Of a stretch of 64,000 nucleotides of DNA, positions 1-64,000 are shown in pieces. The stretch covers positions 1 through 64,000 of the forward strand of contig JAFRTJ010000047.1 in assembly GCA_017427185.1 (NCBI GenBank), given 5' to 3'. This stretch comes from Bacteroidaceae bacterium. Lineage in GTDB: Bacteria > Bacteroidota > Bacteroidia > Bacteroidales > Bacteroidaceae. Positions within the stretch are counted from its first letter, which is position 1, and each line of letters begins with the position of its first letter. The position numbers were made by a program, and so were the translations under genes. Under the pieces are notes generated by a model. It did not search any database. It was not told the DNA's origin and saw only the letters and a program-made list of their open reading frames with translations.

Positions 1-2932
1 CGTCACCATCCCTGCGAGTGTGACGAGTATTGCTGGTGGAACCTTTGATGATGCGAATTTAGCTTCTATTGAGGTGGAAAGCGGTAACCAGGTTTATGAC
101 TCACGGAACGATTGCAATGCCATCATTGAGACTGCCACCAATACGCTTGTCATCGGTTGCCAGAATACCGCCATTCCAGATGACGTTGAAATAATAGGAA
201 CACATGCTTTCGTACATTGCTATGGCCTAGAGTCCCTCACGATTCCTTCAAGCGTGACGAGCATTGGAGGTAGGGCATTCTTTGGCTGTTCAAACTTGAC
301 CTCTGTCTCTCTCTCCGAAAACTTGAAGACAATTGAAGGCGATGCTTTCGGAGGCTGTGAAAGTCTAACCTCTATTGTTATACCGGCTAGCGTGACGAGC
401 ATTGGAGACTATATCTTTGCCGGTTGCATAGGCCTTACATCTATCGTTGTTGAGGACGGGAACACAGTCTATGATTGTCGAGATAATTGCAATGCCATCA
501 TTGAGACCTCAACAAATACACTGATTGCAGGTTGCAAGAACACCATTATTCCTAATACCGTAACTTGTATAGGTATTGGTGCATTTAATGACCTCACTAA
601 CTTAACCTCCATAGAGATCCCTTCCAGCGTGACGACTCTCAAATGGTGGGCCTTCCACGATTGTGGCTTAACTTCAATCAACATTCCAGCAGGTGTGACA
701 ACCATTGAAGCCGGTGCTTTTGAAGCTTGTCCCAACCTTACTTCGGTTACCGTAAATAATCCCAATCCTATTTCTTTGTCAGAAGATCCTGGCATTGACC
801 GCGCCAATGCCACGTTGTATGTTCCAGCCGGCAGTCTCGATGCTTATGCCAATGCAGATTATTGGAGGGACTTCAAGAGGATTGCTGAAGAAGGTGATGA
901 TATACAGCTCATGGGCCAGCCCTGGGAGGCCCGTTACCAGTTCGTTGAGAACTGGGAGAATGCCACAGATCCTATGGATGGCGACACCCCGTGGTACTCC
1001 CCCGATTTCGACGACAGCGGATGGCCGACCTTGACGGGTCCTCTGGATACCAGCAATTGGGAGGCAGAGGGTAGTGCATATTATCTGAGAAGGACCTTTA
1101 CCATGAGTGAGGTCAAGGCAGGCTGTTGTTCGTTCACAGTTAATCATGATGATGATGTTAAGGTATACTTGAACGGCACTCTTGTCGGTGAGGGGGGTGG
1201 CTGCGGCACCCACAAATTCTTCGCCTCCAGCAGCCTGCTTGCTGAAGGCGAGAACCTCCTTGCCATCTATATCGTTGACTGGGGCGGCGACCGTTACTTG
1301 GACTATGAGTTCCATATAGACCATCGTATCTTCACCGCCCAGACAGCCGAAGGGGTAGATATGACCTTCAAGGTTATCAGCGAAAGTGAAAAGACATGTA
1401 TGGTGGGAGACGAAAGTGGTGAGTTTACGTCGCCTTTCCCCAGTGATTATAATGGAGGTATCAATATTCCATCCGAGGTTAATGGTTATACTGTGAAGAG
1501 AATCGGTAAATGGGCATTTTCTTGGCGTGGCGGCTTGACGTCAGTTTCTATTCCTGAAACAGTAGAAAGTATTGGTACTCAGGCATTCAATTTCACTGGT
1601 CTGACTGCCATAACCCTACCCAGCAATTTGAAGACTATCGAGGATGGCGTTTTCCAAGGTTGTACCGGCATTACTTCCGTCATCATCCCTGCGAGTGTGA
1701 CGAGTATTGCTGGTGGAACCTTTGATGCTGGAAATATGAATTTGGCTTCTATTGAGGTGGAAAGCGGCAACCAGGTTTATGACTCACGGAACGGCTGCAA
1801 TGCCATCATAGAAACCGCAACAAATTCATTGATTCAAGGCTGCAAGAATACAGTCATTCCCGATGACATTGAAATAATAGGAATACATGCTTTCATCGGT
1901 TGCACAGGCCTGACTTCTATTGATATTCCTTCAAGTGTGACGAGCATTGGCTGGAGGGCATTCTGCGGCCATAATCAGATGAACATTACTCTTCCTGAGA
2001 ATGTTTCGAGCATTGGTGATGAGGCTTTCCTGGGATCCCACGACTTATCCTTTGTGATTGTAAAAAATCCTGCCCCCATAGCTCTTTCTGATGGTTGTAA
2101 TATCTTCTCAAATCAAGAAAATGCCACACTCATCGTTCCTGCTGGCTGTAAAGCAGCATACGAGGCAGCTGACTACTGGAGGGAATTTAAGAGAATTATT
2201 GAAGATATCCATGGCGACGTGAATGGCGACGAAGATGTGGATGTGGTTGACGTGGTTGACATTGCCCGCTATGTGGTGGGCACACCGGCTGAGACATTCG
2301 TGCCCATACTGGCAGACATCGACAACAGTGGCGAGGTGAATATTGGCGATGCTGTGGCCCTGGTGAACGAGATTGCTGGCGAACAGAACTTCGTGAAGGC
2401 GATGCGTGCTCCACGCTGGGCAGAGACCACCGATGAGGCACTGAGTCTGATGGCAGCAGGCAACGGCCTGTCGCTGATTCTGGAGAACCAGCGCGACTAC
2501 ACGGCGTTCCAGTTCGACCTCTATGTGCCCGAGGGAACCGATGTGTCCCAGATGCTGCTCAACGCTCAGCGCAAGCAGAAGCACCAGTTATTATATAATA
2601 AGCTAGAGGAGGGTCACTACCGCGTGGCAGCCCTCTCGACCTCGAACCATACGTTCCAGGGCAACGACGGCGAGCTGCTCTCCTTCGTGGTCAGTGGCGG
2701 AGGTGACATCGCCATCCGCGACATCCATTTCTTCACGGCCGATGGTGGAGACTACACGTTCGAAGCACTCTACATGAACTATGGTGCAGAAACAGGTATT
2801 GGCTCTACTGAAAATGAAATCGTAAATGCTAAATCTATTTATGACCTGAACGGTCGTAAAATGAAAATGGTAAATGGTAAATTACCTCAGGGTATCTACA
2901 TAATGAATGGAAAGAAAGTATTCATTAAATAA
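1..2932 (+). CDS. BspA-like leucine-rich repeat surface protein with dockerin-like and cohesin-like domains (5' end outside window)
   Basis: The frame is open from base 2, so the true start lies upstream and at least 976 residues are in view. Residues are numbered from the GTG at base 20. Residues 1-275 are LRR_5 (BspA/TpLRR) repeats of the type LTSI-IPSSVTSIG--AF--C. Residues 296-433 form a beta-sandwich resembling a galactose-binding fold (GQPWEARYQF, YYLRRTF, VKVYLNGTLVGEG). More LRR_5 follow to about 725. Residues 731-795 hold two dockerin-like Ca-binding loops (DVNGDEDVDVVD, DIDNSGEVNIGD), and 803-920 are cohesin-like. The last 35 residues (IYDLNGRK ... GIYIMNGKKVFIK) look like a Bacteroidetes C-terminal sorting/anchoring tail. 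Such proteins act at the cell surface in adhesion or polymer binding; the ligand is unknown. Two paralogues follow directly, with a 27-bp gap to the first. Bases 8-50 recur exactly at 1685-1727, showing internal duplication. Confidence 0.9.
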   Translation, partial: VTIPASVTSIAGGTFDDANLASIEVESGNQVYDSRNDCNAIIETATNTLVIGCQNTAIPDDVEIIGTHAFVHCYGLESLTIPSSVTSIGGRAFFGCSNLTSVSLSENLKTIEGDAFGGCESLTSIVIPASVTSIGDYIFAGCIGLTSIVVEDGNTVYDCRDNCNAIIETSTNTLIAGCKNTIIPNTVTCIGIGAFNDLTNLTSIEIPSSVTTLKWWAFHDCGLTSINIPAGVTTIEAGAFEACPNLTSVTVNNPNPISLSEDPGIDRANATLYVPAGSLDAYANADYWRDFKRIAEEGDDIQLMGQPWEARYQFVENWENATDPMDGDTPWYSPDFDDSGWPTLTGPLDTSNWEAEGSAYYLRRTFTMSEVKAGCCSFTVNHDDDVKVYLNGTLVGEGGGCGTHKFFASSSLLAEGENLLAIYIVDWGGDRYLDYEFHIDHRIFTAQTAEGVDMTFKVISESEKTCMVGDESGEFTSPFPSDYNGGINIPSEVNGYTVKRIGKWAFSWRGGLTSVSIPETVESIGTQAFNFTGLTAITLPSNLKTIEDGVFQGCTGITSVIIPASVTSIAGGTFDAGNMNLASIEVESGNQVYDSRNGCNAIIETATNSLIQGCKNTVIPDDIEIIGIHAFIGCTGLTSIDIPSSVTSIGWRAFCGHNQMNITLPENVSSIGDEAFLGSHDLSFVIVKNPAPIALSDGCNIFSNQENATLIVPAGCKAAYEAADYWREFKRIIEDIHGDVNGDEDVDVVDVVDIARYVVGTPAETFVPILADIDNSGEVNIGDAVALVNEIAGEQNFVKAMRAPRWAETTDEALSLMAAGNGLSLILENQRDYTAFQFDLYVPEGTDVSQMLLNAQRKQKHQLLYNKLEEGHYRVAALSTSNHTFQGNDGELLSFVVSGGGDIAIRDIHFFTADGGDYTFEALYMNYGAETGIGSTENEIVNAKSIYDLNGRKMKMVNGKLPQGIYIMNGKKVFIK
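902..996 (+). repeat. 95-bp direct repeat shared by two adjacent surface-protein genes
   Basis: Bases 902-996 recur at 3434-3528 with 2 mismatches. Both copies encode the start of the beta-sandwich domain (GQPWEARYQFVENWENATD). Sequence outside the block diverges at once, which fits recent gene conversion or domain shuffling between the paralogues rather than plain divergence. Confidence 0.9.
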
Positions 2933-2959
2933 TAAACAATAATAATCAAAAAAAAAGTT

Positions 2960-5900
2960 ATGAAGAGACACATTCTGACATTTATTGCGCTTGCACTTGC
3001 CTTGATTCGAGTGCAGGCGGATGACATTAGCGTGCCTGATGTGACCATTGTGCCTGGAACGGCGGCTCAGGTGGGTATCAGTCTCGACAACACGGAGACT
3101 AACCTGGTGTCGTTCCAGATGGATTTGACGTTGCCCGAGGGCATCAGTATCAACAAGAACGATTGTTCGCTGAGCAACCGCTTTACTGATGAAGACCAAG
3201 AGCTGACCATCGGCAAACAGGGCGACAACGTGTATCGCCTGACTTCCACGTCGTTTGCCATGACTCCCCTCAGTGGAACGAGCGGCGAGATCATTACCCT
3301 CTCACTTTCCGCTTCTGAGTCGGCTACGGGTGGCACAGCCACACTGAGCAACATTCGTTTCGTGACCAGCAACTCTGAAAGGGTGACGTTGGACGATGTC
3401 ACATTCAGCATAAGCGTAAGTTCAAGCGATGTGATACAGCTCATGGGTCAGCCTTGGGAGGCCCGTTACCAGTTCGTTGAGAACTGGGAGAATGCCACAG
3501 ATCCTATGGATGGCGACACCCCGTGGTATTCTCCAGACTTTAATGATTCCGCATGGCTGACATTGACTGGTCCTTTGGACGGTAACAATTGGAATGCAGA
3601 GTATAGTGCATACTATCTGAGAAGAACCTTTACCCTGAATGAGGTCAAGGATGGCTATTATTTAATTCATGCCAACCATGACGATCACGTCAAGATATAC
3701 CTGAATGGTTCGTTTGTTGGTGATAAACCGGAAGATGGCACACACGATATGTTCATCCCCAGCAGTCTGCTTCAAGAGGGAGAGAACATTCTCGCCATCT
3801 ACATTGACGACAATCGTGGTGTTGACCGATGTCTGGACTACGATTTTCACTATTTAGGGGATGGCATGGGTCCTGACATCTATGTTGACGAACAGGGTAT
3901 TGTCTATCAGCGTGAAGAAGGCTGCTATTCCGTTAGGGGGAGATTGTGTAATTTTGGAGCTTCTTCTATTGTCATTCCAGGAGAATTGTTTGATTTACCT
4001 GTGACGAGTATCGGAACTAATTCGTTCTATTGTTGTCCATCTCTGACTTCCGTTACGCTTCCTGAGAGTGTAACCAGCATTGGTCACATTGCATTTGGTG
4101 GTTGTGGCTCTCTTTCTTCTGTCAACATTCCTGAGGGGGTTACCTTTATCGATGGTTGGGCTTTTTCAACTTGTGTCCTAACCTCCATCACCATCCCTGC
4201 GAGTGTGACTGGTATCGGAGTAGGTGCGTTCAATCAATGTCCCTTGACGGTTGTCACCACCAATATGGCAGTACCTTGCGAAATCGCAGCTGAAACCTTC
4301 ACCAACCGCGCCAATGCCGTACTTTTTGTTCCTGCAGGCTGCAAGGAAGTCTACGAGGAAGCCGATTACTGGAAGGAGTTCAAGTTGATTGCGGACGTAA
4401 GCGAAGATATCCTTCTCAGTGGTGAGATCCTGCCTTGGGAGATGAAATATGTCTTCCGAGAGAGTTGTGAGGACCTCCAGGAACCTGAGGCCGACTCTAA
4501 CGAGAATCCTTGGTATGCTGCTGAATATGATGACTCAGCCTGGGAGACCCTCACTGGTCCCATGGCCAGAGACGCAGAGCGTTTCTCTCAGGTCAATTAT
4601 CCGTGGGAGACACCAGGCAGCTGCTATTTCCTGCGCAGAAAGTTCCAGATGGATGCAGTCAGAGAGGGCTTCTATGAGATTCATGGAATTTGTGATGACA
4701 ACATGGACGTCTATCTGAATGGTCATAAAATCTTTAAGACCGAATTTGAAGGCTTTAACTGGTCATTCCGAGTTCCCAGTCTGTTCCTCCATGAAGGCGA
4801 GAACACGCTGGCTATCTTTGCCGCTGATGATGGTGGTGGGGAAGCTTATTTAGACTACAGCATGCACTTCCTTCAGGAGGATGAGATTATTGAATTTGCG
4901 GATCCAGATGTAGAGGAAATCTGTTGTAATTCGTATTGGTTTGATTCAAATGGTGATGGTCATCTGAGTAAGGTAGAGGCAGCATCAGTGGAATCCTTAA
5001 TGGATAGCTTTATGGCTCACGAGGAGAGCGTGCTCGAAACATTTGACTCATTCGATGAGTTGCAATACTTCACGGGATTGACTACGCTTAATGCATTGGT
5101 ATTCCTTAACTGTAAGAACCTGTCATCAATAATCATCCCTGAGAGCGTGAAGTCTATCTTATCTGGGGCGTTCGGGAACTGTTCGAGCTTGACTTCAATA
5201 ACAATCCCTGCGAGCGTGACGAGTATTGAAAGCGATGCTTTCTCTGGATGCTCGGGACTGACCTCAGTGACATTCCTCGGTAATGCTCTTGGCGATAGGC
5301 AACACTTCGTCAATATTTTCAGTGGATGTCCAGATGACATTCTATTCAACATCCCCGAGGGTACGGCAGGAAGCTATCTGCGCAGAGGTTTCAAGAATCT
5401 TTCCGACAAGAGCGGTCTGCCATTGGTGCGTGAGGTGTTTGAGGCAGAAGCAACGCGCATTTCAGCAATGGCCGAAGAAGTTTCTGATGGCGACAAGACA
5501 GCTCTGGCTTCAGCTATCGAGGAAGCACGCGTTGTTGTGGCCAATACGGATGACTATATGGCTGTCTATGCACAGATAGTTGCCGTGAAGTCTGCTGCCA
5601 AGACATTCCTCACAACGGCAACACTTCCCCAGGACTTCGACGTGACAGCTGCTACCATTACGAACCCTGATTTTGACCTTCTCGATATTGGATGGAAAGT
5701 TGATAACATAGCTGAAAACATTGGACGTCTGGATGAAGAGGGAATCAATCATTGGGAAAATGGTGATGTGGTGATGGATAATTTTATAGAGGCTTACCAA
5801 ACAGGTCGTGCTTTGGGTGACGGCAATATCTCTCAGACAATTACCAATTTGCCTGCCGGCACCTATCGCTTTGAGGCTGACATCATCGCTTCGAACGAAT

Positions 5901-6835
5901 ATGATGCCAGTGCAGAAGTGACAGGAGTATGCCTATTCGCTGGGGAGAATATGTCATCCTCTGTTTCTACAGAGTTCAGGAAACCTCAGCATATAAGCTT
6001 TACGTTCGAGAATCCTACGACGTGTGATGTCACTGTGGGAATCAATATCACAGGCACCAATGCCAACTGGGTGGCTGCTGACAATTTCCGTCTTTACAAC
6101 ATGGTACAGGAAGAAGTGGAGGTTACCGACATTTCGCAGCTGGATAATGTGATCTATATTGAACCGTTCGTGGAGAATAAAGGCAATAGAGATGACATAT
6201 CGATTAAAATGAAGAATTCTGCAGAAATTCGTGGTTTCCAGTTCGAATTAGTGTTGCCAGAGGGCATTACGCCAGTCGAGGAAGATGATGTGATTCTTTG
6301 TGGACTGAATCCAGATAGAAGTCCGAAGAATTCATTAGGTACATTATATCATACAATAGAGGCAAAAAGACAGGATGACGGATCCTATCGTATTCTGTGC
6401 GGATCTCAACAGGATAAGACGTTCCTTGGTAATGATGGCGAGATTGCTAAATTATATGTGAATGTTTCTCCCGATATGGCTACAGGCGATTATCCCATTA
6501 TTTTGAGGAACATCAAGCTGTCAGAGACAGATATCAGTCATTTCTATCAGGTAGAAGAAGTGGTGACAAAGCTCACGATTGTTGATATAATAGGTGACAT
6601 CAATGGAGACAAAACAGTTGATGTGAGTGACTATATAGGTGTAGCGAACCACATATTGGGTAACACTCCTTCTGGCTTCAACTACAATGCGGCAGATGTG
6701 AATCGTGATGGAGCTATAGATGTCAGTGACTATATAGGCATTGCTAATATCATCCTAACAGGTTCCATCTATGGTAATAGAAACGCTACAACACGTTCTT
6801 TAAACAATAATGAAGAAGTGCGAAATCCTCAGTAA
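2960..6835 (+). CDS. Large secreted multidomain BspA-like protein with cohesin-like and dockerin modules
   Basis: The protein has 1291 residues and starts at the ATG that gives a clean signal peptide (MKRHILTFIALALALIRVQA). Approximate domains in order: cohesin-like 24-155; beta-sandwich 158-300; LRR_5 333-476; second beta-sandwich 487-640; an EF-hand-like loop (DSNGDGHLSKVEA) near 662-675; LRR_5 690-790; a helical FIVAR-like segment 824-893; a jelly-roll carbohydrate-binding-like region 894-1050 (LPAGTYRFEADIIAS); a second cohesin-like domain 1055-1205; and a dockerin pair 1210-1270 (DINGDKTVDVSD, DVNRDGAIDVSD). Unlike its two neighbours it has no GIYI-NGKKV tail and ends shortly after the dockerin. 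It lies 27 bp after the previous gene and 25 bp before the next, so co-transcription is likely. A role in surface adhesion or a cell-surface complex is inferred; the partner is unknown. Confidence 0.9.
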   Translation: MKRHILTFIALALALIRVQADDISVPDVTIVPGTAAQVGISLDNTETNLVSFQMDLTLPEGISINKNDCSLSNRFTDEDQELTIGKQGDNVYRLTSTSFAMTPLSGTSGEIITLSLSASESATGGTATLSNIRFVTSNSERVTLDDVTFSISVSSSDVIQLMGQPWEARYQFVENWENATDPMDGDTPWYSPDFNDSAWLTLTGPLDGNNWNAEYSAYYLRRTFTLNEVKDGYYLIHANHDDHVKIYLNGSFVGDKPEDGTHDMFIPSSLLQEGENILAIYIDDNRGVDRCLDYDFHYLGDGMGPDIYVDEQGIVYQREEGCYSVRGRLCNFGASSIVIPGELFDLPVTSIGTNSFYCCPSLTSVTLPESVTSIGHIAFGGCGSLSSVNIPEGVTFIDGWAFSTCVLTSITIPASVTGIGVGAFNQCPLTVVTTNMAVPCEIAAETFTNRANAVLFVPAGCKEVYEEADYWKEFKLIADVSEDILLSGEILPWEMKYVFRESCEDLQEPEADSNENPWYAAEYDDSAWETLTGPMARDAERFSQVNYPWETPGSCYFLRRKFQMDAVREGFYEIHGICDDNMDVYLNGHKIFKTEFEGFNWSFRVPSLFLHEGENTLAIFAADDGGGEAYLDYSMHFLQEDEIIEFADPDVEEICCNSYWFDSNGDGHLSKVEAASVESLMDSFMAHEESVLETFDSFDELQYFTGLTTLNALVFLNCKNLSSIIIPESVKSILSGAFGNCSSLTSITIPASVTSIESDAFSGCSGLTSVTFLGNALGDRQHFVNIFSGCPDDILFNIPEGTAGSYLRRGFKNLSDKSGLPLVREVFEAEATRISAMAEEVSDGDKTALASAIEEARVVVANTDDYMAVYAQIVAVKSAAKTFLTTATLPQDFDVTAATITNPDFDLLDIGWKVDNIAENIGRLDEEGINHWENGDVVMDNFIEAYQTGRALGDGNISQTITNLPAGTYRFEADIIASNEYDASAEVTGVCLFAGENMSSSVSTEFRKPQHISFTFENPTTCDVTVGINITGTNANWVAADNFRLYNMVQEEVEVTDISQLDNVIYIEPFVENKGNRDDISIKMKNSAEIRGFQFELVLPEGITPVEEDDVILCGLNPDRSPKNSLGTLYHTIEAKRQDDGSYRILCGSQQDKTFLGNDGEIAKLYVNVSPDMATGDYPIILRNIKLSETDISHFYQVEEVVTKLTIVDIIGDINGDKTVDVSDYIGVANHILGNTPSGFNYNAADVNRDGAIDVSDYIGIANIILTGSIYGNRNATTRSLNNNEEVRNPQ
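6209..6448 (+). repeat. 240-bp near-identical block shared with the next gene (7017-7256)
   Basis: Bases 6209-6448 align without gaps to 7017-7256. A 90-bp stretch (6286-6375 against 7094-7183) is identical, including synonymous positions. It encodes the core of the cohesin-like domain (PEGITPVEE, GLNPDRSPKNSLGTLYHT). The lack of silent changes points to recent gene conversion or duplication. Confidence 0.9.
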
Positions 6836-6860
6836 AAAACAAGTTTAACTATTATAAAAA

Positions 6861-8141
6861 ATGAAAAAGTTATTTTTATTTATTCTAACGTGCTGTCTTG
6901 GACAGACAGGTGTCATTAAGGCAACAAACACCGATGTAAGTGACATCTCTAATGTTGTCTACATTCAACCCTTCGAGGTAGAGCAAGGTGTTACAAACTA
7001 TGCGATGTCAATTAACATGAAGAATTCTGCAGACATTCGTGGTTTCCAGTTTAATTTGGAGTTGCCAGAGGGCATTACGCCAGTCGAGGAAGGTGATGTG
7101 ATTCTTTGTGGACTGAATCCAGATAGAAGTCCGAAGAATTCATTAGGTACATTATATCATACAATAGAGGCAAAAAGACAGGAAGACGGCTCTTATGTTG
7201 TTCTCTGTGGTTCGCAACAGGATAAGACGTTCCTTGGTAATGATGGCGAGATTGCTGTGTTATATGTTAATGTTGCTCAGGAGGTGCCAACAGGCGATTA
7301 TCCTATTATTCTGAGAAACATTAAACTGACAGAAACAGATATTAACCACTATTACACAACAGAACTTGTAGAATCTACGGTTACCGTCACTGAACCTGGT
7401 GGTTTTATCAAGTTTGATGAAAACTCAAATAGACTGCCCACTTATACTCCTGGTGATAATGGAAATGTAAAAATGACACGTACCATCACGGCAGGGATGT
7501 GGAGCACACTTGTGCTGCCATTCAATCTGACGAGAGCAAATGCTAATGCAGTTTTCGGTGAAGGAAAATATGAAATGGCAAAATTCGCAGGTTTTAAAGT
7601 GGATTATGGCGACGATGAAGAGAATTTAATTCCACTTGGCATAGAAATCCTTTTTGAACAATATACCATTCCTCCCCGTGGCGGCAAATTGGATGGTGGT
7701 ACTCCCATTCTCATTAAAACAGAAAACGATATAGATAAGATTGAACTGGAAAAAGTTACTCTTACAAATGTTGTAAATCCTGTATCGCAAGAAGATAGCG
7801 GATCAGAAGAACCAACATATACTACTGGTAAGTTCACAGGCTCACTTGTAAAGACCAAAGTTCCTGCCGATGGACTATTTATCAGCGACAATCAGTTCTG
7901 GTATTCCACAGGTGATACCAACATAAAGGCATTCCGCGGATGGTTTGAGCTTGGGGCTGTACTTGACAAGGAAACCAACTTCAGCGTGAAGATGAACATT
8001 CTTGTGGATGGCGAGTCAACCCAGGTAGACGGTTTGCTGCCAGAAACATCCAACGATGCCATCTACGACCTGACTGGACGCAAGGTGGAGAAAGCAGAGA
8101 AGGGAATTTATATTGTTAACGGCAAAAAAGTATTGAAGTAA
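6861..8141 (+). CDS. Secreted cohesin-like domain protein with C-terminal sorting-like tail
   Basis: The protein has 426 residues. An N-terminal signal peptide (MKKLFLFILTCCLGQTGVIKA) is followed by a cohesin-like domain at about 25-175, nearly identical in part to the second cohesin-like domain of the upstream protein. Residues 185-385 form a beta-rich region with no recognised family (MWSTLVLPFNLT, FWYSTGDTNIKAFRGWFEL). The C-terminus (AIYDLTGRKVEKAEKGIYIV then NGKKVLK) is the tail type also seen on the first protein of the cluster. It appears to be the shorter third member of a surface-protein operon. Its stop is one base before the ATG of a 58-residue peptide, suggesting coupled translation. 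The function is not known beyond likely surface display. Confidence 0.85.
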   Translation: MKKLFLFILTCCLGQTGVIKATNTDVSDISNVVYIQPFEVEQGVTNYAMSINMKNSADIRGFQFNLELPEGITPVEEGDVILCGLNPDRSPKNSLGTLYHTIEAKRQEDGSYVVLCGSQQDKTFLGNDGEIAVLYVNVAQEVPTGDYPIILRNIKLTETDINHYYTTELVESTVTVTEPGGFIKFDENSNRLPTYTPGDNGNVKMTRTITAGMWSTLVLPFNLTRANANAVFGEGKYEMAKFAGFKVDYGDDEENLIPLGIEILFEQYTIPPRGGKLDGGTPILIKTENDIDKIELEKVTLTNVVNPVSQEDSGSEEPTYTTGKFTGSLVKTKVPADGLFISDNQFWYSTGDTNIKAFRGWFELGAVLDKETNFSVKMNILVDGESTQVDGLLPETSNDAIYDLTGRKVEKAEKGIYIVNGKKVLK

Positions 8142-8142
8142 T

Positions 8143-8319
8143 ATGAAAAAGATATATACAGAGCCTCAGATGATAAAGGCAGACCTCATGGAGGTATCGA
8201 TGTTGGCACAAAGCCGAGGGGTGACAAGCAACAACGGCATAAAATATGGTGGCGTAGATACCAACGGATCTAAGGATCCTGAGGTAAAGGGTGAAGCTGG
8301 CTGGTTTGACTATGAATGA
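8143..8319 (+). CDS. 58-residue small peptide, terminal gene of the BspA-like operon
   Basis: The ATG lies one base after the stop of the upstream gene, and the TGA is at 8317-8319. The peptide begins MKKIYTEPQMIKADLMEVSM and ends VKGEAGWFDYE, with a Gly/Asn-rich middle and no clear signal peptide or membrane span. I recall similar short proteins (MKK-Y--P-M start, acidic aromatic end) in Prevotella/Bacteroides near surface-protein genes, usually unannotated; this is recollection, not a search. Support for its being real comes from the coupled start, the strong terminator 31 bp after the stop, and a second copy of its last 11 codons at 9332-9367 that keeps the frame and the stop. Function unknown. 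Confidence 0.65.
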   Translation: MKKIYTEPQMIKADLMEVSMLAQSRGVTSNNGIKYGGVDTNGSKDPEVKGEAGWFDYE

Positions 8320-8388
8320 TGAATCGTTCTGAAAACGAGGAATACCGAAGAGTAAGGGAAGCAGTCATACTGCTTCCCTTACTTGTCT
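8285..8388 (+). repeat. Copy 1 of a 104-bp direct repeat bracketing hicAB
   Basis: This segment contains the last 11 codons of the 58-residue peptide, a spacer and a terminator hairpin. It recurs at 9333-9436 with four substitutions and no gaps, 1048 bp away. Everything between the copies is the HicAB module and its promoter. Confidence 0.95.
8351..8383 (+). terminator. Hairpin terminator of the BspA-like operon
   Basis: A perfect 15-bp stem pairs AGTAAGGGAAGCAGT (8351-8365) with its complement at 8369-8383, around a 3-base loop (CAT). There is only a weak T-run after it. It lies 31 bp after the small peptide's stop. Confidence 0.75.
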
Positions 8389-8503
8389 GACGCAACGTTG
8401 AGATTCAAAGACCTCGAATGGTTGCGAATAAAAGGTTACGATCAATCTTGTATAAAATCATCCATGAAGGCTTGAAGGTGTAACCTGCATGAGATTGTGA
8501 CAA

Positions 8504-8908
8504 TCAGACGAAACTTACAGCATTCAGATCCTTCGCAAACTCGTGAATGGATTCTTGTATTTTTTGCTTGGTGCGCAACGAAGGAATACGGCGACCTGTG
8601 ACATAGTGAGAAAGCTGACCTTGATTGATGCCTGTAATGCGCGACAAGCCTGCAAGCGTAAATGCTTTAGTAAAGTATTCAAGAAAAGATGCCATGTCAT
8701 ACTGATACACAAAGTCAACTTCTGTAAGTGACTTGCCCTCTTCTGCATAAACTCTCTTTATGTCGCTGTAACCGCCTTCAAAACATTTTTTTGCCTCTTC
8801 CACAGTTTTACCCGTGCCTGTTACCAGATAATCCAAATCGTCGGCATCGCTGTAGATACTGAAAGTACCGTCGTTTGCTCTTTCGATGATTGCATTAACT
8901 TTTCTCAT
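8504..8908 (-). CDS. hicB: HicB-type antitoxin with C-terminal helix-turn-helix
   Basis: The protein has 134 residues. Residues 1-65 match the HicB partial RNase H-like fold, with a typical start (MRKVNAIIERANDGTFSIYS) and TGKTVEEAKKCFEGGYSDI. Residues about 75-125 form an Xre-like DNA-binding domain (SRITGINQGQLSHYVTGRR). In the family, HicB binds and neutralises the mRNA-cleaving toxin HicA, and the HTH represses the operon. It lies 56 bp downstream of hicA on the same strand; the toxin-first order is usual for hicAB. Autoregulation is inferred from the HTH and from the promoter at 9182-9213. Confidence 0.88.
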   Translation of the reverse strand: MRKVNAIIERANDGTFSIYSDADDLDYLVTGTGKTVEEAKKCFEGGYSDIKRVYAEEGKSLTEVDFVYQYDMASFLEYFTKAFTLAGLSRITGINQGQLSHYVTGRRIPSLRTKQKIQESIHEFAKDLNAVSFV

Positions 8909-8964
8909 TGCCGTAATCTTTTAATGTTTCTAAAAACTTGCTGTAACTTTATAACTGGTGAGGC

Positions 8965-9153
8965 TTATTTCAAGCCTGCTGCCTTTAAAATTTTATTTAA
9001 CGTTCCTGTTGCCACCTCTTCACTGCCGTGGTTGCTCATTTGAAAATATCGGCCTGTAACAGGGCTATACCATAGTGGGTGGCCTGCAATTTGGCGCCCT
9101 ATATCGTAACATCCATTTTTCTTCACTATCTTTTCAAGTTCGTTGTACTTCAC
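8965..9153 (-). CDS. hicA: HicA-type mRNA interferase toxin (YcfA family)
   Basis: The protein has 62 residues, the usual HicA size. The dsRBD-like fold is recognisable: an N-terminal helix with LEKIVKKNG, the active-site histidine H25 in the AGHPLWYSP strand, and the C-terminal segment NHGSEEVATGTLNKILKAAG, which matches the HGSKELKKGTLRSILKQAGL pattern of the family. HicA cleaves mRNA in the absence of HicB. It is the first gene of a two-gene operon. The pair lies between two copies of a 104-bp repeat, so it looks like an acquired or rearranged module. No residue loss is visible that would suggest inactivation. Confidence 0.87.
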   Translation of the reverse strand: MKYNELEKIVKKNGCYDIGRQIAGHPLWYSPVTGRYFQMSNHGSEEVATGTLNKILKAAGLK

Positions 9154-9181
9154 CTTACCACCTTATTGTATTATCACAGCA

Positions 9182-9213
9182 CAAAGATACGGAAAATAAT
9201 ATCAATCACCAAA
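9182..9213 (-). promoter_or_regulatory. Bacteroidetes-type promoter of hicAB
   Basis: On the minus strand TTTG (complement of 9210-9213) is followed after 20 bases by TATCTTTG (complement of 9182-9189), an exact match to the TTTG / TAnnTTTG pattern. The expected transcript start is about 20 bp before the hicA ATG. Confidence 0.7.
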
Positions 9214-9332
9214 CGTTTATTCGAAAAACGTTAATAGTTTTAATATCATTTAATGGTATTCACAGCTCAAATGATTATCGTCCTTCTAATATCATAAGTG
9301 CGATAATCGTATTACCTCTCTCCCTATATTGC

Positions 9333-9436
9333 TAAAGGGTGAAGCCGGCTGTTTTGTCTATGAATGATGAATCGTTCTGAAAACGAGGAATACCGAAGAG
9401 TAAGGGAAGCAGTCACACTGCTTCCCTTACTTGTCT
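9333..9436 (+). pseudogene. Copy 2 of the 104-bp repeat: remnant tail of a second 58-residue-peptide gene plus terminator
   Basis: It differs from 8285-8388 at four positions. In the matching frame it reads LKGEAGCFVYE then TGA, so the frame and stop of the small-peptide tail are kept, but nothing upstream resembles the rest of that gene. It is therefore a 5'-deleted copy. Two of the four differences change residues (W to C, D to V), one is silent (the Ala codon), and one lies in the hairpin loop (CAT to CAC). Confidence 0.8.
9399..9431 (+). terminator. Duplicate hairpin terminator
   Basis: The same 15-bp perfect stem as 8351-8383 (9399-9413 with 9417-9431), loop CAC. It no longer follows an intact gene. 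Confidence 0.6.
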
Positions 9437-9718
9437 CTCATGAGAGAGTCGTCTCTCGCAGAGGCACGTTTAGTCGGAGGAACATCGTTGGCCTTGCAAT
9501 ATGGACATCGGTCATCGGTTCACCTTGATTTGTTTGGAAAGATACAATGTTCCGTTGGCTTGCAGCATCCGCATACATGTTTTTGAGGCAATTATAATGC
9601 TTCGAAACATTTTCAGTATCTAGCTGTTTATCCCAGATCAATATCAGGGATATAGAGAAGCTGGAACAAAAGAATTTGACTGAATCGGGTGGGGGCAGAA
9701 GAAAAGTAGTGGATTATG
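9437..9718. other. Stretch without a recognised gene
   Basis: A 67-codon minus-strand frame (9438-9641) is present but resembles no family I know and has no clear ribosome-binding site. A perfect 14-bp palindrome (TCTCTCATGAGAGA, 9434-9447) sits at the junction with repeat copy 2. The stretch may be decayed coding DNA. Confidence 0.4.
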
Positions 9719-9750
9719 TTTGGCGGTTTCGTGTTAAACGCGTAACTTTA
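9719..9750 (+). promoter_or_regulatory. Probable promoter of the 9784 gene
   Basis: TTTG (9719-9722), 20 bases, then TAACTTTA (9743-9750), one mismatch from TAnnTTTG. The predicted 5' leader to the ATG at 9784 is about 27 bases. Confidence 0.45.
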
Positions 9751-9783
9751 CGCCTGCTAATACAAAACCAACAAAATCAAGAA

Positions 9784-10158
9784 ATGCGACAACTGCTCAC
9801 CATCCTATTCTTTCTGCTGGCGCTCGTCGGACGGGCACAGCAGCAGATTTCGTATATCGAGGAAACGAAGAACTGGTACTACGTCTATGACGAGAAGGGA
9901 AAGATGATTGGTGGCCTCTCGCGCAGCAGCGTGGGAGAGATCAAAGGGTGGGGGAGCGATTTCTTCGTGGCAAAACGCTATTCCTTCTATTATATCTGCG
10001 ACGCCAAAGGCCGCACGTTGAAAACGATGAATGTCTCTGACGTGGGCGAAATCGTTGCTGTCACCAGCAGCACCATTACCAGCCGACGTGGGGACTGGAT
10101 TCTCACGTGGAGCAAGGAAGGAAAGAAAATCAGCGCGAGGACAGCGAAATCGTCATAG
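9784..10158 (+). CDS. Small secreted protein of unknown function
   Basis: The protein has 124 residues. The ATG at 9784 is chosen because it opens directly into a signal peptide (MRQLLTILFFLLALVGRAQQ); the frame is open further upstream, but that part is not protein-like. The mature part is rich in aromatic and basic residues, with two imperfect repeats ending in VGEI (YDEKGKMIGGLSRSSVGEI and CDAKGRTLKTMNVSDVGEI). This suggests two short beta-meander units, similar in style to repeat proteins that display strand-turn-strand blades. It is probably periplasmic or cell-surface. It is monocistronic: a promoter lies before it and the next gene has its own promoter. Family not recognised. Confidence 0.7.
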   Translation: MRQLLTILFFLLALVGRAQQQISYIEETKNWYYVYDEKGKMIGGLSRSSVGEIKGWGSDFFVAKRYSFYYICDAKGRTLKTMNVSDVGEIVAVTSSTITSRRGDWILTWSKEGKKISARTAKSS

Positions 10159-10250
10159 GTATCAGGGGAGGTTTTCATGCCTTGCTGAGCAAAAACTCAT
10201 GAAAGAGTGATGTTTTTTCTCGTTTTTTCTTCCGTTTGACGAATAATTAC

Positions 10251-10258
10251 TACCTTTG
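10251..10258 (+). promoter_or_regulatory. -7 element of der
   Basis: TACCTTTG, a perfect Bacteroidetes -7 element, lies 19 bases before the der ATG. No good TTTG is found at the usual -33 distance. Confidence 0.5.
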
Positions 10259-10277
10259 CAACTCAAACAAAGCATAT

Positions 10278-11588
10278 ATGGGAAATTTAGTTGCCATCGT
10301 AGGGCGCCCGAACGTGGGCAAGTCAACCTTGTTTAACCGTTTGACTCAGACGCGTCATGCCATCGTGAGCGATGAGGCTGGCACAACGCGTGATCGCCAG
10401 TATGGGAAGTGTGATTGGAACGGACGCGAGTTCTCTGTCGTAGACACAGGAGGATGGGTAGTGAACTCTGACGACATCTTCGAGGAGGAGATTCGTAAGC
10501 AGGTTGCTATTGCCACTGAGGAGGCTGACCTGATTATCTTCATGGTGGATATCATGAATGGCGTGACAGACTTGGATGAGGCTGTAGCCAACATTCTGCG
10601 TCGCAGCACCAAACCTATCCTTCTGGTTTGCAACAAGATGGATAATAACGAGACGTATCTCGCTGCTGAGTTCTATTCTCTGGGCTTGGGAGATCCTCAA
10701 TGCATCTCTGCCGCAACGGGTAGCGGTACGGGTGACCTGTTGGACATGATCATCGCTCATCTTCCCAAGGAGAGCAGCGAGATTCCAGAGGAGAACATCC
10801 CTCGTTTTGCGGTAGTCGGACGGCCCAATGTGGGCAAAAGTTCTCTGGTCAATTCCTTCATCGGAGAGGATCGCCACATCGTAACGGATATCGCTGGTAC
10901 GACGCGCGACAGCATCTATACCCGCTACGATAAGTTCGGATTTGATTTCTATCTGGTGGATACGGCAGGTATCCGCAAGAAGAACAAGGTAACTGAGGAT
11001 CTGGAGTTCTACAGCGTGATGCGTTCCATCCGTGCGATTGAGAACAGCGATGTCTGCATCCTGATGCTCGATGCTACCCGTGGTATTGAGGGGCAGGATT
11101 TGAATATCTTCCAGGTTATCCAGAAGAATCAGAAGAGTCTGGTGGTGGTGGTCAACAAGTGGGATTTGGTTCCCGACAAGACCCAGAAGGTGATGGATGA
11201 GTTCAAGTATGCTATCTATAACCGTATGGCTCCGTTCGATGATTTCCCCATCATCTTTGGCAGCGCCCTGACCAAGCAGCGCATCTTCCGTGTCTTGGAG
11301 ACGGCCAAGGATGTCTATGGAAACCGTTGCCGTCGCGTCTCTACTGCGAAGCTTAATGAAGAGATGCTTCCACTCATCGAGGCTTATCCACCTCCATCCA
11401 TGAAGGGTAAGTACATCAAGATCAAGTATTGCATGCAGATTCCTGACACACGGGTGCCTTCCTTCGTGTTCTATGCCAACCTGCCCCAATACGTGAAGGA
11501 ACCCTATCGGCGTTTCCTGGAGAACAAGATTCGTGAGCGTTGGAATTTCCAAGGGACCCCCATCAACATATTCATCCGTCAGAAGTGA
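10278..11588 (+). CDS. der: Ribosome-assembly GTPase Der (EngA)
   Basis: The protein has 436 residues, the usual Der length. It has the diagnostic tandem GTPase domains. The first G1 loop is GRPNVGKS at 9-16, and the second is GRPNVGKSS near 181. Each domain has its DTGG or DTAG switch and an NKxD base-specificity motif (NKMD near 119, NKWD near 292). A KH-like domain forms the C-terminus. Der acts in maturation of the 50S subunit. The ATG at 10278 is chosen because [16 protein letters not shown] is the standard start and it directly follows the TACCTTTG promoter. The stop overlaps the GTG start of the next gene (GTGA), so the two are translationally coupled. Confidence 0.97.
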
Positions 11589-11980
11589 AAAAGATTGCTT
11601 TTCTGTTTCTTCTGCTGACTGTCTTCACGGGTGCATGCCACAGAGATAAGGATGCCATTACCCACGAGCGTGTCCGTCAGGTGGCTGAACAGTATTTTGC
11701 CTATCTCGTGGATGGGAAATACGAGGAGTATGTAGCGGGGATGGTTGATGTGGACAGTATGCCGGTTCAATATCGTAGCCAGTTGGTAGATATGGTGGCT
11801 CAGTTTGCTGTGATGCAGAAGAGTAATCATGGAGGTTTTGCCTTTGCGAAGGCAATGGCAGACAGTTTGCCTGACAGTATTCATGCCCATGTCTTCCTCG
11901 ACATTCATTTTGCCGACAGTACGGTGGAGCGCATTGGAATGCCGCTGCGATACCAGCATGGGCGGTGGAAGATGGAATAA
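11585..11980 (+). CDS. Putative lipoprotein, NTF2-like, coupled to der
   Basis: The protein has 131 residues and starts at a GTG that overlaps the der stop by three bases. This start places a lipoprotein signal ([17 protein letters not shown]) at the N-terminus with the acylated cysteine near residue 17. The rest ([39 protein letters not shown]) resembles the NTF2-like/DUF4878 type of small Bacteroidetes lipoproteins; this family call is tentative. The protein is expected at the inner or outer membrane facing the periplasm. It lies 49 bp before the M16 peptidase gene, which may share the transcript. Confidence 0.7.
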
Positions 11981-12029
11981 AATTGATATCGACAACATAG
12001 AAAGATTTAATTGCAAGTAAAAAAAGAAG

Positions 12030-14837
12030 ATGAAAAAGATTGTTTTGATTGTATTCTCTCTGGTCATGCTCCTCGCACCAGGTCGTGCCCAGCAGCAAAT
12101 GCCAACGATTCCCCTTGACCCAGCTGTCAAGACAGGAGTGTTGTCCAACGGACTTACTTATTTTATTCGTCACAACGAGTGGCCTGAGAAGCGTGTGGAT
12201 TTCTACATTGCCCAGAAAGTGGGTTCCATGCAGGAGGAAGAGAACCAGCGTGGTTTGGCTCATTTCCTCGAGCACATGTGTTTCAATGGTACGACCCATT
12301 TCCCTGGTGATGCCCTGAAGCAGTACCTCGAGCGTATAGGAGTGAAGTTTGGCGAGAACCTCAATGCCTACACTTCTTTCGATGAGACGGTCTATAATAT
12401 CAATAATGTGAATGTCGAGACTCCTGGAGCCGTCGATTCCTGTCTGCTTATCCTTCACGACTGGAGCCATGACTTGCTTCTCGAGGACAAGGAGATTGAC
12501 AAGGAGCGTGGCGTCATCAACGAGGAGTGGCGTATGCGTCGAAGTGCTATGCTGCGTATGCAGGAGGAGGCTTTCAAGACGCTTTTCAAGGACAGCAAGT
12601 ATGCCAATCGGATGCCTATCGGAACGATGGAGATTGTGATGAATTTCCCTTACGATGATTTGCGTTCCTACTATCGCCGCTGGTATCGTCCTGACCTTCA
12701 GGCTCTTGTCGTTGTGGGTGATGTGGATGTCGACGAGGTAGAGAAGAAGATACAGACGATATTCTCCGACATTGCTCCTGCTCCTGCTGATGCAGCTGTC
12801 CGCGAGTACTATCCTGTGCCAGACAATGACACTCCTCTCGTCACCATTCAGAAGGATAAGGAGCAGCCGGCTTCCTATGCCCTGCTGTTGTTCAAGACAG
12901 ATCCCGCTCCACGTGAGATGAAGAACACGATGGCCTACTTGATGGCAAAATATGTCGAGGGAGCCATCTCTGGTATGTTCTCTGAGCGTATTGACGACCT
13001 CACTCGCAAGGCTGATTGTCCTTTCATCGGTGGTCAGATCAGTTTTGATGAGTACATGGTTGCCAAGACTAAGGATGCCATTGATGTTACAGTCATCATG
13101 AAGGATGGGCAGTATCTGCCAGGTATCGCCACTATGTATCGCGAGTTGCTTCGTGCTCAGCGTGGAGGCTTTACTCAGGGCGAGTACGACCGCTACCAGC
13201 AGGAGTTCCTTTCCCGCATTGATGCCATGTATGAGGCACGAGACAAAGTGGAGAACACCAATTATGTCAACGAATACGTGCGTTACTTCCTTGACAATGA
13301 GCCTTCGCCTGGTATCGAGTGGGAGCACAAGACTTACAAGCAGCTCGTTCCCATGATTCCTCTCGAGGTTATCAATCAGAGCATTGCCCAGATACCTGAG
13401 AACAATCGTGCCATCGCTCTCTTCCTTCCTGACAAGGAGGGAGTGGAGTATCCCACTGAGGAACAAATCCTCAATACATTGAAAGCCGTTGATGCTGAGG
13501 AGATTGAGGTCTTCGCAGAAGAGGTGAATACCGATCCTCTGGTACCTGAGCTGACGAGTGGCGTTACAGTCAAGAAGATCAAGGACGACGTGTATGGTGC
13601 CAAGTTGCTCACCTTGAGCAATGGTATCAAGGTTCATGTCCTGCAGACCGACTATTCTCCCAACCAGATTTCCATGCAGGCTACCAGCTGGGGAGGCACC
13701 AGTCTTTATCCCAACAGCGAGTACCTCATTACCAGCAATGCCGATATGGTAGGACTTGGTGGATGGGGTGAGTTCACAGCCATCCAGTTGCAGAAGAAGT
13801 TGGCTGGTATTCAGGCAAACTGTTCTCCCAGCATTGGCAACCGCACAGAGAACCTCGAGGGTAGCTGCGTCAAGAAGGATTTCGAGACCATGCTCCAGTT
13901 GCTCTATCTTTGCTTTACCGCTCCTCATCGCGACGATGAAACTTTCCAGAGCACACTCGACCGTTATCGCAATGCGCTCAAGAATCAGGACCTGAATCCC
14001 CAGGTTGCCCTCCAGGACAGCATCGCCAGTATTCTCTACAACAACAATGTACGTGCCTTACGCTTCCGTTCAGCCGATGTGGACAAGATCAATGACTATG
14101 ACCGTCTGCTCGAGGTTTACAAGGAGCGTTATGCCAATGCCGGTGACTTCGAGTTCTATTTCGTAGGTGATCTCAACGTGGATTCCGTTGCTCCCCTTAT
14201 TACCAAGTATCTGGGTGCTCTGCCCGTAGCGAAAGGTCACGAGAAGTACAAGAAGATCGACAATGTGCTGCAGGATGGCGAGAAGACCTGCATCTTCGAC
14301 AAGGAGCAGGATACGCCAAACTCCATCACCGTCTTTACCTATCATTGCCCCATGAAGTACAACCTCCGCAACTCCATCATGGTCAGCATGCTCCAGCAGG
14401 CTATGTCCATGCTTTATACGGAGACGGTTCGCGAGGATGAGGGTGGCGCGTACGGCGTGCCCACTCGTGGCAGTCTGACGGATTATCCCCAGTCTATTGC
14501 CGTCATGACCATCCAGTTGCCCACAGCTCCTGAAAAGCTGGACCGCATGATGCAGGTGGTATATGACGGAGTGGATAAGGTTTGTGCGGAAGGCCCCTCT
14601 GCTGATTATCTGCAGAAAATCAAGGAATACATGATTCGCAGTCATGCCGAGGACCTGAAGTCCAACGGCTATTGGATGAACCAGCTCTACAACAAGACAC
14701 GTTCTGGCTACGAGATGGTGAAGGATTACGATAAGATTGTAGAGTCCATCACGACCGAGGATCTCCGCAAGCTTGCCCAGAAGATTTTCCGTAGCGGCAA
14801 CCGCTTGGTGGTGGGAATGAAGAGTCCTACTGAGTAA
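12030..14837 (+). CDS. M16 family (pitrilysin/insulinase) secreted zinc metallopeptidase
   Basis: The protein has 935 residues with a signal peptide ending PGRAQQQ near residue 20. The inverted zinc motif HxxEH is at 78-82 (HFLEH), inside the usual LAHFLEHMCFNGT context, and E159 in DKERGVINEEW fits the third zinc ligand. The second half is a catalytically inactive M16-like module (NGIKVHVLQTDYSPNQI) with the C-terminal R/Y region (REDEGGAYGV) typical of these enzymes. This fused, secreted type is widespread in Bacteroidetes and probably degrades peptides in the periplasm or outside the cell. It is followed by a strong terminator. Confidence 0.93.
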   Translation: MKKIVLIVFSLVMLLAPGRAQQQMPTIPLDPAVKTGVLSNGLTYFIRHNEWPEKRVDFYIAQKVGSMQEEENQRGLAHFLEHMCFNGTTHFPGDALKQYLERIGVKFGENLNAYTSFDETVYNINNVNVETPGAVDSCLLILHDWSHDLLLEDKEIDKERGVINEEWRMRRSAMLRMQEEAFKTLFKDSKYANRMPIGTMEIVMNFPYDDLRSYYRRWYRPDLQALVVVGDVDVDEVEKKIQTIFSDIAPAPADAAVREYYPVPDNDTPLVTIQKDKEQPASYALLLFKTDPAPREMKNTMAYLMAKYVEGAISGMFSERIDDLTRKADCPFIGGQISFDEYMVAKTKDAIDVTVIMKDGQYLPGIATMYRELLRAQRGGFTQGEYDRYQQEFLSRIDAMYEARDKVENTNYVNEYVRYFLDNEPSPGIEWEHKTYKQLVPMIPLEVINQSIAQIPENNRAIALFLPDKEGVEYPTEEQILNTLKAVDAEEIEVFAEEVNTDPLVPELTSGVTVKKIKDDVYGAKLLTLSNGIKVHVLQTDYSPNQISMQATSWGGTSLYPNSEYLITSNADMVGLGGWGEFTAIQLQKKLAGIQANCSPSIGNRTENLEGSCVKKDFETMLQLLYLCFTAPHRDDETFQSTLDRYRNALKNQDLNPQVALQDSIASILYNNNVRALRFRSADVDKINDYDRLLEVYKERYANAGDFEFYFVGDLNVDSVAPLITKYLGALPVAKGHEKYKKIDNVLQDGEKTCIFDKEQDTPNSITVFTYHCPMKYNLRNSIMVSMLQQAMSMLYTETVREDEGGAYGVPTRGSLTDYPQSIAVMTIQLPTAPEKLDRMMQVVYDGVDKVCAEGPSADYLQKIKEYMIRSHAEDLKSNGYWMNQLYNKTRSGYEMVKDYDKIVESITTEDLRKLAQKIFRSGNRLVVGMKSPTE

Positions 14838-14867
14838 GCCTGAGAAAGATATCGTTTCAAAAGAAGC

Positions 14868-14907
14868 TATCCGCAATGCCCCTACGCAGGTGTTGCGGAT
14901 AACTTTT
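14868..14907 (+). terminator. Terminator after the M16 peptidase gene
   Basis: TATCCGCAA (14868-14876) pairs with TTGCGGATA (14893-14901), followed by ACTTTTT. The stem is 9 bp and perfect. Confidence 0.8.
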
Positions 14908-14999
14908 TCTGTTCCATCGTTAAATAGTGCAAAAAAAGTAGATTAGGATTATACATTTTCGTTGGATGCGGTAATATATAGATAGAGTGCGACATAAGA

Positions 15000-15587
15000 A
15001 TGGAAGCAAAGAAAAGCAGTATGACACCAATTTCACAGGATGAGGCACAGCTTATAAAATGCATCCTTGATGGGCGCAAAGAGTTGTTTCGCCAACTGGT
15101 TGTTCGCTATGCCGACCGTGTGTTTCGAATGGTGGTGCGTCTGATTCCTTCACACGAAGATGCGGAAGAGATTGTTCAAGACATTCTGTTGGCAGCTTTC
15201 CAGAATCTTAGTCGATATGATGCGCAACAAGCCAGTTTCAACACATGGCTATCCGCGATAACCTATCGTACAACGATGAAACACATCCGGAGGCAGCAGA
15301 CGGTATGTTTCGTGGAAACGGATCGGGCGTGGCTCGAATCCATTCCTGATAACGAGACAGATTTGTTGCTGAATGACACCTCTCACGAGCGGCTTCTGCA
15401 GCTTGACCATGCAGTGGAACAACTGAAGACCGATGATCAGATGCTGCTCAGCCTCTATTATTACGATGATTATTCCATCAGGGACATCTCCTATATTACA
15501 GGTCGTGACGAGGGATATCTTCGTTCGCGATTGCAATGGATACGTAAACGAATGGCACTTACCATTAAAACATTTGAGAAACAATGA
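15000..15587 (+). CDS. ECF-type RNA polymerase sigma factor
   Basis: The protein has 195 residues. Region 2 is clear (LFRQLVVRYADRVFRMVVRL, EDAEEIVQDILLAAFQNL, FNTWLSAITYRTTMKHIRR), as is region 4 (DQMLLSLYYYDDYSIRDISY with ITGRDEGYLRSRLQWIRKRM). ECF factors redirect RNA polymerase to a small regulon in response to envelope signals. An in-frame ATG at 15021 is an alternative start. The stop overlaps the next ATG (ATGA), so the sigma factor and the membrane protein after it are coupled, as for a sigma/anti-sigma pair. The regulon is not evident from the window. Confidence 0.92.
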   Translation: MEAKKSSMTPISQDEAQLIKCILDGRKELFRQLVVRYADRVFRMVVRLIPSHEDAEEIVQDILLAAFQNLSRYDAQQASFNTWLSAITYRTTMKHIRRQQTVCFVETDRAWLESIPDNETDLLLNDTSHERLLQLDHAVEQLKTDDQMLLSLYYYDDYSIRDISYITGRDEGYLRSRLQWIRKRMALTIKTFEKQ

Positions 15588-16294
15588 AAAAGGATGAAAG
15601 ATACCACGACTCAGCTCTGCGCTATGTGATGCGGCACAGGGCAGAAACCTCTGAAGAAAAGAAACTTCCTGAAGGCTTCGCTGATCGCCTTATGCAACAA
15701 ATACAAGAATCAGGAACGACATCACACTCTCCAAGTCGAAGAGCATGGCTTTATGTGATTCCTGCTGTCGCAGCTGTTCTCTTTCTCTTTTTTTTGCTGT
15801 GGCCTAATCCTGTCGATGAGACACCTCCATTGCCTCCCAAGGATGTGGCTGTGGAAGAGAAGAACGAAATGCCAGCTCAGTCTTTTCGCAAGGAACGGAA
15901 GCCATTGGTGGCTGTAGCGAAAGTGGAAAGGAAGGGACAGCCAACCAGCAAGGGGAATCATCTAAAATTCATCTCATCTGTGGATAAGGAAAACGCTTCC
16001 AGACTTGATTGTGTTGCAGAAGCAGCTTCATCCAAGAAGAAAGATGACGAAAAGTCAGGTGTCATTACACCAATAGAACACAAAGAGCAAGAGCAAACGC
16101 TGGAAGCTGCTCGCCCCATACCTGACGAGGAAGAAAACGTCATACCACCTGATAAGCAAGCCCTCGCGGATATCTTCCTTGCAGAAGAGGTATTGCAAGT
16201 GGCCTATGAACTGCAGGAACAGACGGAGGCTTTGCGTGCATATACTACCCGTTTAAAAGGAGAAGAAACATCCAAACCCATCATTGCATTCTAA
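15584..16294 (+). CDS. Single-span membrane protein, putative anti-sigma factor
   Basis: The protein has 236 residues. An N-terminal cytoplasmic part (1-53) is followed by one membrane span at about 54-73 (AWLYVIPAVAAVLFLFFLLW) and a charged, Pro/Glu/Lys-rich periplasmic part. This topology, and the 4-base overlap with the ECF sigma gene, suggest an anti-sigma role. No FecR or zinc-binding ZAS motif is seen, so the role rests on context. The C-terminal segment (LAEEVLQVAYELQEQTEALR) is probably helical. A 22-bp gap leads to the next gene. Confidence 0.65.
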   Translation: MKKDERYHDSALRYVMRHRAETSEEKKLPEGFADRLMQQIQESGTTSHSPSRRAWLYVIPAVAAVLFLFFLLWPNPVDETPPLPPKDVAVEEKNEMPAQSFRKERKPLVAVAKVERKGQPTSKGNHLKFISSVDKENASRLDCVAEAASSKKKDDEKSGVITPIEHKEQEQTLEAARPIPDEEENVIPPDKQALADIFLAEEVLQVAYELQEQTEALRAYTTRLKGEETSKPIIAF

Positions 16295-16316
16295 CCATTA
16301 AAAACTTTATACGATT

Positions 16317-17306
16317 ATGAAAATGATACAGAAAAGTTTGATTACGTTGAGCTTGTTGCTCGTCACCCTGACCACCTCAGCACAAAAAGTCATTGTTCAG
16401 GATTTGGAGTCCTGGATGAACAGTCTCATCTCTAAAGCCATCGATAATAAAGTGGAGGTCAGCAAAAGTTTCGGTCAGGAGCGTGATATTCAGAAAGAAG
16501 GCACTCCCTTAAAATGGCGCTGCGACATCATGATTTTCATGCTTCCTAAAAAGCAACGTTCTTTGCTGGACGAGATGATTAAGGCTTTCGAGGAGAACGG
16601 TCACGCCAATCCTAACTGCTATGGCATCAACACTCTGACAACGGGCAGTGTGCAGAACGAAGGGAAACGCAACCTGATAATTGGTGACGACGTGAACCGC
16701 TATGTCACAATTGGTGAGAAATACGGAAACTATGTGAACGTGAACATTCTCGATGTTGCTGACAGCACCAAGACACATCGCTATGCCTACGCTCTCGAGT
16801 GGAAAGAGGACCACAAGGGTAATGTCTTTGCCCGCTATATCGTCACCTATGCCAAGATACCGCAAACTTACACAGCCACCATGCAGCCACGGTCAAACAT
16901 GCCTAAAATCAATCCTTGGATTATAGATAGCATTAAAGAACGTCTTGACTCCATTCATATCTCATATCCAGATTTGAAATCATTCAATATCTATGACATG
17001 TTGTTGCCGCGCGACTCAGTTTCGCTCATCAACGAGACAATGAATGATGCCAGTTTCCTTCTCAATTTCTACAACCTCAGCCGTCATTATTGGAACAAAA
17101 AGACCTCAGTCCTTACTGCTATCTCTATCTATCAGCTTTGCAAACTGGGTCGCGAGAATGGAGTCTTCAAAAATCCAGACTCTACCGAGGAATGGGAACG
17201 GGTAATGGAAGAAATCGACAAATTGATTGAGGAGGCAAAAAACGAAACAGATCGTAAATATTTCCAGATGGCACGAGAGCAACTCGAAAAGGCTCGCGTA
17301 AAGTAG
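16317..17306 (+). CDS. Secreted protein of unknown function in the ECF sigma operon
   Basis: The protein has 329 residues with a signal peptide (MKMIQKSLITLSLLLVTLTTSAQ). The mature part has a mixed alpha/beta N-terminal half (LKWRCDIMIFMLPKKQRSLL, a long strand-rich DDVNRYVTIGEKYGNYVNVN) and a helical C-terminal half ending in a coiled-coil-like stretch (EEIDKLIEEAKNETDRKYFQ). It lies 22 bp after the anti-sigma-like gene and before a terminator, so it is probably the third gene of that operon, perhaps a sensor or target of the envelope response. I do not recognise the family. Confidence 0.7.
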   Translation: MKMIQKSLITLSLLLVTLTTSAQKVIVQDLESWMNSLISKAIDNKVEVSKSFGQERDIQKEGTPLKWRCDIMIFMLPKKQRSLLDEMIKAFEENGHANPNCYGINTLTTGSVQNEGKRNLIIGDDVNRYVTIGEKYGNYVNVNILDVADSTKTHRYAYALEWKEDHKGNVFARYIVTYAKIPQTYTATMQPRSNMPKINPWIIDSIKERLDSIHISYPDLKSFNIYDMLLPRDSVSLINETMNDASFLLNFYNLSRHYWNKKTSVLTAISIYQLCKLGRENGVFKNPDSTEEWERVMEEIDKLIEEAKNETDRKYFQMAREQLEKARVK

Positions 17307-17374
17307 GTCTATAATTAAAGGAAAACTTTTTTTTGACACTATCATTGTAATAAGAAGTAATTTTTCTCAATCAG

Positions 17375-17412
17375 CCTCGCTGCGTCGTGAGATGAAGCGA
17401 GGTATTTCTTTT
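17375..17412 (+). terminator. Terminator of the ECF sigma operon
   Basis: CCTCGCT (17375-17381) pairs with AGCGAGG (17396-17402), followed by a T-rich tail (TATTTCTTTT). Confidence 0.65.
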
Positions 17413-17462
17413 ATTGCCTGTCTAAATTATGTTGGCCCTGCGAGAGCACTCTTCTGCATGAT

Positions 17463-17527
17463 AGGGGAATTCCTATGAAAGAAATAGGGAATCCCCTTTT
17501 GCGGGTTTTGAAAAAAGCCTACCTTTG
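17463..17527 (+). promoter_or_regulatory. Promoter of the DKNYY gene with an adjoining hairpin
   Basis: TTTG (17498-17501), an 18-base spacer and TACCTTTG (17520-17527) form a Bacteroidetes promoter 31 bp before the ATG. Directly upstream, 17463-17476 and 17485-17498 form a 14-bp inverted repeat with two mismatches whose 3' arm touches the -33 element. It could be a leftover terminator or an operator. Confidence 0.6.
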
Positions 17528-17558
17528 CAGTCAAATAATGGTTCTTAAAACAACGACT

Positions 17559-18086
17559 ATGAAACAGATGCTTTTCTTACGCAAGGTTTCCTTGCTGGCA
17601 GTAATGATTGCTTGGGGCATGATGGGTTATGCTCAGCGCTATGAGAAGGATCGTGGCAAGGTTTATTTCGGTAATGAACTTGTGATGTATGCTGATGCAC
17701 GTAGTTTTGTGGATCTGGGATGCGGCTATGCGAAAGACCGCAATAATGTATACATGAATGGGCGTGTGCTTGAGAATGTGGACCCTTCGACGTTTCGTCT
17801 TAAGGAGCGCGGCGCATGGCGTCATCATGGGAAGAATGAAATGGATCCTCCCACGCACAGAGGCTATTTCAAGACAAACATGAACGTGTACTACGGTGAC
17901 CGTAAATTGGATGCTATGGCCAGCTCGTTCGAGGAACTGGGCGGTGGCTATGCCAAGGATGCCTTCAATGTGTACTATTGTGGCGAAAAGATGAAGGGTG
18001 TGATGGCTTCATCCTTCAAATATATGGGCAACGGTTATGGACAAGACACTTTTGACGCTTATTACAGAGGCAAGAAGATAGAATAG
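17559..18086 (+). CDS. Secreted DKNYY-repeat protein
   Basis: The protein has 175 residues. The ATG at 17559 is chosen because it follows the promoter and starts a signal peptide (MKQMLFLRKVSLLAVMIAWG then MMGYAQ). The mature part consists of repeats of the DKNYY type: YEKDRGKVYFGNEL, YAKDRNNVYMNGRVLENVD, FKTNMNVYYGDRKLDAM, YAKDAFNVYYCGEKMKGV, YGQDTFDAYYRGKKIE, each about 30 residues with an SF--LG-GYAKD linker. DKNYY proteins are common in Bacteroidetes and fusobacteria; their role is not established. It has its own promoter and terminator. Confidence 0.85.
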   Translation: MKQMLFLRKVSLLAVMIAWGMMGYAQRYEKDRGKVYFGNELVMYADARSFVDLGCGYAKDRNNVYMNGRVLENVDPSTFRLKERGAWRHHGKNEMDPPTHRGYFKTNMNVYYGDRKLDAMASSFEELGGGYAKDAFNVYYCGEKMKGVMASSFKYMGNGYGQDTFDAYYRGKKIE

Positions 18087-18101
18087 AGTTTCTTACATAC
18101 G

Positions 18102-18137
18102 CCTCACAGGAGAGTGGATAACTTCCTGTGAGGTTTT
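18102..18137 (+). terminator. Terminator of the DKNYY gene
   Basis: CCTCACAGGA (18102-18111) pairs perfectly with TCCTGTGAGG (18124-18133), followed by TTTTC. Confidence 0.8.
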
Positions 18138-18149
18138 CAAGTTTTCTTT

Positions 18150-18515
18150 CTATTCTGTGGTCTTCGGGTGTTTGGCCAGGAACTGTGGACTCTTGACATA
18201 ATGGTTGTTGGCAGCATCGTAGCTGCAGTAGCCGCGTTGTACCCACTTGCGCAGAAGGCCTGTTGCGTCGCCTTTCATCCCTTGTGCACGACGTACCGTG
18301 TTGAGGTCATCGAGGGTGAAGGTGTCTTGCAGGAACTCCATCAGGTTTCGTCGTCCAGGCGTCATTACAGCCTTGTCCAGTTCCATCGCCTTGCGCATCT
18401 TTTCGCCGAAAATCCACATCTTGCACCACATGTCGTAGCGGAACGACCAGCGCACGAATTCCTCAATCTCGCGGCTCCACTTCATTCCGTTGAGGAAGCC
18501 GCGCTTGAAGGCCTG
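18150..18515 (-). pseudogene. N-terminally truncated gene fragment (helical C-terminal domain)
   Basis: On the minus strand a protein-like frame runs from just after an in-frame TGA (18516-18518) to the stop at 18150. An ATG occurs at 18485, but the reading is already protein-like before it (QAFKRGFLNG). The remaining 122 residues look like a C-terminal region: aromatic helices (EFVRWSFRYDMWCKMWIFGE), then a winged-helix-like end (NTVRRAQGM, LLRKWVQRGYCSYDAANNHY, VKSPQFLAKHP). The likely reading is that the 5' part was lost at the boundary with the 22-bp-phased array (18518-18591), which begins at the stop codon. A short intact gene starting at 18485 is possible. Family not recognised. Confidence 0.55.
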
Positions 18516-18517
18516 TC

Positions 18518-18591
18518 AAGACATCAAAAACACCCCAAGAACGCGTTAAAACACCCCAAACAAGGCATCAAACCGCCCCAAAGAACGCGTT
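18518..18591. repeat. 22-bp-phased array D (AACGCGTT type)
   Basis: AAGACATC (18518), AACGCGTT (18540), AAGGCATC (18562) and AACGCGTT (18584) occur at exactly 22-bp steps, separated by related AAA-C-CCCCAA spacers. It is the same architecture as arrays A, B and C, with an alternating motif. The phase is not a multiple of three, so it is not coding. Confidence 0.75.
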
Positions 18592-18791
18592 TTTGCCCCT
18601 GAATGGCTGTTCTCGGAAAGCAAGCACAATATTATTGGCACTTCCTACAGTTTTTCTTCCCCTTTCTCTTCCCCTTTTAAATATAATTCTGTATATTTGT
18701 CCCGTATTGGGGACAATCCCGAGATGCCCGAGGACATCTGGTAGATTTGTCTTCCCCAAAACATAAACAACCGAAACTTAAGATAGTAGGT

Positions 18792-19547
18792 ATGGAGTCG
18801 CTGAGGATTTATCTCAAAAAAACACTGGCTTTTCTGAATAAGGTTGGTCATGGCATATCGTATGTTTGGTTCCTTTTCCCCGTCATTTTCTACTATGGGT
18901 TGAGAGGGACGTGGCATAATATGGAGACTTCTCCCAAGGTGACTGATTCCTACTTGGACATCCTCTTCTGGACGTTTCTGTTCTTTATCATTGCTCTGGT
19001 ATTCCTGTTTCGCAGACACAAACCCGTTCAGCTCTGCCTTGCTGTTCCTGTGGGAGTCCTGATGTTCTTTGCCGTAATCGCCACGGGAATGGCTTTGGCG
19101 TCTGCTCCGACAAGCTTTGCGGAGGATCATCCGATTCCCCAAGGGCTGGCCTACCACATGCCGAAAATCGAGGGCGAAGACTTGAGGGAAGGGGTCAATC
19201 CTTCGGATACCACAACCTTCCTACAGTTGCGACGCAGCTACCAAGGCGGCATCTACGAGTATTCGTTCTTCTATCCCAGCCTTCCCGAAGGAACCATTTG
19301 GCTGCAATGCTACGAGGTGACGGAAAACTTGCCCCTGTCGAAATCCAAGATAAAAAAGAAATCAAGTCAGGAGGTGGAGGGCACAGACCACTTTGCGTGC
19401 CTTGTGGATGCCAGACAGTTCACAATCTACGAGGGAGACTGGGGCGACTGCTATGCCGCACGGATTGAGGTCTGGTTCAGGGACAAGCAGGGGAAGAAAC
19501 GGAAACTTGCGGAGAAAATCTATGGCGTCGAGGGATGGATGCGCTGA
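18792..19547 (+). CDS. Membrane protein of unknown function
   Basis: The protein has 251 residues. The ATG at 18792 is preferred over an upstream TTG, since TAGATTTG (18742-18749) and TATATTTG (18692-18699) are candidate promoter elements in between. Three hydrophobic segments are seen, at about 14-35 (YVWFLFPVIFYYGLR region), 52-70 (ILFWTFLFFIIALVFLF) and 78-98 (LCLAVPVGVLMFFAVIATGM). A soluble beta-rich domain of about 140 residues follows (GGIYEYSFFYPSLPEGTIWL, DHFACLVDARQF, AARIEVWFRDKQGKKRK). It is probably an inner-membrane protein with an extracytoplasmic domain. Family and partners are unknown. Confidence 0.65.
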   Translation: MESLRIYLKKTLAFLNKVGHGISYVWFLFPVIFYYGLRGTWHNMETSPKVTDSYLDILFWTFLFFIIALVFLFRRHKPVQLCLAVPVGVLMFFAVIATGMALASAPTSFAEDHPIPQGLAYHMPKIEGEDLREGVNPSDTTTFLQLRRSYQGGIYEYSFFYPSLPEGTIWLQCYEVTENLPLSKSKIKKKSSQEVEGTDHFACLVDARQFTIYEGDWGDCYAARIEVWFRDKQGKKRKLAEKIYGVEGWMR

Positions 19548-19595
19548 GCGAAAGCGTTCTCTTTTCTGGAATCGGAACATTCTTCCTGCCAAATT

Positions 19596-19626
19596 TTTGT
19601 GGGATGAGGAAAAAGTTGTAACTTAG
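19596..19626 (+). promoter_or_regulatory. Probable promoter of the GH39-like gene
   Basis: TTTG (19596-19599), a 19-base spacer and TAACTTAG (19619-19626), two changes from TAnnTTTG, lie 33 bp before the ATG at 19660. Confidence 0.4.
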
Positions 19627-19659
19627 TGCCCAGAAAGAACAATCTTCAGTTAAAGACAG

Positions 19660-21048
19660 ATGAAACGACAGCTTACCATCCTTCTCTCATTCCTGCATAT
19701 CAGCATAGCTTTTTCGGGCGTGTTTGTCTACCCCAGCCAGGAAGTCGGACCCATCAAGGCGATGAATGGCGTGAACAATGGGCCAGCAGGACCTTACGGC
19801 TTGGGAGACAGCCAGACGCGCGACAACTTTGCCGACTATCGGGCAGCCAAGTTCCCTTTCGCACGTACCCACGATGCTGCCTTCAGCGAGTCCTACGGAT
19901 CAGAACATACGGTGGACATCACTTCCATCTTTCCCGACTTCTCGAAGAAGGCGGATGATCCCAGCGCCTATGACTTTGCCATTACGGACTGGTACCTGAA
20001 ACGCATTCGCGACATGGGCACGGAGGTCTTCTTCCGATTGGGACAGAAGATTGAGCATCACGTGAAGAAATATGGCATACTTCCTCCCGCTGATTTCAAG
20101 AAATGGGCACAGATTTGCGAACACATCATCCGACACTACAACGAGGGATGGGCCGATGGGCATGAATGGAACATCCGCTACTGGGAAATCTGGAACGAGG
20201 CGGACTTGGATGCCAAGACTTGGAACACGAATCCTCGCACATGGGGCGGCACGGAGCAACAGTTCTTTGACCTCTACACGACTACTGCCAAGCACCTGAA
20301 GAAATGCTTCCCACACCTGCTGATTGGCGGTCCTGCCTTGGCTGGGCAAGAACAATGGGCGGATCGCTTCCTGGCTCACATGGCGAAGAACAATGTGCCG
20401 ATAGATTTCTTTTCGTGGCACATCTACGGCACCGACCCCAGGAAGATTGCAGAGAAAGCCGAACGCATGCGCAAACTGGTTGATTCGCATGGCTACGACA
20501 AGGCAGAAACCATCCTGAACGAATGGAATTACATACGAGGCTGGACAGAGGATTACCCGTATAGCCTGGCGACTGTCCATGGAGTGAAAGGAGCTGCCTT
20601 CACGGCTGCCACGATGGCTGCCTGCCAGGATGCGCCTGTGGATATCCTGATGTATTACGATGCTCGACCTGAGACTCCCTATAATGGCTTGTTCGACTTC
20701 TACTCCTTCCAGCCCCTTCCGTCCTACTATAGCTTCTATGCATGGAGTCGTCTGGCAAGTCTGGGAAAGCAGGTTAAGGCGGAGGCTCAGGAGGATGACT
20801 TGTATGCCGTGGCTGCCAAGGGGGACGGCATTGTGCGAACCCTGGTGGCACGATATAACGAGAATGACAACATCAACCGCAGCCGGACGGTCGAGATCCA
20901 TATCGAGGGTGCAAAGGATGGCGAGGCTATCGGCCATGTGGTGAGTCCGTCGAAGCTGTATTCTGAGACCCTTCTGGATATCCGAAACGGCATCCTGACC
21001 ATCAAACTTGAACCCAATTCAGTCCTCGTGATTGAGACGAGACTCTAG
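19660..21048 (+). CDS. Secreted glycoside hydrolase, GH39-like
   Basis: The protein has 462 residues with a signal peptide (MKRQLTILLSFLHISIAFSG). The TIM-barrel of clan GH-A is evident. E180 in RYWEIWNEADL fits the acid/base, and E288 in ETILNEWNYIRGW fits the nucleophile. WHIYGTDP, DILMYYDARP and a C-terminal beta-sandwich match GH39 (beta-xylosidase/alpha-L-iduronidase family). The substrate cannot be read from sequence; xylosides or other plant-derived glycosides are plausible. It points towards a second glycoside hydrolase on the opposite strand, with array A between the two 3' ends. Confidence 0.85.
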   Translation: MKRQLTILLSFLHISIAFSGVFVYPSQEVGPIKAMNGVNNGPAGPYGLGDSQTRDNFADYRAAKFPFARTHDAAFSESYGSEHTVDITSIFPDFSKKADDPSAYDFAITDWYLKRIRDMGTEVFFRLGQKIEHHVKKYGILPPADFKKWAQICEHIIRHYNEGWADGHEWNIRYWEIWNEADLDAKTWNTNPRTWGGTEQQFFDLYTTTAKHLKKCFPHLLIGGPALAGQEQWADRFLAHMAKNNVPIDFFSWHIYGTDPRKIAEKAERMRKLVDSHGYDKAETILNEWNYIRGWTEDYPYSLATVHGVKGAAFTAATMAACQDAPVDILMYYDARPETPYNGLFDFYSFQPLPSYYSFYAWSRLASLGKQVKAEAQEDDLYAVAAKGDGIVRTLVARYNENDNINRSRTVEIHIEGAKDGEAIGHVVSPSKLYSETLLDIRNGILTIKLEPNSVLVIETRL

Positions 21049-21062
21049 CATCGGGCAGACAG

Positions 21063-21172
21063 GGGCAAATCAACGTGTTGTCTCATGCAAATCAACGTGT
21101 TGAGTCGGGCAAATCAACGTGTTGAGTCATGCAAATCAACGTGTTGTGTCGGGCAAATCAACGTGTTGTGTT
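21063..21172. repeat. 22-bp-phased array A (five tandem units)
   Basis: There are five 22-bp units with the shared core GCAAATCAACGTGTTG. AACGTGTT starts at 21072, 21094, 21116, 21138 and 21160. Units alternate between a GGG and an ATG lead base triplet. The array fills the gap between two convergent glycoside-hydrolase genes, and the last unit provides the stop codon and last four codons of the minus-strand gene. Confidence 0.95.
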
Positions 21173-22705
21173 TTTCTTCTTGACTGAGCGGTAGAGAACA
21201 ACGCAATTGGCGGGGATGGTTTCCGAAAGTTTCCCCTTGCGGCTCGCTACCAGATCTTGGTCGGCCTGTATCATGTCGTCATCAGCAGGCAGGTGTCCTT
21301 CGCGATAGAGGTATCGCTCAAACTTTCCGCTGACTTTATCTTTGGAGTTTCTCAGGCAGAGGTTTAACGGGAGGTCCTCTTCCATGTTGGCCACCACGTA
21401 GATCCAGCTTCCGTCCTCATTCTGGGCGGCTAAGGCGGCATTCCTCGCCAGCTGTTTGGCTGTCGAGTTGCTGCTCAAGGGATAGACTTTCGCTCCAGGA
21501 CGGATGAATCGTGTCAGCAGCGAGTAGGCATAGTATTGGGGACGAGGCTGGTAATCGTAGGCAATCTGGTCGAAGTAATCCTCAGTGGCATAATCTGCCT
21601 TCACACTTTTCCACATACCCAGCTGCTGCATCTGAGCATAATTGTCACCCTTGGAATAGTATTCATCGAAGAGTTGCCAGTAGCTGATGCCTGTGGCTCC
21701 AGCTCCCAGCAGAGCAATGGCGTTGCGCACGATGAGCACCCCCCGCTTGTACCAGTCGATGTCGGTCTGGCGGGAAGAACCTTTTGTCAGGTTGCTTCCG
21801 AACTCACCCACGAAATGCGGGATTCCTTTGGCGTAATGGATGTTGTTGGCTTCCCATTCAGAAACCGTCTCTGTGGTGGTCTCATATCCAAAGATATAGG
21901 TATGGCTTACTGCCACGTCGGCTATGCCTTGCAGGCCTGTGGCGCAGGCATCGATGAAATCAAAACTCCCCCCACGGTCCGTGTTGTCGATCAGCGCCAG
22001 TTTGAATTTTCCCAGGATGCCTTCGCTTTCCAGTCGGCTCTGGAGTGCCTTGCAGAGGTCGATGTAACGGGATGGACTGATGCCCCATCCGTCAGGCTCA
22101 TTGCCAGGAGTGAGCTCGTCGATGCAAGTGTATCCTTTCTTTTCCGTGAGATGTTTCATCAGAGCCGTGATGTTCTCTGCATACTCGTCAAGATATTTGG
22201 GGACGGTGACCCATCCGGGAGGTCCTGGGGCAAGAAAACTTCCACAACGGGCACCCCAAGGCACCAGGGTGACTTTCACTCCCATTTCCTTTGCCAGATC
22301 CAGCACCTTGTATAACCCTTGCATTTCTGGGGATTCGAAGGTGAGCGCATCCCAGTTGATGTGTGTCGGATCATCGTCATCATTCTGTGGTTCATACCAC
22401 TCAGGCATCACCATGCAACGGAAACTTTGTGGCATCATCTTCTTGATGCGAGGCACAATCACATTGTCCCAATCCTGGACCTTTGCTCCTGCGCTGCGAG
22501 GAACGTGCTGAGCGTGGAAATGAGGATCCAACTCCACTCCGATGGAGCGAAGTGTTGTTCCCAAGGCGTTGTCCTCAAGCGTGTATCGGATTCCCTTGAC
22601 GGTTTGTTGTCCGCTTGCGGAAAGAGAGAAGACCACCCCCACGAGGAGAGTGGCAATCGTCTTGTGGATCAGGCGTGTATGGGGTTTATTCGTTTCCTCT
22701 CTCAT
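21158..22705 (-). CDS. Secreted clan-A-like glycoside hydrolase
   Basis: The protein has 515 residues from the ATG at 22705 (MREETNKPH); the frame stays open upstream, but that part overlaps the preceding gene. A signal peptide follows (LIHKTIATLLVGVVFSLSAS). Two motifs place it among TIM-barrel retaining hydrolases: E203 in ELTPGNEPDG (acid/base) and E301 in PHFVGEFGSN (nucleophile). A C-terminal beta domain (YPLSSNSTAKQLARNAALAA, NCVVLYRS) follows. I cannot assign the GH family with confidence. The start overlaps the end of the LolA-like gene by 20 bp, so the two are co-transcribed. The last residues NTTR and the stop come from array A. Confidence 0.75.
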   Translation of the reverse strand: MREETNKPHTRLIHKTIATLLVGVVFSLSASGQQTVKGIRYTLEDNALGTTLRSIGVELDPHFHAQHVPRSAGAKVQDWDNVIVPRIKKMMPQSFRCMVMPEWYEPQNDDDDPTHINWDALTFESPEMQGLYKVLDLAKEMGVKVTLVPWGARCGSFLAPGPPGWVTVPKYLDEYAENITALMKHLTEKKGYTCIDELTPGNEPDGWGISPSRYIDLCKALQSRLESEGILGKFKLALIDNTDRGGSFDFIDACATGLQGIADVAVSHTYIFGYETTTETVSEWEANNIHYAKGIPHFVGEFGSNLTKGSSRQTDIDWYKRGVLIVRNAIALLGAGATGISYWQLFDEYYSKGDNYAQMQQLGMWKSVKADYATEDYFDQIAYDYQPRPQYYAYSLLTRFIRPGAKVYPLSSNSTAKQLARNAALAAQNEDGSWIYVVANMEEDLPLNLCLRNSKDKVSGKFERYLYREGHLPADDDMIQADQDLVASRKGKLSETIPANCVVLYRSVKKKNTTR

Positions 22706-23351
22706 CCTTGAATTTGTAATCAGAGAATTTTGATTTGGGGAATTCGAAAATGGATTCATCGGAGATGCCTTTCTTGAAGTCTGCCACATCGATGGTTGCC
22801 CAGAAGAAGAGGACCTTCAGGCGAAGCTTCACTGGAGCGTATGTCTTGCGGTCGATGGTGACAAGAGCGTGCTTGATGGTGCTGGTCCCCCTGCTTTTCA
22901 TATCCATCGAGATGATGTAGTTGTCTCCTTCCGTTTCCACGCTGTAATTGAAATCCTCTGCGTTGAATTTGAATTTGCTGGAGTATTTGTCGCGTTTGGG
23001 CGAATTGGGCTTATGGATCTCCACGATCTTGTTCTTCTGGTCGACCTTGTAGAAAATGTGTTCATTGGTCCATCCCAGATAACGTTTCTCTATGAAGCGC
23101 TGTTTCTTTCCTTTCGTCCACATGGTGCCAGCATTCTTGTAGATGCCAATCAGGTTCACTTTGTACGAGAAGGAGCACCCCTCAGGACCCGTGAATTGCT
23201 TGTAAGCCTTCTGGAAGATTTCTTCGGCTCGCTTTTGGTTGGATGTCTCAGCATGGATGAGGCTGAAGGGGAGAGTCAGGAGCAAGAGTGCCAACGAAAT
23301 GATCCGTACTCTTGCAGAAGGTTTAAGCAATGGTTTGTCTATGTGATTCAT
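22686..23351 (-). CDS. LolA-like periplasmic carrier protein
   Basis: The protein has 221 residues. The signal peptide is RIISLALLLLTLPFSLIHAE. The mature part matches the LolA/DUF-LolA-like fold: an N-terminal helix (QKRAEEIFQKAYKQFT), alternating strands (CSFSYKVNLIGIYKNAGTMW, KGKKQRFIEKRYLGWTNEHI), and YAPVKLRLKVLFFWATIDVA. LolA shuttles lipoproteins from the inner to the outer membrane; Bacteroidetes carry several paralogues of uncertain cargo. It sits between a TonB-dependent receptor (33 bp upstream) and a hydrolase that overlaps its end, so it may serve this locus. Confidence 0.8.
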   Translation of the reverse strand: MNHIDKPLLKPSARVRIISLALLLLTLPFSLIHAETSNQKRAEEIFQKAYKQFTGPEGCSFSYKVNLIGIYKNAGTMWTKGKKQRFIEKRYLGWTNEHIFYKVDQKNKIVEIHKPNSPKRDKYSSKFKFNAEDFNYSVETEGDNYIISMDMKSRGTSTIKHALVTIDRKTYAPVKLRLKVLFFWATIDVADFKKGISDESIFEFPKSKFSDYKFKDERGNE

Positions 23352-23384
23352 CTTTTTTTAGCCCATATCCATGGGAGAGATTTC

Positions 23385-25289
23385 TTAGAAACTCAGCGAA
23401 ACTCCGCCCATGAAAGTTGCCTTTGGCATGGGGTAGCCTGCATTGATCTCATACTTCTGGCCAAGGAGGTTCTCACCCTTCGCCCAGAGGCGCAACCAAT
23501 CGAGTGCCTGATAGCCTACGGTGGCATTGAGGAGAGTGAAATCTTCCTGCTTCTCATTTTGGCCTACAGCCGTGTAGAGACCACATACCTGTTGCAATCC
23601 AGCATTCACACTCCATTTGCCATAACTCATTTGGGCACCTAAATAACCTTTGTAGGTGGGAGCGGCAACAACAGGATTCTCCATGTGGAGGTAGCTGTGG
23701 TTGGTGTTGAGTGCCCAATGTCTGTTTATGTACCAGGTTGCTTCTATCTCGAACCCCTTGTTCTTCAGCTCGCCTGTGTTTTGATTGATCATTGGAGGTG
23801 GTCCAGCAGGGTTGGGGACTGTCTGGATGATGTTGTCTGCATCGATTAGGAAGAGGTTGACTCCATAGGTGAGACGATTGTCGAGCAGTCGCTGGCGCCA
23901 GGAGATCTCGTAATTCATCAGTCGCTCAGGCTCAAGGTTTGTGTTGGAAGGAGGATAGAGATACATCTCGCGCATGGTAGGATTGCGGAAGCCCTTGCTG
24001 GCCATTGCCTTGAACTCTCCCGTCTGGATGGGACGGACCACGAGACCGCCCTGAGGAATCCACTCGCCGCCTGTGATGGTGTGATTGTCGTAGCGGACAC
24101 CAGCATCCAGAGTAAGCCAGGAAGCAATGTCCTGACGGAAATCCACATAACCTGCCACCTCATTGTTGTGAACGTGTCCTGATTGCTTGTTGGGCGTATC
24201 CAGTACCTCGCCTGTCTTTCGGCTGGTGTAGTAGGCACGTCCATAGATGTGCTGGTAGTCAACCCCTACAGTAATGCGGTTGCCTGTCCAGAAGTTGGCA
24301 CTCTGATACCAGCTGACACCTGCGAGAGCATCTTTTGAGCGGAAGAACCGTTCCTGTGGAGTGCCTCCATTGGCGGCATAGCCATCGTTGATCTTATGGC
24401 GGCCAAAGTTGTCATAAATGCTGAGGCGTCCGCTTGTGCGCTCATAGTGGTTCTCCACCCCAAGAGTCGCGATGGCACGGGTGATCCATTGGTCAGCCTC
24501 GAGCATAGGGCTGGAGACTGCGCCTGGTTGGGATGCGTTGAAGTGGGTGATGTCTCCATCGGCAAACACATTCCAGTTGTCGTTGATGTCATAATTGAGT
24601 TTCAGGTAGCCGCCATATTGCTCGAAACCCATGTTGGGACGATGGTTGTCACTTCGTCCATACTGTAATGCGACGGTGCTTGAGAATTTGCCAGCCCGAA
24701 CCTGATTGGAGGCTTCACCTTGGATAGTGCCATAACTGCCTGCTCCCAAATTCACGTTGGTGCGAACCCCATCTTGCTGCATGCCTCGAGTCACAATATT
24801 CACGACACCTCCCATCGCGTTGGATCCGTAGAGGAGAGAGGCGGGACCACGCAGGACTTCTACCCGCTCCGCCATCATCGTCTGGTAACTGTCGGCTATG
24901 CTATGCCCGTAAATGCCTTGATATTGAGGATGTCCATCGATGAGGACAAGAAGTTGTCCACTCCCGGAAGAAATGCCTCGAAGCATCATGCCGCCTGAAC
25001 CTCCAGTGCTCACACCGTATCCCATCACGCCACGACTCGTCAGCATGAGGCTAGGAACCTGTTCCATCAGGGTAGGCAACACGTTGACCCGTTCGTTGGC
25101 AACCAGTTGCTCGCGATTGACGATAGAGATGGTCATGGGGAGGTGACGAATGTCGGTTTGGTTTCGCGTGCCTGTCACGGTTACTTCATGCAGGGTTTGC
25201 GAGAGGGTGTCCATGGGTTCTGTGCCCTCGTTTGTGGCAAAACCTTGTGAGGCTGCTGCGATAGATAAGAGAAATGCAAATCTTTTCAT
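23385..25289 (-). CDS. TonB-dependent outer-membrane receptor (BtuB/FepA-like)
   Basis: The protein has 634 residues with a signal peptide (MKRFAFLLSIAAASQGFA). A TonB-box-like segment and plug domain occupy about 30-160 (LHEVTVTGTRNQTDIRHLPM, MLRGISSGSGQLLVLIDGHP, RVEVLRGPASLLYGSNAMGG, VNIVTRG). A 22-strand barrel follows, ending in a C-terminal aromatic (GGVSLSF). There is no SusC-type N-terminal extension and no SusD partner, so this is a small-ligand receptor (cofactor, metal chelate or short glycan) rather than a SusCD pair. It is the first gene of a minus-strand operon with the LolA-like and hydrolase genes. Confidence 0.9.
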   Translation of the reverse strand: MKRFAFLLSIAAASQGFATNEGTEPMDTLSQTLHEVTVTGTRNQTDIRHLPMTISIVNREQLVANERVNVLPTLMEQVPSLMLTSRGVMGYGVSTGGSGGMMLRGISSGSGQLLVLIDGHPQYQGIYGHSIADSYQTMMAERVEVLRGPASLLYGSNAMGGVVNIVTRGMQQDGVRTNVNLGAGSYGTIQGEASNQVRAGKFSSTVALQYGRSDNHRPNMGFEQYGGYLKLNYDINDNWNVFADGDITHFNASQPGAVSSPMLEADQWITRAIATLGVENHYERTSGRLSIYDNFGRHKINDGYAANGGTPQERFFRSKDALAGVSWYQSANFWTGNRITVGVDYQHIYGRAYYTSRKTGEVLDTPNKQSGHVHNNEVAGYVDFRQDIASWLTLDAGVRYDNHTITGGEWIPQGGLVVRPIQTGEFKAMASKGFRNPTMREMYLYPPSNTNLEPERLMNYEISWRQRLLDNRLTYGVNLFLIDADNIIQTVPNPAGPPPMINQNTGELKNKGFEIEATWYINRHWALNTNHSYLHMENPVVAAPTYKGYLGAQMSYGKWSVNAGLQQVCGLYTAVGQNEKQEDFTLLNATVGYQALDWLRLWAKGENLLGQKYEINAGYPMPKATFMGGVSLSF

Positions 25290-25330
25290 CAGAAAGAGTA
25301 ATCTTTAATAAAAAATATGTAAAACGTCTG

Positions 25331-25358
25331 CAAATATAAGGAAAAAACTGTAAATTTG
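25331..25358. promoter_or_regulatory. Divergent -7 elements for the TonB receptor gene and the 25416 gene
   Basis: TATATTTG on the minus strand (complement of 25331-25338) faces the receptor gene. TAAATTTG on the plus strand (25351-25358) faces the gene at 25416. No convincing -33 TTTG is seen for either. Confidence 0.5.
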
Positions 25359-25415
25359 GCACGTCATATACAAAAAACAGGCGCAAAAAGAGTACAAACC
25401 AAAGAAAAGAAACGT

Positions 25416-26231
25416 ATGAACAGATTGATAGCAATCGTGCTGATACTTGCGGGCATGCTGACAGCAGAGGCAAATGAACCTGTTGATTTGAATCTCCTCA
25501 ATCATCTGTCATTGGGTGCAAATGCAGGGACGACAGGTTTCGGAGCAGACCTTGCGTTTCCCGTGACTCGTTTTCTGCAGTTCCAAGCCGGCTTCTCTGC
25601 CATGCCTCAATTCACGAGTAACCATAATCTGGACTTGAATGCCAGCGATTACCGTAGCGCGGAGGGAACCAGAGTTTATATTCCTGCAGACAAAATAGCG
25701 TTGCAGGGAAAATTGCACATGATGAACGGGAAGGTTCTGGTAAATTTCTATCCTATTCCTGTCAGCGGATTCCATCTGACGGTGGGCGCATTCTTTGGCA
25801 AGAGTGAGGTGATTGATGTCTATAATAGAGAATCTGGCGCATTGATGTATATCACGGAGGCAAACCAAGAGATTGAAAGAGCCAATGCGATACTTTCTGC
25901 TCAAGGTTATGAAGAGCAAGACTATCTGGGCGTGACACTTGGTGACTATCTTCTGGTTCCCAATGAGAGCGGCGATGTAAAAGCGACTTTCAAGACGAAA
26001 GGTACACGTTTGTATGTGGGGTTAGGAACAGGTCGTGCTGTGCCCAAGCGCCGCGTGGGAGTGAAGTTTGATATTGGCTGCATGCTGTGGGGAAAGCCTG
26101 AGATTACCTGCAACGACATCGTCCTGCACGATGGAGATTGGGATGGGAAAGGTGCCAAAGTACTTCGAATCATGAGCAAGATGAGTGTGTATCCTTGCCT
26201 GAATCTGAGATTGTGCGGCAGAATCTTTTAA
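25416..26231 (+). CDS. Outer-membrane beta-barrel-like protein
   Basis: The protein has 271 residues from the ATG at 25416 (MNRLIAIVLILAGMLTAEAN), which gives a signal peptide; an upstream in-frame TTG lies inside the promoter. The mature part has alternating amphipathic strands (LSLGANAGTTGFGADLAFPV, FLQFQAGFSAMPQF, GFHLTVGAFFGKSEV, TRLYVGLGTGRAVP, VGVKFDIGCMLWGKPEI) and a C-terminal strand ending in F (LRLCGRIF). This is what one expects of a small outer-membrane barrel. Ligand unknown. It is divergent from the TonB receptor. Confidence 0.7.
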   Translation: MNRLIAIVLILAGMLTAEANEPVDLNLLNHLSLGANAGTTGFGADLAFPVTRFLQFQAGFSAMPQFTSNHNLDLNASDYRSAEGTRVYIPADKIALQGKLHMMNGKVLVNFYPIPVSGFHLTVGAFFGKSEVIDVYNRESGALMYITEANQEIERANAILSAQGYEEQDYLGVTLGDYLLVPNESGDVKATFKTKGTRLYVGLGTGRAVPKRRVGVKFDIGCMLWGKPEITCNDIVLHDGDWDGKGAKVLRIMSKMSVYPCLNLRLCGRIF

Positions 26232-26261
26232 TCGTTGCTTAAGCGACTGAACTAAGTTCTG

Positions 26262-27029
26262 TTATTCTCTTTCCTTGGTTTCGGCATTCTTGACTTTTCG
26301 GAAGAGGTCGGAAGCAAAGATGAAAGAGTTGAGCCGCTCGTTGGGCGAGGTCATGATCTGGTCTTTATTGCCTTGCCACTCGAGGTTGCCATCGCAGATG
26401 AATATGATGTTCTCGCCAATACCCATCACGGAATTCATGTCGTGTGTGTTAATGATGGTAGTCATGTTGTATTCGTGGGTAATGCTATGAATCAGTTCAT
26501 CAATCACGAGACTTGTTTTTGGATCCAATCCGGAATTGGGCTCGTCGCAGAAGAGATACTTTGGATTGAGCGCAATGGCTCGAGCAATGGCCACTCGTTT
26601 CTGCATTCCTCCAGAAATCTCACCTGGCATTTTCTCCTCTGCTCCTTGCAGGTTGACACGTTCCAAGCAGAACTTTGCCCTGCGGATACGGTCGGTTTGA
26701 TTCATGTCGGAAAACATGTCCAGAGGAAACATGACATTCTCCAGGACAGTCATGCTGTCGAAGAGGGCTGCCGATTGGAAGATCATACCCATCTCTCGAC
26801 GCAGCATCACTCTCTCTCGCTTGGACATCTGAACAAAGTCACGGTTGTCGTAAAGAATCTCTCCTTTTGTAGGGGCAAACAGTCCAACGATATTTTTCAT
26901 CAGTACCGTCTTACCACTACCGCTTTGACCAATGATCAAATTGGTTATCCCTTCCTCGAAGACGGCATTGATATCCTTCAGAACATCCTTGTCCTCGAAT
27001 GATTTATACAGATGGCGGATTTCTATCAT
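26262..27029 (-). CDS. mlaF: ABC transporter ATPase, MlaF-type
   Basis: The protein has 255 residues. Walker A is GQSGSGKT (34-41). The ABC signature is EISGGMQKR (near 136), and Walker B is YLFCDEPNSGLD (near 160), followed by the H-loop (INTHDMN). The GMQKR signature variant and the partner permease identify the MlaF/Mkl family. Together with MlaE it moves phospholipids between the inner and outer membranes. Its start overlaps the end of mlaE by 4 bp. No MlaD (MCE) gene lies next to the pair; the next gene downstream is convergent. Confidence 0.88.
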   Translation of the reverse strand: MIEIRHLYKSFEDKDVLKDINAVFEEGITNLIIGQSGSGKTVLMKNIVGLFAPTKGEILYDNRDFVQMSKRERVMLRREMGMIFQSAALFDSMTVLENVMFPLDMFSDMNQTDRIRRAKFCLERVNLQGAEEKMPGEISGGMQKRVAIARAIALNPKYLFCDEPNSGLDPKTSLVIDELIHSITHEYNMTTIINTHDMNSVMGIGENIIFICDGNLEWQGNKDQIMTSPNERLNSFIFASDLFRKVKNAETKERE

Positions 27030-27769
27030 GAGAGCAAGGGCGTTAGGAAGATGTCAGCAAAAAGGATGAGCATACTGCTGCTTACTACAGCATCTGTACT
27101 GGATTTGCCAACATCGAAAGAACCGCCTTCTACCGTGTAACCATAAAAAGAGCTGACACTGGCAATGATAAAGGCAAAGATAAAACTCTTGATGATAGAC
27201 ATCCAGATGAACCACTGGTTGAAGGAGTGGAGAAGACCCAATGTGAGGTCGTCCACCGTGATAACTCCCGCAATCGCTGTTGCATAGGCTCCAACGAATC
27301 CTGCGGCAATGCTGAACACAACCAGGAAAGGAATGGTGGTCATCATGCCGGCAATCTTGGGCAAGATCAGGAAGGAAGCCGAATTGACACCCATTATTTC
27401 CAATGCATCAATCTGCTGGGTGACACGCATCGTGCCAAGCTCGGATGCGATGTTGGACCCCACCTTTCCGGACAGAATGAGACACATGATACTGCTGGAG
27501 AACTCCAAGACCATGATCTCACGAGTTGTATAACCTGTAGTAAAGGCTGGCATCCAAGGACTTTGGATGTTGATTTTTATCTGGATGCAGATAACAGCAC
27601 CAATAAAAAAACTGATCAGCAGGACGATGCCGATGGAGTCCACACCCAGTTGTGCCATCTCCTTGACATATTGTTTGATGAACATGCGCCATCGTTCGGG
27701 CCAGCTGAAAACTTTGCCCATCAGTTCTAGATATCGGCCAAAGGAGGCCAGTCCTTTCGTAATGAACAT
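27026..27769 (-). CDS. mlaE: ABC transporter permease, MlaE-type
   Basis: The protein has 247 residues with five or six hydrophobic segments (GIVLLISFFIGAVICIQIKI, MVLEFSSSIMCLILSGKVGS, ILPKIAGMMTTIPFLVVFSI, FIWMSIIKSFIFAFIIASVS, SSMLILFADIFLTPLL). The MlaE family core GKVGSNIASELGTMRVTQQIDALEIMG is clear (shown here as key residues G-V-G and E-GTM-VTQQIDA). It forms the inner-membrane channel of the Mla lipid transporter. It is the first gene of the pair and is divergent from lptB. Confidence 0.88.
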   Translation of the reverse strand: MFITKGLASFGRYLELMGKVFSWPERWRMFIKQYVKEMAQLGVDSIGIVLLISFFIGAVICIQIKINIQSPWMPAFTTGYTTREIMVLEFSSSIMCLILSGKVGSNIASELGTMRVTQQIDALEIMGVNSASFLILPKIAGMMTTIPFLVVFSIAAGFVGAYATAIAGVITVDDLTLGLLHSFNQWFIWMSIIKSFIFAFIIASVSSFYGYTVEGGSFDVGKSSTDAVVSSSMLILFADIFLTPLLS

Positions 27770-27857
27770 AGATGCCTATTTCTGCGTTTGTGAGTGCAAA
27801 AATACTCATTTTCTCCTAAAAAACGTTATAGGCAGCACGCTTTTTACCTTTTTTTCG

Positions 27858-27865
27858 TACTTTTG
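27858..27865 (+). promoter_or_regulatory. -7 element of lptB
   Basis: TACTTTTG fits TAnnTTTG. It lies 43 bp before the ATG at 27909 but only 7 bp before the ATG at 27873, which argues for the downstream start. Confidence 0.5.
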
Positions 27866-27908
27866 CAGCCAAATGGAACAACGTCAGTCATATATCCCTA
27901 CAGAAAAC

Positions 27909-28799
27909 ATGGAATCGACCCTGAATCTGGAAACAGTTCAGAAGGATGTCCAGCTCGAGATTCAAGAATTAGAGAATGTCGAGGTCAACAATCAATCAGA
28001 AGAAGACGAGCCTCAGGAATCCCTGCCTCTCGAATTGAGAAGTGAGGGACTCGTGAAAATTTATGGCAAACGAACGGTGGTCAACAATGTGACCTTCAAT
28101 GTCCGCCAAGGAGAGATTGTCGGTTTGTTGGGCCCCAATGGCGCAGGCAAGACTACCTCGTTTTACATGACCACAGGCTTGGTGATTCCCAATGCCGGCC
28201 ATATTTTTATAGGCAATGAGGAAATCACGAAACTGCCTGTTTATCAGCGTGCTCGAAGAGGCATCGGATATTTGGCTCAGGAGGCCAGCGTGTTCCGCAA
28301 GATGAGTGTGGAGGACAACATATCCAGTGTGCTCGAGATGACAGGAAAGCCTCGTGATTATCAGAAGGAGAAGTTGGAGAGTCTGATTGCCGAGTTCCAT
28401 TTGGAGAAGGTGCGCAAGAATTTGGGAGATCAGTTAAGTGGCGGTGAGCGGCGTAGAACAGAGATTGCCCGCTGCTTAGCCATTGATCCCAAGTTTATCA
28501 TGCTCGATGAACCTTTTGCTGGAGTGGATCCTATTGCGGTGGAAGATATACAGTACATCGTGTGGAAACTGAAACAGCGCAACATTGGTGTCCTTATTAC
28601 TGACCATAATGTGGAAGAAACACTATGTATCACAGACCGTGCCTATCTTCTTTTTGAAGGGCAGATACTTTTTCATGGTACGCCTCATGAATTGAGTGTC
28701 AATCCTGTTGTGCTGGATAAGTACTTGACCAATAGTTTCGTTTTGAGGATGAAGGACTTCCAAAAGATGGACGCAGAACGTTCTGCACAAGAAGTGTAA
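27909..28799 (+). CDS. lptB: LPS-export ABC ATPase LptB with acidic N-terminal extension
   Basis: The protein has 296 residues from the ATG at 27909; an ATG at 27873 would add 12. Walker A is GPNGAGKT (75-82). The signature is LSGGERRRTEIARCL, and Walker B is FIMLDEPFAGVDPIAVEDIQ, the LptB hallmark. LptB powers extraction of lipopolysaccharide from the inner membrane with LptF/G. About 45 acidic residues (VQLEIQELENVEVNNQSEED) precede the usual N-terminus (GLVKIYGKRTVVNNV). Divergent from the mla pair, so two envelope-lipid transporters share a regulatory gap. Confidence 0.92.
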   Translation: MESTLNLETVQKDVQLEIQELENVEVNNQSEEDEPQESLPLELRSEGLVKIYGKRTVVNNVTFNVRQGEIVGLLGPNGAGKTTSFYMTTGLVIPNAGHIFIGNEEITKLPVYQRARRGIGYLAQEASVFRKMSVEDNISSVLEMTGKPRDYQKEKLESLIAEFHLEKVRKNLGDQLSGGERRRTEIARCLAIDPKFIMLDEPFAGVDPIAVEDIQYIVWKLKQRNIGVLITDHNVEETLCITDRAYLLFEGQILFHGTPHELSVNPVVLDKYLTNSFVLRMKDFQKMDAERSAQEV

Positions 28800-28816
28800 A
28801 CTTTCAATGTCTAAAT

Positions 28817-28847
28817 TTTGTGGGATAAACTTTTTTTCGTACCTTTG
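28817..28847 (+). promoter_or_regulatory. Promoter of tig
   Basis: TTTG (28817-28820), a 19-base spacer and TACCTTTG (28840-28847): a full match to the Bacteroidetes consensus, 65 bp before the ATG. Confidence 0.75.
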
Positions 28848-28912
28848 CGCGCATTTTAAAGCAAACCGTGCATAAATTATAGTTTAGAATAACAAAAATC
28901 ATATAAGTCAAG

Positions 28913-30280
28913 ATGAATATTTCACTGGAAAACGTAGACAAGGTAAACGCATTGCTTACCATCAAGTTGGAAAAGACAGATTACGAAGAGAAAGTCAATA
29001 CGGCCCTGAAGGATTTCCGTAAGAAAGCAAACATTCCTGGATTCCGTCCTGGTCAAGTTCCTATGGGCTTGCTGAAGAAACGCTTCGGCAGTGAGGTGTT
29101 GGCAGAACAAATCAATAAGATCTTGAGTGAGGAAGTTTACAAGTATATCCGCGAACAAAAGATAAACATTTTGGGCGAGCCTCTGCCCAACGAAGAAAAG
29201 ACTCCCAAAATGGATTTCGAAACCCAAGAGGAGTTTACCTTTGCTTTTGACGTTGCTTTAGCTCCCGAATTTGATGGAAAGATCAGTAAAAAGGACAAAC
29301 TGACTTATTACACCATCAAGGTAGACGATGCAATGATTGACCAGCAGGTACAGGCTTATGCCCAACGTGGAGGTCAGTACAACAAGGTGGAGGAATATCA
29401 GGATAATGATATGGTAAAGGGCCTTTTGGCAGAACTGGACGAGAATGGCAACGTGCTGGAAGGTGGTGTGCAGGTAGAAAATGCTGTGATGCTGCCCAAT
29501 TACATGAAGAATGACGACGAGAAAGCCAAGTTCCAAGGTGCAAAGGTCAATGATGTGATTGTCTTTAATCCTGCTAATGCATACAATAACAGCGAGGTGG
29601 AATTAGCTTCCCTGCTGAAGTTGGATAAGAGTGTTGCTGCAGAGAAAAAGGGTGACTTCAGCTTCCAGGTTGAAGAGATTACTCGCTACGAACCTGCTCC
29701 CGTTAACCAAGAATTGTTTGACAGGATGCTTGGCGAAGGCGTAGTAAAGAGCGAGGAGGAGTTCCGTGAGTACATTAAGAAAAACATGGAAACTCAGTTT
29801 GTCGCCGATAGCGAATACAAGTTCATGCTTGACTTGCGTGCTTACTTGACCGATCGCATTGGCGAGGTAGAGTTTCCTGAGGCAATCCTGAAGCGTATCA
29901 TGAAGCTCAACAAACCTGATGACGAAGAGTATGTGGAAAAGAATTTTGAAGGAAGCTTGAAGGAACTGTTGTGGCATCTGATTAAAGAGCAGTTGAGCGA
30001 TCAGCTGCAAATCAAGGTGGAACAGGCAGATGTGATGGAAGCTGCCAAGGAAGCTACCCGCATGCAGTTCGCTCAGTATGGTATGATGAATATTCCTGAT
30101 GAGTCTTTGGAGCAGTATGCTACAGAGATGCTTAAAAACAAAGAACAGGCAGAAGGATTGGTATCTCGCACCGTAGAGAACAAGATTGCCAAAGCAGCTC
30201 AGGAAGTGTTGACCCTCAAGAAGAAAGAAGTAAGTCTGGAGGAGTTCAACAATTTGTTCCAAAGCGAGAAGACTGCCTAG
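28913..30280 (+). CDS. tig: Trigger factor, ribosome-associated chaperone
   Basis: The protein has 455 residues. The N-terminal ribosome-binding domain carries the signature loop GFRPGQVP (43-50). The middle PPIase-like domain (about 150-245) is divergent, as in other Bacteroidetes, and the helical C-terminal chaperone arms follow (to ENKIAKAAQEVLTLKKKEVS). Trigger factor binds nascent chains at the ribosome exit. The gene is followed by clpP and clpX in the classic tig-clpP-clpX order, but a 150-bp gap with a hairpin separates it from clpP. Confidence 0.93.
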   Translation: MNISLENVDKVNALLTIKLEKTDYEEKVNTALKDFRKKANIPGFRPGQVPMGLLKKRFGSEVLAEQINKILSEEVYKYIREQKINILGEPLPNEEKTPKMDFETQEEFTFAFDVALAPEFDGKISKKDKLTYYTIKVDDAMIDQQVQAYAQRGGQYNKVEEYQDNDMVKGLLAELDENGNVLEGGVQVENAVMLPNYMKNDDEKAKFQGAKVNDVIVFNPANAYNNSEVELASLLKLDKSVAAEKKGDFSFQVEEITRYEPAPVNQELFDRMLGEGVVKSEEEFREYIKKNMETQFVADSEYKFMLDLRAYLTDRIGEVEFPEAILKRIMKLNKPDDEEYVEKNFEGSLKELLWHLIKEQLSDQLQIKVEQADVMEAAKEATRMQFAQYGMMNIPDESLEQYATEMLKNKEQAEGLVSRTVENKIAKAAQEVLTLKKKEVSLEEFNNLFQSEKTA

Positions 30281-30365
30281 AAGAAATCCAGGAAGAATTC
30301 GTGGCACAAGATAAGAATTCAGCAACGATTACCTGTGCACGTACATACATTATATAATATATAGA

Positions 30366-30399
30366 AGGGACGTTCCCCCATTAACGGAGGTTCGTCCCT
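30366..30399 (+). terminator. Hairpin between tig and clpP
   Basis: AGGGACG (30366-30372) pairs with CGTCCCT (30393-30399), with further inner pairing possible (CC/GG). No strong T-run follows, so it may be an attenuator or a processing site. Confidence 0.45.
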
Positions 30400-30430
30400 C
30401 CTTAATCCAAATCTAAACAAAACCAAACGT

Positions 30431-31099
30431 ATGAACAACGATTTTAAAAAGTATGCTACCCGCCACTTGGGTATAAACAGCATGGTTCTGGATGATGTGA
30501 TAAGTACGCAGAACCAGTATCTGAATCCATATATTCTGGAAGAGCGTCAGCTGAATGTTACTCAGATGGATGTGTTCAGTCGTTTAATGATGGACCGTAT
30601 CATTTTCTTGGGGACACAAATCGATGATTATACAGCGAATACTCTCCAGGCTCAACTCTTGTACCTGGACAGCGCAGATCCAGGAAAGGATATCAGCATC
30701 TACATCAACAGTCCTGGGGGAAGTGTTCATGCCGGACTTGGCATTTATGATACGATGCAGTTCATCAGTAGTGACGTGGCAACTATCTGCACAGGTATGG
30801 CAGCCAGCATGGCCGCTGTACTTCTGGTGTCTGGTACTGAAGGCAAACGCAGCGCTTTGACTCATAGCCGTGTGATGATTCATCAGCCGATGGGCGGCGC
30901 TCAAGGTCAGGCTAGCGATATCGAGATTACCGCTCGCGAAATTCAGAAACTAAAGAAAGAATTGTACAACATTATTGCAGAGCATAGTCATACCCCATTC
31001 GATAAGGTTTGGGCCGATAGTGATCGTGATTATTGGATGACTGCAGTGGAAGCCAAGGAATATGGCATGATTGATCAGGTTCTGAATCGCAAGAAATAA
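30431..31099 (+). CDS. clpP: ATP-dependent Clp protease proteolytic subunit
   Basis: The protein has 222 residues. The catalytic triad is visible: S126 in GMAASMAAVLL, H151 in RVMIHQPMGG, and D196 in WADSDRDYWM. The hydrophobic-patch region (IDDYTANTLQAQLLYLDSAD) is also standard. ClpP forms the tetradecameric protease chamber fed by ClpX. The N-terminal 28 residues precede the usual mature start and may be a propeptide. clpX follows after 21 bp, so the two are co-transcribed. Confidence 0.97.
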   Translation: MNNDFKKYATRHLGINSMVLDDVISTQNQYLNPYILEERQLNVTQMDVFSRLMMDRIIFLGTQIDDYTANTLQAQLLYLDSADPGKDISIYINSPGGSVHAGLGIYDTMQFISSDVATICTGMAASMAAVLLVSGTEGKRSALTHSRVMIHQPMGGAQGQASDIEITAREIQKLKKELYNIIAEHSHTPFDKVWADSDRDYWMTAVEAKEYGMIDQVLNRKK

Positions 31100-31120
31100 C
31101 AGATAAGACAAGGAGAAGGA

Positions 31121-32353
31121 ATGCCAAGCAAAAGATATAACACATGCTCTTTCTGCGGACGCTCCGAGCGTGAGGTGTCTGTTTTGCTTACAGGCCTGAA
31201 TGGCTATATCTGTAATGATTGTGCGGAACAGGCTTGGAACATCATACAGCAGAATCTCTACGGGCGAGAGTCAGGGTCACAATCCATAACGGAAGCCGAC
31301 CTGAAGCATCTGCCCAAACCTCATGAGATAAAAGACTATTTGGATCAATATGTTATTGGTCAAGATGATGCCAAGAGATACTTGGCAGTGAGCGTTTACA
31401 ATCATTATAAGCGTTTGGCCCAGAAGAAGGATGATGATGGAGTCGAGATAGAGAAGAGCAACATCATTATGGTGGGAAGTACAGGTACGGGCAAAACTTT
31501 GTTGGCACGCACCATTGCTCATTTGCTGAAGGTTCCTTTTACCATCGTGGATGCTACTGTCTTCACTGAAGCTGGTTATGTGGGTGAGGACGTAGAGAGC
31601 ATCTTGAGTCGTTTGCTCCAAGTCGCTGATTATGATGTAAAGGCAGCTCAGCGAGGCATTGTCTTTATCGATGAGATCGACAAGATAGCTCGCAAAAGTG
31701 ACAATCCCAGTATCACGCGTGACGTTAGTGGAGAGGGGGTTCAGCAGGGATTGCTGAAACTGCTTGAAGGAAGTATCGTCAACGTGCCTCCAAAGGGTGG
31801 TCGCAAGCATCCTGACCAAGACTACATTCATGTGGATACCCATGATATCCTGTTCATTTGTGGAGGTGCTTTTGATGGTATTGAGAAGAAGATAGCACAG
31901 CGTCTGAACACTCATGTGGTGGGATACCGCAGTGTGCAGAACCTTCAGAAGATCGATTCCAAGGATCTGATGAAATATATTTTGCCTCAGGATTTGAAGT
32001 CTTATGGTTTGATTCCAGAGATCATTGGACGTCTGCCAGTGCTGACATATCTCAATCCTTTGGATCGTGATGCTTTGCGACGTATACTGACGGAACCTAA
32101 GAACTCGTTGGTGAAGCAGCAGATAAAACTTTTCCAAATGGATGGTATCAAACTGACCTTTGCGCCTGAAGTGCTGGATTACATCGTTGACAAGGCTGTC
32201 GAGTACAAGTTGGGAGCTCGTGGTTTACGTAGTATCATGGAGAGTATTATGATAGATGCCCAGTTTGACGCGCCTTCATCGCGCAAATCCAAATTGGAGA
32301 TTTCCCTTGACTATGCGAAACGCCAAGTGGAAGCACATCAACGTCTAGGATAG
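31121..32353 (+). CDS. clpX: ATP-dependent Clp protease ATP-binding subunit ClpX
   Basis: The protein has 410 residues. An N-terminal zinc-binding domain has C9, C12, C31 and C34. Walker A is GSTGTGKT (119-126), the pore loop is GYVGED, Walker B is [10 protein letters not shown], and the C-terminal subdomain includes [10 protein letters not shown]. ClpX unfolds substrates and passes them to ClpP. Ends at a clear terminator. Confidence 0.97.
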
Positions 32354-32387
32354 GTCCTTTGGAAGGGTTTTGTTATTAAAGAGAGAG

Positions 32388-32417
32388 AAAAGTGCAGCGA
32401 TAAGTTGCACTTTTTTT
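32388..32417 (+). terminator. Terminator of clpPX
   Basis: AAAGTGCA (32388-32395) pairs with TGCACTTT (32406-32413), followed by a T-run. Confidence 0.85.
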
Positions 32418-32445
32418 GTTTCTTGGAGGAAAAACTGTAGAAATG

Positions 32446-32478
32446 TTTGCGGAATTCAAATGTTTTTTTATATCTTTG
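32446..32478 (+). promoter_or_regulatory. Promoter of recQ
   Basis: TTTG (32446-32449), a 21-base spacer and TATCTTTG (32471-32478), 28 bp before the ATG at 32507. This decides the start against earlier in-frame codons. Confidence 0.7.
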
Positions 32479-32506
32479 TAAAGAAGTTATCTTTAAACGT
32501 AGGCCG

Positions 32507-34678
32507 ATGAGTGACATAAACCTGACTGAGCAGCTTAAAAAGTACTTTGGTTACGATACTTTCAAAGGAGACCAGGAAGCAGTTATCCGCAACATGCTTG
32601 CTGGGCGTGATACCTTTGTGCTGATGCCTACAGGTGGAGGGAAGTCACTCTGTTATCAGTTGCCGGCACTTTTAATGGAAGGTACGGCTATCGTTATTTC
32701 TCCATTGATTGCCTTGATGAAGAATCAAGTGGATGCCATACGTCAGGTCAGTGAAGATGATGGCATTGCCCACTTTATGAATTCCTCGTTGACAAAGGGC
32801 CAGATAGATGAGGTGAAGGCTGATATCCAAAAAGGACATACCAAGTTGCTTTACGTGGCTCCAGAGAGTTTGACAAAAGATGAGAATGTGGAATTCTTGA
32901 ATCATGTCAAAATCAGTTTCTATGCGGTTGATGAGGCTCATTGTATAAGCGAATGGGGTCATGATTTCCGTCCGGAATATCGTCGCATTCGTCCCATTAT
33001 TAACCAGATAGGCAGAGCACCCGTGATAGCTTTGACAGCTACGGCTACCGACAAGGTTCGCACGGATATTAAGAAGAACCTTGGCATGCCAGATGCCGAT
33101 GAATTCAAAAGCAGCTTCAACCGTCCTAATCTCTATTACGAGATTCGTCCAAAGACAAAGGATGTGGATAAGGATATTATCAAGTTCATCAAGCAGCATC
33201 CGGGCAAGAGTGGAATTATCTATTGCCTTAGTCGAAAGAAGGTGGAGGAACTGGCAGAAGTGCTGCGAGCCAATGAAATCAGTGCCCGAGCTTACCATGC
33301 CGGTATGGATAGCCCTACTCGTAATGAGACGCAGGATGACTTTGTGATGGATCGCATAGACGTGATTGTTGCCACAATTGCTTTTGGAATGGGTATCGAC
33401 AAGCCAGATGTGCGTTTCGTCATTCATTACGATATTCCCAAAAGTTTGGAAGGATATTATCAGGAGACAGGTCGTGCAGGACGTGATGGAGGTGAAGGTA
33501 TCTGTTTGACATTCTATTCTCCCAAGGATCTTCAGAAATTGGAGAAATTCATGGAAGGGAAACCTTTGGCCGAACAGGAGATTGGACGTCAATTGTTGTC
33601 GGAAACGGCTTCCTATGCTGAGTCCAGTGTCTGCCGCCGAAAGATACTTCTTCACTATTTCGGAGAGGAATACCCAGAGGACAATTGCCATAATTGCGAC
33701 AACTGCTTGCATCCCAAGATGAAAGTTGAGGCTAAGGACTCCCTGATGAAGGCTCTGGAAGTTGTGGATGCTGTGAAGGAAAACTTCAAGATTGACTATA
33801 TCATTGATGTCTTGACAGGTCGGGAATCAGAGGAAATCATTGCTCACCGACACGATGATCTTTCTTGTTTCGGTTGCGGAGATGATCATGAGGCCATATA
33901 TTGGAATGCAGTCCTTCGTCAGGCTCAGATAGAGAAATATCTGATGAAAGAAGTCGAGAACTATGGCTTGTTGAGGATTACCGAGAAAGGTCGTCAGTTC
34001 ATGAAGGATCCCGTCTCCTTCGAGATTAGCGAAGACAATGAGTTTGACGAGTACGAAGAGCCTGTTAGCGCAGGTCCTGCAGCCTTGGATGACACGCTGT
34101 TGTCCATGCTCCGTGATTTGCGTAAAAAGACATCAGAGCGATTGGACTTGCCTCCTTATGTCATCTTCCAAGACATTTCTCTGACAGAAATGGCCACTGT
34201 TTATCCTCGCACAGAGGAGGAGTTGGCTTGCATTACAGGAGTAGGTCAAGGAAAGGCAAAACGGTATGGCGCAGAATTCTGTCAGTTGATTTCGCGTTAT
34301 TGTGAGGAGAATGAAATCGAGTGTGTTGAGGATGTACGGGTCAAGACGGTCCCCAACAAGAGCAAGAACAAAGTAAGTATTATTCAGGGCATTGACCGCA
34401 AGGTGGCACTCGACGATTTGGCAAGAGCCAAAGGAATCGAGTTCGACGAGTTGCTCGATGAGATAGAAGCCATCGTGTATAGTGGAACCAAGTTGAACAT
34501 TGATTATTACATCGAGGAAGTGATGGATGAGGACCATATGCTCGATATCTATGACTACTTCCACGATGAGTCAGAAACCGATGATTTGGACGAGGCTCTC
34601 GACGAGTTGGGCGACGAGTATAGCGAGGATGAAGTGCGTTTGGTTCGCATCAAGTTCCTCTCAGAATTGGCTAATTAA
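32507..34678 (+). CDS. recQ: ATP-dependent DNA helicase RecQ
   Basis: The protein has 723 residues. The superfamily 2 core has Walker A MPTGGGKS (near 45) and DEAH (near 142: AVDEAHCISEWGHDFRPEY), with later motifs GMGIDKPDVRFVIHYDIP and QETGRAGRDG. A zinc-binding RQC region follows (CRRKILLHYFGEEYPEDNCH, NCDNCLHP). An HRDC domain lies near 515-600, and an acidic C-terminal extension (DEALDELGDEYSEDEVRLVR) is present. RecQ unwinds DNA in recombination and repair of stalled forks. It is longer than the E. coli enzyme because of the C-terminal part, as in other Bacteroidetes. Confidence 0.96.
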   Translation: MSDINLTEQLKKYFGYDTFKGDQEAVIRNMLAGRDTFVLMPTGGGKSLCYQLPALLMEGTAIVISPLIALMKNQVDAIRQVSEDDGIAHFMNSSLTKGQIDEVKADIQKGHTKLLYVAPESLTKDENVEFLNHVKISFYAVDEAHCISEWGHDFRPEYRRIRPIINQIGRAPVIALTATATDKVRTDIKKNLGMPDADEFKSSFNRPNLYYEIRPKTKDVDKDIIKFIKQHPGKSGIIYCLSRKKVEELAEVLRANEISARAYHAGMDSPTRNETQDDFVMDRIDVIVATIAFGMGIDKPDVRFVIHYDIPKSLEGYYQETGRAGRDGGEGICLTFYSPKDLQKLEKFMEGKPLAEQEIGRQLLSETASYAESSVCRRKILLHYFGEEYPEDNCHNCDNCLHPKMKVEAKDSLMKALEVVDAVKENFKIDYIIDVLTGRESEEIIAHRHDDLSCFGCGDDHEAIYWNAVLRQAQIEKYLMKEVENYGLLRITEKGRQFMKDPVSFEISEDNEFDEYEEPVSAGPAALDDTLLSMLRDLRKKTSERLDLPPYVIFQDISLTEMATVYPRTEEELACITGVGQGKAKRYGAEFCQLISRYCEENEIECVEDVRVKTVPNKSKNKVSIIQGIDRKVALDDLARAKGIEFDELLDEIEAIVYSGTKLNIDYYIEEVMDEDHMLDIYDYFHDESETDDLDEALDELGDEYSEDEVRLVRIKFLSELAN

Positions 34679-34695
34679 GAAAAATTGGCACTTAA

Positions 34696-36231
<1,536 letters not shown>

Positions 36232-36311
36232 AGAATCTCTCTGAGAAAGAGTCTCCGGTTCTGGGTTCCAAAAGAAAAGATTAAGGAAAAAAGATAATAA
36301 TTCACAAATCG

Positions 36312-37748
36312 ATGAATCATAACAAGAAGTTTTTGTCTGCCGTAGGATTGCTCCTGCTTTCCACCTTTGGAATGGCTCAGGATGCAGATCCTATCGTAAT
36401 GCATATCAATGGTAGTCCTGTACCTCGTAGCGAGTTTGAATACAACTACAACAAGAATAATTCGGACGGAGTTGTTGATAAGAAGTCTGTCAAGGAGTAC
36501 ACGGAACTGTTTGTCAACTACAAGCTGAAAGTATTGGCAGCGATGGATGCCAAGTATGACACTTTAACCAGTTTCAACGAAGAGTTTCGCACCTATCGGG
36601 ATCAGCAGATTCGTCCCATGCTGGTTCCTGAGACTCAAATGGAGAATGAGTGCCTGAAGTATTACCAGAAAATGCAGGAGAGCCTGAATGGTCACGATTT
36701 GATTCAGCCAGCCCATATCTTCCTTCGCGTCCAGCAGTCGGCTTCCGTCGAAGAACAGAATAAGGCAAAAGAGCGTATTGATTCTGCCTACAATGCCTTG
36801 AAGGGTGGGGCAGACTTTGCTGCATTGGCCAAAGAAATCTCTCAGGATCCTCAGTCAGCTGTTCGTGGCGGTACGCTTCCCTGGTTGGGACCCAATCAGA
36901 CGGTGAAGGAGTTCGAAGACGTGGCTTATGGGCTTCAGAAGGGCGAGATGAGTGAGCCTTTCCTTTCCCCCGTAGGGTATCATATTGTGAAGATGCTGGA
37001 TCGCAAGCCACTTGAGAGCTACGCTGAGTTGCAGCCGAATATCCTCAAATTCCTTGAGAGTCAGGGCATGAAGGATCGTTTGGCTACCCAGTTGCTTGAC
37101 AGCATCTCCCAGAAGTCTGACCCTCAGAAAAGTGTGGAGGAGATTCTTGATGAAGAGACAGAGCGCCTTTGCCAGCAGGATGAGGAGTTGAAATATCTCA
37201 TCCAGGAATATCACGATGGCTTGTTGCTTTTTGAAATCTGCAATCGTGAAGTGTGGGAGCCTGCCAGCAAGGACACGCTTGGCCTGAAGAATTATTTCAA
37301 TGAGCATAAGCAGCAATATGCTTGGAGCGAGCCTCATTTCAATGGCATGATTTACTATTGCCGTGAGAAAGCCGACGTGAAGGCTGTCAAGAAGGCACTC
37401 AAGAAGGTTCCTGAGGAGAAGTGGACATCTACTGTACGCGAGCAGTTCAACAAGGATAGTGTGATGGTTCGTATGGAGAAGCGTGTCTTCAAGCAGGGCG
37501 ACAATGTCAATGTTGATGCGTTGGCTCTGAAGGTGAAAGATGCTAAAACAGTGGAAAACAAGGACTTCCCTTATATGGGCGTCTTGGGGGAGAAACTGAA
37601 GAAAGGTCCCAAGAAGTGGACAGACGTGAGCAGCCAGGTCGTTACGGATTATCAGCGCAAGAAAGAGGATGAATTCGTGGCTGAGCTGCGCAAGAAATAT
37701 ACCGTAGATATTCATCAGGATGTGCTTGATACGGTAAACAATCATTAG
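36312..37748 (+). CDS. Periplasmic parvulin-type peptidyl-prolyl isomerase
   Basis: The protein has 478 residues with a signal peptide (KKFLSAVGLLLLSTFGMAQ). A helical SurA_N-like segment (INGSPVPRSEFEYNYNKNNS) precedes one parvulin domain at about 125-235 (PAHIFLRVQQSASVEEQNKA, AALAKEISQDPQSAVRGGTL, EPFLSPVGYHIVKMLDRKPL). The C-terminal half is unassigned. Such proteins help fold outer-membrane proteins. It stands 80 bp after guaB and 9 bp before a second parvulin protein, starting a likely envelope-biogenesis operon. Confidence 0.88.
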   Translation: MNHNKKFLSAVGLLLLSTFGMAQDADPIVMHINGSPVPRSEFEYNYNKNNSDGVVDKKSVKEYTELFVNYKLKVLAAMDAKYDTLTSFNEEFRTYRDQQIRPMLVPETQMENECLKYYQKMQESLNGHDLIQPAHIFLRVQQSASVEEQNKAKERIDSAYNALKGGADFAALAKEISQDPQSAVRGGTLPWLGPNQTVKEFEDVAYGLQKGEMSEPFLSPVGYHIVKMLDRKPLESYAELQPNILKFLESQGMKDRLATQLLDSISQKSDPQKSVEEILDEETERLCQQDEELKYLIQEYHDGLLLFEICNREVWEPASKDTLGLKNYFNEHKQQYAWSEPHFNGMIYYCREKADVKAVKKALKKVPEEKWTSTVREQFNKDSVMVRMEKRVFKQGDNVNVDALALKVKDAKTVENKDFPYMGVLGEKLKKGPKKWTDVSSQVVTDYQRKKEDEFVAELRKKYTVDIHQDVLDTVNNH

Positions 37749-37757
37749 ACTTCAACT

Positions 37758-39131
37758 ATGATTTTTTGCAGGAAAAGTATTCTTTTGATAAGCGCCTTGC
37801 TTTTGACTCTCGCTTCTTTCGCACAGAAGAGTAATGTGATTGACGAGGTTGTTTGGGTAGTCGGTGATGAGGCCATTCTTCGCTCCGATGTGGAGAAGGT
37901 CCGCATGGAGTATGGCAATCAGGTCAAAGGCAACCCTTATTGTGTGATTCCAGAAGAATTGGCTGTGCAAAAACTCTTTCTCCATCAGGCTGTTATCGAC
38001 AGTATCGAAGTGACGGATGCCGACGTGAACAATTATGTGGAGCAAGACATCAATCAGAAAGTGTTGTACGCTGGTTCCAAGGAGAAGCTCGAGGAATACA
38101 TGCGTATGACGATGACTCAGATTCGGGAGGAACTCTTTGACATGTACAAGAATCAGCTTACTGTGCGTGAGGTTCGAAAGAGATTGACTTCCGATATCAA
38201 AGTGACTCCTGCTGAGGTACGCCGCTATTTCAAGGACCTTCCAGAGGACAGCCTTCCTTTGATTCCAACTCAGGTGGAGGTGCAGATCCTGGTGCAGCAA
38301 CCCAAGATTCCTCAGGAAGAGATTGATCGCGTGAAAGACAAGTTGCGTGATTATACGGAACGCGTCAATAATGGGACAACCTCCTTCAATGCTCTGGCGC
38401 GCCTCTATTCCGAGGATCCTGGCTCTGCCCGTCAAGGCGGCGAGATGGATTATATGGGGCGAGGTGAGTTGGATGCGGCCTTTGCCAACGTGGCTTTCGG
38501 CTTGACTGAGCCAGGCAAAGTCAGCAAGATTGTGCAAAGTGAGTTCGGTTATCATATCATTCAGCTGATCGACAAGCGGGGAGATAAGGTGAAATGCCGC
38601 CACATCCTTTTGCGTCCTCAGGTGGCCGAAGAGGATATCAATGCTTGCCTGGCACGTCTCGACTCTATTGCCGACGATATCCGCACGGAGAAGTTCTCTT
38701 TCGAGGAAGGTGCTTCTGTCATCTCTGAGGACAAGGACACGCGCAACAATCATGGTATTCTTTCCAACGAGGTGGAGCAGGGCGATCACATGGAGCACAC
38801 TACCCGTTTCGAGATGGGGCAGCTGTCTGCCATTTATCCTGAGTTGGCTCGTGTGGTTGATGGATTGGAAATCGGCGAAATCTCAAAACCTTTCTCGATG
38901 GTGAACAAGAAGGGTGCAACGGTGTGTGCCATCGCTAAACTGAAAAGCCGCATCAAGTCCCATCGTGCCAGCATGAGTGAGGATTTCCAGATCTTGAGAA
39001 ACATTGTGAAGCAGAAGCGTAGTGACGAGCTCATCGAGGATTGGATAAAGGAGAAACAACAGAACACATACGTTCGCATTAACGAGGATTGGCGTGATTG
39101 TGAATTCCGCTATCCAGGTTGGGTTAAGTGA
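37758..39131 (+). CDS. surA: SurA-like periplasmic chaperone/peptidyl-prolyl isomerase
   Basis: The protein has 457 residues with a signal peptide (FCRKSILLISALLLTLASFA). A SurA N-terminal chaperone domain (NVIDEVVWVVGDEAILRSDV) is followed by two parvulin domains at about 172-275 (PTQVEVQILVQQPKIPQEEI, GSARQGGEMDYMGRGELDAA) and 278-380 (KVKCRHILLRPQ). SurA escorts barrel proteins across the periplasm to the BAM complex. Its stop overlaps the start of the OstA-like gene (TGATG), implying coupled translation. Confidence 0.92.
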   Translation: MIFCRKSILLISALLLTLASFAQKSNVIDEVVWVVGDEAILRSDVEKVRMEYGNQVKGNPYCVIPEELAVQKLFLHQAVIDSIEVTDADVNNYVEQDINQKVLYAGSKEKLEEYMRMTMTQIREELFDMYKNQLTVREVRKRLTSDIKVTPAEVRRYFKDLPEDSLPLIPTQVEVQILVQQPKIPQEEIDRVKDKLRDYTERVNNGTTSFNALARLYSEDPGSARQGGEMDYMGRGELDAAFANVAFGLTEPGKVSKIVQSEFGYHIIQLIDKRGDKVKCRHILLRPQVAEEDINACLARLDSIADDIRTEKFSFEEGASVISEDKDTRNNHGILSNEVEQGDHMEHTTRFEMGQLSAIYPELARVVDGLEIGEISKPFSMVNKKGATVCAIAKLKSRIKSHRASMSEDFQILRNIVKQKRSDELIEDWIKEKQQNTYVRINEDWRDCEFRYPGWVK

Positions 39132-40924
39132 TGAATCGCAGATTCCTGGGTATATGTCTCCTAGCCTTGTTTGGTTTGTATGTCGTGTTTGCTATGCCGC
39201 CAGCCAAGCAACGGAAATCTTCCCCCAGACGGCCGTCTGACAGCAGGGTTCACCTGCTTCATGCCGACAAGCTTTATTTCGACCAGTATGTCAACAGCGC
39301 GGCCCAGTTTCTGGTAGGCAACGTCAAGTTCCAGCACGAAGGAACCTTGATGTATTGCGACAGCGCTCTTTTCTACGAATCCACGAATTCGTTTGATGCT
39401 TTCGGCAATGTGCGCATGTTGCAGGGCGATACGCTTTCCCTGACGGGCGACGTGCTTTACTATAACGGTTTGGATCAGTTGGCCCGTGTGCGTCACAATG
39501 TGGTTCTGAAGCATCTCAAAACGGAGCTTTACACGGATAGCCTCGACTACGACCGCCTCTACAATCTGGGATATTTCTTCGAAGGAGGCAAACTGCTCGA
39601 TCAAGGGAACCAGTTGACCAGCGATTGGGGAGAGTACAACCCAGCTACCCGCGAGGCCGTCTTCAACTACAATGTTAAGTTGCTTAATCCAGCTCCCCCT
39701 GCTGAAACCAAGACCACTCTTGTCTCTGATACGTTGCATTACAACACGCAATCTGGAGTCGCTCGTATCTTTGGCCCCTCTAATATAGAACACGGTGAGA
39801 GCCATATCTATTCGGAATCCGGTTACTACGACACCCAAACCGATAATTCCTATCTCCTGGATCGCAGCATCCTCTCCGACAATGGGAAGAAGTTGGTTGG
39901 CGACAGTGTCGTGTGGGATGGTGAGTTGAAGGTGGGGAAGGCTTTTGGGAACGCAGAGTTCGTGGATGTGGTCAACAAGAACATGTTTTCCGGCAATTAT
40001 GCCTATTATGATGATGCGAACGGGTATGCCGAGGCTGCCGATAGCGCCGTGCTGATGGATTTCTCCCAAGGTCCTGACACGATGTATGTCCACGCGGATT
40101 CCTTCAAGGTCTACACCTATTTCATCGACACCGACAGCATGTATCGCACCATGCATGGCATTCGTCACGTGCGGGCGTATCGGTCGGATCTTCAGGCGGT
40201 ATGCGATTCTCTGGTTTACAACAGCAAGGATTCGTGTATGGTGATGTACTACGATCCCATCCTTTGGCAGGTGGGACAGCAGTTGGTGGGCGAGGAGATA
40301 CGCGCTTTCCTCAACGACAGTACGGTGGACAGCGTCCAGGTGTTGCGTCAGGCTCTTTCGGTGGAGCGCATCGACAGCGTTCACTACAATCAGGCGACAG
40401 GCAATGAGATGCATTCCTATTTCCGCGACGGGGAGATCTATCTGACCACGTTGGACGGGAACGTGCTTGTCAAGTATTATCCTTTCGATGACGACAGCCT
40501 GATGATAGGCATGAATCATGTGGAAACGACTGAGCTTAAGCTATATATGGACAACCGTAAGGTGCAGAAAATATGGATGCCGGAAGCCACTGGAACCATC
40601 TATCCCATCCCTTTGATTCCGCCAGAGCAGCTCTATCTGGAGAACTTCGCATGGTTTGACTACATCCGCCCTTCTGACAAGGATGACATCTTCAATTGGC
40701 GGACCAAGAGGGCAGGAAGCGAGCTCAAGGAGAGTGTCCGCCGCGAGGCTCCCAAGCAGCGCCTGAACGAGATTTCCAAGAAAAAGAAGAAGAAGGCTAC
40801 CGCAGAGCCTGAGGATGACCAGCAGGACAAGCAACAGAGTGAGCAGGCTCTAGCTGAAGCGGCATCCGGGAATGCAGAGCCTCAAGCCGAAAAGACTGAG
40901 AATGTTAAACAGAAAGAAAAATAG
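39131..40924 (+). CDS. OstA-like (LptA-domain) protein
   Basis: The protein has 597 residues from the ATG at 39131; a GTG one codon earlier is an alternative. An N-terminal hydrophobic segment (FLGICLLALFGLYVVFA) is followed by OstA/LptA-type repeats (HLLHADKLYFDQYVNSAAQF, CDSALFYESTNSFDAFGNVR, YCDS / YSESGYYDTQT / VRAYRSDLQAVCDSLVY), which build a beta-jellyroll lipid groove. The Lys/Glu/Gln-rich tail (KKKKKATAEPEDDQQDKQQS) is disordered. It probably belongs to the lipopolysaccharide transport bridge, working with LptB (27909). It is coupled to surA. Confidence 0.85.
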   Translation: MNRRFLGICLLALFGLYVVFAMPPAKQRKSSPRRPSDSRVHLLHADKLYFDQYVNSAAQFLVGNVKFQHEGTLMYCDSALFYESTNSFDAFGNVRMLQGDTLSLTGDVLYYNGLDQLARVRHNVVLKHLKTELYTDSLDYDRLYNLGYFFEGGKLLDQGNQLTSDWGEYNPATREAVFNYNVKLLNPAPPAETKTTLVSDTLHYNTQSGVARIFGPSNIEHGESHIYSESGYYDTQTDNSYLLDRSILSDNGKKLVGDSVVWDGELKVGKAFGNAEFVDVVNKNMFSGNYAYYDDANGYAEAADSAVLMDFSQGPDTMYVHADSFKVYTYFIDTDSMYRTMHGIRHVRAYRSDLQAVCDSLVYNSKDSCMVMYYDPILWQVGQQLVGEEIRAFLNDSTVDSVQVLRQALSVERIDSVHYNQATGNEMHSYFRDGEIYLTTLDGNVLVKYYPFDDDSLMIGMNHVETTELKLYMDNRKVQKIWMPEATGTIYPIPLIPPEQLYLENFAWFDYIRPSDKDDIFNWRTKRAGSELKESVRREAPKQRLNEISKKKKKKATAEPEDDQQDKQQSEQALAEAASGNAEPQAEKTENVKQKEK

Positions 40925-40930
40925 ACTACT

Positions 40931-41224
40931 ATGGGAATGTTTACCACCAGACAACCTCGCAAGTTCCGCAGGGTGAGCATCTATACGGATGAACGGCGGG
41001 ACAAACTGGAGAAATTGGTCAACGATGTGAAACGCGAGAAGGGAGAATTGCCTCCTGAGCCTTACGATCCCACGAAGTTCAAAGGGACTTTCAGCGAGTA
41101 TACTCCCCGTGCCAAGCGGCATTCGCAGAAGGGAACACGTCTGTCTTGGCCCATTGCCATCGTTATCGTCATCCTGCTTCTGATCGTTTGGCATTACCTG
41201 CTCACGGGCACCTTCAGATTCTGA
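40931..41224 (+). CDS. Small single-span membrane protein
   Basis: The protein has 97 residues. A basic N-terminus (MGMFTTRQPRKFRRVSIYTD) and a charged cytoplasmic part precede one C-terminal membrane span at about 73-91 (WPIAIVIVILLLIVWHYLL). It lies 6 bp after the OstA-like gene and 21 bp before mutL, clearly within the operon. I recall a similar small gene in this position in other Bacteroidetes, without known function. A link to envelope biogenesis is inferred only from position. Confidence 0.75.
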   Translation: MGMFTTRQPRKFRRVSIYTDERRDKLEKLVNDVKREKGELPPEPYDPTKFKGTFSEYTPRAKRHSQKGTRLSWPIAIVIVILLLIVWHYLLTGTFRF

Positions 41225-41245
41225 GGATTCATAAAGCGTAACTGA

Positions 41246-43105
41246 ATGGATATCATACATCTTTTGCCTGATAGCGTAGCCAACCAGATCGCTGCTGGAG
41301 AGGTTATCCAACGCCCTGCATCCGTCATCAAGGAACTGATGGAGAATGCCGTCGATGCTGGCGCTATGAATGTGGACGTGCTTGTGGTGGATGCTGGCCG
41401 TACGTCCATCCAGGTGATAGATGATGGCAAGGGAATGAGCGAGACGGATGCCCGATTGGCTTTCGAGCGCCACGCTACCTCCAAGATACTCAAGGCGGAC
41501 GATCTTTTCAGCCTTCATACGATGGGTTTCCGTGGTGAGGCTCTCCCTTCGATCGCTGCCGTTGCCCAGGTTCGTCTGCTGACGCGCACCATCGACCACG
41601 AGTTGGGTACGGAGCTTTCCATCGAGGGCTCTCGTGTCGTGTCGCAGGAACCCTGCTCCTGTCCTGTGGGAGCCAATTTCGAGGTGCGGAATCTTTTTTT
41701 CAATGTGCCTGCCCGTAGGAAGTTCCTCAAATCCAATCAGACGGAACTCAACAACATCATCCAGGAGTTCGAGCGTATCGTGCTGGTCAACCCTTCCGTG
41801 TCCTTCACGCTGAGCCACAATGGAGTGCTTGTCACGAAATTGCCCACCAGCAGCTTGCGTCAGCGTATCACCAATGTGTTTGGCAAGCGCATCAATGAGC
41901 AGCTGCTTTCCGTGGATGTGGAAACCAGCCTTGTGCATCTGTATGGGTACGTGGGGAAACCTGACTCTGCCCGAAAGAAGACGAGTTACCAGTATCTTTT
42001 CGTCAACGGGCGCTACATGCGTCATCCCTATTTCCACAAGGCGGTCATGGAGGCTTACGAGCAGCTCATCCCTGCAGGCGACCAGATTCCTTATTTCCTC
42101 TATTTCCAGGTGAATCCTGCCTGCATCGATGTCAACATTCATCCCACCAAGACGGAGATCAAGTTCGAGAACGAGGCTGCCATCTGGCAGATAGTCATCG
42201 CAGCCATCCGCGAGGCGTTGGGACGCTTCAATGCGGTGCCCACCATTGATTTCGATGTCGAGGGAAGGCCTGAGATTCCTGCTTTCGACAGGCAGCCGGC
42301 TTTCTCTGGCACTTCGGCTCCTCGCGTCGAGGTGGACACTTCCTTCAATCCCTTTACCCGCAATGCCGAGTCAGGTTCCTACAACCGCGCTCCTGTGGAT
42401 TGGGACAAGCTCTATGCCGGAGTCTCGAAGGCCGGGCAAGGGGTGGGGCAGGACGCTGAGGAGGCGGATGAGTTCCTTAAGGTTGCTCCCCAGCCTTCCC
42501 ACCAGGACCTTTACGAAGGGCAGATTGACCAGAAGATAGAGACCAGTGGCGAGTATTTCCAGCTGAAGGGACAGTATATCCTGGCAAGTGCCGTATCGGG
42601 CATCATGGTCATTGAGCAGCATCGTGCCCACATGCGCGTCCTCTACGACCGTTATCGCTCGCAGATGGAGGGCAAGCCTGTGTCCTGCCAGGGCCTCCTT
42701 TTCCCTGAAGTGCTTCAGTTCAGCATCGCGGACGCCATGTTGCTCGAGGAGATGACCGACGAGCTGCATGCGCTGGGCTTCGATGTCACTCCTTTGGGGC
42801 AAGGCAGCTTCTCGCTCAACGGCGTTCCGATGGGGTTGGACGGATTGGACCCCAGGCAGGTGCTTTCCAACATGGTGGAGTCTGCCAAGGAGACACCCTC
42901 AGGCATCGAGAACGAAATCCAGCACCGACTGGCACTCACGTTGGCGCGCAGCACCAGCATCCCCGTGGGGCAGGTGCTTTCCCAGCAGGAGATGTCGGAC
43001 CTCCTGCAGTCGCTCTTCGCCTGCCAGGAGTCTGTCTACGGGCCCGACGGCAAGACCATCATCGCCGTCCTGAAGCAGGACGTGCTCGACAAACTCTTCA
43101 GTTGA
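41246..43105 (+). CDS. mutL: DNA mismatch repair protein MutL
   Basis: The protein has 619 residues. The GHKL ATPase motifs are present: ELMENAVDAGA, DDGKGM, TMGFRGEALPSIAAVA. The transducer domain (FVNGRYMRHPYFHKAVMEAY, DVNIHPTKTEIKF) follows. After a variable linker comes the C-terminal dimerisation domain (about 425-619). The motif where endonuclease-type MutL has DQHAxxExxxxE reads EQHRAHMRVLYD here, so the canonical metal-binding acidic residues are changed. MutL links mismatch recognition to strand removal. It is the last gene of the parvulin/OstA operon. Confidence 0.96.
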   Translation: MDIIHLLPDSVANQIAAGEVIQRPASVIKELMENAVDAGAMNVDVLVVDAGRTSIQVIDDGKGMSETDARLAFERHATSKILKADDLFSLHTMGFRGEALPSIAAVAQVRLLTRTIDHELGTELSIEGSRVVSQEPCSCPVGANFEVRNLFFNVPARRKFLKSNQTELNNIIQEFERIVLVNPSVSFTLSHNGVLVTKLPTSSLRQRITNVFGKRINEQLLSVDVETSLVHLYGYVGKPDSARKKTSYQYLFVNGRYMRHPYFHKAVMEAYEQLIPAGDQIPYFLYFQVNPACIDVNIHPTKTEIKFENEAAIWQIVIAAIREALGRFNAVPTIDFDVEGRPEIPAFDRQPAFSGTSAPRVEVDTSFNPFTRNAESGSYNRAPVDWDKLYAGVSKAGQGVGQDAEEADEFLKVAPQPSHQDLYEGQIDQKIETSGEYFQLKGQYILASAVSGIMVIEQHRAHMRVLYDRYRSQMEGKPVSCQGLLFPEVLQFSIADAMLLEEMTDELHALGFDVTPLGQGSFSLNGVPMGLDGLDPRQVLSNMVESAKETPSGIENEIQHRLALTLARSTSIPVGQVLSQQEMSDLLQSLFACQESVYGPDGKTIIAVLKQDVLDKLFS

Positions 43106-43139
43106 CATACATTCATCAGACACATAAAAAAACGAATAG

Positions 43140-44246
<1,107 letters not shown>

Positions 44247-44270
44247 TTTGACAAATTTCTGCAGAAAAAT

Positions 44271-44301
44271 TTTGCCTTTCCGAGGAATTGTTGTACCTTT
44301 G
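44271..44301 (+). promoter_or_regulatory. Promoter of tRNA-Val
   Basis: TTTG (44271-44274), a 19-base spacer and TACCTTTG (44294-44301), 32 bp before the tRNA. Confidence 0.7.
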
Positions 44302-44333
44302 CACCGCAATTCAGCGGAATGGCACCCTTTTAG

Positions 44334-44408
44334 GGGCGTTTAGCTCAGCTGGTTCAGAGCATCTGCCTTACAAGCAGAGGGTCGGCGGTTCGAATCCGTC
44401 AACGCCCA
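44334..44408 (+). tRNA. tRNA-Val (anticodon UAC)
   Basis: The cloverleaf is complete. Acceptor GGGCGTT (44334-44340) pairs with AACGCCC (44401-44407). The D-arm is GCTC...GAGC. The anticodon stem TCTGC/GCAGA encloses the loop CTTACAA, with TAC at 44369-44371. The T-arm is GGCGG TTCGAAT CCGTC. The discriminator is A and CCA is not encoded. Confidence 0.96.
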
Positions 44409-44502
44409 CATTCTTTTTCATAGATTTTTTAGAGTTAGTGTTTCTTTTGAAGTCGGTACCTGTTTGATTATGGTAACGGCTTTTTTTATTTCCTCTTCCT
44501 TC

Positions 44503-44576
44503 AACACGTTCTTCCCCCTGCCTCATCGTGTTCTTTTGTCAAGATTAACGTGTTCTTTCCGCCCTTTCTACTCGTC
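44503..44576. repeat. 22-bp-phased array C
   Basis: AACACGTT (44503), ATCGTGTT (44525), AACGTGTT (44547) and a degenerate TACTCGTC (44569) lie at exactly 22-bp steps. The first three are followed by CTT and then differ. Same architecture as arrays A, B and D. Confidence 0.7.
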
Positions 44577-44587
44577 AAAAAATTCCG

Positions 44588-44631
44588 ATTTCATCGAGGC
44601 GACTTTTCCAAAAACGCCCATTTCATCGAGG
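44588..44631. repeat. Pair of 12-bp direct repeats
   Basis: ATTTCATCGAGG occurs at 44588-44599 and 44620-44631 (32-bp step), directly after array C. Flanks are partly similar (TTTTCC / GTTTTG). No gene is seen here. Confidence 0.6.
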
Positions 44632-44680
44632 TTTTGCACATTTTGCCTAATGTAAAGATTTTTTGTTTAAGTAGTTTTGC

Positions 44681-44830
44681 GACGATGACGATAACGATGA
44701 CGATAACGATAACGATGACCGAATGTTGTTTCCGATTACTCGGATTACTCGGATAACTCGGATAACTCAGAATTCTCAGCTAACCTCTAACCCGCTAACC
44801 TCTAACCCGCTAACCTCTAACCCGCTAACC
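44681..44830. repeat. Three abutting tandem-repeat tracts (6, 9 and 15 bp units)
   Basis: 44681-44720 is a 6-bp repeat (GACGAT/AACGAT, about 6.5 copies). 44734-44778 is a 9-bp repeat (GATTACTCG and variants, 5 copies). 44779-44830 is a 15-bp repeat (GCTAACCTCTAACCC, 3.5 copies). The last tract ends where the truncated LD-carboxypeptidase frame begins. No gene lies between the tRNA and this point. Confidence 0.95.
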
Positions 44831-45320
44831 AGGCAAGGCTAGCGGCACACTCGTGGGCGGCAACCTCTGCACTTTCGCACCCAACCTCAGCACCCAAGCC
44901 GATGCTACGATGGGCAAAGACCTCATCCTCTTCGTGGAGGAGGTGGAGGAGTCGATGCACAACATCGACCGCCAGATGCGCATCCTCCAGATGAATGGCG
45001 TGCTCGATCGCTGCAAGGGCATTATTCTTGGCGAGTTCACCGACTGCGGCAACGAGTTCACCTACGAGAGTGTAGAGGCCATGTTCAACAAGATGCTGAA
45101 GGCGTACAACATCCCTGTGCTCTGCGGCTTCCCTGGCGGTCATGGCGACGTGAACCTGCCCCTCGTGATGGGCTCCAACGTCACCATCGATGTACGCACC
45201 GATGGAGCCACCCTGCAGTTCAACATCGACGGCAACCAACAGCAAGTGAACACAGCCGACATCACTGCTCCCGCTTCGCCCGCCTCCGTCCGCATGCGCC
45301 TGGCAGGAAAGATAGAATAA
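44829..45320 (+). pseudogene. C-terminal remnant of an LD-carboxypeptidase (peptidase S66) gene
   Basis: The frame opens after a TAA at 44826-44828 in the 15-bp repeat and runs 163 codons. It reads SGTLVGGNLCTFAPNLSTQA, then DLILFVEEVEESMHNIDRQM, RCKGIILGEFTDCGNEFTYE and VLCGFPGGHGDVNLPLVMGS. These match the C-terminal domain of S66 LD-carboxypeptidases, which trim the terminal D-Ala from peptidoglycan tetrapeptides. The catalytic Glu and His lie in this part (E in FVEEVEE, H in GGHGD), but the N-terminal domain with the serine nucleophile is absent. The product cannot be active. A GTG at 44853 could start a fragment, but this is unlikely to be a functional gene. Confidence 0.8.
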
Positions 45321-45455
45321 TACGAAACATACAAATAAAGAGGAAAAACGGTAGTCGGCAATGATTACCGTTCATCTTGTATGAAACCAATACAGGATAA
45401 ATGTTTTTATTTCATAAATTTCCATAATTTGTTTCTCTGTTTGGCAAAAAAGCAG

Positions 45456-45463
45456 TATCTTTG
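45456..45463 (+). promoter_or_regulatory. -7 element of purB
   Basis: TATCTTTG, 37 bp before the ATG. The nearest TTTG upstream is not at the usual spacing. Confidence 0.5.
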
Positions 45464-45500
45464 CACCCTGTTTTATTAGGTAACACTTTATAAGCATTTT

Positions 45501-46847
45501 ATGGAACTGGATTTGTTGACAGCTATATCCCCTATTGATGGTCGTTATCACGGCAAGACGGAGCCTTTATCCTTGTATTTCTCGGAGTATGCGCTCATCC
45601 GTTATCGCGTTCGTGTGGAGATTGAATATTTCATCGCCCTGTGCGAGTTGCCCTTGCCTCAGCTGGAGACTTTCCCCACGGAACTGTTTCCTCGCTTGAG
45701 AGCCATCTATCAGAACTTCTCGGAGGAGGATGCCCAACGGGTGAAGGATATAGAAATGGTGACCAACCACGACGTGAAGGCTGTGGAGTATTTCCTGAAG
45801 GAACAGTTCGATGCCTTGGGAGGCTTGGAGCAGTACAAGGAATTCATCCATTTCGGATTGACGAGCCAGGACATCAACAACACGAGCGTGCCCCTGAGCA
45901 TCAAGGAAGCGCTTGTGGATGTGTACTATCCGCAGATAGAGGAGCTGATAGGTCAGCTGGAGGATTACGCTGAGGAGTGGAAGGACGTGCCCATGCTGGC
46001 AAAGACGCACGGACAGCCTGCAAGCCCTACGCGTCTGGGGAAGGAGGTGATGGTCTTCGTGTACCGTCTGAAGCGTCAGATGGCGATGCTGAAGGCTTGT
46101 CCCATAGCTGCGAAGTTTGGTGGCGCTACGGGCAACTACAACGCTCACCATGTGGCTTATCCTCAGTATGACTGGCGCCAGTTCGGCAACCGTTTCGTTG
46201 ACGAGAAGCTGGGCTTGGAGCGTGAGGAATACACCACGCAGATAAGCAACTACGACTGCATGGGTGCCCTCTTCGATGCGATGAAGCGTATCAACACGGT
46301 GATCATCGACCTGAACCGCGACTTCTGGCAGTACGTCTCGATGGAATATTTCCGTCAGAAGATCAAGGCTGGCGAGGTGGGGTCGAGCGCGATGCCCCAT
46401 AAGGTGAATCCCATCGACTTCGAGAACAGCGAGGGCAATCTGGGCGTAGCGAATGCAATCCTGGTTCATCTGAGCCAGAAATTGCCGATAAGCCGCCTGC
46501 AGCGCGACTTGACGGACAGCACGGTGTTGCGCAACGTTGGAGTGCCCATCGGCCATATGGTGATCAGCATACAAAGCACGTTGAAGGGGCTCCGCAAGCT
46601 GGTGCTGAACCAGGAGGCCATCAATCGCGATCTGGATAACTGCTGGGCAGTGGTTGCCGAAGCTATCCAAACCATCCTGCGGCGCGAAGCCTATCCTCAT
46701 CCTTACGAGGCGCTGAAAGCCCTTACGCGAACAGGAAAAGGCATTGACGAACAGACAATCAAGGATTTTATCGAGGGGCTGAACGTAACAGAGTCCGTGA
46801 AGGATGAGTTGCGTGCCATCACTCCTCATAATTATACAGGTATTTAA
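45501..46847 (+). CDS. purB: Adenylosuccinate lyase
   Basis: The protein has 448 residues. The fumarase/aspartase superfamily signature GSSAMPHKVNPIDFENSEGN is at about 295-315. TSQDINNTSVPLSIKEAL and KTHGQPASPTRLGKEVMVFV are further conserved segments. PurB removes fumarate from SAICAR and adenylosuccinate in purine synthesis. It has its own promoter. The pseudouridine synthase gene starts 28 bp downstream, so the two may share a transcript. Confidence 0.97.
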   Translation: MELDLLTAISPIDGRYHGKTEPLSLYFSEYALIRYRVRVEIEYFIALCELPLPQLETFPTELFPRLRAIYQNFSEEDAQRVKDIEMVTNHDVKAVEYFLKEQFDALGGLEQYKEFIHFGLTSQDINNTSVPLSIKEALVDVYYPQIEELIGQLEDYAEEWKDVPMLAKTHGQPASPTRLGKEVMVFVYRLKRQMAMLKACPIAAKFGGATGNYNAHHVAYPQYDWRQFGNRFVDEKLGLEREEYTTQISNYDCMGALFDAMKRINTVIIDLNRDFWQYVSMEYFRQKIKAGEVGSSAMPHKVNPIDFENSEGNLGVANAILVHLSQKLPISRLQRDLTDSTVLRNVGVPIGHMVISIQSTLKGLRKLVLNQEAINRDLDNCWAVVAEAIQTILRREAYPHPYEALKALTRTGKGIDEQTIKDFIEGLNVTESVKDELRAITPHNYTGI

Positions 46848-46875
46848 AACATTAATTTTTTTCAATTTCCAAATT

Positions 46876-48198
46876 ATGAGTATTGAAGACGAAAGCTGGA
46901 GAGAGAATTTCAACTCAGACAGCAACAGCGAGGGAAGCAGCCGAGAGGGCTATCGTCCCTACAACAGAGAAAACACAAATGGTAATGAACGTATTGGCTC
47001 GAATGGCCGCACTTTGCGTCCCCGTATAAACCGTTCGACATACGGAGGCAGTTCAGATGGTCAAGGTGGTCGTCCCTATCGTCCCCAGCAGGAGCGTCAG
47101 GGCGGTTATCAACCCCGTCCCCGCTACAATGCGGAAGGCGGTCAGGGTGGCTATCCATCCCGTCGCCCCAATGGAGGTTACGGGCAGCGTCGCCCAGGCG
47201 GCTACGGCCAGCAACACGAGGGAGGCTACGGCCAGCAGCGCGAAGGTGGTTATCAACCCCGTCCCCGCTACAATGCGGAAGGCGGTCAGGGAGGTTACGG
47301 CCAGCAGCGTCCTCGCTATAACAACGGTCCCAGAGATGGCTACCAGAAGGACAACTACCAGCATCGTGGCGGTTACGGCCAGCAGCGTCCTCGCAGGCAA
47401 TCTGGTGCCGGCTACAATCCCAATGCGAAATACAGCATGAAGAAGCAGATAGAGTACAAGGAGACTCATGTCGATCCCGATGAACCTATCCGCTTGAACA
47501 AATATCTGGCAAATGCTGGTGTGTGCAGCCGCAGAGAGGCAGACGACTTTATCTCAGCTGGCGTAGTCAGCGTGAACGGTCAGGTTGTGACAGAATTGGG
47601 TACCAAAGTGAAACGCTCCGATACGGTGCTGTTCCATGACCAGTTGGTATCTTTGGAGAAGAAAGTGTATGTGCTACTCAATAAGCCCAAGGATTACGTG
47701 ACCACCAGTGATGATCCTCAGAACCGCAAGACGGTGATGGATCTGGTGAAGGGCGCCTGCCGCGAACGCATCTATCCCGTGGGACGTCTGGATCGCAACA
47801 CAACGGGTGTCCTCTTGCTCACCAACGATGGAGAATTGGCCAGCAAGCTGACTCATCCTCAATATCTCAAGAAGAAGATCTATCATGTCTTTCTGGACAA
47901 GAACGTCACGGCAGCAGACATGCGTCTGATAGCAGACGGCGTGACATTGGAGGATGGCGAGATTCATGCTGATGCCATCGAGTATGCCAGCGAGACGGAC
48001 AAGAAGCAAGTGGGAATCGAGATTCATTCAGGCCGCAACCGTGTCGTACGCCGCATTTTCGAGAGCCTGGGTTATCGTGTCCTGAAACTGGATCGTGTAT
48101 ACTTCGCAGGTTTGACAAAAAAGAATGTGCGTCGCGGCGATTGGCGTTTCCTGACAGAGCAAGAGGTCAACATGCTGCACATGGGTGCATTTGAATAA
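46876..48198 (+). CDS. RluB/RsuA-type pseudouridine synthase with Gly/Arg/Tyr/Gln-rich N-terminal tail
   Basis: The protein has 440 residues from the ATG at 46876. Residues 1-190 are low-complexity and rich in G, R, Y, Q, N and P, with repeated GGYGQQR and QPRPRYNAEGGQGGY units, resembling eukaryotic RGG/YGQ RNA-binding tails. An S4 RNA-binding domain follows (IRLNKYLANAGVCSRREADD). The catalytic domain has the essential aspartate in VGRLDRNTTGVLLLTNDGEL, and HSGRNRVVRRIFESLGYRV. The family isomerises uridines in 23S or 16S rRNA. The tail is a repeat-driven expansion: the DNA of one unit at about 47103-47152 recurs at 47247-47296. Confidence 0.93.
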   Translation: MSIEDESWRENFNSDSNSEGSSREGYRPYNRENTNGNERIGSNGRTLRPRINRSTYGGSSDGQGGRPYRPQQERQGGYQPRPRYNAEGGQGGYPSRRPNGGYGQRRPGGYGQQHEGGYGQQREGGYQPRPRYNAEGGQGGYGQQRPRYNNGPRDGYQKDNYQHRGGYGQQRPRRQSGAGYNPNAKYSMKKQIEYKETHVDPDEPIRLNKYLANAGVCSRREADDFISAGVVSVNGQVVTELGTKVKRSDTVLFHDQLVSLEKKVYVLLNKPKDYVTTSDDPQNRKTVMDLVKGACRERIYPVGRLDRNTTGVLLLTNDGELASKLTHPQYLKKKIYHVFLDKNVTAADMRLIADGVTLEDGEIHADAIEYASETDKKQVGIEIHSGRNRVVRRIFESLGYRVLKLDRVYFAGLTKKNVRRGDWRFLTEQEVNMLHMGAFE

Positions 48199-48209
48199 AT
48201 AATTTAAGT

Positions 48210-48347
48210 ATTTGAAGTAGTCAGTAGTTCAGTAGATAAGTAGTTAAGCCGATAGTTTTGTCTGGGTGTAAACGCTTTGCACATAGTATTGGCTTAACTA
48301 CTGTCCGCATGACGAGCGAAGCGATATCTACTTAACTACTTAACTAC
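48210..48347. repeat. Nested inverted repeats between rluB-like gene and asnS
   Basis: GTAGTTAAGCC (48240-48250) pairs perfectly with GGCTTAACTAC (48291-48301). Further copies of AGTAGTT/AACTACT occur at 48217-48245 and 48329-48347 (CTACTTAACTACTTAACTAC). Several alternative hairpins are possible. No gene is seen in this 189-bp gap. Confidence 0.7.
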
Positions 48348-48387
48348 AAAAGAAGAACAAGCGAAACTTCAGTAAATAACATTTACG

Positions 48388-49812
48388 ATGAAAAGGACAA
48401 AAGTAATAGACGCTCTGAAGCGTACGGATTTCGGCGCTGATATTTGCGTGAAAGGTTGGGTACGTTCCAAGCGTGGGAGCAAAGGCATTTTCTTTATTGC
48501 TCTGAACGATGGTTCCACGATCAAGAATGTGCAGATTGTGGGGGATGATGCTAATTTCAGTGAAGAGGTGCTGAAGCAAATCACCACAGGTGCATGCCTC
48601 AGCGTGGAAGGAAAACTTGTGGAGAGTCCTGCTGCAGGTCAGGCAAGTGAGGTTCAGGCGCAGAAGATAGAAGTCCTGGGAGCATGCGGAAGCGACTATC
48701 CCATGCAGAAGAAAGGCCAGACTTTTGAATACATGCGCCAGCATGCTCACATGCGTCTCCGTACCAATACCTTTGGTGCCGTGATGCGTATCCGTCACAA
48801 TATGGCGATGGCTATCCATACTTATTTCCACGAGCATGGATACTTCTATTTCCATACCCCTCTCATCACTGCCAGTGATTGCGAAGGCGCTGGCCAGATG
48901 TTCCAGGTGACAACCAAGAACCTGTATGACCTGAAGAAGGATGAGAATGGCAGTATCATATACTCAGATGATTTCTTTGGCAAGCAGACATCGCTGACGG
49001 TGTCCGGTCAGTTGGAAGGAGAGTTGGGTGCTACAGCATTGGGTGCCATCTATACCTTCGGTCCTACGTTCCGTGCCGAGAACAGCAACACTCCCCGCCA
49101 TCTGGCTGAATTCTGGATGATAGAGCCTGAGATTAGCTTCATTGACCTGCCTGAGTTGATGGACATCGAGGAGGATTTCATCAAGTATTGCGTCCGTTGG
49201 GCTCTTGACAACTGCAAGGATGATTTGGATTTCCTCAACAAGATGATCGACAAGGGCTTGATAGAGCGTCTGGAAGGCATCCTCAAGGAAGACTTTGTCC
49301 GCTTAGATTACACGAAGGGCGTGGAGATTCTGCAAGAAGCCATCAAGACGGGAAAGAAGAAGTTCGAGTTCCCATGCAACTGGGGTGATGACTTGGCCAG
49401 CGAGCATGAGCGTTACCTGGTGGAGGAGTATTTCAAGAAACCTGTCATCATGACTCACTATCCCAAGAAGATCAAGGCCTTCTACATGAAGCTTGATGAG
49501 CAGATTCCTACCTTCGAAGGTAAGCCTATGGAACAAACCGTACAAGGAACGGATGTGCTGTTCCCACAGATTGGCGAGATCATCGGAGGTTCAGTACGTG
49601 AGGAGAACTACGACAAGCTGATGAACGAGATCAACGAGCGCAATATCCCCATGAAGGATATGTGGTGGTATCTCGACACTCGTCGTTTCGGTTCTTGTCC
49701 TCATGGAGGTTTTGGACTTGGTTTCGAGCGTCTGATTCTCTTCATTACAGGTATGCAGAACATTCGTGACGTGATTCCCTTCCCCCGTACTCCCAAGAAC
49801 GCTGAATTCTAA
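48388..49812 (+). CDS. asnS: Asparaginyl-tRNA synthetase
   Basis: The protein has 474 residues. An N-terminal OB-fold anticodon-binding domain ([20 protein letters not shown]) precedes the class II catalytic core: motif 2 ([20 protein letters not shown]), followed by WMIEPEISF, and motif 3 ([20 protein letters not shown]). AsnRS charges tRNA-Asn. It ends at a strong bidirectional terminator facing the rhamnose operon. Confidence 0.96.
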
Positions 49813-49831
49813 CGACGAATCATACATGATA

Positions 49832-49871
49832 AAAGAGAGCCGGTGCAAACGTTGATGCATCGGCTCTCTTT
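49832..49871. terminator. Bidirectional terminator between asnS and rhaD
   Basis: A 16-bp stem with one G-T pair (49832-49847 with 49856-49871) and an 8-base loop; A-rich on the left and T-rich on the right, so it can serve both converging genes. Confidence 0.88.
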
Positions 49872-49889
49872 GTTCTGCTTAAGAGGTTC

Positions 49890-50708
49890 TCAGCAAGGTC
49901 TCATCCTGGGAAGATTGAAAACATCTTGGATTTCCTTCATGTCCTTCTCCGTCATACCGTCAGGTTCAGAACCCATGCTTCGTGCGCACATGTAGATGTT
50001 GGCAGCCTTGCAGAGCACGTCCGTCTGATCGAATGCATCCATGATATCGGTACCTACAGACAACGTGCCATGTTTCTCCCACAGAACCACGTCGTGAGTC
50101 TTTATCTGCTCCAAAGTGGCATCAGCCAGGCTGATACTGCCAGGAAGAGCATAAGGAACGATGCCGATACCCAGAGGGGCAAAGGCTAATGTCTCAGGAA
50201 TCATTGACCAAAGGACACGTGTCATCTCACCTTCCTTCAGGAAACGCTTGATGTGACTCATAGCCACGAGTTCAATCGGATGCGTGTGGAGCGTGGCTTT
50301 ATAACTGCTTCCTGTTTCCAGCAGATAGTTCTGAAGTGCCAAATGACTGGGAAGTTCGGAAGTAGGAATGACGGGCTCGTCAGCGATGATCTCATAGCTC
50401 GCACAGTCTTCGCAGATACGTATGATGGAACCGTTCTGCATGGGCCAGCGAGCGAGGTCACGCATGCGCTTTCCTGTTCCCTTAACGTAGAAGAATTTCC
50501 CTTGCAGGCAAGGCAACACCTTGCCGATTTGCATTACTGGAGCAAGGGCAGGCAAGGCTCGTATCTCATCATCCACGAGTTTCGTGATGTTGACAGTGAT
50601 GTTGCCTCCATTCCGCTCTGCCCATCCTTTCTGCCAAAGATAACCTGTGACTTCAGCCACCTGGTCAATCACAGCCTTCAGATTAGGCCTGTTATCCAAA
50701 ACACTCAT
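49890..50708 (-). CDS. rhaD: L-rhamnulose-1-phosphate aldolase
   Basis: The protein has 272 residues from the ATG at 50708. It is a class II aldolase with the glycine-rich phosphate site (AERNGGNITVNI), zinc-binding histidines in KATLHTHPIELVAMSH, and VLWEKHGTLSVGTDIMDAFD near the third histidine. It splits L-rhamnulose-1-phosphate into dihydroxyacetone phosphate and L-lactaldehyde. It is the last gene of the rha operon, 31 bp after rhaT. Confidence 0.93.
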   Translation of the reverse strand: MSVLDNRPNLKAVIDQVAEVTGYLWQKGWAERNGGNITVNITKLVDDEIRALPALAPVMQIGKVLPCLQGKFFYVKGTGKRMRDLARWPMQNGSIIRICEDCASYEIIADEPVIPTSELPSHLALQNYLLETGSSYKATLHTHPIELVAMSHIKRFLKEGEMTRVLWSMIPETLAFAPLGIGIVPYALPGSISLADATLEQIKTHDVVLWEKHGTLSVGTDIMDAFDQTDVLCKAANIYMCARSMGSEPDGMTEKDMKEIQDVFNLPRMRPC

Positions 50709-50739
50709 ATTTAATATATTGTATTTGGTTTCACAAAGA

Positions 50740-51774
50740 TTATCCAATCAATTGAGGCAGGAAACTGCTGATGATCAGTACTATCAGACCTACAATCAGC
50801 ACAGCAATGGTCTTCTGTGAGCAACCTTTCCATTCCTTCAGGATGATGCCCCATACGTTAGAGAAGGTTACGTTGAGTGCCATCAGGATGCAGAACGAGA
50901 AGGTCAGCATGGCAGGTGAGCTCTGCAGGAAACCTTGTCCCAAGCTGAGGCCAAAGAATTGACTGTACCATAGGGCGCCAGCCAAGATGCAGAAGAAAAG
51001 ATTGTTGGCCCACACATGGGTCTTTTTGTAGTCACCCCAAGTCTTGTTCTTGCTGTTCTGATAGAAGCAGTAAATGGCATTGGTGATGAATCCGCCAAGT
51101 GTCACGAGGAAGGTGGCAGGCAAACCACGGAACATGAGGTTGGTTTCCTCAAAATGAATATCCGCGCCAAAGGTAAGGCCTACGTTGAAGCAACCACTCA
51201 TGAAGCCTGCCAACAAGGCGATGACTATTCCCTTGGGGAAATTGAAGTCTTTCACGGCTTCTTTCTTCTCCTCTTCACTTAGGGAAGCTGATTTCATGGA
51301 ACCTGCTATACCGATAATGGCGATACCGATAAGTGTGACTACAACGCCAATGATGACGGCAGCCGTCAACTTTGAGAGAGGATCTTGTTCAGGGAAGAAC
51401 ACGTTTAGAAGTACAGGGCCCATGATCGTGCCCAATGCAGCACAGGTTCCCAATGCGATACTCTGTCCAAGGGCTACGCCTAAGTAACGCATAGAGAGAC
51501 CAAAAGTCAATCCGCCTACGCCCCACAGAATGCCAAAGAAGATGGTCATCCAGACGTTGAAAGAGGGGGCACCCGTATAGAGCTCGCACAGAGTATGCCC
51601 TTCAGGCACAGCCAGCATAGCACCCAGAAGGGGCAGAACAAGCCAAGCGAAAACACCCTGCACAATCCAATAGGACTCCCAGGACCATTCCTTGATCTTG
51701 TTGATGGGAACATAGCTACTGGATTGACAGAATGCGCCCACTGCTATGATAAGTAAACCAATTAGAATTTCCAT
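50740..51774 (-). CDS. rhaT: L-rhamnose/proton symporter
   Basis: The protein has 344 residues with about ten membrane spans (ILIGLLIIAVGAFCQSSSYV, VQGVFAWLVLPLLGAMLAVP, WMTIFFGILWGVGGLTFGLS, AAVIIGVVVTLIGIAIIGIA, VLIVGLIVLIISSFLPQLIG). The YVPINKIKEWSWESYWIVQG and GVGGLTFGLSMRYLGVALGQ segments match RhaT. It imports L-rhamnose with H+ across the inner membrane. It is separated from rhaI/rhaA by 81 bp containing a hairpin. Confidence 0.93.
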   Translation of the reverse strand: MEILIGLLIIAVGAFCQSSSYVPINKIKEWSWESYWIVQGVFAWLVLPLLGAMLAVPEGHTLCELYTGAPSFNVWMTIFFGILWGVGGLTFGLSMRYLGVALGQSIALGTCAALGTIMGPVLLNVFFPEQDPLSKLTAAVIIGVVVTLIGIAIIGIAGSMKSASLSEEEKKEAVKDFNFPKGIVIALLAGFMSGCFNVGLTFGADIHFEETNLMFRGLPATFLVTLGGFITNAIYCFYQNSKNKTWGDYKKTHVWANNLFFCILAGALWYSQFFGLSLGQGFLQSSPAMLTFSFCILMALNVTFSNVWGIILKEWKGCSQKTIAVLIVGLIVLIISSFLPQLIG

Positions 51775-51808
51775 GTTGATTCGTTGTTAGATAGGTTTGA
51801 ATAAAAGT

Positions 51809-51834
51809 CCCCTCCCATTCTTAGGTGGGAGGGG
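51809..51834 (-). terminator. Intra-operon hairpin between rhaA and rhaT
   Basis: CCCCTCCCA (51809-51817) pairs perfectly with TGGGAGGGG (51826-51834) around an 8-base loop, followed in the minus-strand direction by ACTTTTA. It is a candidate partial terminator or RNA-stability element setting transporter and aldolase levels below those of kinase and isomerase. Confidence 0.65.
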
Positions 51835-51855
51835 TGTGTGGTTCGAGAATTCAGC

Positions 51856-53112
51856 TTATCGTTTGCTGGTTACGTCAGCAACGTATTTGTCGATTTCTGC
51901 AATGAAGTCCTGACCAACAGGTACGTTGTTGCGAACGCAGAACTCGTCGTAGACAGCTTGCCAAGGCATTCCCTTTTCCTCTTCTATCAGAGTCAGTACC
52001 TTGTAGCCTTCGCCAGCCAACTCATAGTCGGAGATGGTCTTCTTAGGTTCAAGCAGAGCACGGAGCATGCACTTCTGAGCTGAACGTGAACCTATCACGT
52101 AAGCACCGATACGATTGATGCTGCCGTCGAAGAAGTCCAAACCGTAATGAACACGATCCAGAGCGTCTGCGCGTACAATTTCCGTGAACAGGTCCTGCGT
52201 GGGATCATCCATGATGGTTACATGGTCGCTATCCCAACGAACTGGACGGCTCACGTGGAGCATCAGCTCAGGCAAGAAGGTCAGCAGGGCACTTACCTTG
52301 TCGCCAGGCATTTCTGTGGGATGATAATGGCCAGTATCGATGGTTTGCATCATGTGTCGAGAGGCAGCATAGCCCGTATAGAAGTCATGAGAACCTACCG
52401 TGAAGCTTTCCAGGCCGATACCAAAGACCTTACCCTCGATCGTGTCTTTCATCATAGGCTGCTTTTTGGCGAAGATCTCGTCAAGAGACTCTTTCAACAG
52501 CGTACGATACAAGTAGTGGTTGACGCTCTGGTCCTTGCATCCGTCGTGAACCCACAGGTTCATGATACATGGGTCATTCTGTGCCTCACCCATTGCGTTG
52601 GCGATGTCACGACAACGCTTTGTGTGCTCAATCCAGAAGTCACGAATGCCCTTGTCAGGATTAGCCAGAGTGAGGTTGCCGCTCTTGGGATGAGAGAAAG
52701 AGGTAGAGTTGAAATCCAGCTTGGTGTCATTTTCTTTACCCCAATCTATCCAGCTCTGGAAATATTCCACAGTCACTTCGTCGCGATCTACCACTTTACC
52801 CTTGAAGTCTCCGTATATCTCGTGCAGGTTCAGACGATGGTTTCCAGGAATCAGGCTCTTTGCTTTCAGCACGTCCTGACGCAGTTCGTCGATGTTGCGT
52901 GCTGCACCAGGAAAGTCACCTGTGCTCTGGATGCCTCCAGAGAGAGCACCAGCCTGTACCTCAAATCCCTTCACGTCATCTGCCTGCCAGCAATGCATTG
53001 ACAGGTGGAAATCCTGCAATTGTTGCAATACTTTCTCAGTATCGACGCCAATTTCGGCATAGCGTTCCTTCGCTACGTCATACGCTTTCTTTACTAATTC
53101 TTCTTTGTTCAT
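51856..53112 (-). CDS. rhaA: L-rhamnose isomerase
   Basis: The protein has 418 residues, the RhaA length. Conserved segments are FHLSMHCWQADDVKGFEVQA, SGGIQSTGDFPGAARNIDEL, SFSHPKSGNLTLANPDKGIR, DTGHYHPTEMPGDKVSALL and SRPVRWDSDHVTIMDDPTQD, which carry the metal-binding Glu, Asp and His residues. It interconverts L-rhamnose and L-rhamnulose. It starts 27 bp after the kinase gene. Confidence 0.95.
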   Translation of the reverse strand: MNKEELVKKAYDVAKERYAEIGVDTEKVLQQLQDFHLSMHCWQADDVKGFEVQAGALSGGIQSTGDFPGAARNIDELRQDVLKAKSLIPGNHRLNLHEIYGDFKGKVVDRDEVTVEYFQSWIDWGKENDTKLDFNSTSFSHPKSGNLTLANPDKGIRDFWIEHTKRCRDIANAMGEAQNDPCIMNLWVHDGCKDQSVNHYLYRTLLKESLDEIFAKKQPMMKDTIEGKVFGIGLESFTVGSHDFYTGYAASRHMMQTIDTGHYHPTEMPGDKVSALLTFLPELMLHVSRPVRWDSDHVTIMDDPTQDLFTEIVRADALDRVHYGLDFFDGSINRIGAYVIGSRSAQKCMLRALLEPKKTISDYELAGEGYKVLTLIEEEKGMPWQAVYDEFCVRNNVPVGQDFIAEIDKYVADVTSKR

Positions 53113-53139
53113 GATTTTTTGTGTTTGTTTATGTTAGGT

Positions 53140-54603
53140 TTATAAATTGATGAATCTCTGGTATGCTTCATCCCAAGCTTTGCTCTCTTGAGGCAGATAG
53201 GTGTTCAGCTTGATGCTCTCAGCAATGATCTTGCGCATCTGGAACATGTCGCTCACCAGCCCTGAGGCTTTAGCTTGGAGCATGATGTTGCCGATGGCGG
53301 TTCCTTCTACAGGACCTGTCACAACAGGAATTCCGATGGAGTTGGCTGCCATCTGCATCAGGTATTGATTGTATGTTCCGCCACCAATGACGTGTAGCTT
53401 TTCGATGGGGAAAGGAGCCAGTTCGCGCAGATAGTCGAGTATCTGGCGATAGCGCATTGCCAGACTCTCGAAGATGCAGCGTGCAATCTGCTGGTAGGTC
53501 TCAGGTACAGGTTGGTTGGTCTCCTTGCAGAATCCTTGGATGGCATCCACCATGCTGGTTGGATTGGCGAAACGCGGATCATCAGGATTGATGAAGCTGC
53601 GGAAAGGTTCTGCAGTCATGGCATCCTCGTTGATCTGATTTACATTGGCAGGGGCATCGGTCCACTCCTTGCGGCAACGTTCCAGAAGCCACATTCCGCA
53701 GATATTCTTCAGGAAGCGTGTCGTGCCCTCGATACCTCCTTCATTCGTGAAGTTGTACTCGAAACTCTTTTCGTTGATGATAGCTTCCTGGGTCTCGATG
53801 CCAAGCAAACTCCAGGTTCCGCAACTCAGATAGGCAAAGTTGGGATTCTGAGCCGGCACGGCAGCCACAGCGGCACCTGTATCATGCCCAGCTACTGCCA
53901 CAACAGGCACGGCACCCAAACCTGTGAGTCTTTGCACTTCAGGAGTCAGGGTTCCCACCTGATCGCTTGGGTTCACGTAACGGCCGAATTGACTTTCTTT
54001 CAGGCCAATGACATCAATCAGGTCCGTATCAATCGTCTTGGTTCGTGGATTCAGCATTTGGCTGGTACTCAACACGGTGTATTCGCATACGGCTTCGCCC
54101 GTCAGCATGTACATCAAGGCATCTGGGATGAAGAGTATCTTGTTGGCTATGCTCAGCGCAGAGTCGTTGTTGCGGCGCATGGTAGCCAACTGGAAGAGAG
54201 AGTTGAAATTCATGAACTGAATTCCCGTTTTCTCATAGACCTTTTCTTTGGGAATCAGCTTGAAGTATTCCTCCATCGCTCCTTCCGTATGCGGGTCGCG
54301 ATAGCAATAAGGATTGCGCAGCAGTCCTCCGTCAGCACCAAAGACGGCAAAGTCGCACCCCCAGGTATCAATGCCGATACTGGTCAGCTCGATGCCTTCG
54401 TCAGCACAGACTTTCAGGCCCTTCACGATTTCGTTGTACAAAGCATAGAGATCCCAATAGAAATGTCCACCCAGTTCGATGATGGTGTTTGGGAAACGGG
54501 TTATCTCACGCTGTTTCAGCTTACCGTCCTCGATAGATCCCAATATGGTTCTTCCGCTGGTAGCTCCCAGGTCGACGGCAAAGAAGTTGGTTGTCTTTTC
54601 CAT
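53140..54603 (-). CDS. rhaB: L-rhamnulokinase
   Basis: The protein has 487 residues of the FGGY sugar-kinase family. It has the N-terminal phosphate loop (AVDLGATSGRTILG), the substrate region SIGIDTWGCDFAVFGADGGL, and the second phosphate loop (VAVAGHDTGAAVAAVP) and adenosine site (LHVIGGGTYNQYLMQMAANS). It phosphorylates L-rhamnulose. It is the first gene of the operon; no AraC-type regulator lies beside it. Confidence 0.95.
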   Translation of the reverse strand: MEKTTNFFAVDLGATSGRTILGSIEDGKLKQREITRFPNTIIELGGHFYWDLYALYNEIVKGLKVCADEGIELTSIGIDTWGCDFAVFGADGGLLRNPYCYRDPHTEGAMEEYFKLIPKEKVYEKTGIQFMNFNSLFQLATMRRNNDSALSIANKILFIPDALMYMLTGEAVCEYTVLSTSQMLNPRTKTIDTDLIDVIGLKESQFGRYVNPSDQVGTLTPEVQRLTGLGAVPVVAVAGHDTGAAVAAVPAQNPNFAYLSCGTWSLLGIETQEAIINEKSFEYNFTNEGGIEGTTRFLKNICGMWLLERCRKEWTDAPANVNQINEDAMTAEPFRSFINPDDPRFANPTSMVDAIQGFCKETNQPVPETYQQIARCIFESLAMRYRQILDYLRELAPFPIEKLHVIGGGTYNQYLMQMAANSIGIPVVTGPVEGTAIGNIMLQAKASGLVSDMFQMRKIIAESIKLNTYLPQESKAWDEAYQRFINL

Positions 54604-54667
54604 AGAAAAACTATTTTATTTCTTTTCGTTTGTCAGTTTTTGGCATTAAACTTTGTCACATTCTCTG

Positions 54668-54727
54668 CAAATATACAAAAATCTTTGCATTCAGGCATCA
54701 AGATTTGGAACTTTTTATGTAAGTTTG
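54668..54727. promoter_or_regulatory. Divergent -7 elements for rhaB and the HD-domain gene
   Basis: TATATTTG on the minus strand (complement of 54668-54675) faces rhaB. TAAGTTTG on the plus strand (54720-54727) lies 22 bp before the ATG at 54750. No clear RhaR-type inverted repeat was seen between them. Confidence 0.5.
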
Positions 54728-54749
54728 TGTCAGAAAAACGATAATTAAC

Positions 54750-55604
54750 ATGGAAGAGTACTTGGTTATCGGGCGAACAAACGGCACAACACGCCAAGGT
54801 TCACCCTATGCGACGCTCAAAGTTGCGAAGTCGAAGGAAGAATCCTTCGCTATTTCTGTTTGGGACCTTTCTCCCACAGCTGGCCCCATGTTGGGACAAC
54901 TGGTCAGTTTCTTCTCCATCAAGGATTTCCAGGGAAAGATGTCCTGTGGTGCTACGGACCTCCGTCTGGGTTCTATGCCTGATGCGATGCATCCGCTCTA
55001 TCATCTCCTGCCTCGTCCCATTTTGCGGCACGAGTGGGATCAGACCATCCAGGCACTCTTGTCGTATTGCACAGACGAGGAGCTGATGCCCATCATTCAG
55101 GATTTTGCTGACAAACTCTATGCTCCTTACAGCAAGTATCCAGCCGCCACCAGCGTACATCATGCCTATCCTGGCGGTTTGCTCAATCATACTCACCAGA
55201 TGCTCCACATGCTTCAAGGGCTCTATCCCTGCCTACCTTATTCTATTAAGGTGGAACGCTGCATTTTGGCCATTCTCTTCCATGATTATGGAAAGGTCTA
55301 TGAGTACAACACGCAGGGCGACAAGCAACCAGACATGTTCCTGCTGGGACACATTTATCTGGGTGCCCACAAGCTTCAGAATGTGCTTGAGCAAAAGAAT
55401 ATCGATGCAGAAGAGACGAAACGCATCGTTCATTGCATCCTGGCGCATCATGGCAGCCGCGAGTTCGGAAGCCCTGTCCTCCCATGTATCCAGGAAGCCA
55501 GCATCGTCAACTATCTCGACAACATAAGTGCCAAGACGGATGCGATGGAGAATGCGGCGGATATGGAGTTCTCGAGTGCACTTGGCACGCATATTGTAAA
55601 ATAA
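54750..55604 (+). CDS. HD-domain protein, YhaM-like (3'-5' exoribonuclease family)
   Basis: The protein has 284 residues. An N-terminal OB-fold-like segment (EEYLVIGRTNGTTRQGSPYA, FAISVWDLSP) precedes an HD domain with the metal ligands in SVHHAYPGGLLNHTHQML, LFHDYGKVYEY and HCILAHHGSREFGSP. This arrangement matches YhaM/CBF1-type exoribonucleases and HD hydrolases. The exact activity is uncertain, as the family also includes other nucleic-acid phosphodiesterases. A secreted beta-helix gene follows after 23 bp. Confidence 0.8.
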   Translation: MEEYLVIGRTNGTTRQGSPYATLKVAKSKEESFAISVWDLSPTAGPMLGQLVSFFSIKDFQGKMSCGATDLRLGSMPDAMHPLYHLLPRPILRHEWDQTIQALLSYCTDEELMPIIQDFADKLYAPYSKYPAATSVHHAYPGGLLNHTHQMLHMLQGLYPCLPYSIKVERCILAILFHDYGKVYEYNTQGDKQPDMFLLGHIYLGAHKLQNVLEQKNIDAEETKRIVHCILAHHGSREFGSPVLPCIQEASIVNYLDNISAKTDAMENAADMEFSSALGTHIVK

Positions 55605-55627
55605 GTCTAAAGAAGAAGTTCAAAGTT

Positions 55628-57157
55628 ATGACGAAAAGACTGATAGCAATCATCCTGTCGTGTCTGGCTTCATTAACTATCCTCGATGCAGCCAGCCGCA
55701 AATATGTCACCTACGAGGAATACGGCGCTGTGGGCGATGGGGTTCACGATGACCAGGCCGCCATCATCGCAGCTCACCAGGCTGCCAACGAGCTGGGCCT
55801 TCCTGTGCGGGCAACAGATGGGAAGACCTATTATATAGGTCAGGGTGACAAAGTGGCCATCATCCAGACAGACGTGGATTTTGGCAAAGCCAAATTCATC
55901 ATTAATGACGTGGTGACAGACACCCATTCGGCTCCCATCTTTCGTGTGGAATCCACGCAGAAAGCCGTTCAAATCACAGGAGTCCGCAACCTGAAGAAGG
56001 AGCAGAAGAATCTGGGGGTAAAATTGCCTGCCAGAAGTCTCGTCTTCGTGGAGAACAGCAAGAAGAAGGTCTACATCCGCTTTGGCCCCAACCAGAACAA
56101 CGGTACCCCTCAGAAGGAGGTCTTCATTGCCGACAAGAAGGGAAACGTAGACAGCTGTTCGCCCATCACGTGGGATTACGACGAGATTACCCGCATGACT
56201 GCCTTCCCAATCGACAAGAAGACGCTTACCATCAAGGGAGGTTTTTTTACCACCATTGCGAATCAAGCCGAATCAAAGTATGCCTATCGAGGAAGAGGCT
56301 TTGTGATCAATCGCTCCAACGTGAGGGTCGAGAACATGACTCACTATGTTGAGGGCGAGTTGGATCATGGAGCGCCCTATTCTGGCTTCCTCGTCTTCAA
56401 CTATTGTGCTGACGTCGTTGTGACTGATTGCCTTCTCACGCCTCACAAGACCTACCGCACCATTGGAAGTGCAGGCAAACCTGTCTCTATGGGCTCCTAT
56501 GACATGACGGCAGGCAACTGCGTGAATGTGCTCTTCCAACATTGCCGCCAGACCATCGATATTGATGACAGAGCCTATTGGGGACTCTTTGCCTCCAACT
56601 TTTGCAAAGGTCTTCGAATGGACGACATGATAATCTCCCGCTTCGATGCACACATGGGAGTCGCCAACGTCACGCTTACCAACTGCACCTTTGGCCACAT
56701 GGGCGTTCAGGCGGTAGGCTTTGGCACCATGCTGATGAAGAATTGCGAGGTGCATCGCAACACGTTCGTCTGGCTTCGCGATGATTATGGAAGCACGTGG
56801 GACGGCGAGATCATCTTCAAGAACTGTACGCTCAAGCCCTCTCCCGGCGAGCGTTATCTTACCCTCATCTCTGGCTCCAATCCAGGCACGCATGACTTCG
56901 GCTATGTCTGCCATTTGCCTCGCCGCGTTCAGGTGGAAGGCCTCACCATCGATGACTCAAACATCACCAGCGACTCCTATTCAGGTCCCTTCGTCCTTGG
57001 CGACTTCAGGCGCGATGCCTCAGCCCCCAATCTTCTTCCTTATCTGCCAACTGAAGAGGTGACCCTCAAAGGCATCAAAGTCCTCAGCGGAAAGGAGTTG
57101 AGACTCTCCTCAAACACTCAGCTCTTCAGCAAGACAAAGATGAGTCAAAAAAGGTAA
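55628..57157 (+). CDS. Secreted right-handed beta-helix protein (pectate-lyase-superfamily type)
   Basis: The protein has 509 residues from the ATG at 55628 (MTKRLIAIILSCLASLTILD signal peptide); the frame is open far upstream but overlaps the HD gene. It opens with the family-typical YVTYEEYGAVGDGVHDDQAA (Pectate_lyase_3/GH28-like entrance). Parallel beta-helix rungs follow (VRVENMTHYVEG, NVLFQHCRQTIDIDD, VTLTNCTFGHMGVQAVGFGT, EIIFKNCTLKPSPG). It probably cleaves or binds pectic or other plant polysaccharides outside the cell. The catalytic residues cannot be assigned, so a lyase or hydrolase activity is not certain. Its stop codon overlaps the first unit of array B. Confidence 0.8.
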   Translation: MTKRLIAIILSCLASLTILDAASRKYVTYEEYGAVGDGVHDDQAAIIAAHQAANELGLPVRATDGKTYYIGQGDKVAIIQTDVDFGKAKFIINDVVTDTHSAPIFRVESTQKAVQITGVRNLKKEQKNLGVKLPARSLVFVENSKKKVYIRFGPNQNNGTPQKEVFIADKKGNVDSCSPITWDYDEITRMTAFPIDKKTLTIKGGFFTTIANQAESKYAYRGRGFVINRSNVRVENMTHYVEGELDHGAPYSGFLVFNYCADVVVTDCLLTPHKTYRTIGSAGKPVSMGSYDMTAGNCVNVLFQHCRQTIDIDDRAYWGLFASNFCKGLRMDDMIISRFDAHMGVANVTLTNCTFGHMGVQAVGFGTMLMKNCEVHRNTFVWLRDDYGSTWDGEIIFKNCTLKPSPGERYLTLISGSNPGTHDFGYVCHLPRRVQVEGLTIDDSNITSDSYSGPFVLGDFRRDASAPNLLPYLPTEEVTLKGIKVLSGKELRLSSNTQLFSKTKMSQKR

Positions 57158-57229
57158 CACGTTGAAATGGCAGACACAACACGTTGAAATGGCAGACACA
57201 ACACGTTGATTTTGCCAACTCGACGTGTT
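57156..57229. repeat. 22-bp-phased array B with terminal hairpin
   Basis: AACACGTT starts at 57156, 57178 and 57200, and GACGTGTT at 57222, all at 22-bp steps. The first three units share AACACGTTGA. The last unit is in the opposite orientation, so CAACACG (57199-57205) can pair with CGTGTTG (57224-57230), followed by TCTTTTTT: a likely terminator for the beta-helix gene. Confidence 0.9.
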
Positions 57230-57251
57230 GTCTTTTTTCCTGCCTCACGAA

Positions 57252-58529
57252 TCAAGGAATCAGCAGAGAGCTGTCGCCGTAGCTGAGGAAACGGAAATCG
57301 TGGGCCAGCGCGTAGTCGTAAATCTTCCGCCAATCGCCTTTTACGAAAGCACTAACCAGTAGGAGCAGGGTACTCTGAGGTTGGTGGAAGTTCGTCACCA
57401 TCATCCTGACGATGTGATAATTGTATCCTGGAGCGATGATGATTTGTGTGCTGCTGTGCAGAATCTCCAACTTGTGTTTCTCCATATAGGTCAGCAGGTG
57501 GCGGATGGCTGTTTCTGAGGGGGTCTCCAACACGTTCTTCTCATAGGGATCCCATTGCTTGACAAGCAGTTCCTCAGCCTCGCCTGTATCCAGCCCTTGT
57601 GTCATCAGCTCCTTTGCTTTCAGTCCCATGTAGTAAAGCGACTCCAAGGTGCGGACGGAAGTTGTGCCTACAGCAATTGCCCATCCCTCGTGCCTGATGA
57701 GTTTCTCAAGCGTCTGTTTATGGACCGCAATATGTTCTGTATGCATGTCGTGACCGCCTATTTCCTCGCTCTTCACAGGTCTGAAGGTGCCTGCTCCCAC
57801 GTGGAGCGTCACTTCCTCACGATCTATCTTTCGAGCATCCAGCTCAGCCAGCACACGATCCGTGAAATGAAGTCCTGCGGTGGGAGCTGCCACGCTGCCC
57901 TTTATCTTGCTGTAGACCGTCTGGTACGTCGTTTTGTCCCTCTCCTCAGCCTGCCTGTTCAGGTAGGGTGGGATAGGGAGCTCTCCAATGGCCTCCAGCA
58001 GCTCTGCCCACGAGGGTGGAGTGCTTCCTGGGTTCGATTCAGTTTTCCACTCGAAATCGATGCGGTGGGAAGTGCCGTGAGTGCCCTTCCGCTCTGCTGT
58101 CAGAACGATTGTCTGTCCCTCGATTTCTATCTCGCGGCTCAGCTTTCCTTCTTTCCATTTCTTCAGGTTGCCCACTAGGCAGTACCAGGAGCACTGGCCG
58201 CGCTGGATGAAGTTTTCCTGATACTCAGCAGGGGCGGCAGGTTCCAGGAGGAAGATTTCTATCAGAGCGCCCTGTTGTCCACTCGTGGCTTGCTCCGTCT
58301 TCTTGCGGAAATGCAGGCGTGCCTGAATGACGCGAGTATTGTTGAAAACCATCAGGGCGCCTTCAGGCAAATGTTGGGGCAGGTTGCGGAACGTGTCCTC
58401 GCTCACCTTCCCTTTATCATAAAGGAGGAGTTTGCTGCTGTCGCGCTCAGGCAGGGGAAATTTGGCTATTCTCTCGTCAGGCAGGGGGTAGTTGTAGTCC
58501 CTGATTTGTATGTGCTTGGTTTCTGTCAT
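57252..58529 (-). CDS. queA: S-adenosylmethionine:tRNA ribosyltransferase-isomerase
   Basis: The protein has 425 residues from the ATG at 58529; a TTG two codons earlier is an alternative. The family segments YPLPDERIAKFPLPERDSSK, NTRVIQARL, APTAGLHFTDRVLAELDARK, LHVGAGTFRPV, AVGTTSVRTLES and VTNFHQPQSTLLLLVSAFVK are clear. QueA transfers the ribosyl part of SAM to 7-deazaguanine at tRNA position 34, forming epoxyqueuosine. It is longer than the E. coli enzyme (about 356) through inserted loops. It is divergent from the DUF2027 gene. Confidence 0.94.
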   Translation of the reverse strand: MTETKHIQIRDYNYPLPDERIAKFPLPERDSSKLLLYDKGKVSEDTFRNLPQHLPEGALMVFNNTRVIQARLHFRKKTEQATSGQQGALIEIFLLEPAAPAEYQENFIQRGQCSWYCLVGNLKKWKEGKLSREIEIEGQTIVLTAERKGTHGTSHRIDFEWKTESNPGSTPPSWAELLEAIGELPIPPYLNRQAEERDKTTYQTVYSKIKGSVAAPTAGLHFTDRVLAELDARKIDREEVTLHVGAGTFRPVKSEEIGGHDMHTEHIAVHKQTLEKLIRHEGWAIAVGTTSVRTLESLYYMGLKAKELMTQGLDTGEAEELLVKQWDPYEKNVLETPSETAIRHLLTYMEKHKLEILHSSTQIIIAPGYNYHIVRMMVTNFHQPQSTLLLLVSAFVKGDWRKIYDYALAHDFRFLSYGDSSLLIP

Positions 58530-58544
58530 TGTCAATTATTTCTG

Positions 58545-58582
58545 CAAAGGTACGTTTTTCTCGTGGAAAAAGTGTAATTTTG
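58545..58582. promoter_or_regulatory. Divergent -7 elements for queA and the DUF2027-Smr gene
   Basis: TACCTTTG on the minus strand (complement of 58545-58552) lies 15 bp before the queA ATG. TAATTTTG on the plus strand (58575-58582) lies 24 bp before the ATG at 58607. Confidence 0.6.
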
Positions 58583-58606
58583 CAGGCGAAATAAGAAAAA
58601 AGAGTG

Positions 58607-59686
58607 ATGAAAGTAGGTGATAAAGTCCGATTTTTGTCGGAAGTTGGTGGAGGTGTAGTTACAGGTTTCTCAGGGAAAGACCTGGTTCTCGTCGAGGATG
58701 CGGATGGTTTCGAGATTCCCATGCTGAAGACTCAGGTGGTGGTAATCGATACGGATGACTACAACATAGCAAAGGTCAACACGCGCGAGCCTGTCGCTTC
58801 GACCAAGAAGGCAGTTCAAGAGCCCATCGAGACAGAACCAGCCGACAAACCCGTCACGTTCAAGGCAAAGCCTCTCGAGCGGAAGGATGGCGACAAGCTG
58901 AATCTCTATCTGTGCTTCGTGCCCAATGAAGTGAAGGAGATTAGCACTACCACTTTCGAGGCTTACTTTGTCAACGATAGCAACTATTACATGCAGATTC
59001 TCTATCTGACTGCAGAGGGAGCTGCCTGGCATGCCCGTTTCCAGGCTATCATAGAGCCTAACAGCAAGCTTTTCGTTGAGGAGTTCGACCGCTCTGTACT
59101 CAATGACTTTGAGCGTGTCTGCATTCAGACGGTCGCTTGGAAGCAGGACAAGACCTTCCAGCTAAAACCCGCTCTGAGCACGGAATTGCGCATCGATGTG
59201 ACCAAATTCTATAAACTTCATGTCTTCCGTCCCAATGAGTTCTTCCGTGATCCCAATTGGTGTCTCGACGTCATTCGCGATGACCGTCCCGTAAGAAGTG
59301 TTTTCGTCAATGCAGAGCAACTTCAGGAGGCTCTGATGGACAAGAAGAAAGCAGACGAGCGACCTGTCGCTCCTGCAGCCCCATCCAAGAAGGAGAAGAA
59401 GCCTGATGTCATCGAGGTAGACCTTCATATCCATGAATTGCTCGACAACACTTCAGGCCTCAGCAACGGTGATATGCTGATGGCGCAGATGAACGAGTTC
59501 CGTAAGGTGATGGATGAGAACATCAAGAAGAAGGGACAGAAAATAGTCTTCATTCACGGGAAGGGAGAAGGTGTCTTGCGTAAGACGATATTGCAGGAGC
59601 TCAAGTATCGCTACAAGAACTGCTCCTGGCAGGATGCCTCCTTCCGTGAGTATGGATTTGGTGCCACGCTTGTTAAAGTCAACTGA
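58607..59686 (+). CDS. DUF2027 protein with C-terminal Smr domain
   Basis: The protein has 359 residues from the ATG at 58607; a GTG one codon earlier is an alternative. An N-terminal SH3-like segment ([20 protein letters not shown]) is followed by DUF2027 (about 75-235: [20 protein letters not shown]). The Smr domain is at about 270-359, with DLHIHEL and [14 protein letters not shown]. Smr domains nick or bind nucleic acids in MutS2 and relatives. This Bacteroidetes architecture lacks the MutS ATPase and its role is not established. queC starts 37 bp downstream. Confidence 0.88.
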
Positions 59687-59723
59687 AACCAATTGTATTA
59701 CCTATTATCGAAATCAAGGATCT

Positions 59724-60389
59724 ATGAGTTCTGCATTAGTCATCTTTTCAGGAGGTCAGGATAGTACGACCTGCCTTTTCTGGGCCCTTAAGCACTTCGA
59801 TGAGGTGCGAGCCCTTTCTTTCCGTTATGGTCAGAGGCATGAGATCGAGGTGTCTCTTGCGAGCGATATCGCTCGAGAGGCAGGTGTGCCTTGGGAATGT
59901 ATGGACATCTCCTTTGTCAGTCAGATGATTTCTGGCTGCAGTCTTACCGATACATCACTTCAAATCGAAGAGGATAAACCAGCAGGAGGTCCTCCATCCA
60001 CCTTTGTGCCTGGCCGCAATATGTTTTTTATCAGCATTGCTGCTGTGTATGCCAGCCAGCATGGAATTCATGACCTTGTCACAGGCGTGAATCAGACGGA
60101 TTTCAGCGGCTACCCAGATTGTCGCGATTCATTCGTCAAAAGCCTCAACGTCACACTTAACCTCGCATTGGACGACCAGTTCCGAATCCACACTCCCCTG
60201 ATGTGGATCAACAAGTGTCAGACTTGGGCGCTTGCCGATGAATTGGGCGTCCTTGATACCGTACGCTACAAGACTCTCACCTGCTACAATGGTATCCCTG
60301 GTGATGGCTGCGGCCATTGTCCGGCTTGTAAGCTTCGCCGTCGTGGTCTTGACGAATATCTGAAATCCCGTGGGGAGTCAACTGTTTAA
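59724..60389 (+). CDS. queC: 7-cyano-7-deazaguanine synthase
   Basis: The protein has 221 residues from the ATG at 59724. The PP-loop is FSGGQDSTT (near residue 8). The zinc site at the end is [13 protein letters not shown] together with C in [11 protein letters not shown], and [14 protein letters not shown] is diagnostic. QueC turns 7-carboxy-7-deazaguanine into preQ0 using ATP and ammonia. queF follows after 19 bp, giving the next step of the pathway. Confidence 0.96.
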
Positions 60390-60408
60390 CTTTCATGCGT
60401 AGAAGAAT

Positions 60409-60876
60409 ATGAATAAAGCAGAACGTGCAGACGAAGGTTTGCAGGCATTAGGCAAGAAGACAGAGTACAGGCAGGATTATGCACCAGAAGTGCTCGAGAG
60501 TTTCCTGAACAAGCACCCTGAGAACGACTACTGGGTTCATCTCAAGTGTCCAGAATTCACCTCTTTGTGTCCAATCACAGGTCAGCCCGATTTTGCTGAG
60601 ATAGTCATCAATTACCTGCCTGACAAGCGTCTGGTCGAAAGCAAGAGCCTCAAACTCTATCTTTTCAGTTTCCGCAATCATGGCGATTTCCACGAGGATT
60701 GTGTCAACACGATAATGAAGGACTTGATTCGTCTCATGGACCCCAAGTACATCGAAGTCAAGGGAATCTTTACTCCTCGTGGCGGCATTTCCATATATCC
60801 CTATGCCAACTATGGCCGCCCAGGTACCAAGTATGCTGATATGGCGGACTTCCGTCTCCAGCTTCACGACTTATAG
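60409..60876 (+). CDS. queF: NADPH-dependent preQ0 reductase
   Basis: The protein has 155 residues, the short type I QueF. The active-site cysteine lies in [18 protein letters not shown], with the QueF motif residues E and [13 protein letters not shown] (NADPH side), and [16 protein letters not shown] near the end. It reduces preQ0 to preQ1, the base inserted into tRNA by Tgt. It forms an operon with queC; queD, queE and tgt are not in the window. Confidence 0.96.
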
Positions 60877-61017
60877 ACGAACGTGTAAAAACTTAGTCAA
60901 GATTAAATCTTTGGAAGTTTTTCTTGCATGTTCCAAGTTTTTTTTCCATATTTGCAATTCATTACTCAAGGACAAGTCTTCATCACCGCCTCGAGAACAA
61001 ACAGACATCAAAAAACA

Positions 61018-63849
61018 ATGAATCGTAAACTCATTTTTTCTTTTCTTATTGCCCTGATGACATTGGGCATTAAGGCACAGACGTCATCAGCGCCTACCAC
61101 GTTGGAGGGATGGGCAGATCGACTGCAGAAGTTTGGAAAGAGTATTCCCCAGGAGCAGATTTTCATTCATCTGGACAACAACTGCTACTTTTTGGGAGAC
61201 ACTCTATATTATAAGGCTTATGTGCGAAGAAGCGATAATGGTGCACCAAGTAACTTGAGTGGTGTGCTCTATGCTGAGTTGCTGAACCAGGATGGATACC
61301 TTGTGGAGCGCCAGTTGATTGAGATGAAGAACGGGCAGGGAAACGGTTCATTCTGCTTGCTGGATACGCTCTATGGAGGATACTATGAGCTGAGAGCTTA
61401 CACCCGTTGGCAGCTTAATTGGGGTGAATATCAGCATCCTCACACCAAAGCGGCTGAAAAGTGGTTCTACAACAGCAAGTTTGCTCACGACTATTATCGT
61501 GATTATGAGAAACTGTACAGCCGCGTGTTCCCTGTTTACGACAAGCCATCGAAGGAAGGCGATTTCGTTCATGACATGACCTTGCGTCCTCTGCGTCGTC
61601 ATTTCAAGAGCAAGGATGCCAAGCCAGAGGCGGTAATGAAATTCTTCCCTGAAGGTGGATCGCTGATAGCTGGCGCACTCAATCGTGTCGCCTTTGAGAT
61701 AAATGATGATGAGGGTCAACATTTGGAAGGAACTCTCAGCGTGACGGACGACAAAGGAAATAAGGTTGCTGAGGCCAAGACAGAATTGCGTGGACGTGGT
61801 ACCGTGGAATTCACCCCTGTGGCTGGAGCATCTTATACTGCTCAGTTCACGTGGAAAGATGGAACCCAGAAGGATAAATTGCCAGAGGTGGAAGCTGACG
61901 GATGTGCCCTTCGCGTTGAACAGAACGCTGGCACAATCGAGGTAAAGGTAGAGGCACGAGGGCAAGCTGCCAATGAAGAGTTGGGTCTGACCGTCATGAA
62001 TCAAGGCGTGATGCAGAAGTTCACCCAACTGGGCAAGGGAGCCAACTTGAGTACTTCCCTGAATGCCAACGAGTTCCCCACAGGCGTATTGCAGTTGACC
62101 ATTTATAATGCTCAAGGGCGTATCTATGCTGATCGCTTGATTTTCGTTCGCCAATCAGATTTCAAGGCCGAGAACTTGACATTTACAGGCTTGGATGCCA
62201 AGAATGTGGAGCCCTATGCCCAAGTGAAGTTAGGTGTTCAGGGAGGAAAAGCAGGCAGCACCATCAGTGTTGCAGTCCATGATGCTGCCCACAGCGAATA
62301 TATATATGATAGTGGGAACATCCTGACAGAGATGCTTTTGAGCAGTCAGATCAGAGGTTTCGTGGAGAATCCGGAATATTTCTTCGAGAAGGATGATGCT
62401 GAACATCAGCGTGCCTTGGACCTGTTGCTGATGATTCAGGGATGGCGGCGCTACGACTGGTACACGATGGCAACTCCTGGTGCCTTCGTATTGAATCACA
62501 TGCCTGAGAAGACCCAACGATTCGTGGGTAGTGTCAACAACTATCAATCCGTGCGACAAGAGGATAGATTCTCCGTTGCTGATTCTGAGATAGAAAAAGC
62601 CATGCAGACGGATACGGAGACTGAAGCTCAAAAGAGTGACTCGAGCAGCAAGCTTAATGCAGCTGCCAGCAACAGCGGTGAAGAGATGGGTGACGTGGGA
62701 GCTGAAATGGAAGCTATGCGAAAAGATGCAGAGGCCAACTTCAAGTATCGCCAGACGAACAACGCCCAGAAAAGCACCACTCTCTTCAATGCGAAGGAGA
62801 GCAACCTGAAGCGTGAAGTATTGGTTCATGCCGAGTTCGTGAAACCTGGTGAGGAAGGTGTGGTAGGCGAGATGATGAGCGAGAAAGGCACCTTCACTTT
62901 GGAAGCCCCCCGTTTCTTTGAGAAATGCTATCTCTATTTAGGAGCTTCAGACAGCACCAAGTGGAAGGACGGAAAGGCTTACGATTGGGTAAGCAATGGC
63001 GAAGATAAAGACGAGCGTGTGGAGTATCCAGAGTTTTATGTCAAGTTGAACCCCATTTATCCTCGCTTCGTGAAGCCCTACAATTGGTACCAAAGTCATT
63101 TGGCAGAGATTCCTGAGGGTACAGCAATGGCTCAGGAGGCAACAGAAGATGGCGTGCGCACTCTGGATATGGTCACCGTTAAGGCAAGACGCAATGGTAT
63201 GAGTCGATTCAATCCCAACAAGCCTGCTTTTGTGGTGGATGCTTATCAGGCTTTCAATGAAGCGTGCGACGCCGGATTGAATACAAGTGTGTTCACAGGT
63301 TCAGAGTCGCTTGCTTACAACGTGGCTCGCACCTACATTGGTGACATGAACACAGACCGCAGTTATCCCCTGGAGTTCCGTTTCGATACCCGTAATGCCT
63401 CTACATCCATGTCGGATGCTGAACGTAATCGCTACACTCATCTTCCTTATTTGGACAAAGTTTATATCTATACTGACTACAGTCCTCGTCGTGAGGGAGA
63501 TAAGAAATACGAAGCCAGCAATCAACCAGAAGTGACTGTCGACCTGAGATTGCTGGAGAATGGAAACGGAGCCCGCCGTGCCACGTATCGTGACCGTCGA
63601 TATGTGTTGCAAGGATTTTCCGTCTGCGAGGATTTCTATCAGCCAGATTATAGCCAGAAACCCTTGCCTGAGCACAAAGATTATCGACGTACTCTTTACT
63701 GGAATCCCAATTTGAAGTTGGATGATAGTGGGAATGCTCAGTTCCAGTTCTATAACAATGGTCAAAAGACTCAGTTGTCTGTCAGCGCTGAAGGTATGAG
63801 TTCTGCTGGCGAGCTCCTGACGGGGCAAAGCATGCCTGAGTCGAGATAA
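61018..63849 (+). CDS. Large surface/periplasmic protein with MG2-like domain
   Basis: The protein has 943 residues from the ATG at 61018 (MNRKLIFSFLIALMTLGIKA signal peptide); an upstream in-frame start gives a poorer N-terminus. Residues about 30-150 match the macroglobulin MG2-type start common in Bacteroidetes (QEQIFIHLDNNCYFLGDTLY, YYKAYV). Several Ig-like beta domains follow, with FFPEGGSLIAGALNRVAFEI and GQAANEELGLTV. A low-complexity Glu/Ser/Lys linker (about 525-590) leads to a C-terminal part with VRTLDMVTVKARR, which resembles a TonB-plug-type motif. Function is unknown; a role in surface transport or defence is a guess. No operon partner is certain. Confidence 0.75.
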   Translation: MNRKLIFSFLIALMTLGIKAQTSSAPTTLEGWADRLQKFGKSIPQEQIFIHLDNNCYFLGDTLYYKAYVRRSDNGAPSNLSGVLYAELLNQDGYLVERQLIEMKNGQGNGSFCLLDTLYGGYYELRAYTRWQLNWGEYQHPHTKAAEKWFYNSKFAHDYYRDYEKLYSRVFPVYDKPSKEGDFVHDMTLRPLRRHFKSKDAKPEAVMKFFPEGGSLIAGALNRVAFEINDDEGQHLEGTLSVTDDKGNKVAEAKTELRGRGTVEFTPVAGASYTAQFTWKDGTQKDKLPEVEADGCALRVEQNAGTIEVKVEARGQAANEELGLTVMNQGVMQKFTQLGKGANLSTSLNANEFPTGVLQLTIYNAQGRIYADRLIFVRQSDFKAENLTFTGLDAKNVEPYAQVKLGVQGGKAGSTISVAVHDAAHSEYIYDSGNILTEMLLSSQIRGFVENPEYFFEKDDAEHQRALDLLLMIQGWRRYDWYTMATPGAFVLNHMPEKTQRFVGSVNNYQSVRQEDRFSVADSEIEKAMQTDTETEAQKSDSSSKLNAAASNSGEEMGDVGAEMEAMRKDAEANFKYRQTNNAQKSTTLFNAKESNLKREVLVHAEFVKPGEEGVVGEMMSEKGTFTLEAPRFFEKCYLYLGASDSTKWKDGKAYDWVSNGEDKDERVEYPEFYVKLNPIYPRFVKPYNWYQSHLAEIPEGTAMAQEATEDGVRTLDMVTVKARRNGMSRFNPNKPAFVVDAYQAFNEACDAGLNTSVFTGSESLAYNVARTYIGDMNTDRSYPLEFRFDTRNASTSMSDAERNRYTHLPYLDKVYIYTDYSPRREGDKKYEASNQPEVTVDLRLLENGNGARRATYRDRRYVLQGFSVCEDFYQPDYSQKPLPEHKDYRRTLYWNPNLKLDDSGNAQFQFYNNGQKTQLSVSAEGMSSAGELLTGQSMPESR

Positions 63850-63901
63850 AAAGGACCCATTAACAGAATTCAAATTAACGGAAATCAAATACAAACAAAT
63901 T

Positions 63902-64000
63902 ATGGAAAACAGAAAACTTCAAGAGATCGTATCTCTCTTTGACGTACAAGGGACAGTGACCAATATTGCGCCATTAGGAGCAGGTCTGATAAATGACACG
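63902..64000 (+). CDS. Aminoglycoside-phosphotransferase-like kinase, N-terminal part (cut by window end)
   Basis: The frame is open from the ATG at 63902 to the window end (33 codons). It begins MENRKLQEIVSLFDVQGTVT and continues NIAPLGAGLINDT. This is the typical start of the phosphotransferase family that includes N-acetylhexosamine 1-kinases (NahK) and proteins annotated near mucin desulfatases; the GAGLINDTY region forms part of the nucleotide-binding loop. The substrate cannot be told from this fragment. It lies 52 bp after the MG2-like gene. Confidence 0.7.
   Translation, partial: MENRKLQEIVSLFDVQGTVTNIAPLGAGLINDT

Follow-up and report, generated by a model that had tools for sequence, protein, structure and literature searches.

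The short tandemly repeated repetitive sequences of cyanobacteria (STRR) and the enterobacterial BIME/REP, which are mosaics of interspersed modules with palindromic units and a RAYT transposase as partner, are known systems against which the locus described here can be set. TAACTGA heptamer repeats, reported from Beggiatoaceae, cyanobacteria, and Bacteroidetes in part of PMC4679880, are a third one; a proposal cited there holds that heptamers favour polymerase slippage.

Our locus lies in a stretch of 64,000 nucleotides from a Bacteroidaceae bacterium (assembly GCA_017427185.1, contig JAFRTJ010000047.1, positions 1 to 64,000 of the forward strand), hereafter called the window. Its organization between trpS and purB is as follows:

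43149..44246, + strand: trpS, the left anchor, an ORF named from sequence; 97.8% identical in amino acids in G073, with a dS of 0.66
44334..44409, + strand: tRNA-Val (TAC); Rfam RF00005 at 44334-44408 (72.8 bits), ARAGORN on L111
44410..44486, + strand: post-tRNA spacer with a T run at its end; aligns with L121/L122 to 44486, and also with G073
44487..45445, no strand: extra DNA relative to L121/L122; homology of the L121 spacer ends at 44486 and restarts at 45446
44503..44676, no strand: mosaic segment, a degenerate AACGTGTT array of 22-bp period (44503-44554), then TTTCATCGAGG twice; matched in C71 and C72
44681..44719, no strand: 6/18-bp tandem tract (GACGATAACGAT...), from TRF
44734..44768, no strand: 9-bp tandem tract (GATAACTCG), from TRF
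44779..44830, no strand: 15-bp tandem tract (GCTAACCTCTAACCC), from TRF
44829..45320, + strand: open reading frame that keeps the 3' half of ldcA, S66 C-terminal domain only (Pfam); DNA homology from about 44832
45321..45445, no strand: AT-rich 3' flank of the ldcA fragment, GC 0.31, from spacer alignment and composition
45501..46847, + strand: purB, the right anchor, named from sequence; upstream DNA conserved from 45446

The initial annotation had reported three arrays with units of 6, 9, and 15 bp in a row, and TRF agrees: the array at 44681-44719 has a period of 6/12/18 bp, that at 44734-44768 holds 3.9 copies of a 9-bp unit (96% matches), and that at 44779-44830 holds 3.5 copies of a 15-bp unit (100% matches), itself made of CTAACCT (7 bp) and CTAACCCG (8 bp). 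The arrays were also said to follow each other without unrelated DNA. They are indeed consecutive, but linkers of 14 and 10 bp separate them; since similar linkers are present in the C71 copy, these seem to be part of the repeat element. Single arrays are common in this genome, as TRF finds 44 of them in 432 kb, window included (30 noncoding); the series as such is more than chance, since it is found again at another locus of the same genome.

Indeed, the tracts, taken as local by the initial annotation, are one copy of a dispersed mosaic. Positions 44503-44676 are 88% identical to G000:C71:38207-38382, and positions 44531-44664 are 90% identical to C72:122-255; the C71 match goes on through the 6-bp and 9-bp tracts at 83%. 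There, the mosaic begins at the sufB stop codon and is located in the spacer before sufC (genes named from sequence). The 9-bp unit, also present in C71, recurs rotated and reverse-complemented at L166 3219-3265. Within the window, 8-bp tracts (TTAAGTAG and CTACTTAA) lie at 48204-48347, between a rluB-like gene and asnS (both named from sequence), and TTAAGTAG is also a word of the C71 mosaic.

Word counts extend this picture to the whole genome and to the genus. GATGACGATAACGATGAC, from the 6/18-bp tract, occurs 12 times in the genome (reversed control 0) and is found in 3 of 139 genus genomes, while CTAACCTCTAACC, from the 15-bp tract, occurs 11 times, 3 of them at this locus, and is found in 67 of the 139, with up to 112 copies (0-2 per genome for the reversed pattern). 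The AACGTGTT arrays amount to 239 tandem pairs in the genome, with a reversed control of 0; 25 of the 139 genus genomes are positive, four others having 59-213 pairs, for a reversed control of at most 3 in any genome. Across 1.15 Mb of the genome, 340 14-mers are common to at least 4 of 536 noncoding stretches, against 0 in 5 shuffles. Taken together, the 14-mer test and the word counts show that short tandem units are scattered over many noncoding loci more often than chance would allow. In our sample of this genome, the reversed-sequence control gave 0 for all words except CATTTAC, for which it equals the observed count (3 vs. 3) because tandem CATTTAC reads identically backwards; in the loci of other genomes, the 22-bp pattern had two control hits and CTAACC had one.

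As for the 22-bp-period AACGTGTT arrays, the window contains three of them (21063-21171, 57156-57209, and 44503-44554), and other genus members carry different 22-bp units (L130-L132, L134-L136). Half of the array groups flanked by genes in our sample (17/34) lie between convergent genes and 1/34 between divergent ones, compared with a background of 71/373 and 93/373, respectively. CTAACC tracts are often paired in inverted orientation, the minus copy preceding the plus copy at a distance of about 30-120 bp (G045 C24 and C40, G058 C1 and C21, G061 C39, L172 17193-17278). Tracts can also be found within coding sequence: at L274 1019-2044 (G000:C57), 9-bp and 6-bp tracts run in frame inside one open frame, where they form low-complexity stretches, and those of L241 and L243 (G088) perhaps look coding as well. 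A small module flanked by repeat tracts, which we take to resemble DUF4248, HU-like, and "smalltalk" genes, lies at L149 800-2180 and L152 1-330.

The last tract runs into the gene fragment. The peptidase frame was said to start in the last repeat unit, and so it does: a TAA at 44826-44828, in the partial unit that closes the 15-bp tract (end at 44830), is followed by an open frame from 44829, which counts 163 codons, with a stop ending at 45320. DNA homology to the intact genes of six genus members begins at 44830-44832 in five cases and at 44850 in the remaining one; no more than a base or two, thus, separates the tract from the gene fragment. The frame matches PF17676, the S66 C-terminal domain, across the whole profile (E 5.5e-29) and no other family at E 0.001. 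It thereby resembles an S66 LD-carboxypeptidase (LdcA) in its complete C-terminal domain and in the Glu and His positions of the catalytic triad, which are kept according to the alignment of an intact homologue to 1zrs; it differs in lacking the N-terminal domain bearing the Ser nucleophile. The intact homologue, P0002 (387 residues, from L020), has both S66 domains and matches PDB 1zrs, 1zl0, and 6uuk; its N-terminus reads as a signal peptide that includes a lipobox-like cysteine.

The absence of the N-terminal domain with the nucleophile, also noted in the initial annotation, extends to the assembly as a whole. PF02016, the N-terminal domain, has no match there, compared with matches in 6 of 14 control genomes, and a search with P0002 returned the fragment itself plus three weak hits (E 0.0055 to 0.09), all of them confined to the first 50 residues of P0002. 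By both searches, the N-terminal half was found nowhere in the assembly of 79 contigs, rated 97.5% complete; an intact copy, for which a search elsewhere in the genome had been suggested, was not found in the assembly either.

One has to ask whether the remaining domain still serves a purpose. It could have been kept as a small functional protein translated from an internal GTG or ATG start: 155 codons are free of stops, the two triad residues are retained, and dN/dS is about 0.09 (0.087 against L020). In the 13 of 14 pairs with a finite dS, the values for the fragment range from 0.084 to 0.127, compared with 0.031-0.103 in 13 pairs of intact genes. The intact relatives being equally low, however, recent loss would explain these values, and the fragment appears to have been a working gene through most of its history. 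Amino-acid changes are moreover commoner on the window side than on the relative's side in all four comparisons (8:3, 10:4, 9:6, and 9:7), perhaps owing to a late relaxation of constraint. Nucleophile domain, signal peptide, and an evident start are all missing, and the frame opens inside a repeat unit. We, therefore, regard a retained small protein as highly improbable and the fragment as a remnant that is probably inert.

The next question is whether ldcA belongs at this place. purB matched in 126 genomes, and we inspected the 30 loci with the best scores; leaving aside the locus of our own genome, these are 29 loci of the genus. ARAGORN finds tRNA-Val upstream of purB in 19 of them, and trpS lies upstream in 15, 14 of which also have tRNA-Val; neither trpS nor the tRNA was seen in 8, so the tRNA-Val/purB order is not universal. 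None of the 29 loci has an ldcA match. L121 and L122 align with the window to 44486 and again from 45446, so that 959 bp in the window stand against 44 bp there, although these boundaries of the extra DNA are approximate. With tRNA-Val at 19 of the 29 loci, ldcA at none, and some 960 bp of extra DNA relative to the two alignable ones, ldcA is probably not native here. The initial annotation had treated it as native, whereas the relatives indicate that 44487-45445 is an addition to a tRNA-Val/purB spacer; damage to a native gene in place is, for the same absence of ldcA from the loci inspected, disfavoured.

In G073, the same post-tRNA spacer contains a 6-bp tract along with a 22-bp array, whereas ldcA is absent from the 892 bp up to the contig end. 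Given that the G073 assembly is only 62% complete, lacks a purB match, and has a contig that stops before purB, a loss of ldcA in that genome is possible. This spacer bears on the idea of a joint arrival, in which a single mobile or copied piece would have brought both the half gene and the repeat mosaic. Such an arrival would suit a mosaic that is dispersed and whose tracts abut or sit within genes elsewhere, but G073 has parts of the mosaic without ldcA, and among the words searched, the 80 ldcA-bearing loci of the genome_contigs set (595 kb) yielded only 3 CATAGTT pairs, and the six in-genus ldcA loci none. Joint arrival is, thus, very unlikely in our view; the scarcity of pairs in the 80 loci also means that the repeat words are unevenly spread between lineages.

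The distribution of ldcA itself is patchy. Within the genus, 10 of 138 other genomes match it, and six of these have open frames of 371-400 aa that are 69-82% identical. With a cutoff of E 1e-60, the family sample gives matches in 24 of 398 other genomes; all have frames between 361 and 623 aa long, two of which contain an internal stop. From 112 relatives, 80 ldcA loci were kept in the genome_contigs set, 79 of them with frames of 353-520 aa (three reach the contig start) and the last one, L093, cut by the contig start; tblastn found neither trpS nor purB in any of the 80. The best identity to the fragment is 92%, in L020, an uncultured Prevotellaceae bacterium, whereas the best match among the genus genomes searched reaches 82%, and the best of the family sample, 85-86%, lie in other genera. 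A protein tree was built from the window, 6 loci of the genus, 9 of the family, 2 distant ones, and 55 of the 80 in the genome_contigs set (72 rows after dropping short matches). In this poorly resolved tree, where 5 of 58 branches are starred, the fragment falls in an open 13-row group in which it alone carries the label of the window's genus, the rows of that genus being scattered. Patchiness, the identities of the best matches, and tree placement favour transfer, as far as such comparisons can tell. The GC3 of the fragment is 0.80, a value reached by 1.0% of 1544 pieces of 155 codons from the same genome; since trpS (0.72) and purB (0.70) are also high in the window, composition is a weak argument for transfer. 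A fixed ancestral neighbourhood of ldcA, sought in order to find a scar, was not found among 11 intact loci: their neighbours mostly differ, apart from two upstream genes shared by L143 and L144 and an outer-membrane-like gene upstream in L020 and L021.

We, thus, consider it likely that ldcA, encoding an S66 LD-carboxypeptidase that is a lipoprotein in intact relatives, was inserted whole or in part between tRNA-Val and purB, probably by horizontal transfer, into a spacer that also holds the interspersed-repeat mosaic. The 5' half would then have been lost through a deletion or an illegitimate recombination, from the last unit of the CTAACC tract to the start of the C-terminal domain. The resemblance of the fragment's dN/dS to that among intact pairs suggests that this decapitation is fairly recent, and the remnant is most likely a recent pseudogene lying beside dispersed repeats; the tract lengths themselves would vary by slippage. 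The initial annotation had offered slippage or recombination as the cause of the missing 5' half. A deletion or recombination at the tract could produce this loss, which is real in the assembly; slippage alone would not.

It had also offered the joining of two places by the assembly. A repeat tract could have led the assembler to fuse two loci or two strains by mistake, the CTAACC and GACGAT words occurring at many places in this genome and repeat tracts lying near several contig starts of the 79-contig assembly. Nevertheless, the outer sides (trpS and tRNA-Val on the left, purB on the right) are in the relatives' order and neighbours in many of them; CTAACCTCTAACCCGCTAACC, a 21-base stretch taken from the 15-bp tract, has one place only in the assembly (at most 1 mismatch; 3 overlapping matches there); the 5' half of ldcA was found on no contig; and no repeats are involved in the right-hand join, from the end of ldcA to purB. 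Even if the tract were the site of a false join, a tract abutting mid-ldcA would have to exist somewhere. An artefact is, thus, the less likely reading of the initial annotation, and an unlikely one in absolute terms.

If a tract supplied one end of the deletion, repeats might be sites of rearrangement more generally. With 217 of 834 ORFs mapped, we compared 83 testable spacers between 1.16 Mb of our genome and 0.92 Mb of G073; in this underpowered test, spacers were broken in 3/5 cases with tract words vs. 26/78 without (p 0.34), in 4/7 cases with a 22-bp array vs. 25/76 without (p 0.23), and in 6/11 cases with either vs. 23/72 (p 0.18). It is a rather doubtful, speculative view that a modular repeat system, made of 22-bp-period arrays with species-specific cores and of tracts with a partly shared vocabulary, may have colonised the spacers of the genus, spreading between loci, settling at gene ends or sometimes inside genes, and supplying deletion end points as at ldcA.

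The gene remnant would be ordinary decay, and the interest of the locus lies rather in its repeat mosaic. Among the members of this Prevotella-like genus, the copy number of the 22-bp arrays and of the dispersed short tandem repeats goes from 0 to more than 200, and these repeats could serve as a comparative system for how repeats spread and whether they provoke rearrangement. With BIME/REP, compared by layout alone, they share a mosaic of interspersed modules, and the 22-bp arrays favour convergent-gene spacers. With STRR and with the TAACTGA heptamers of PMC4679880, they share short tandem units that are mostly intergenic, present at many loci, and variable in copy number between genomes. 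They differ from both in that the window mosaic combines several adjacent words (6, 9, and 7 + 8 = 15 bp) and in that its repeats are patchy within the genus and linked with an array of 22-bp period. The window mosaic is a further case of the already known dispersed short tandem repeats.
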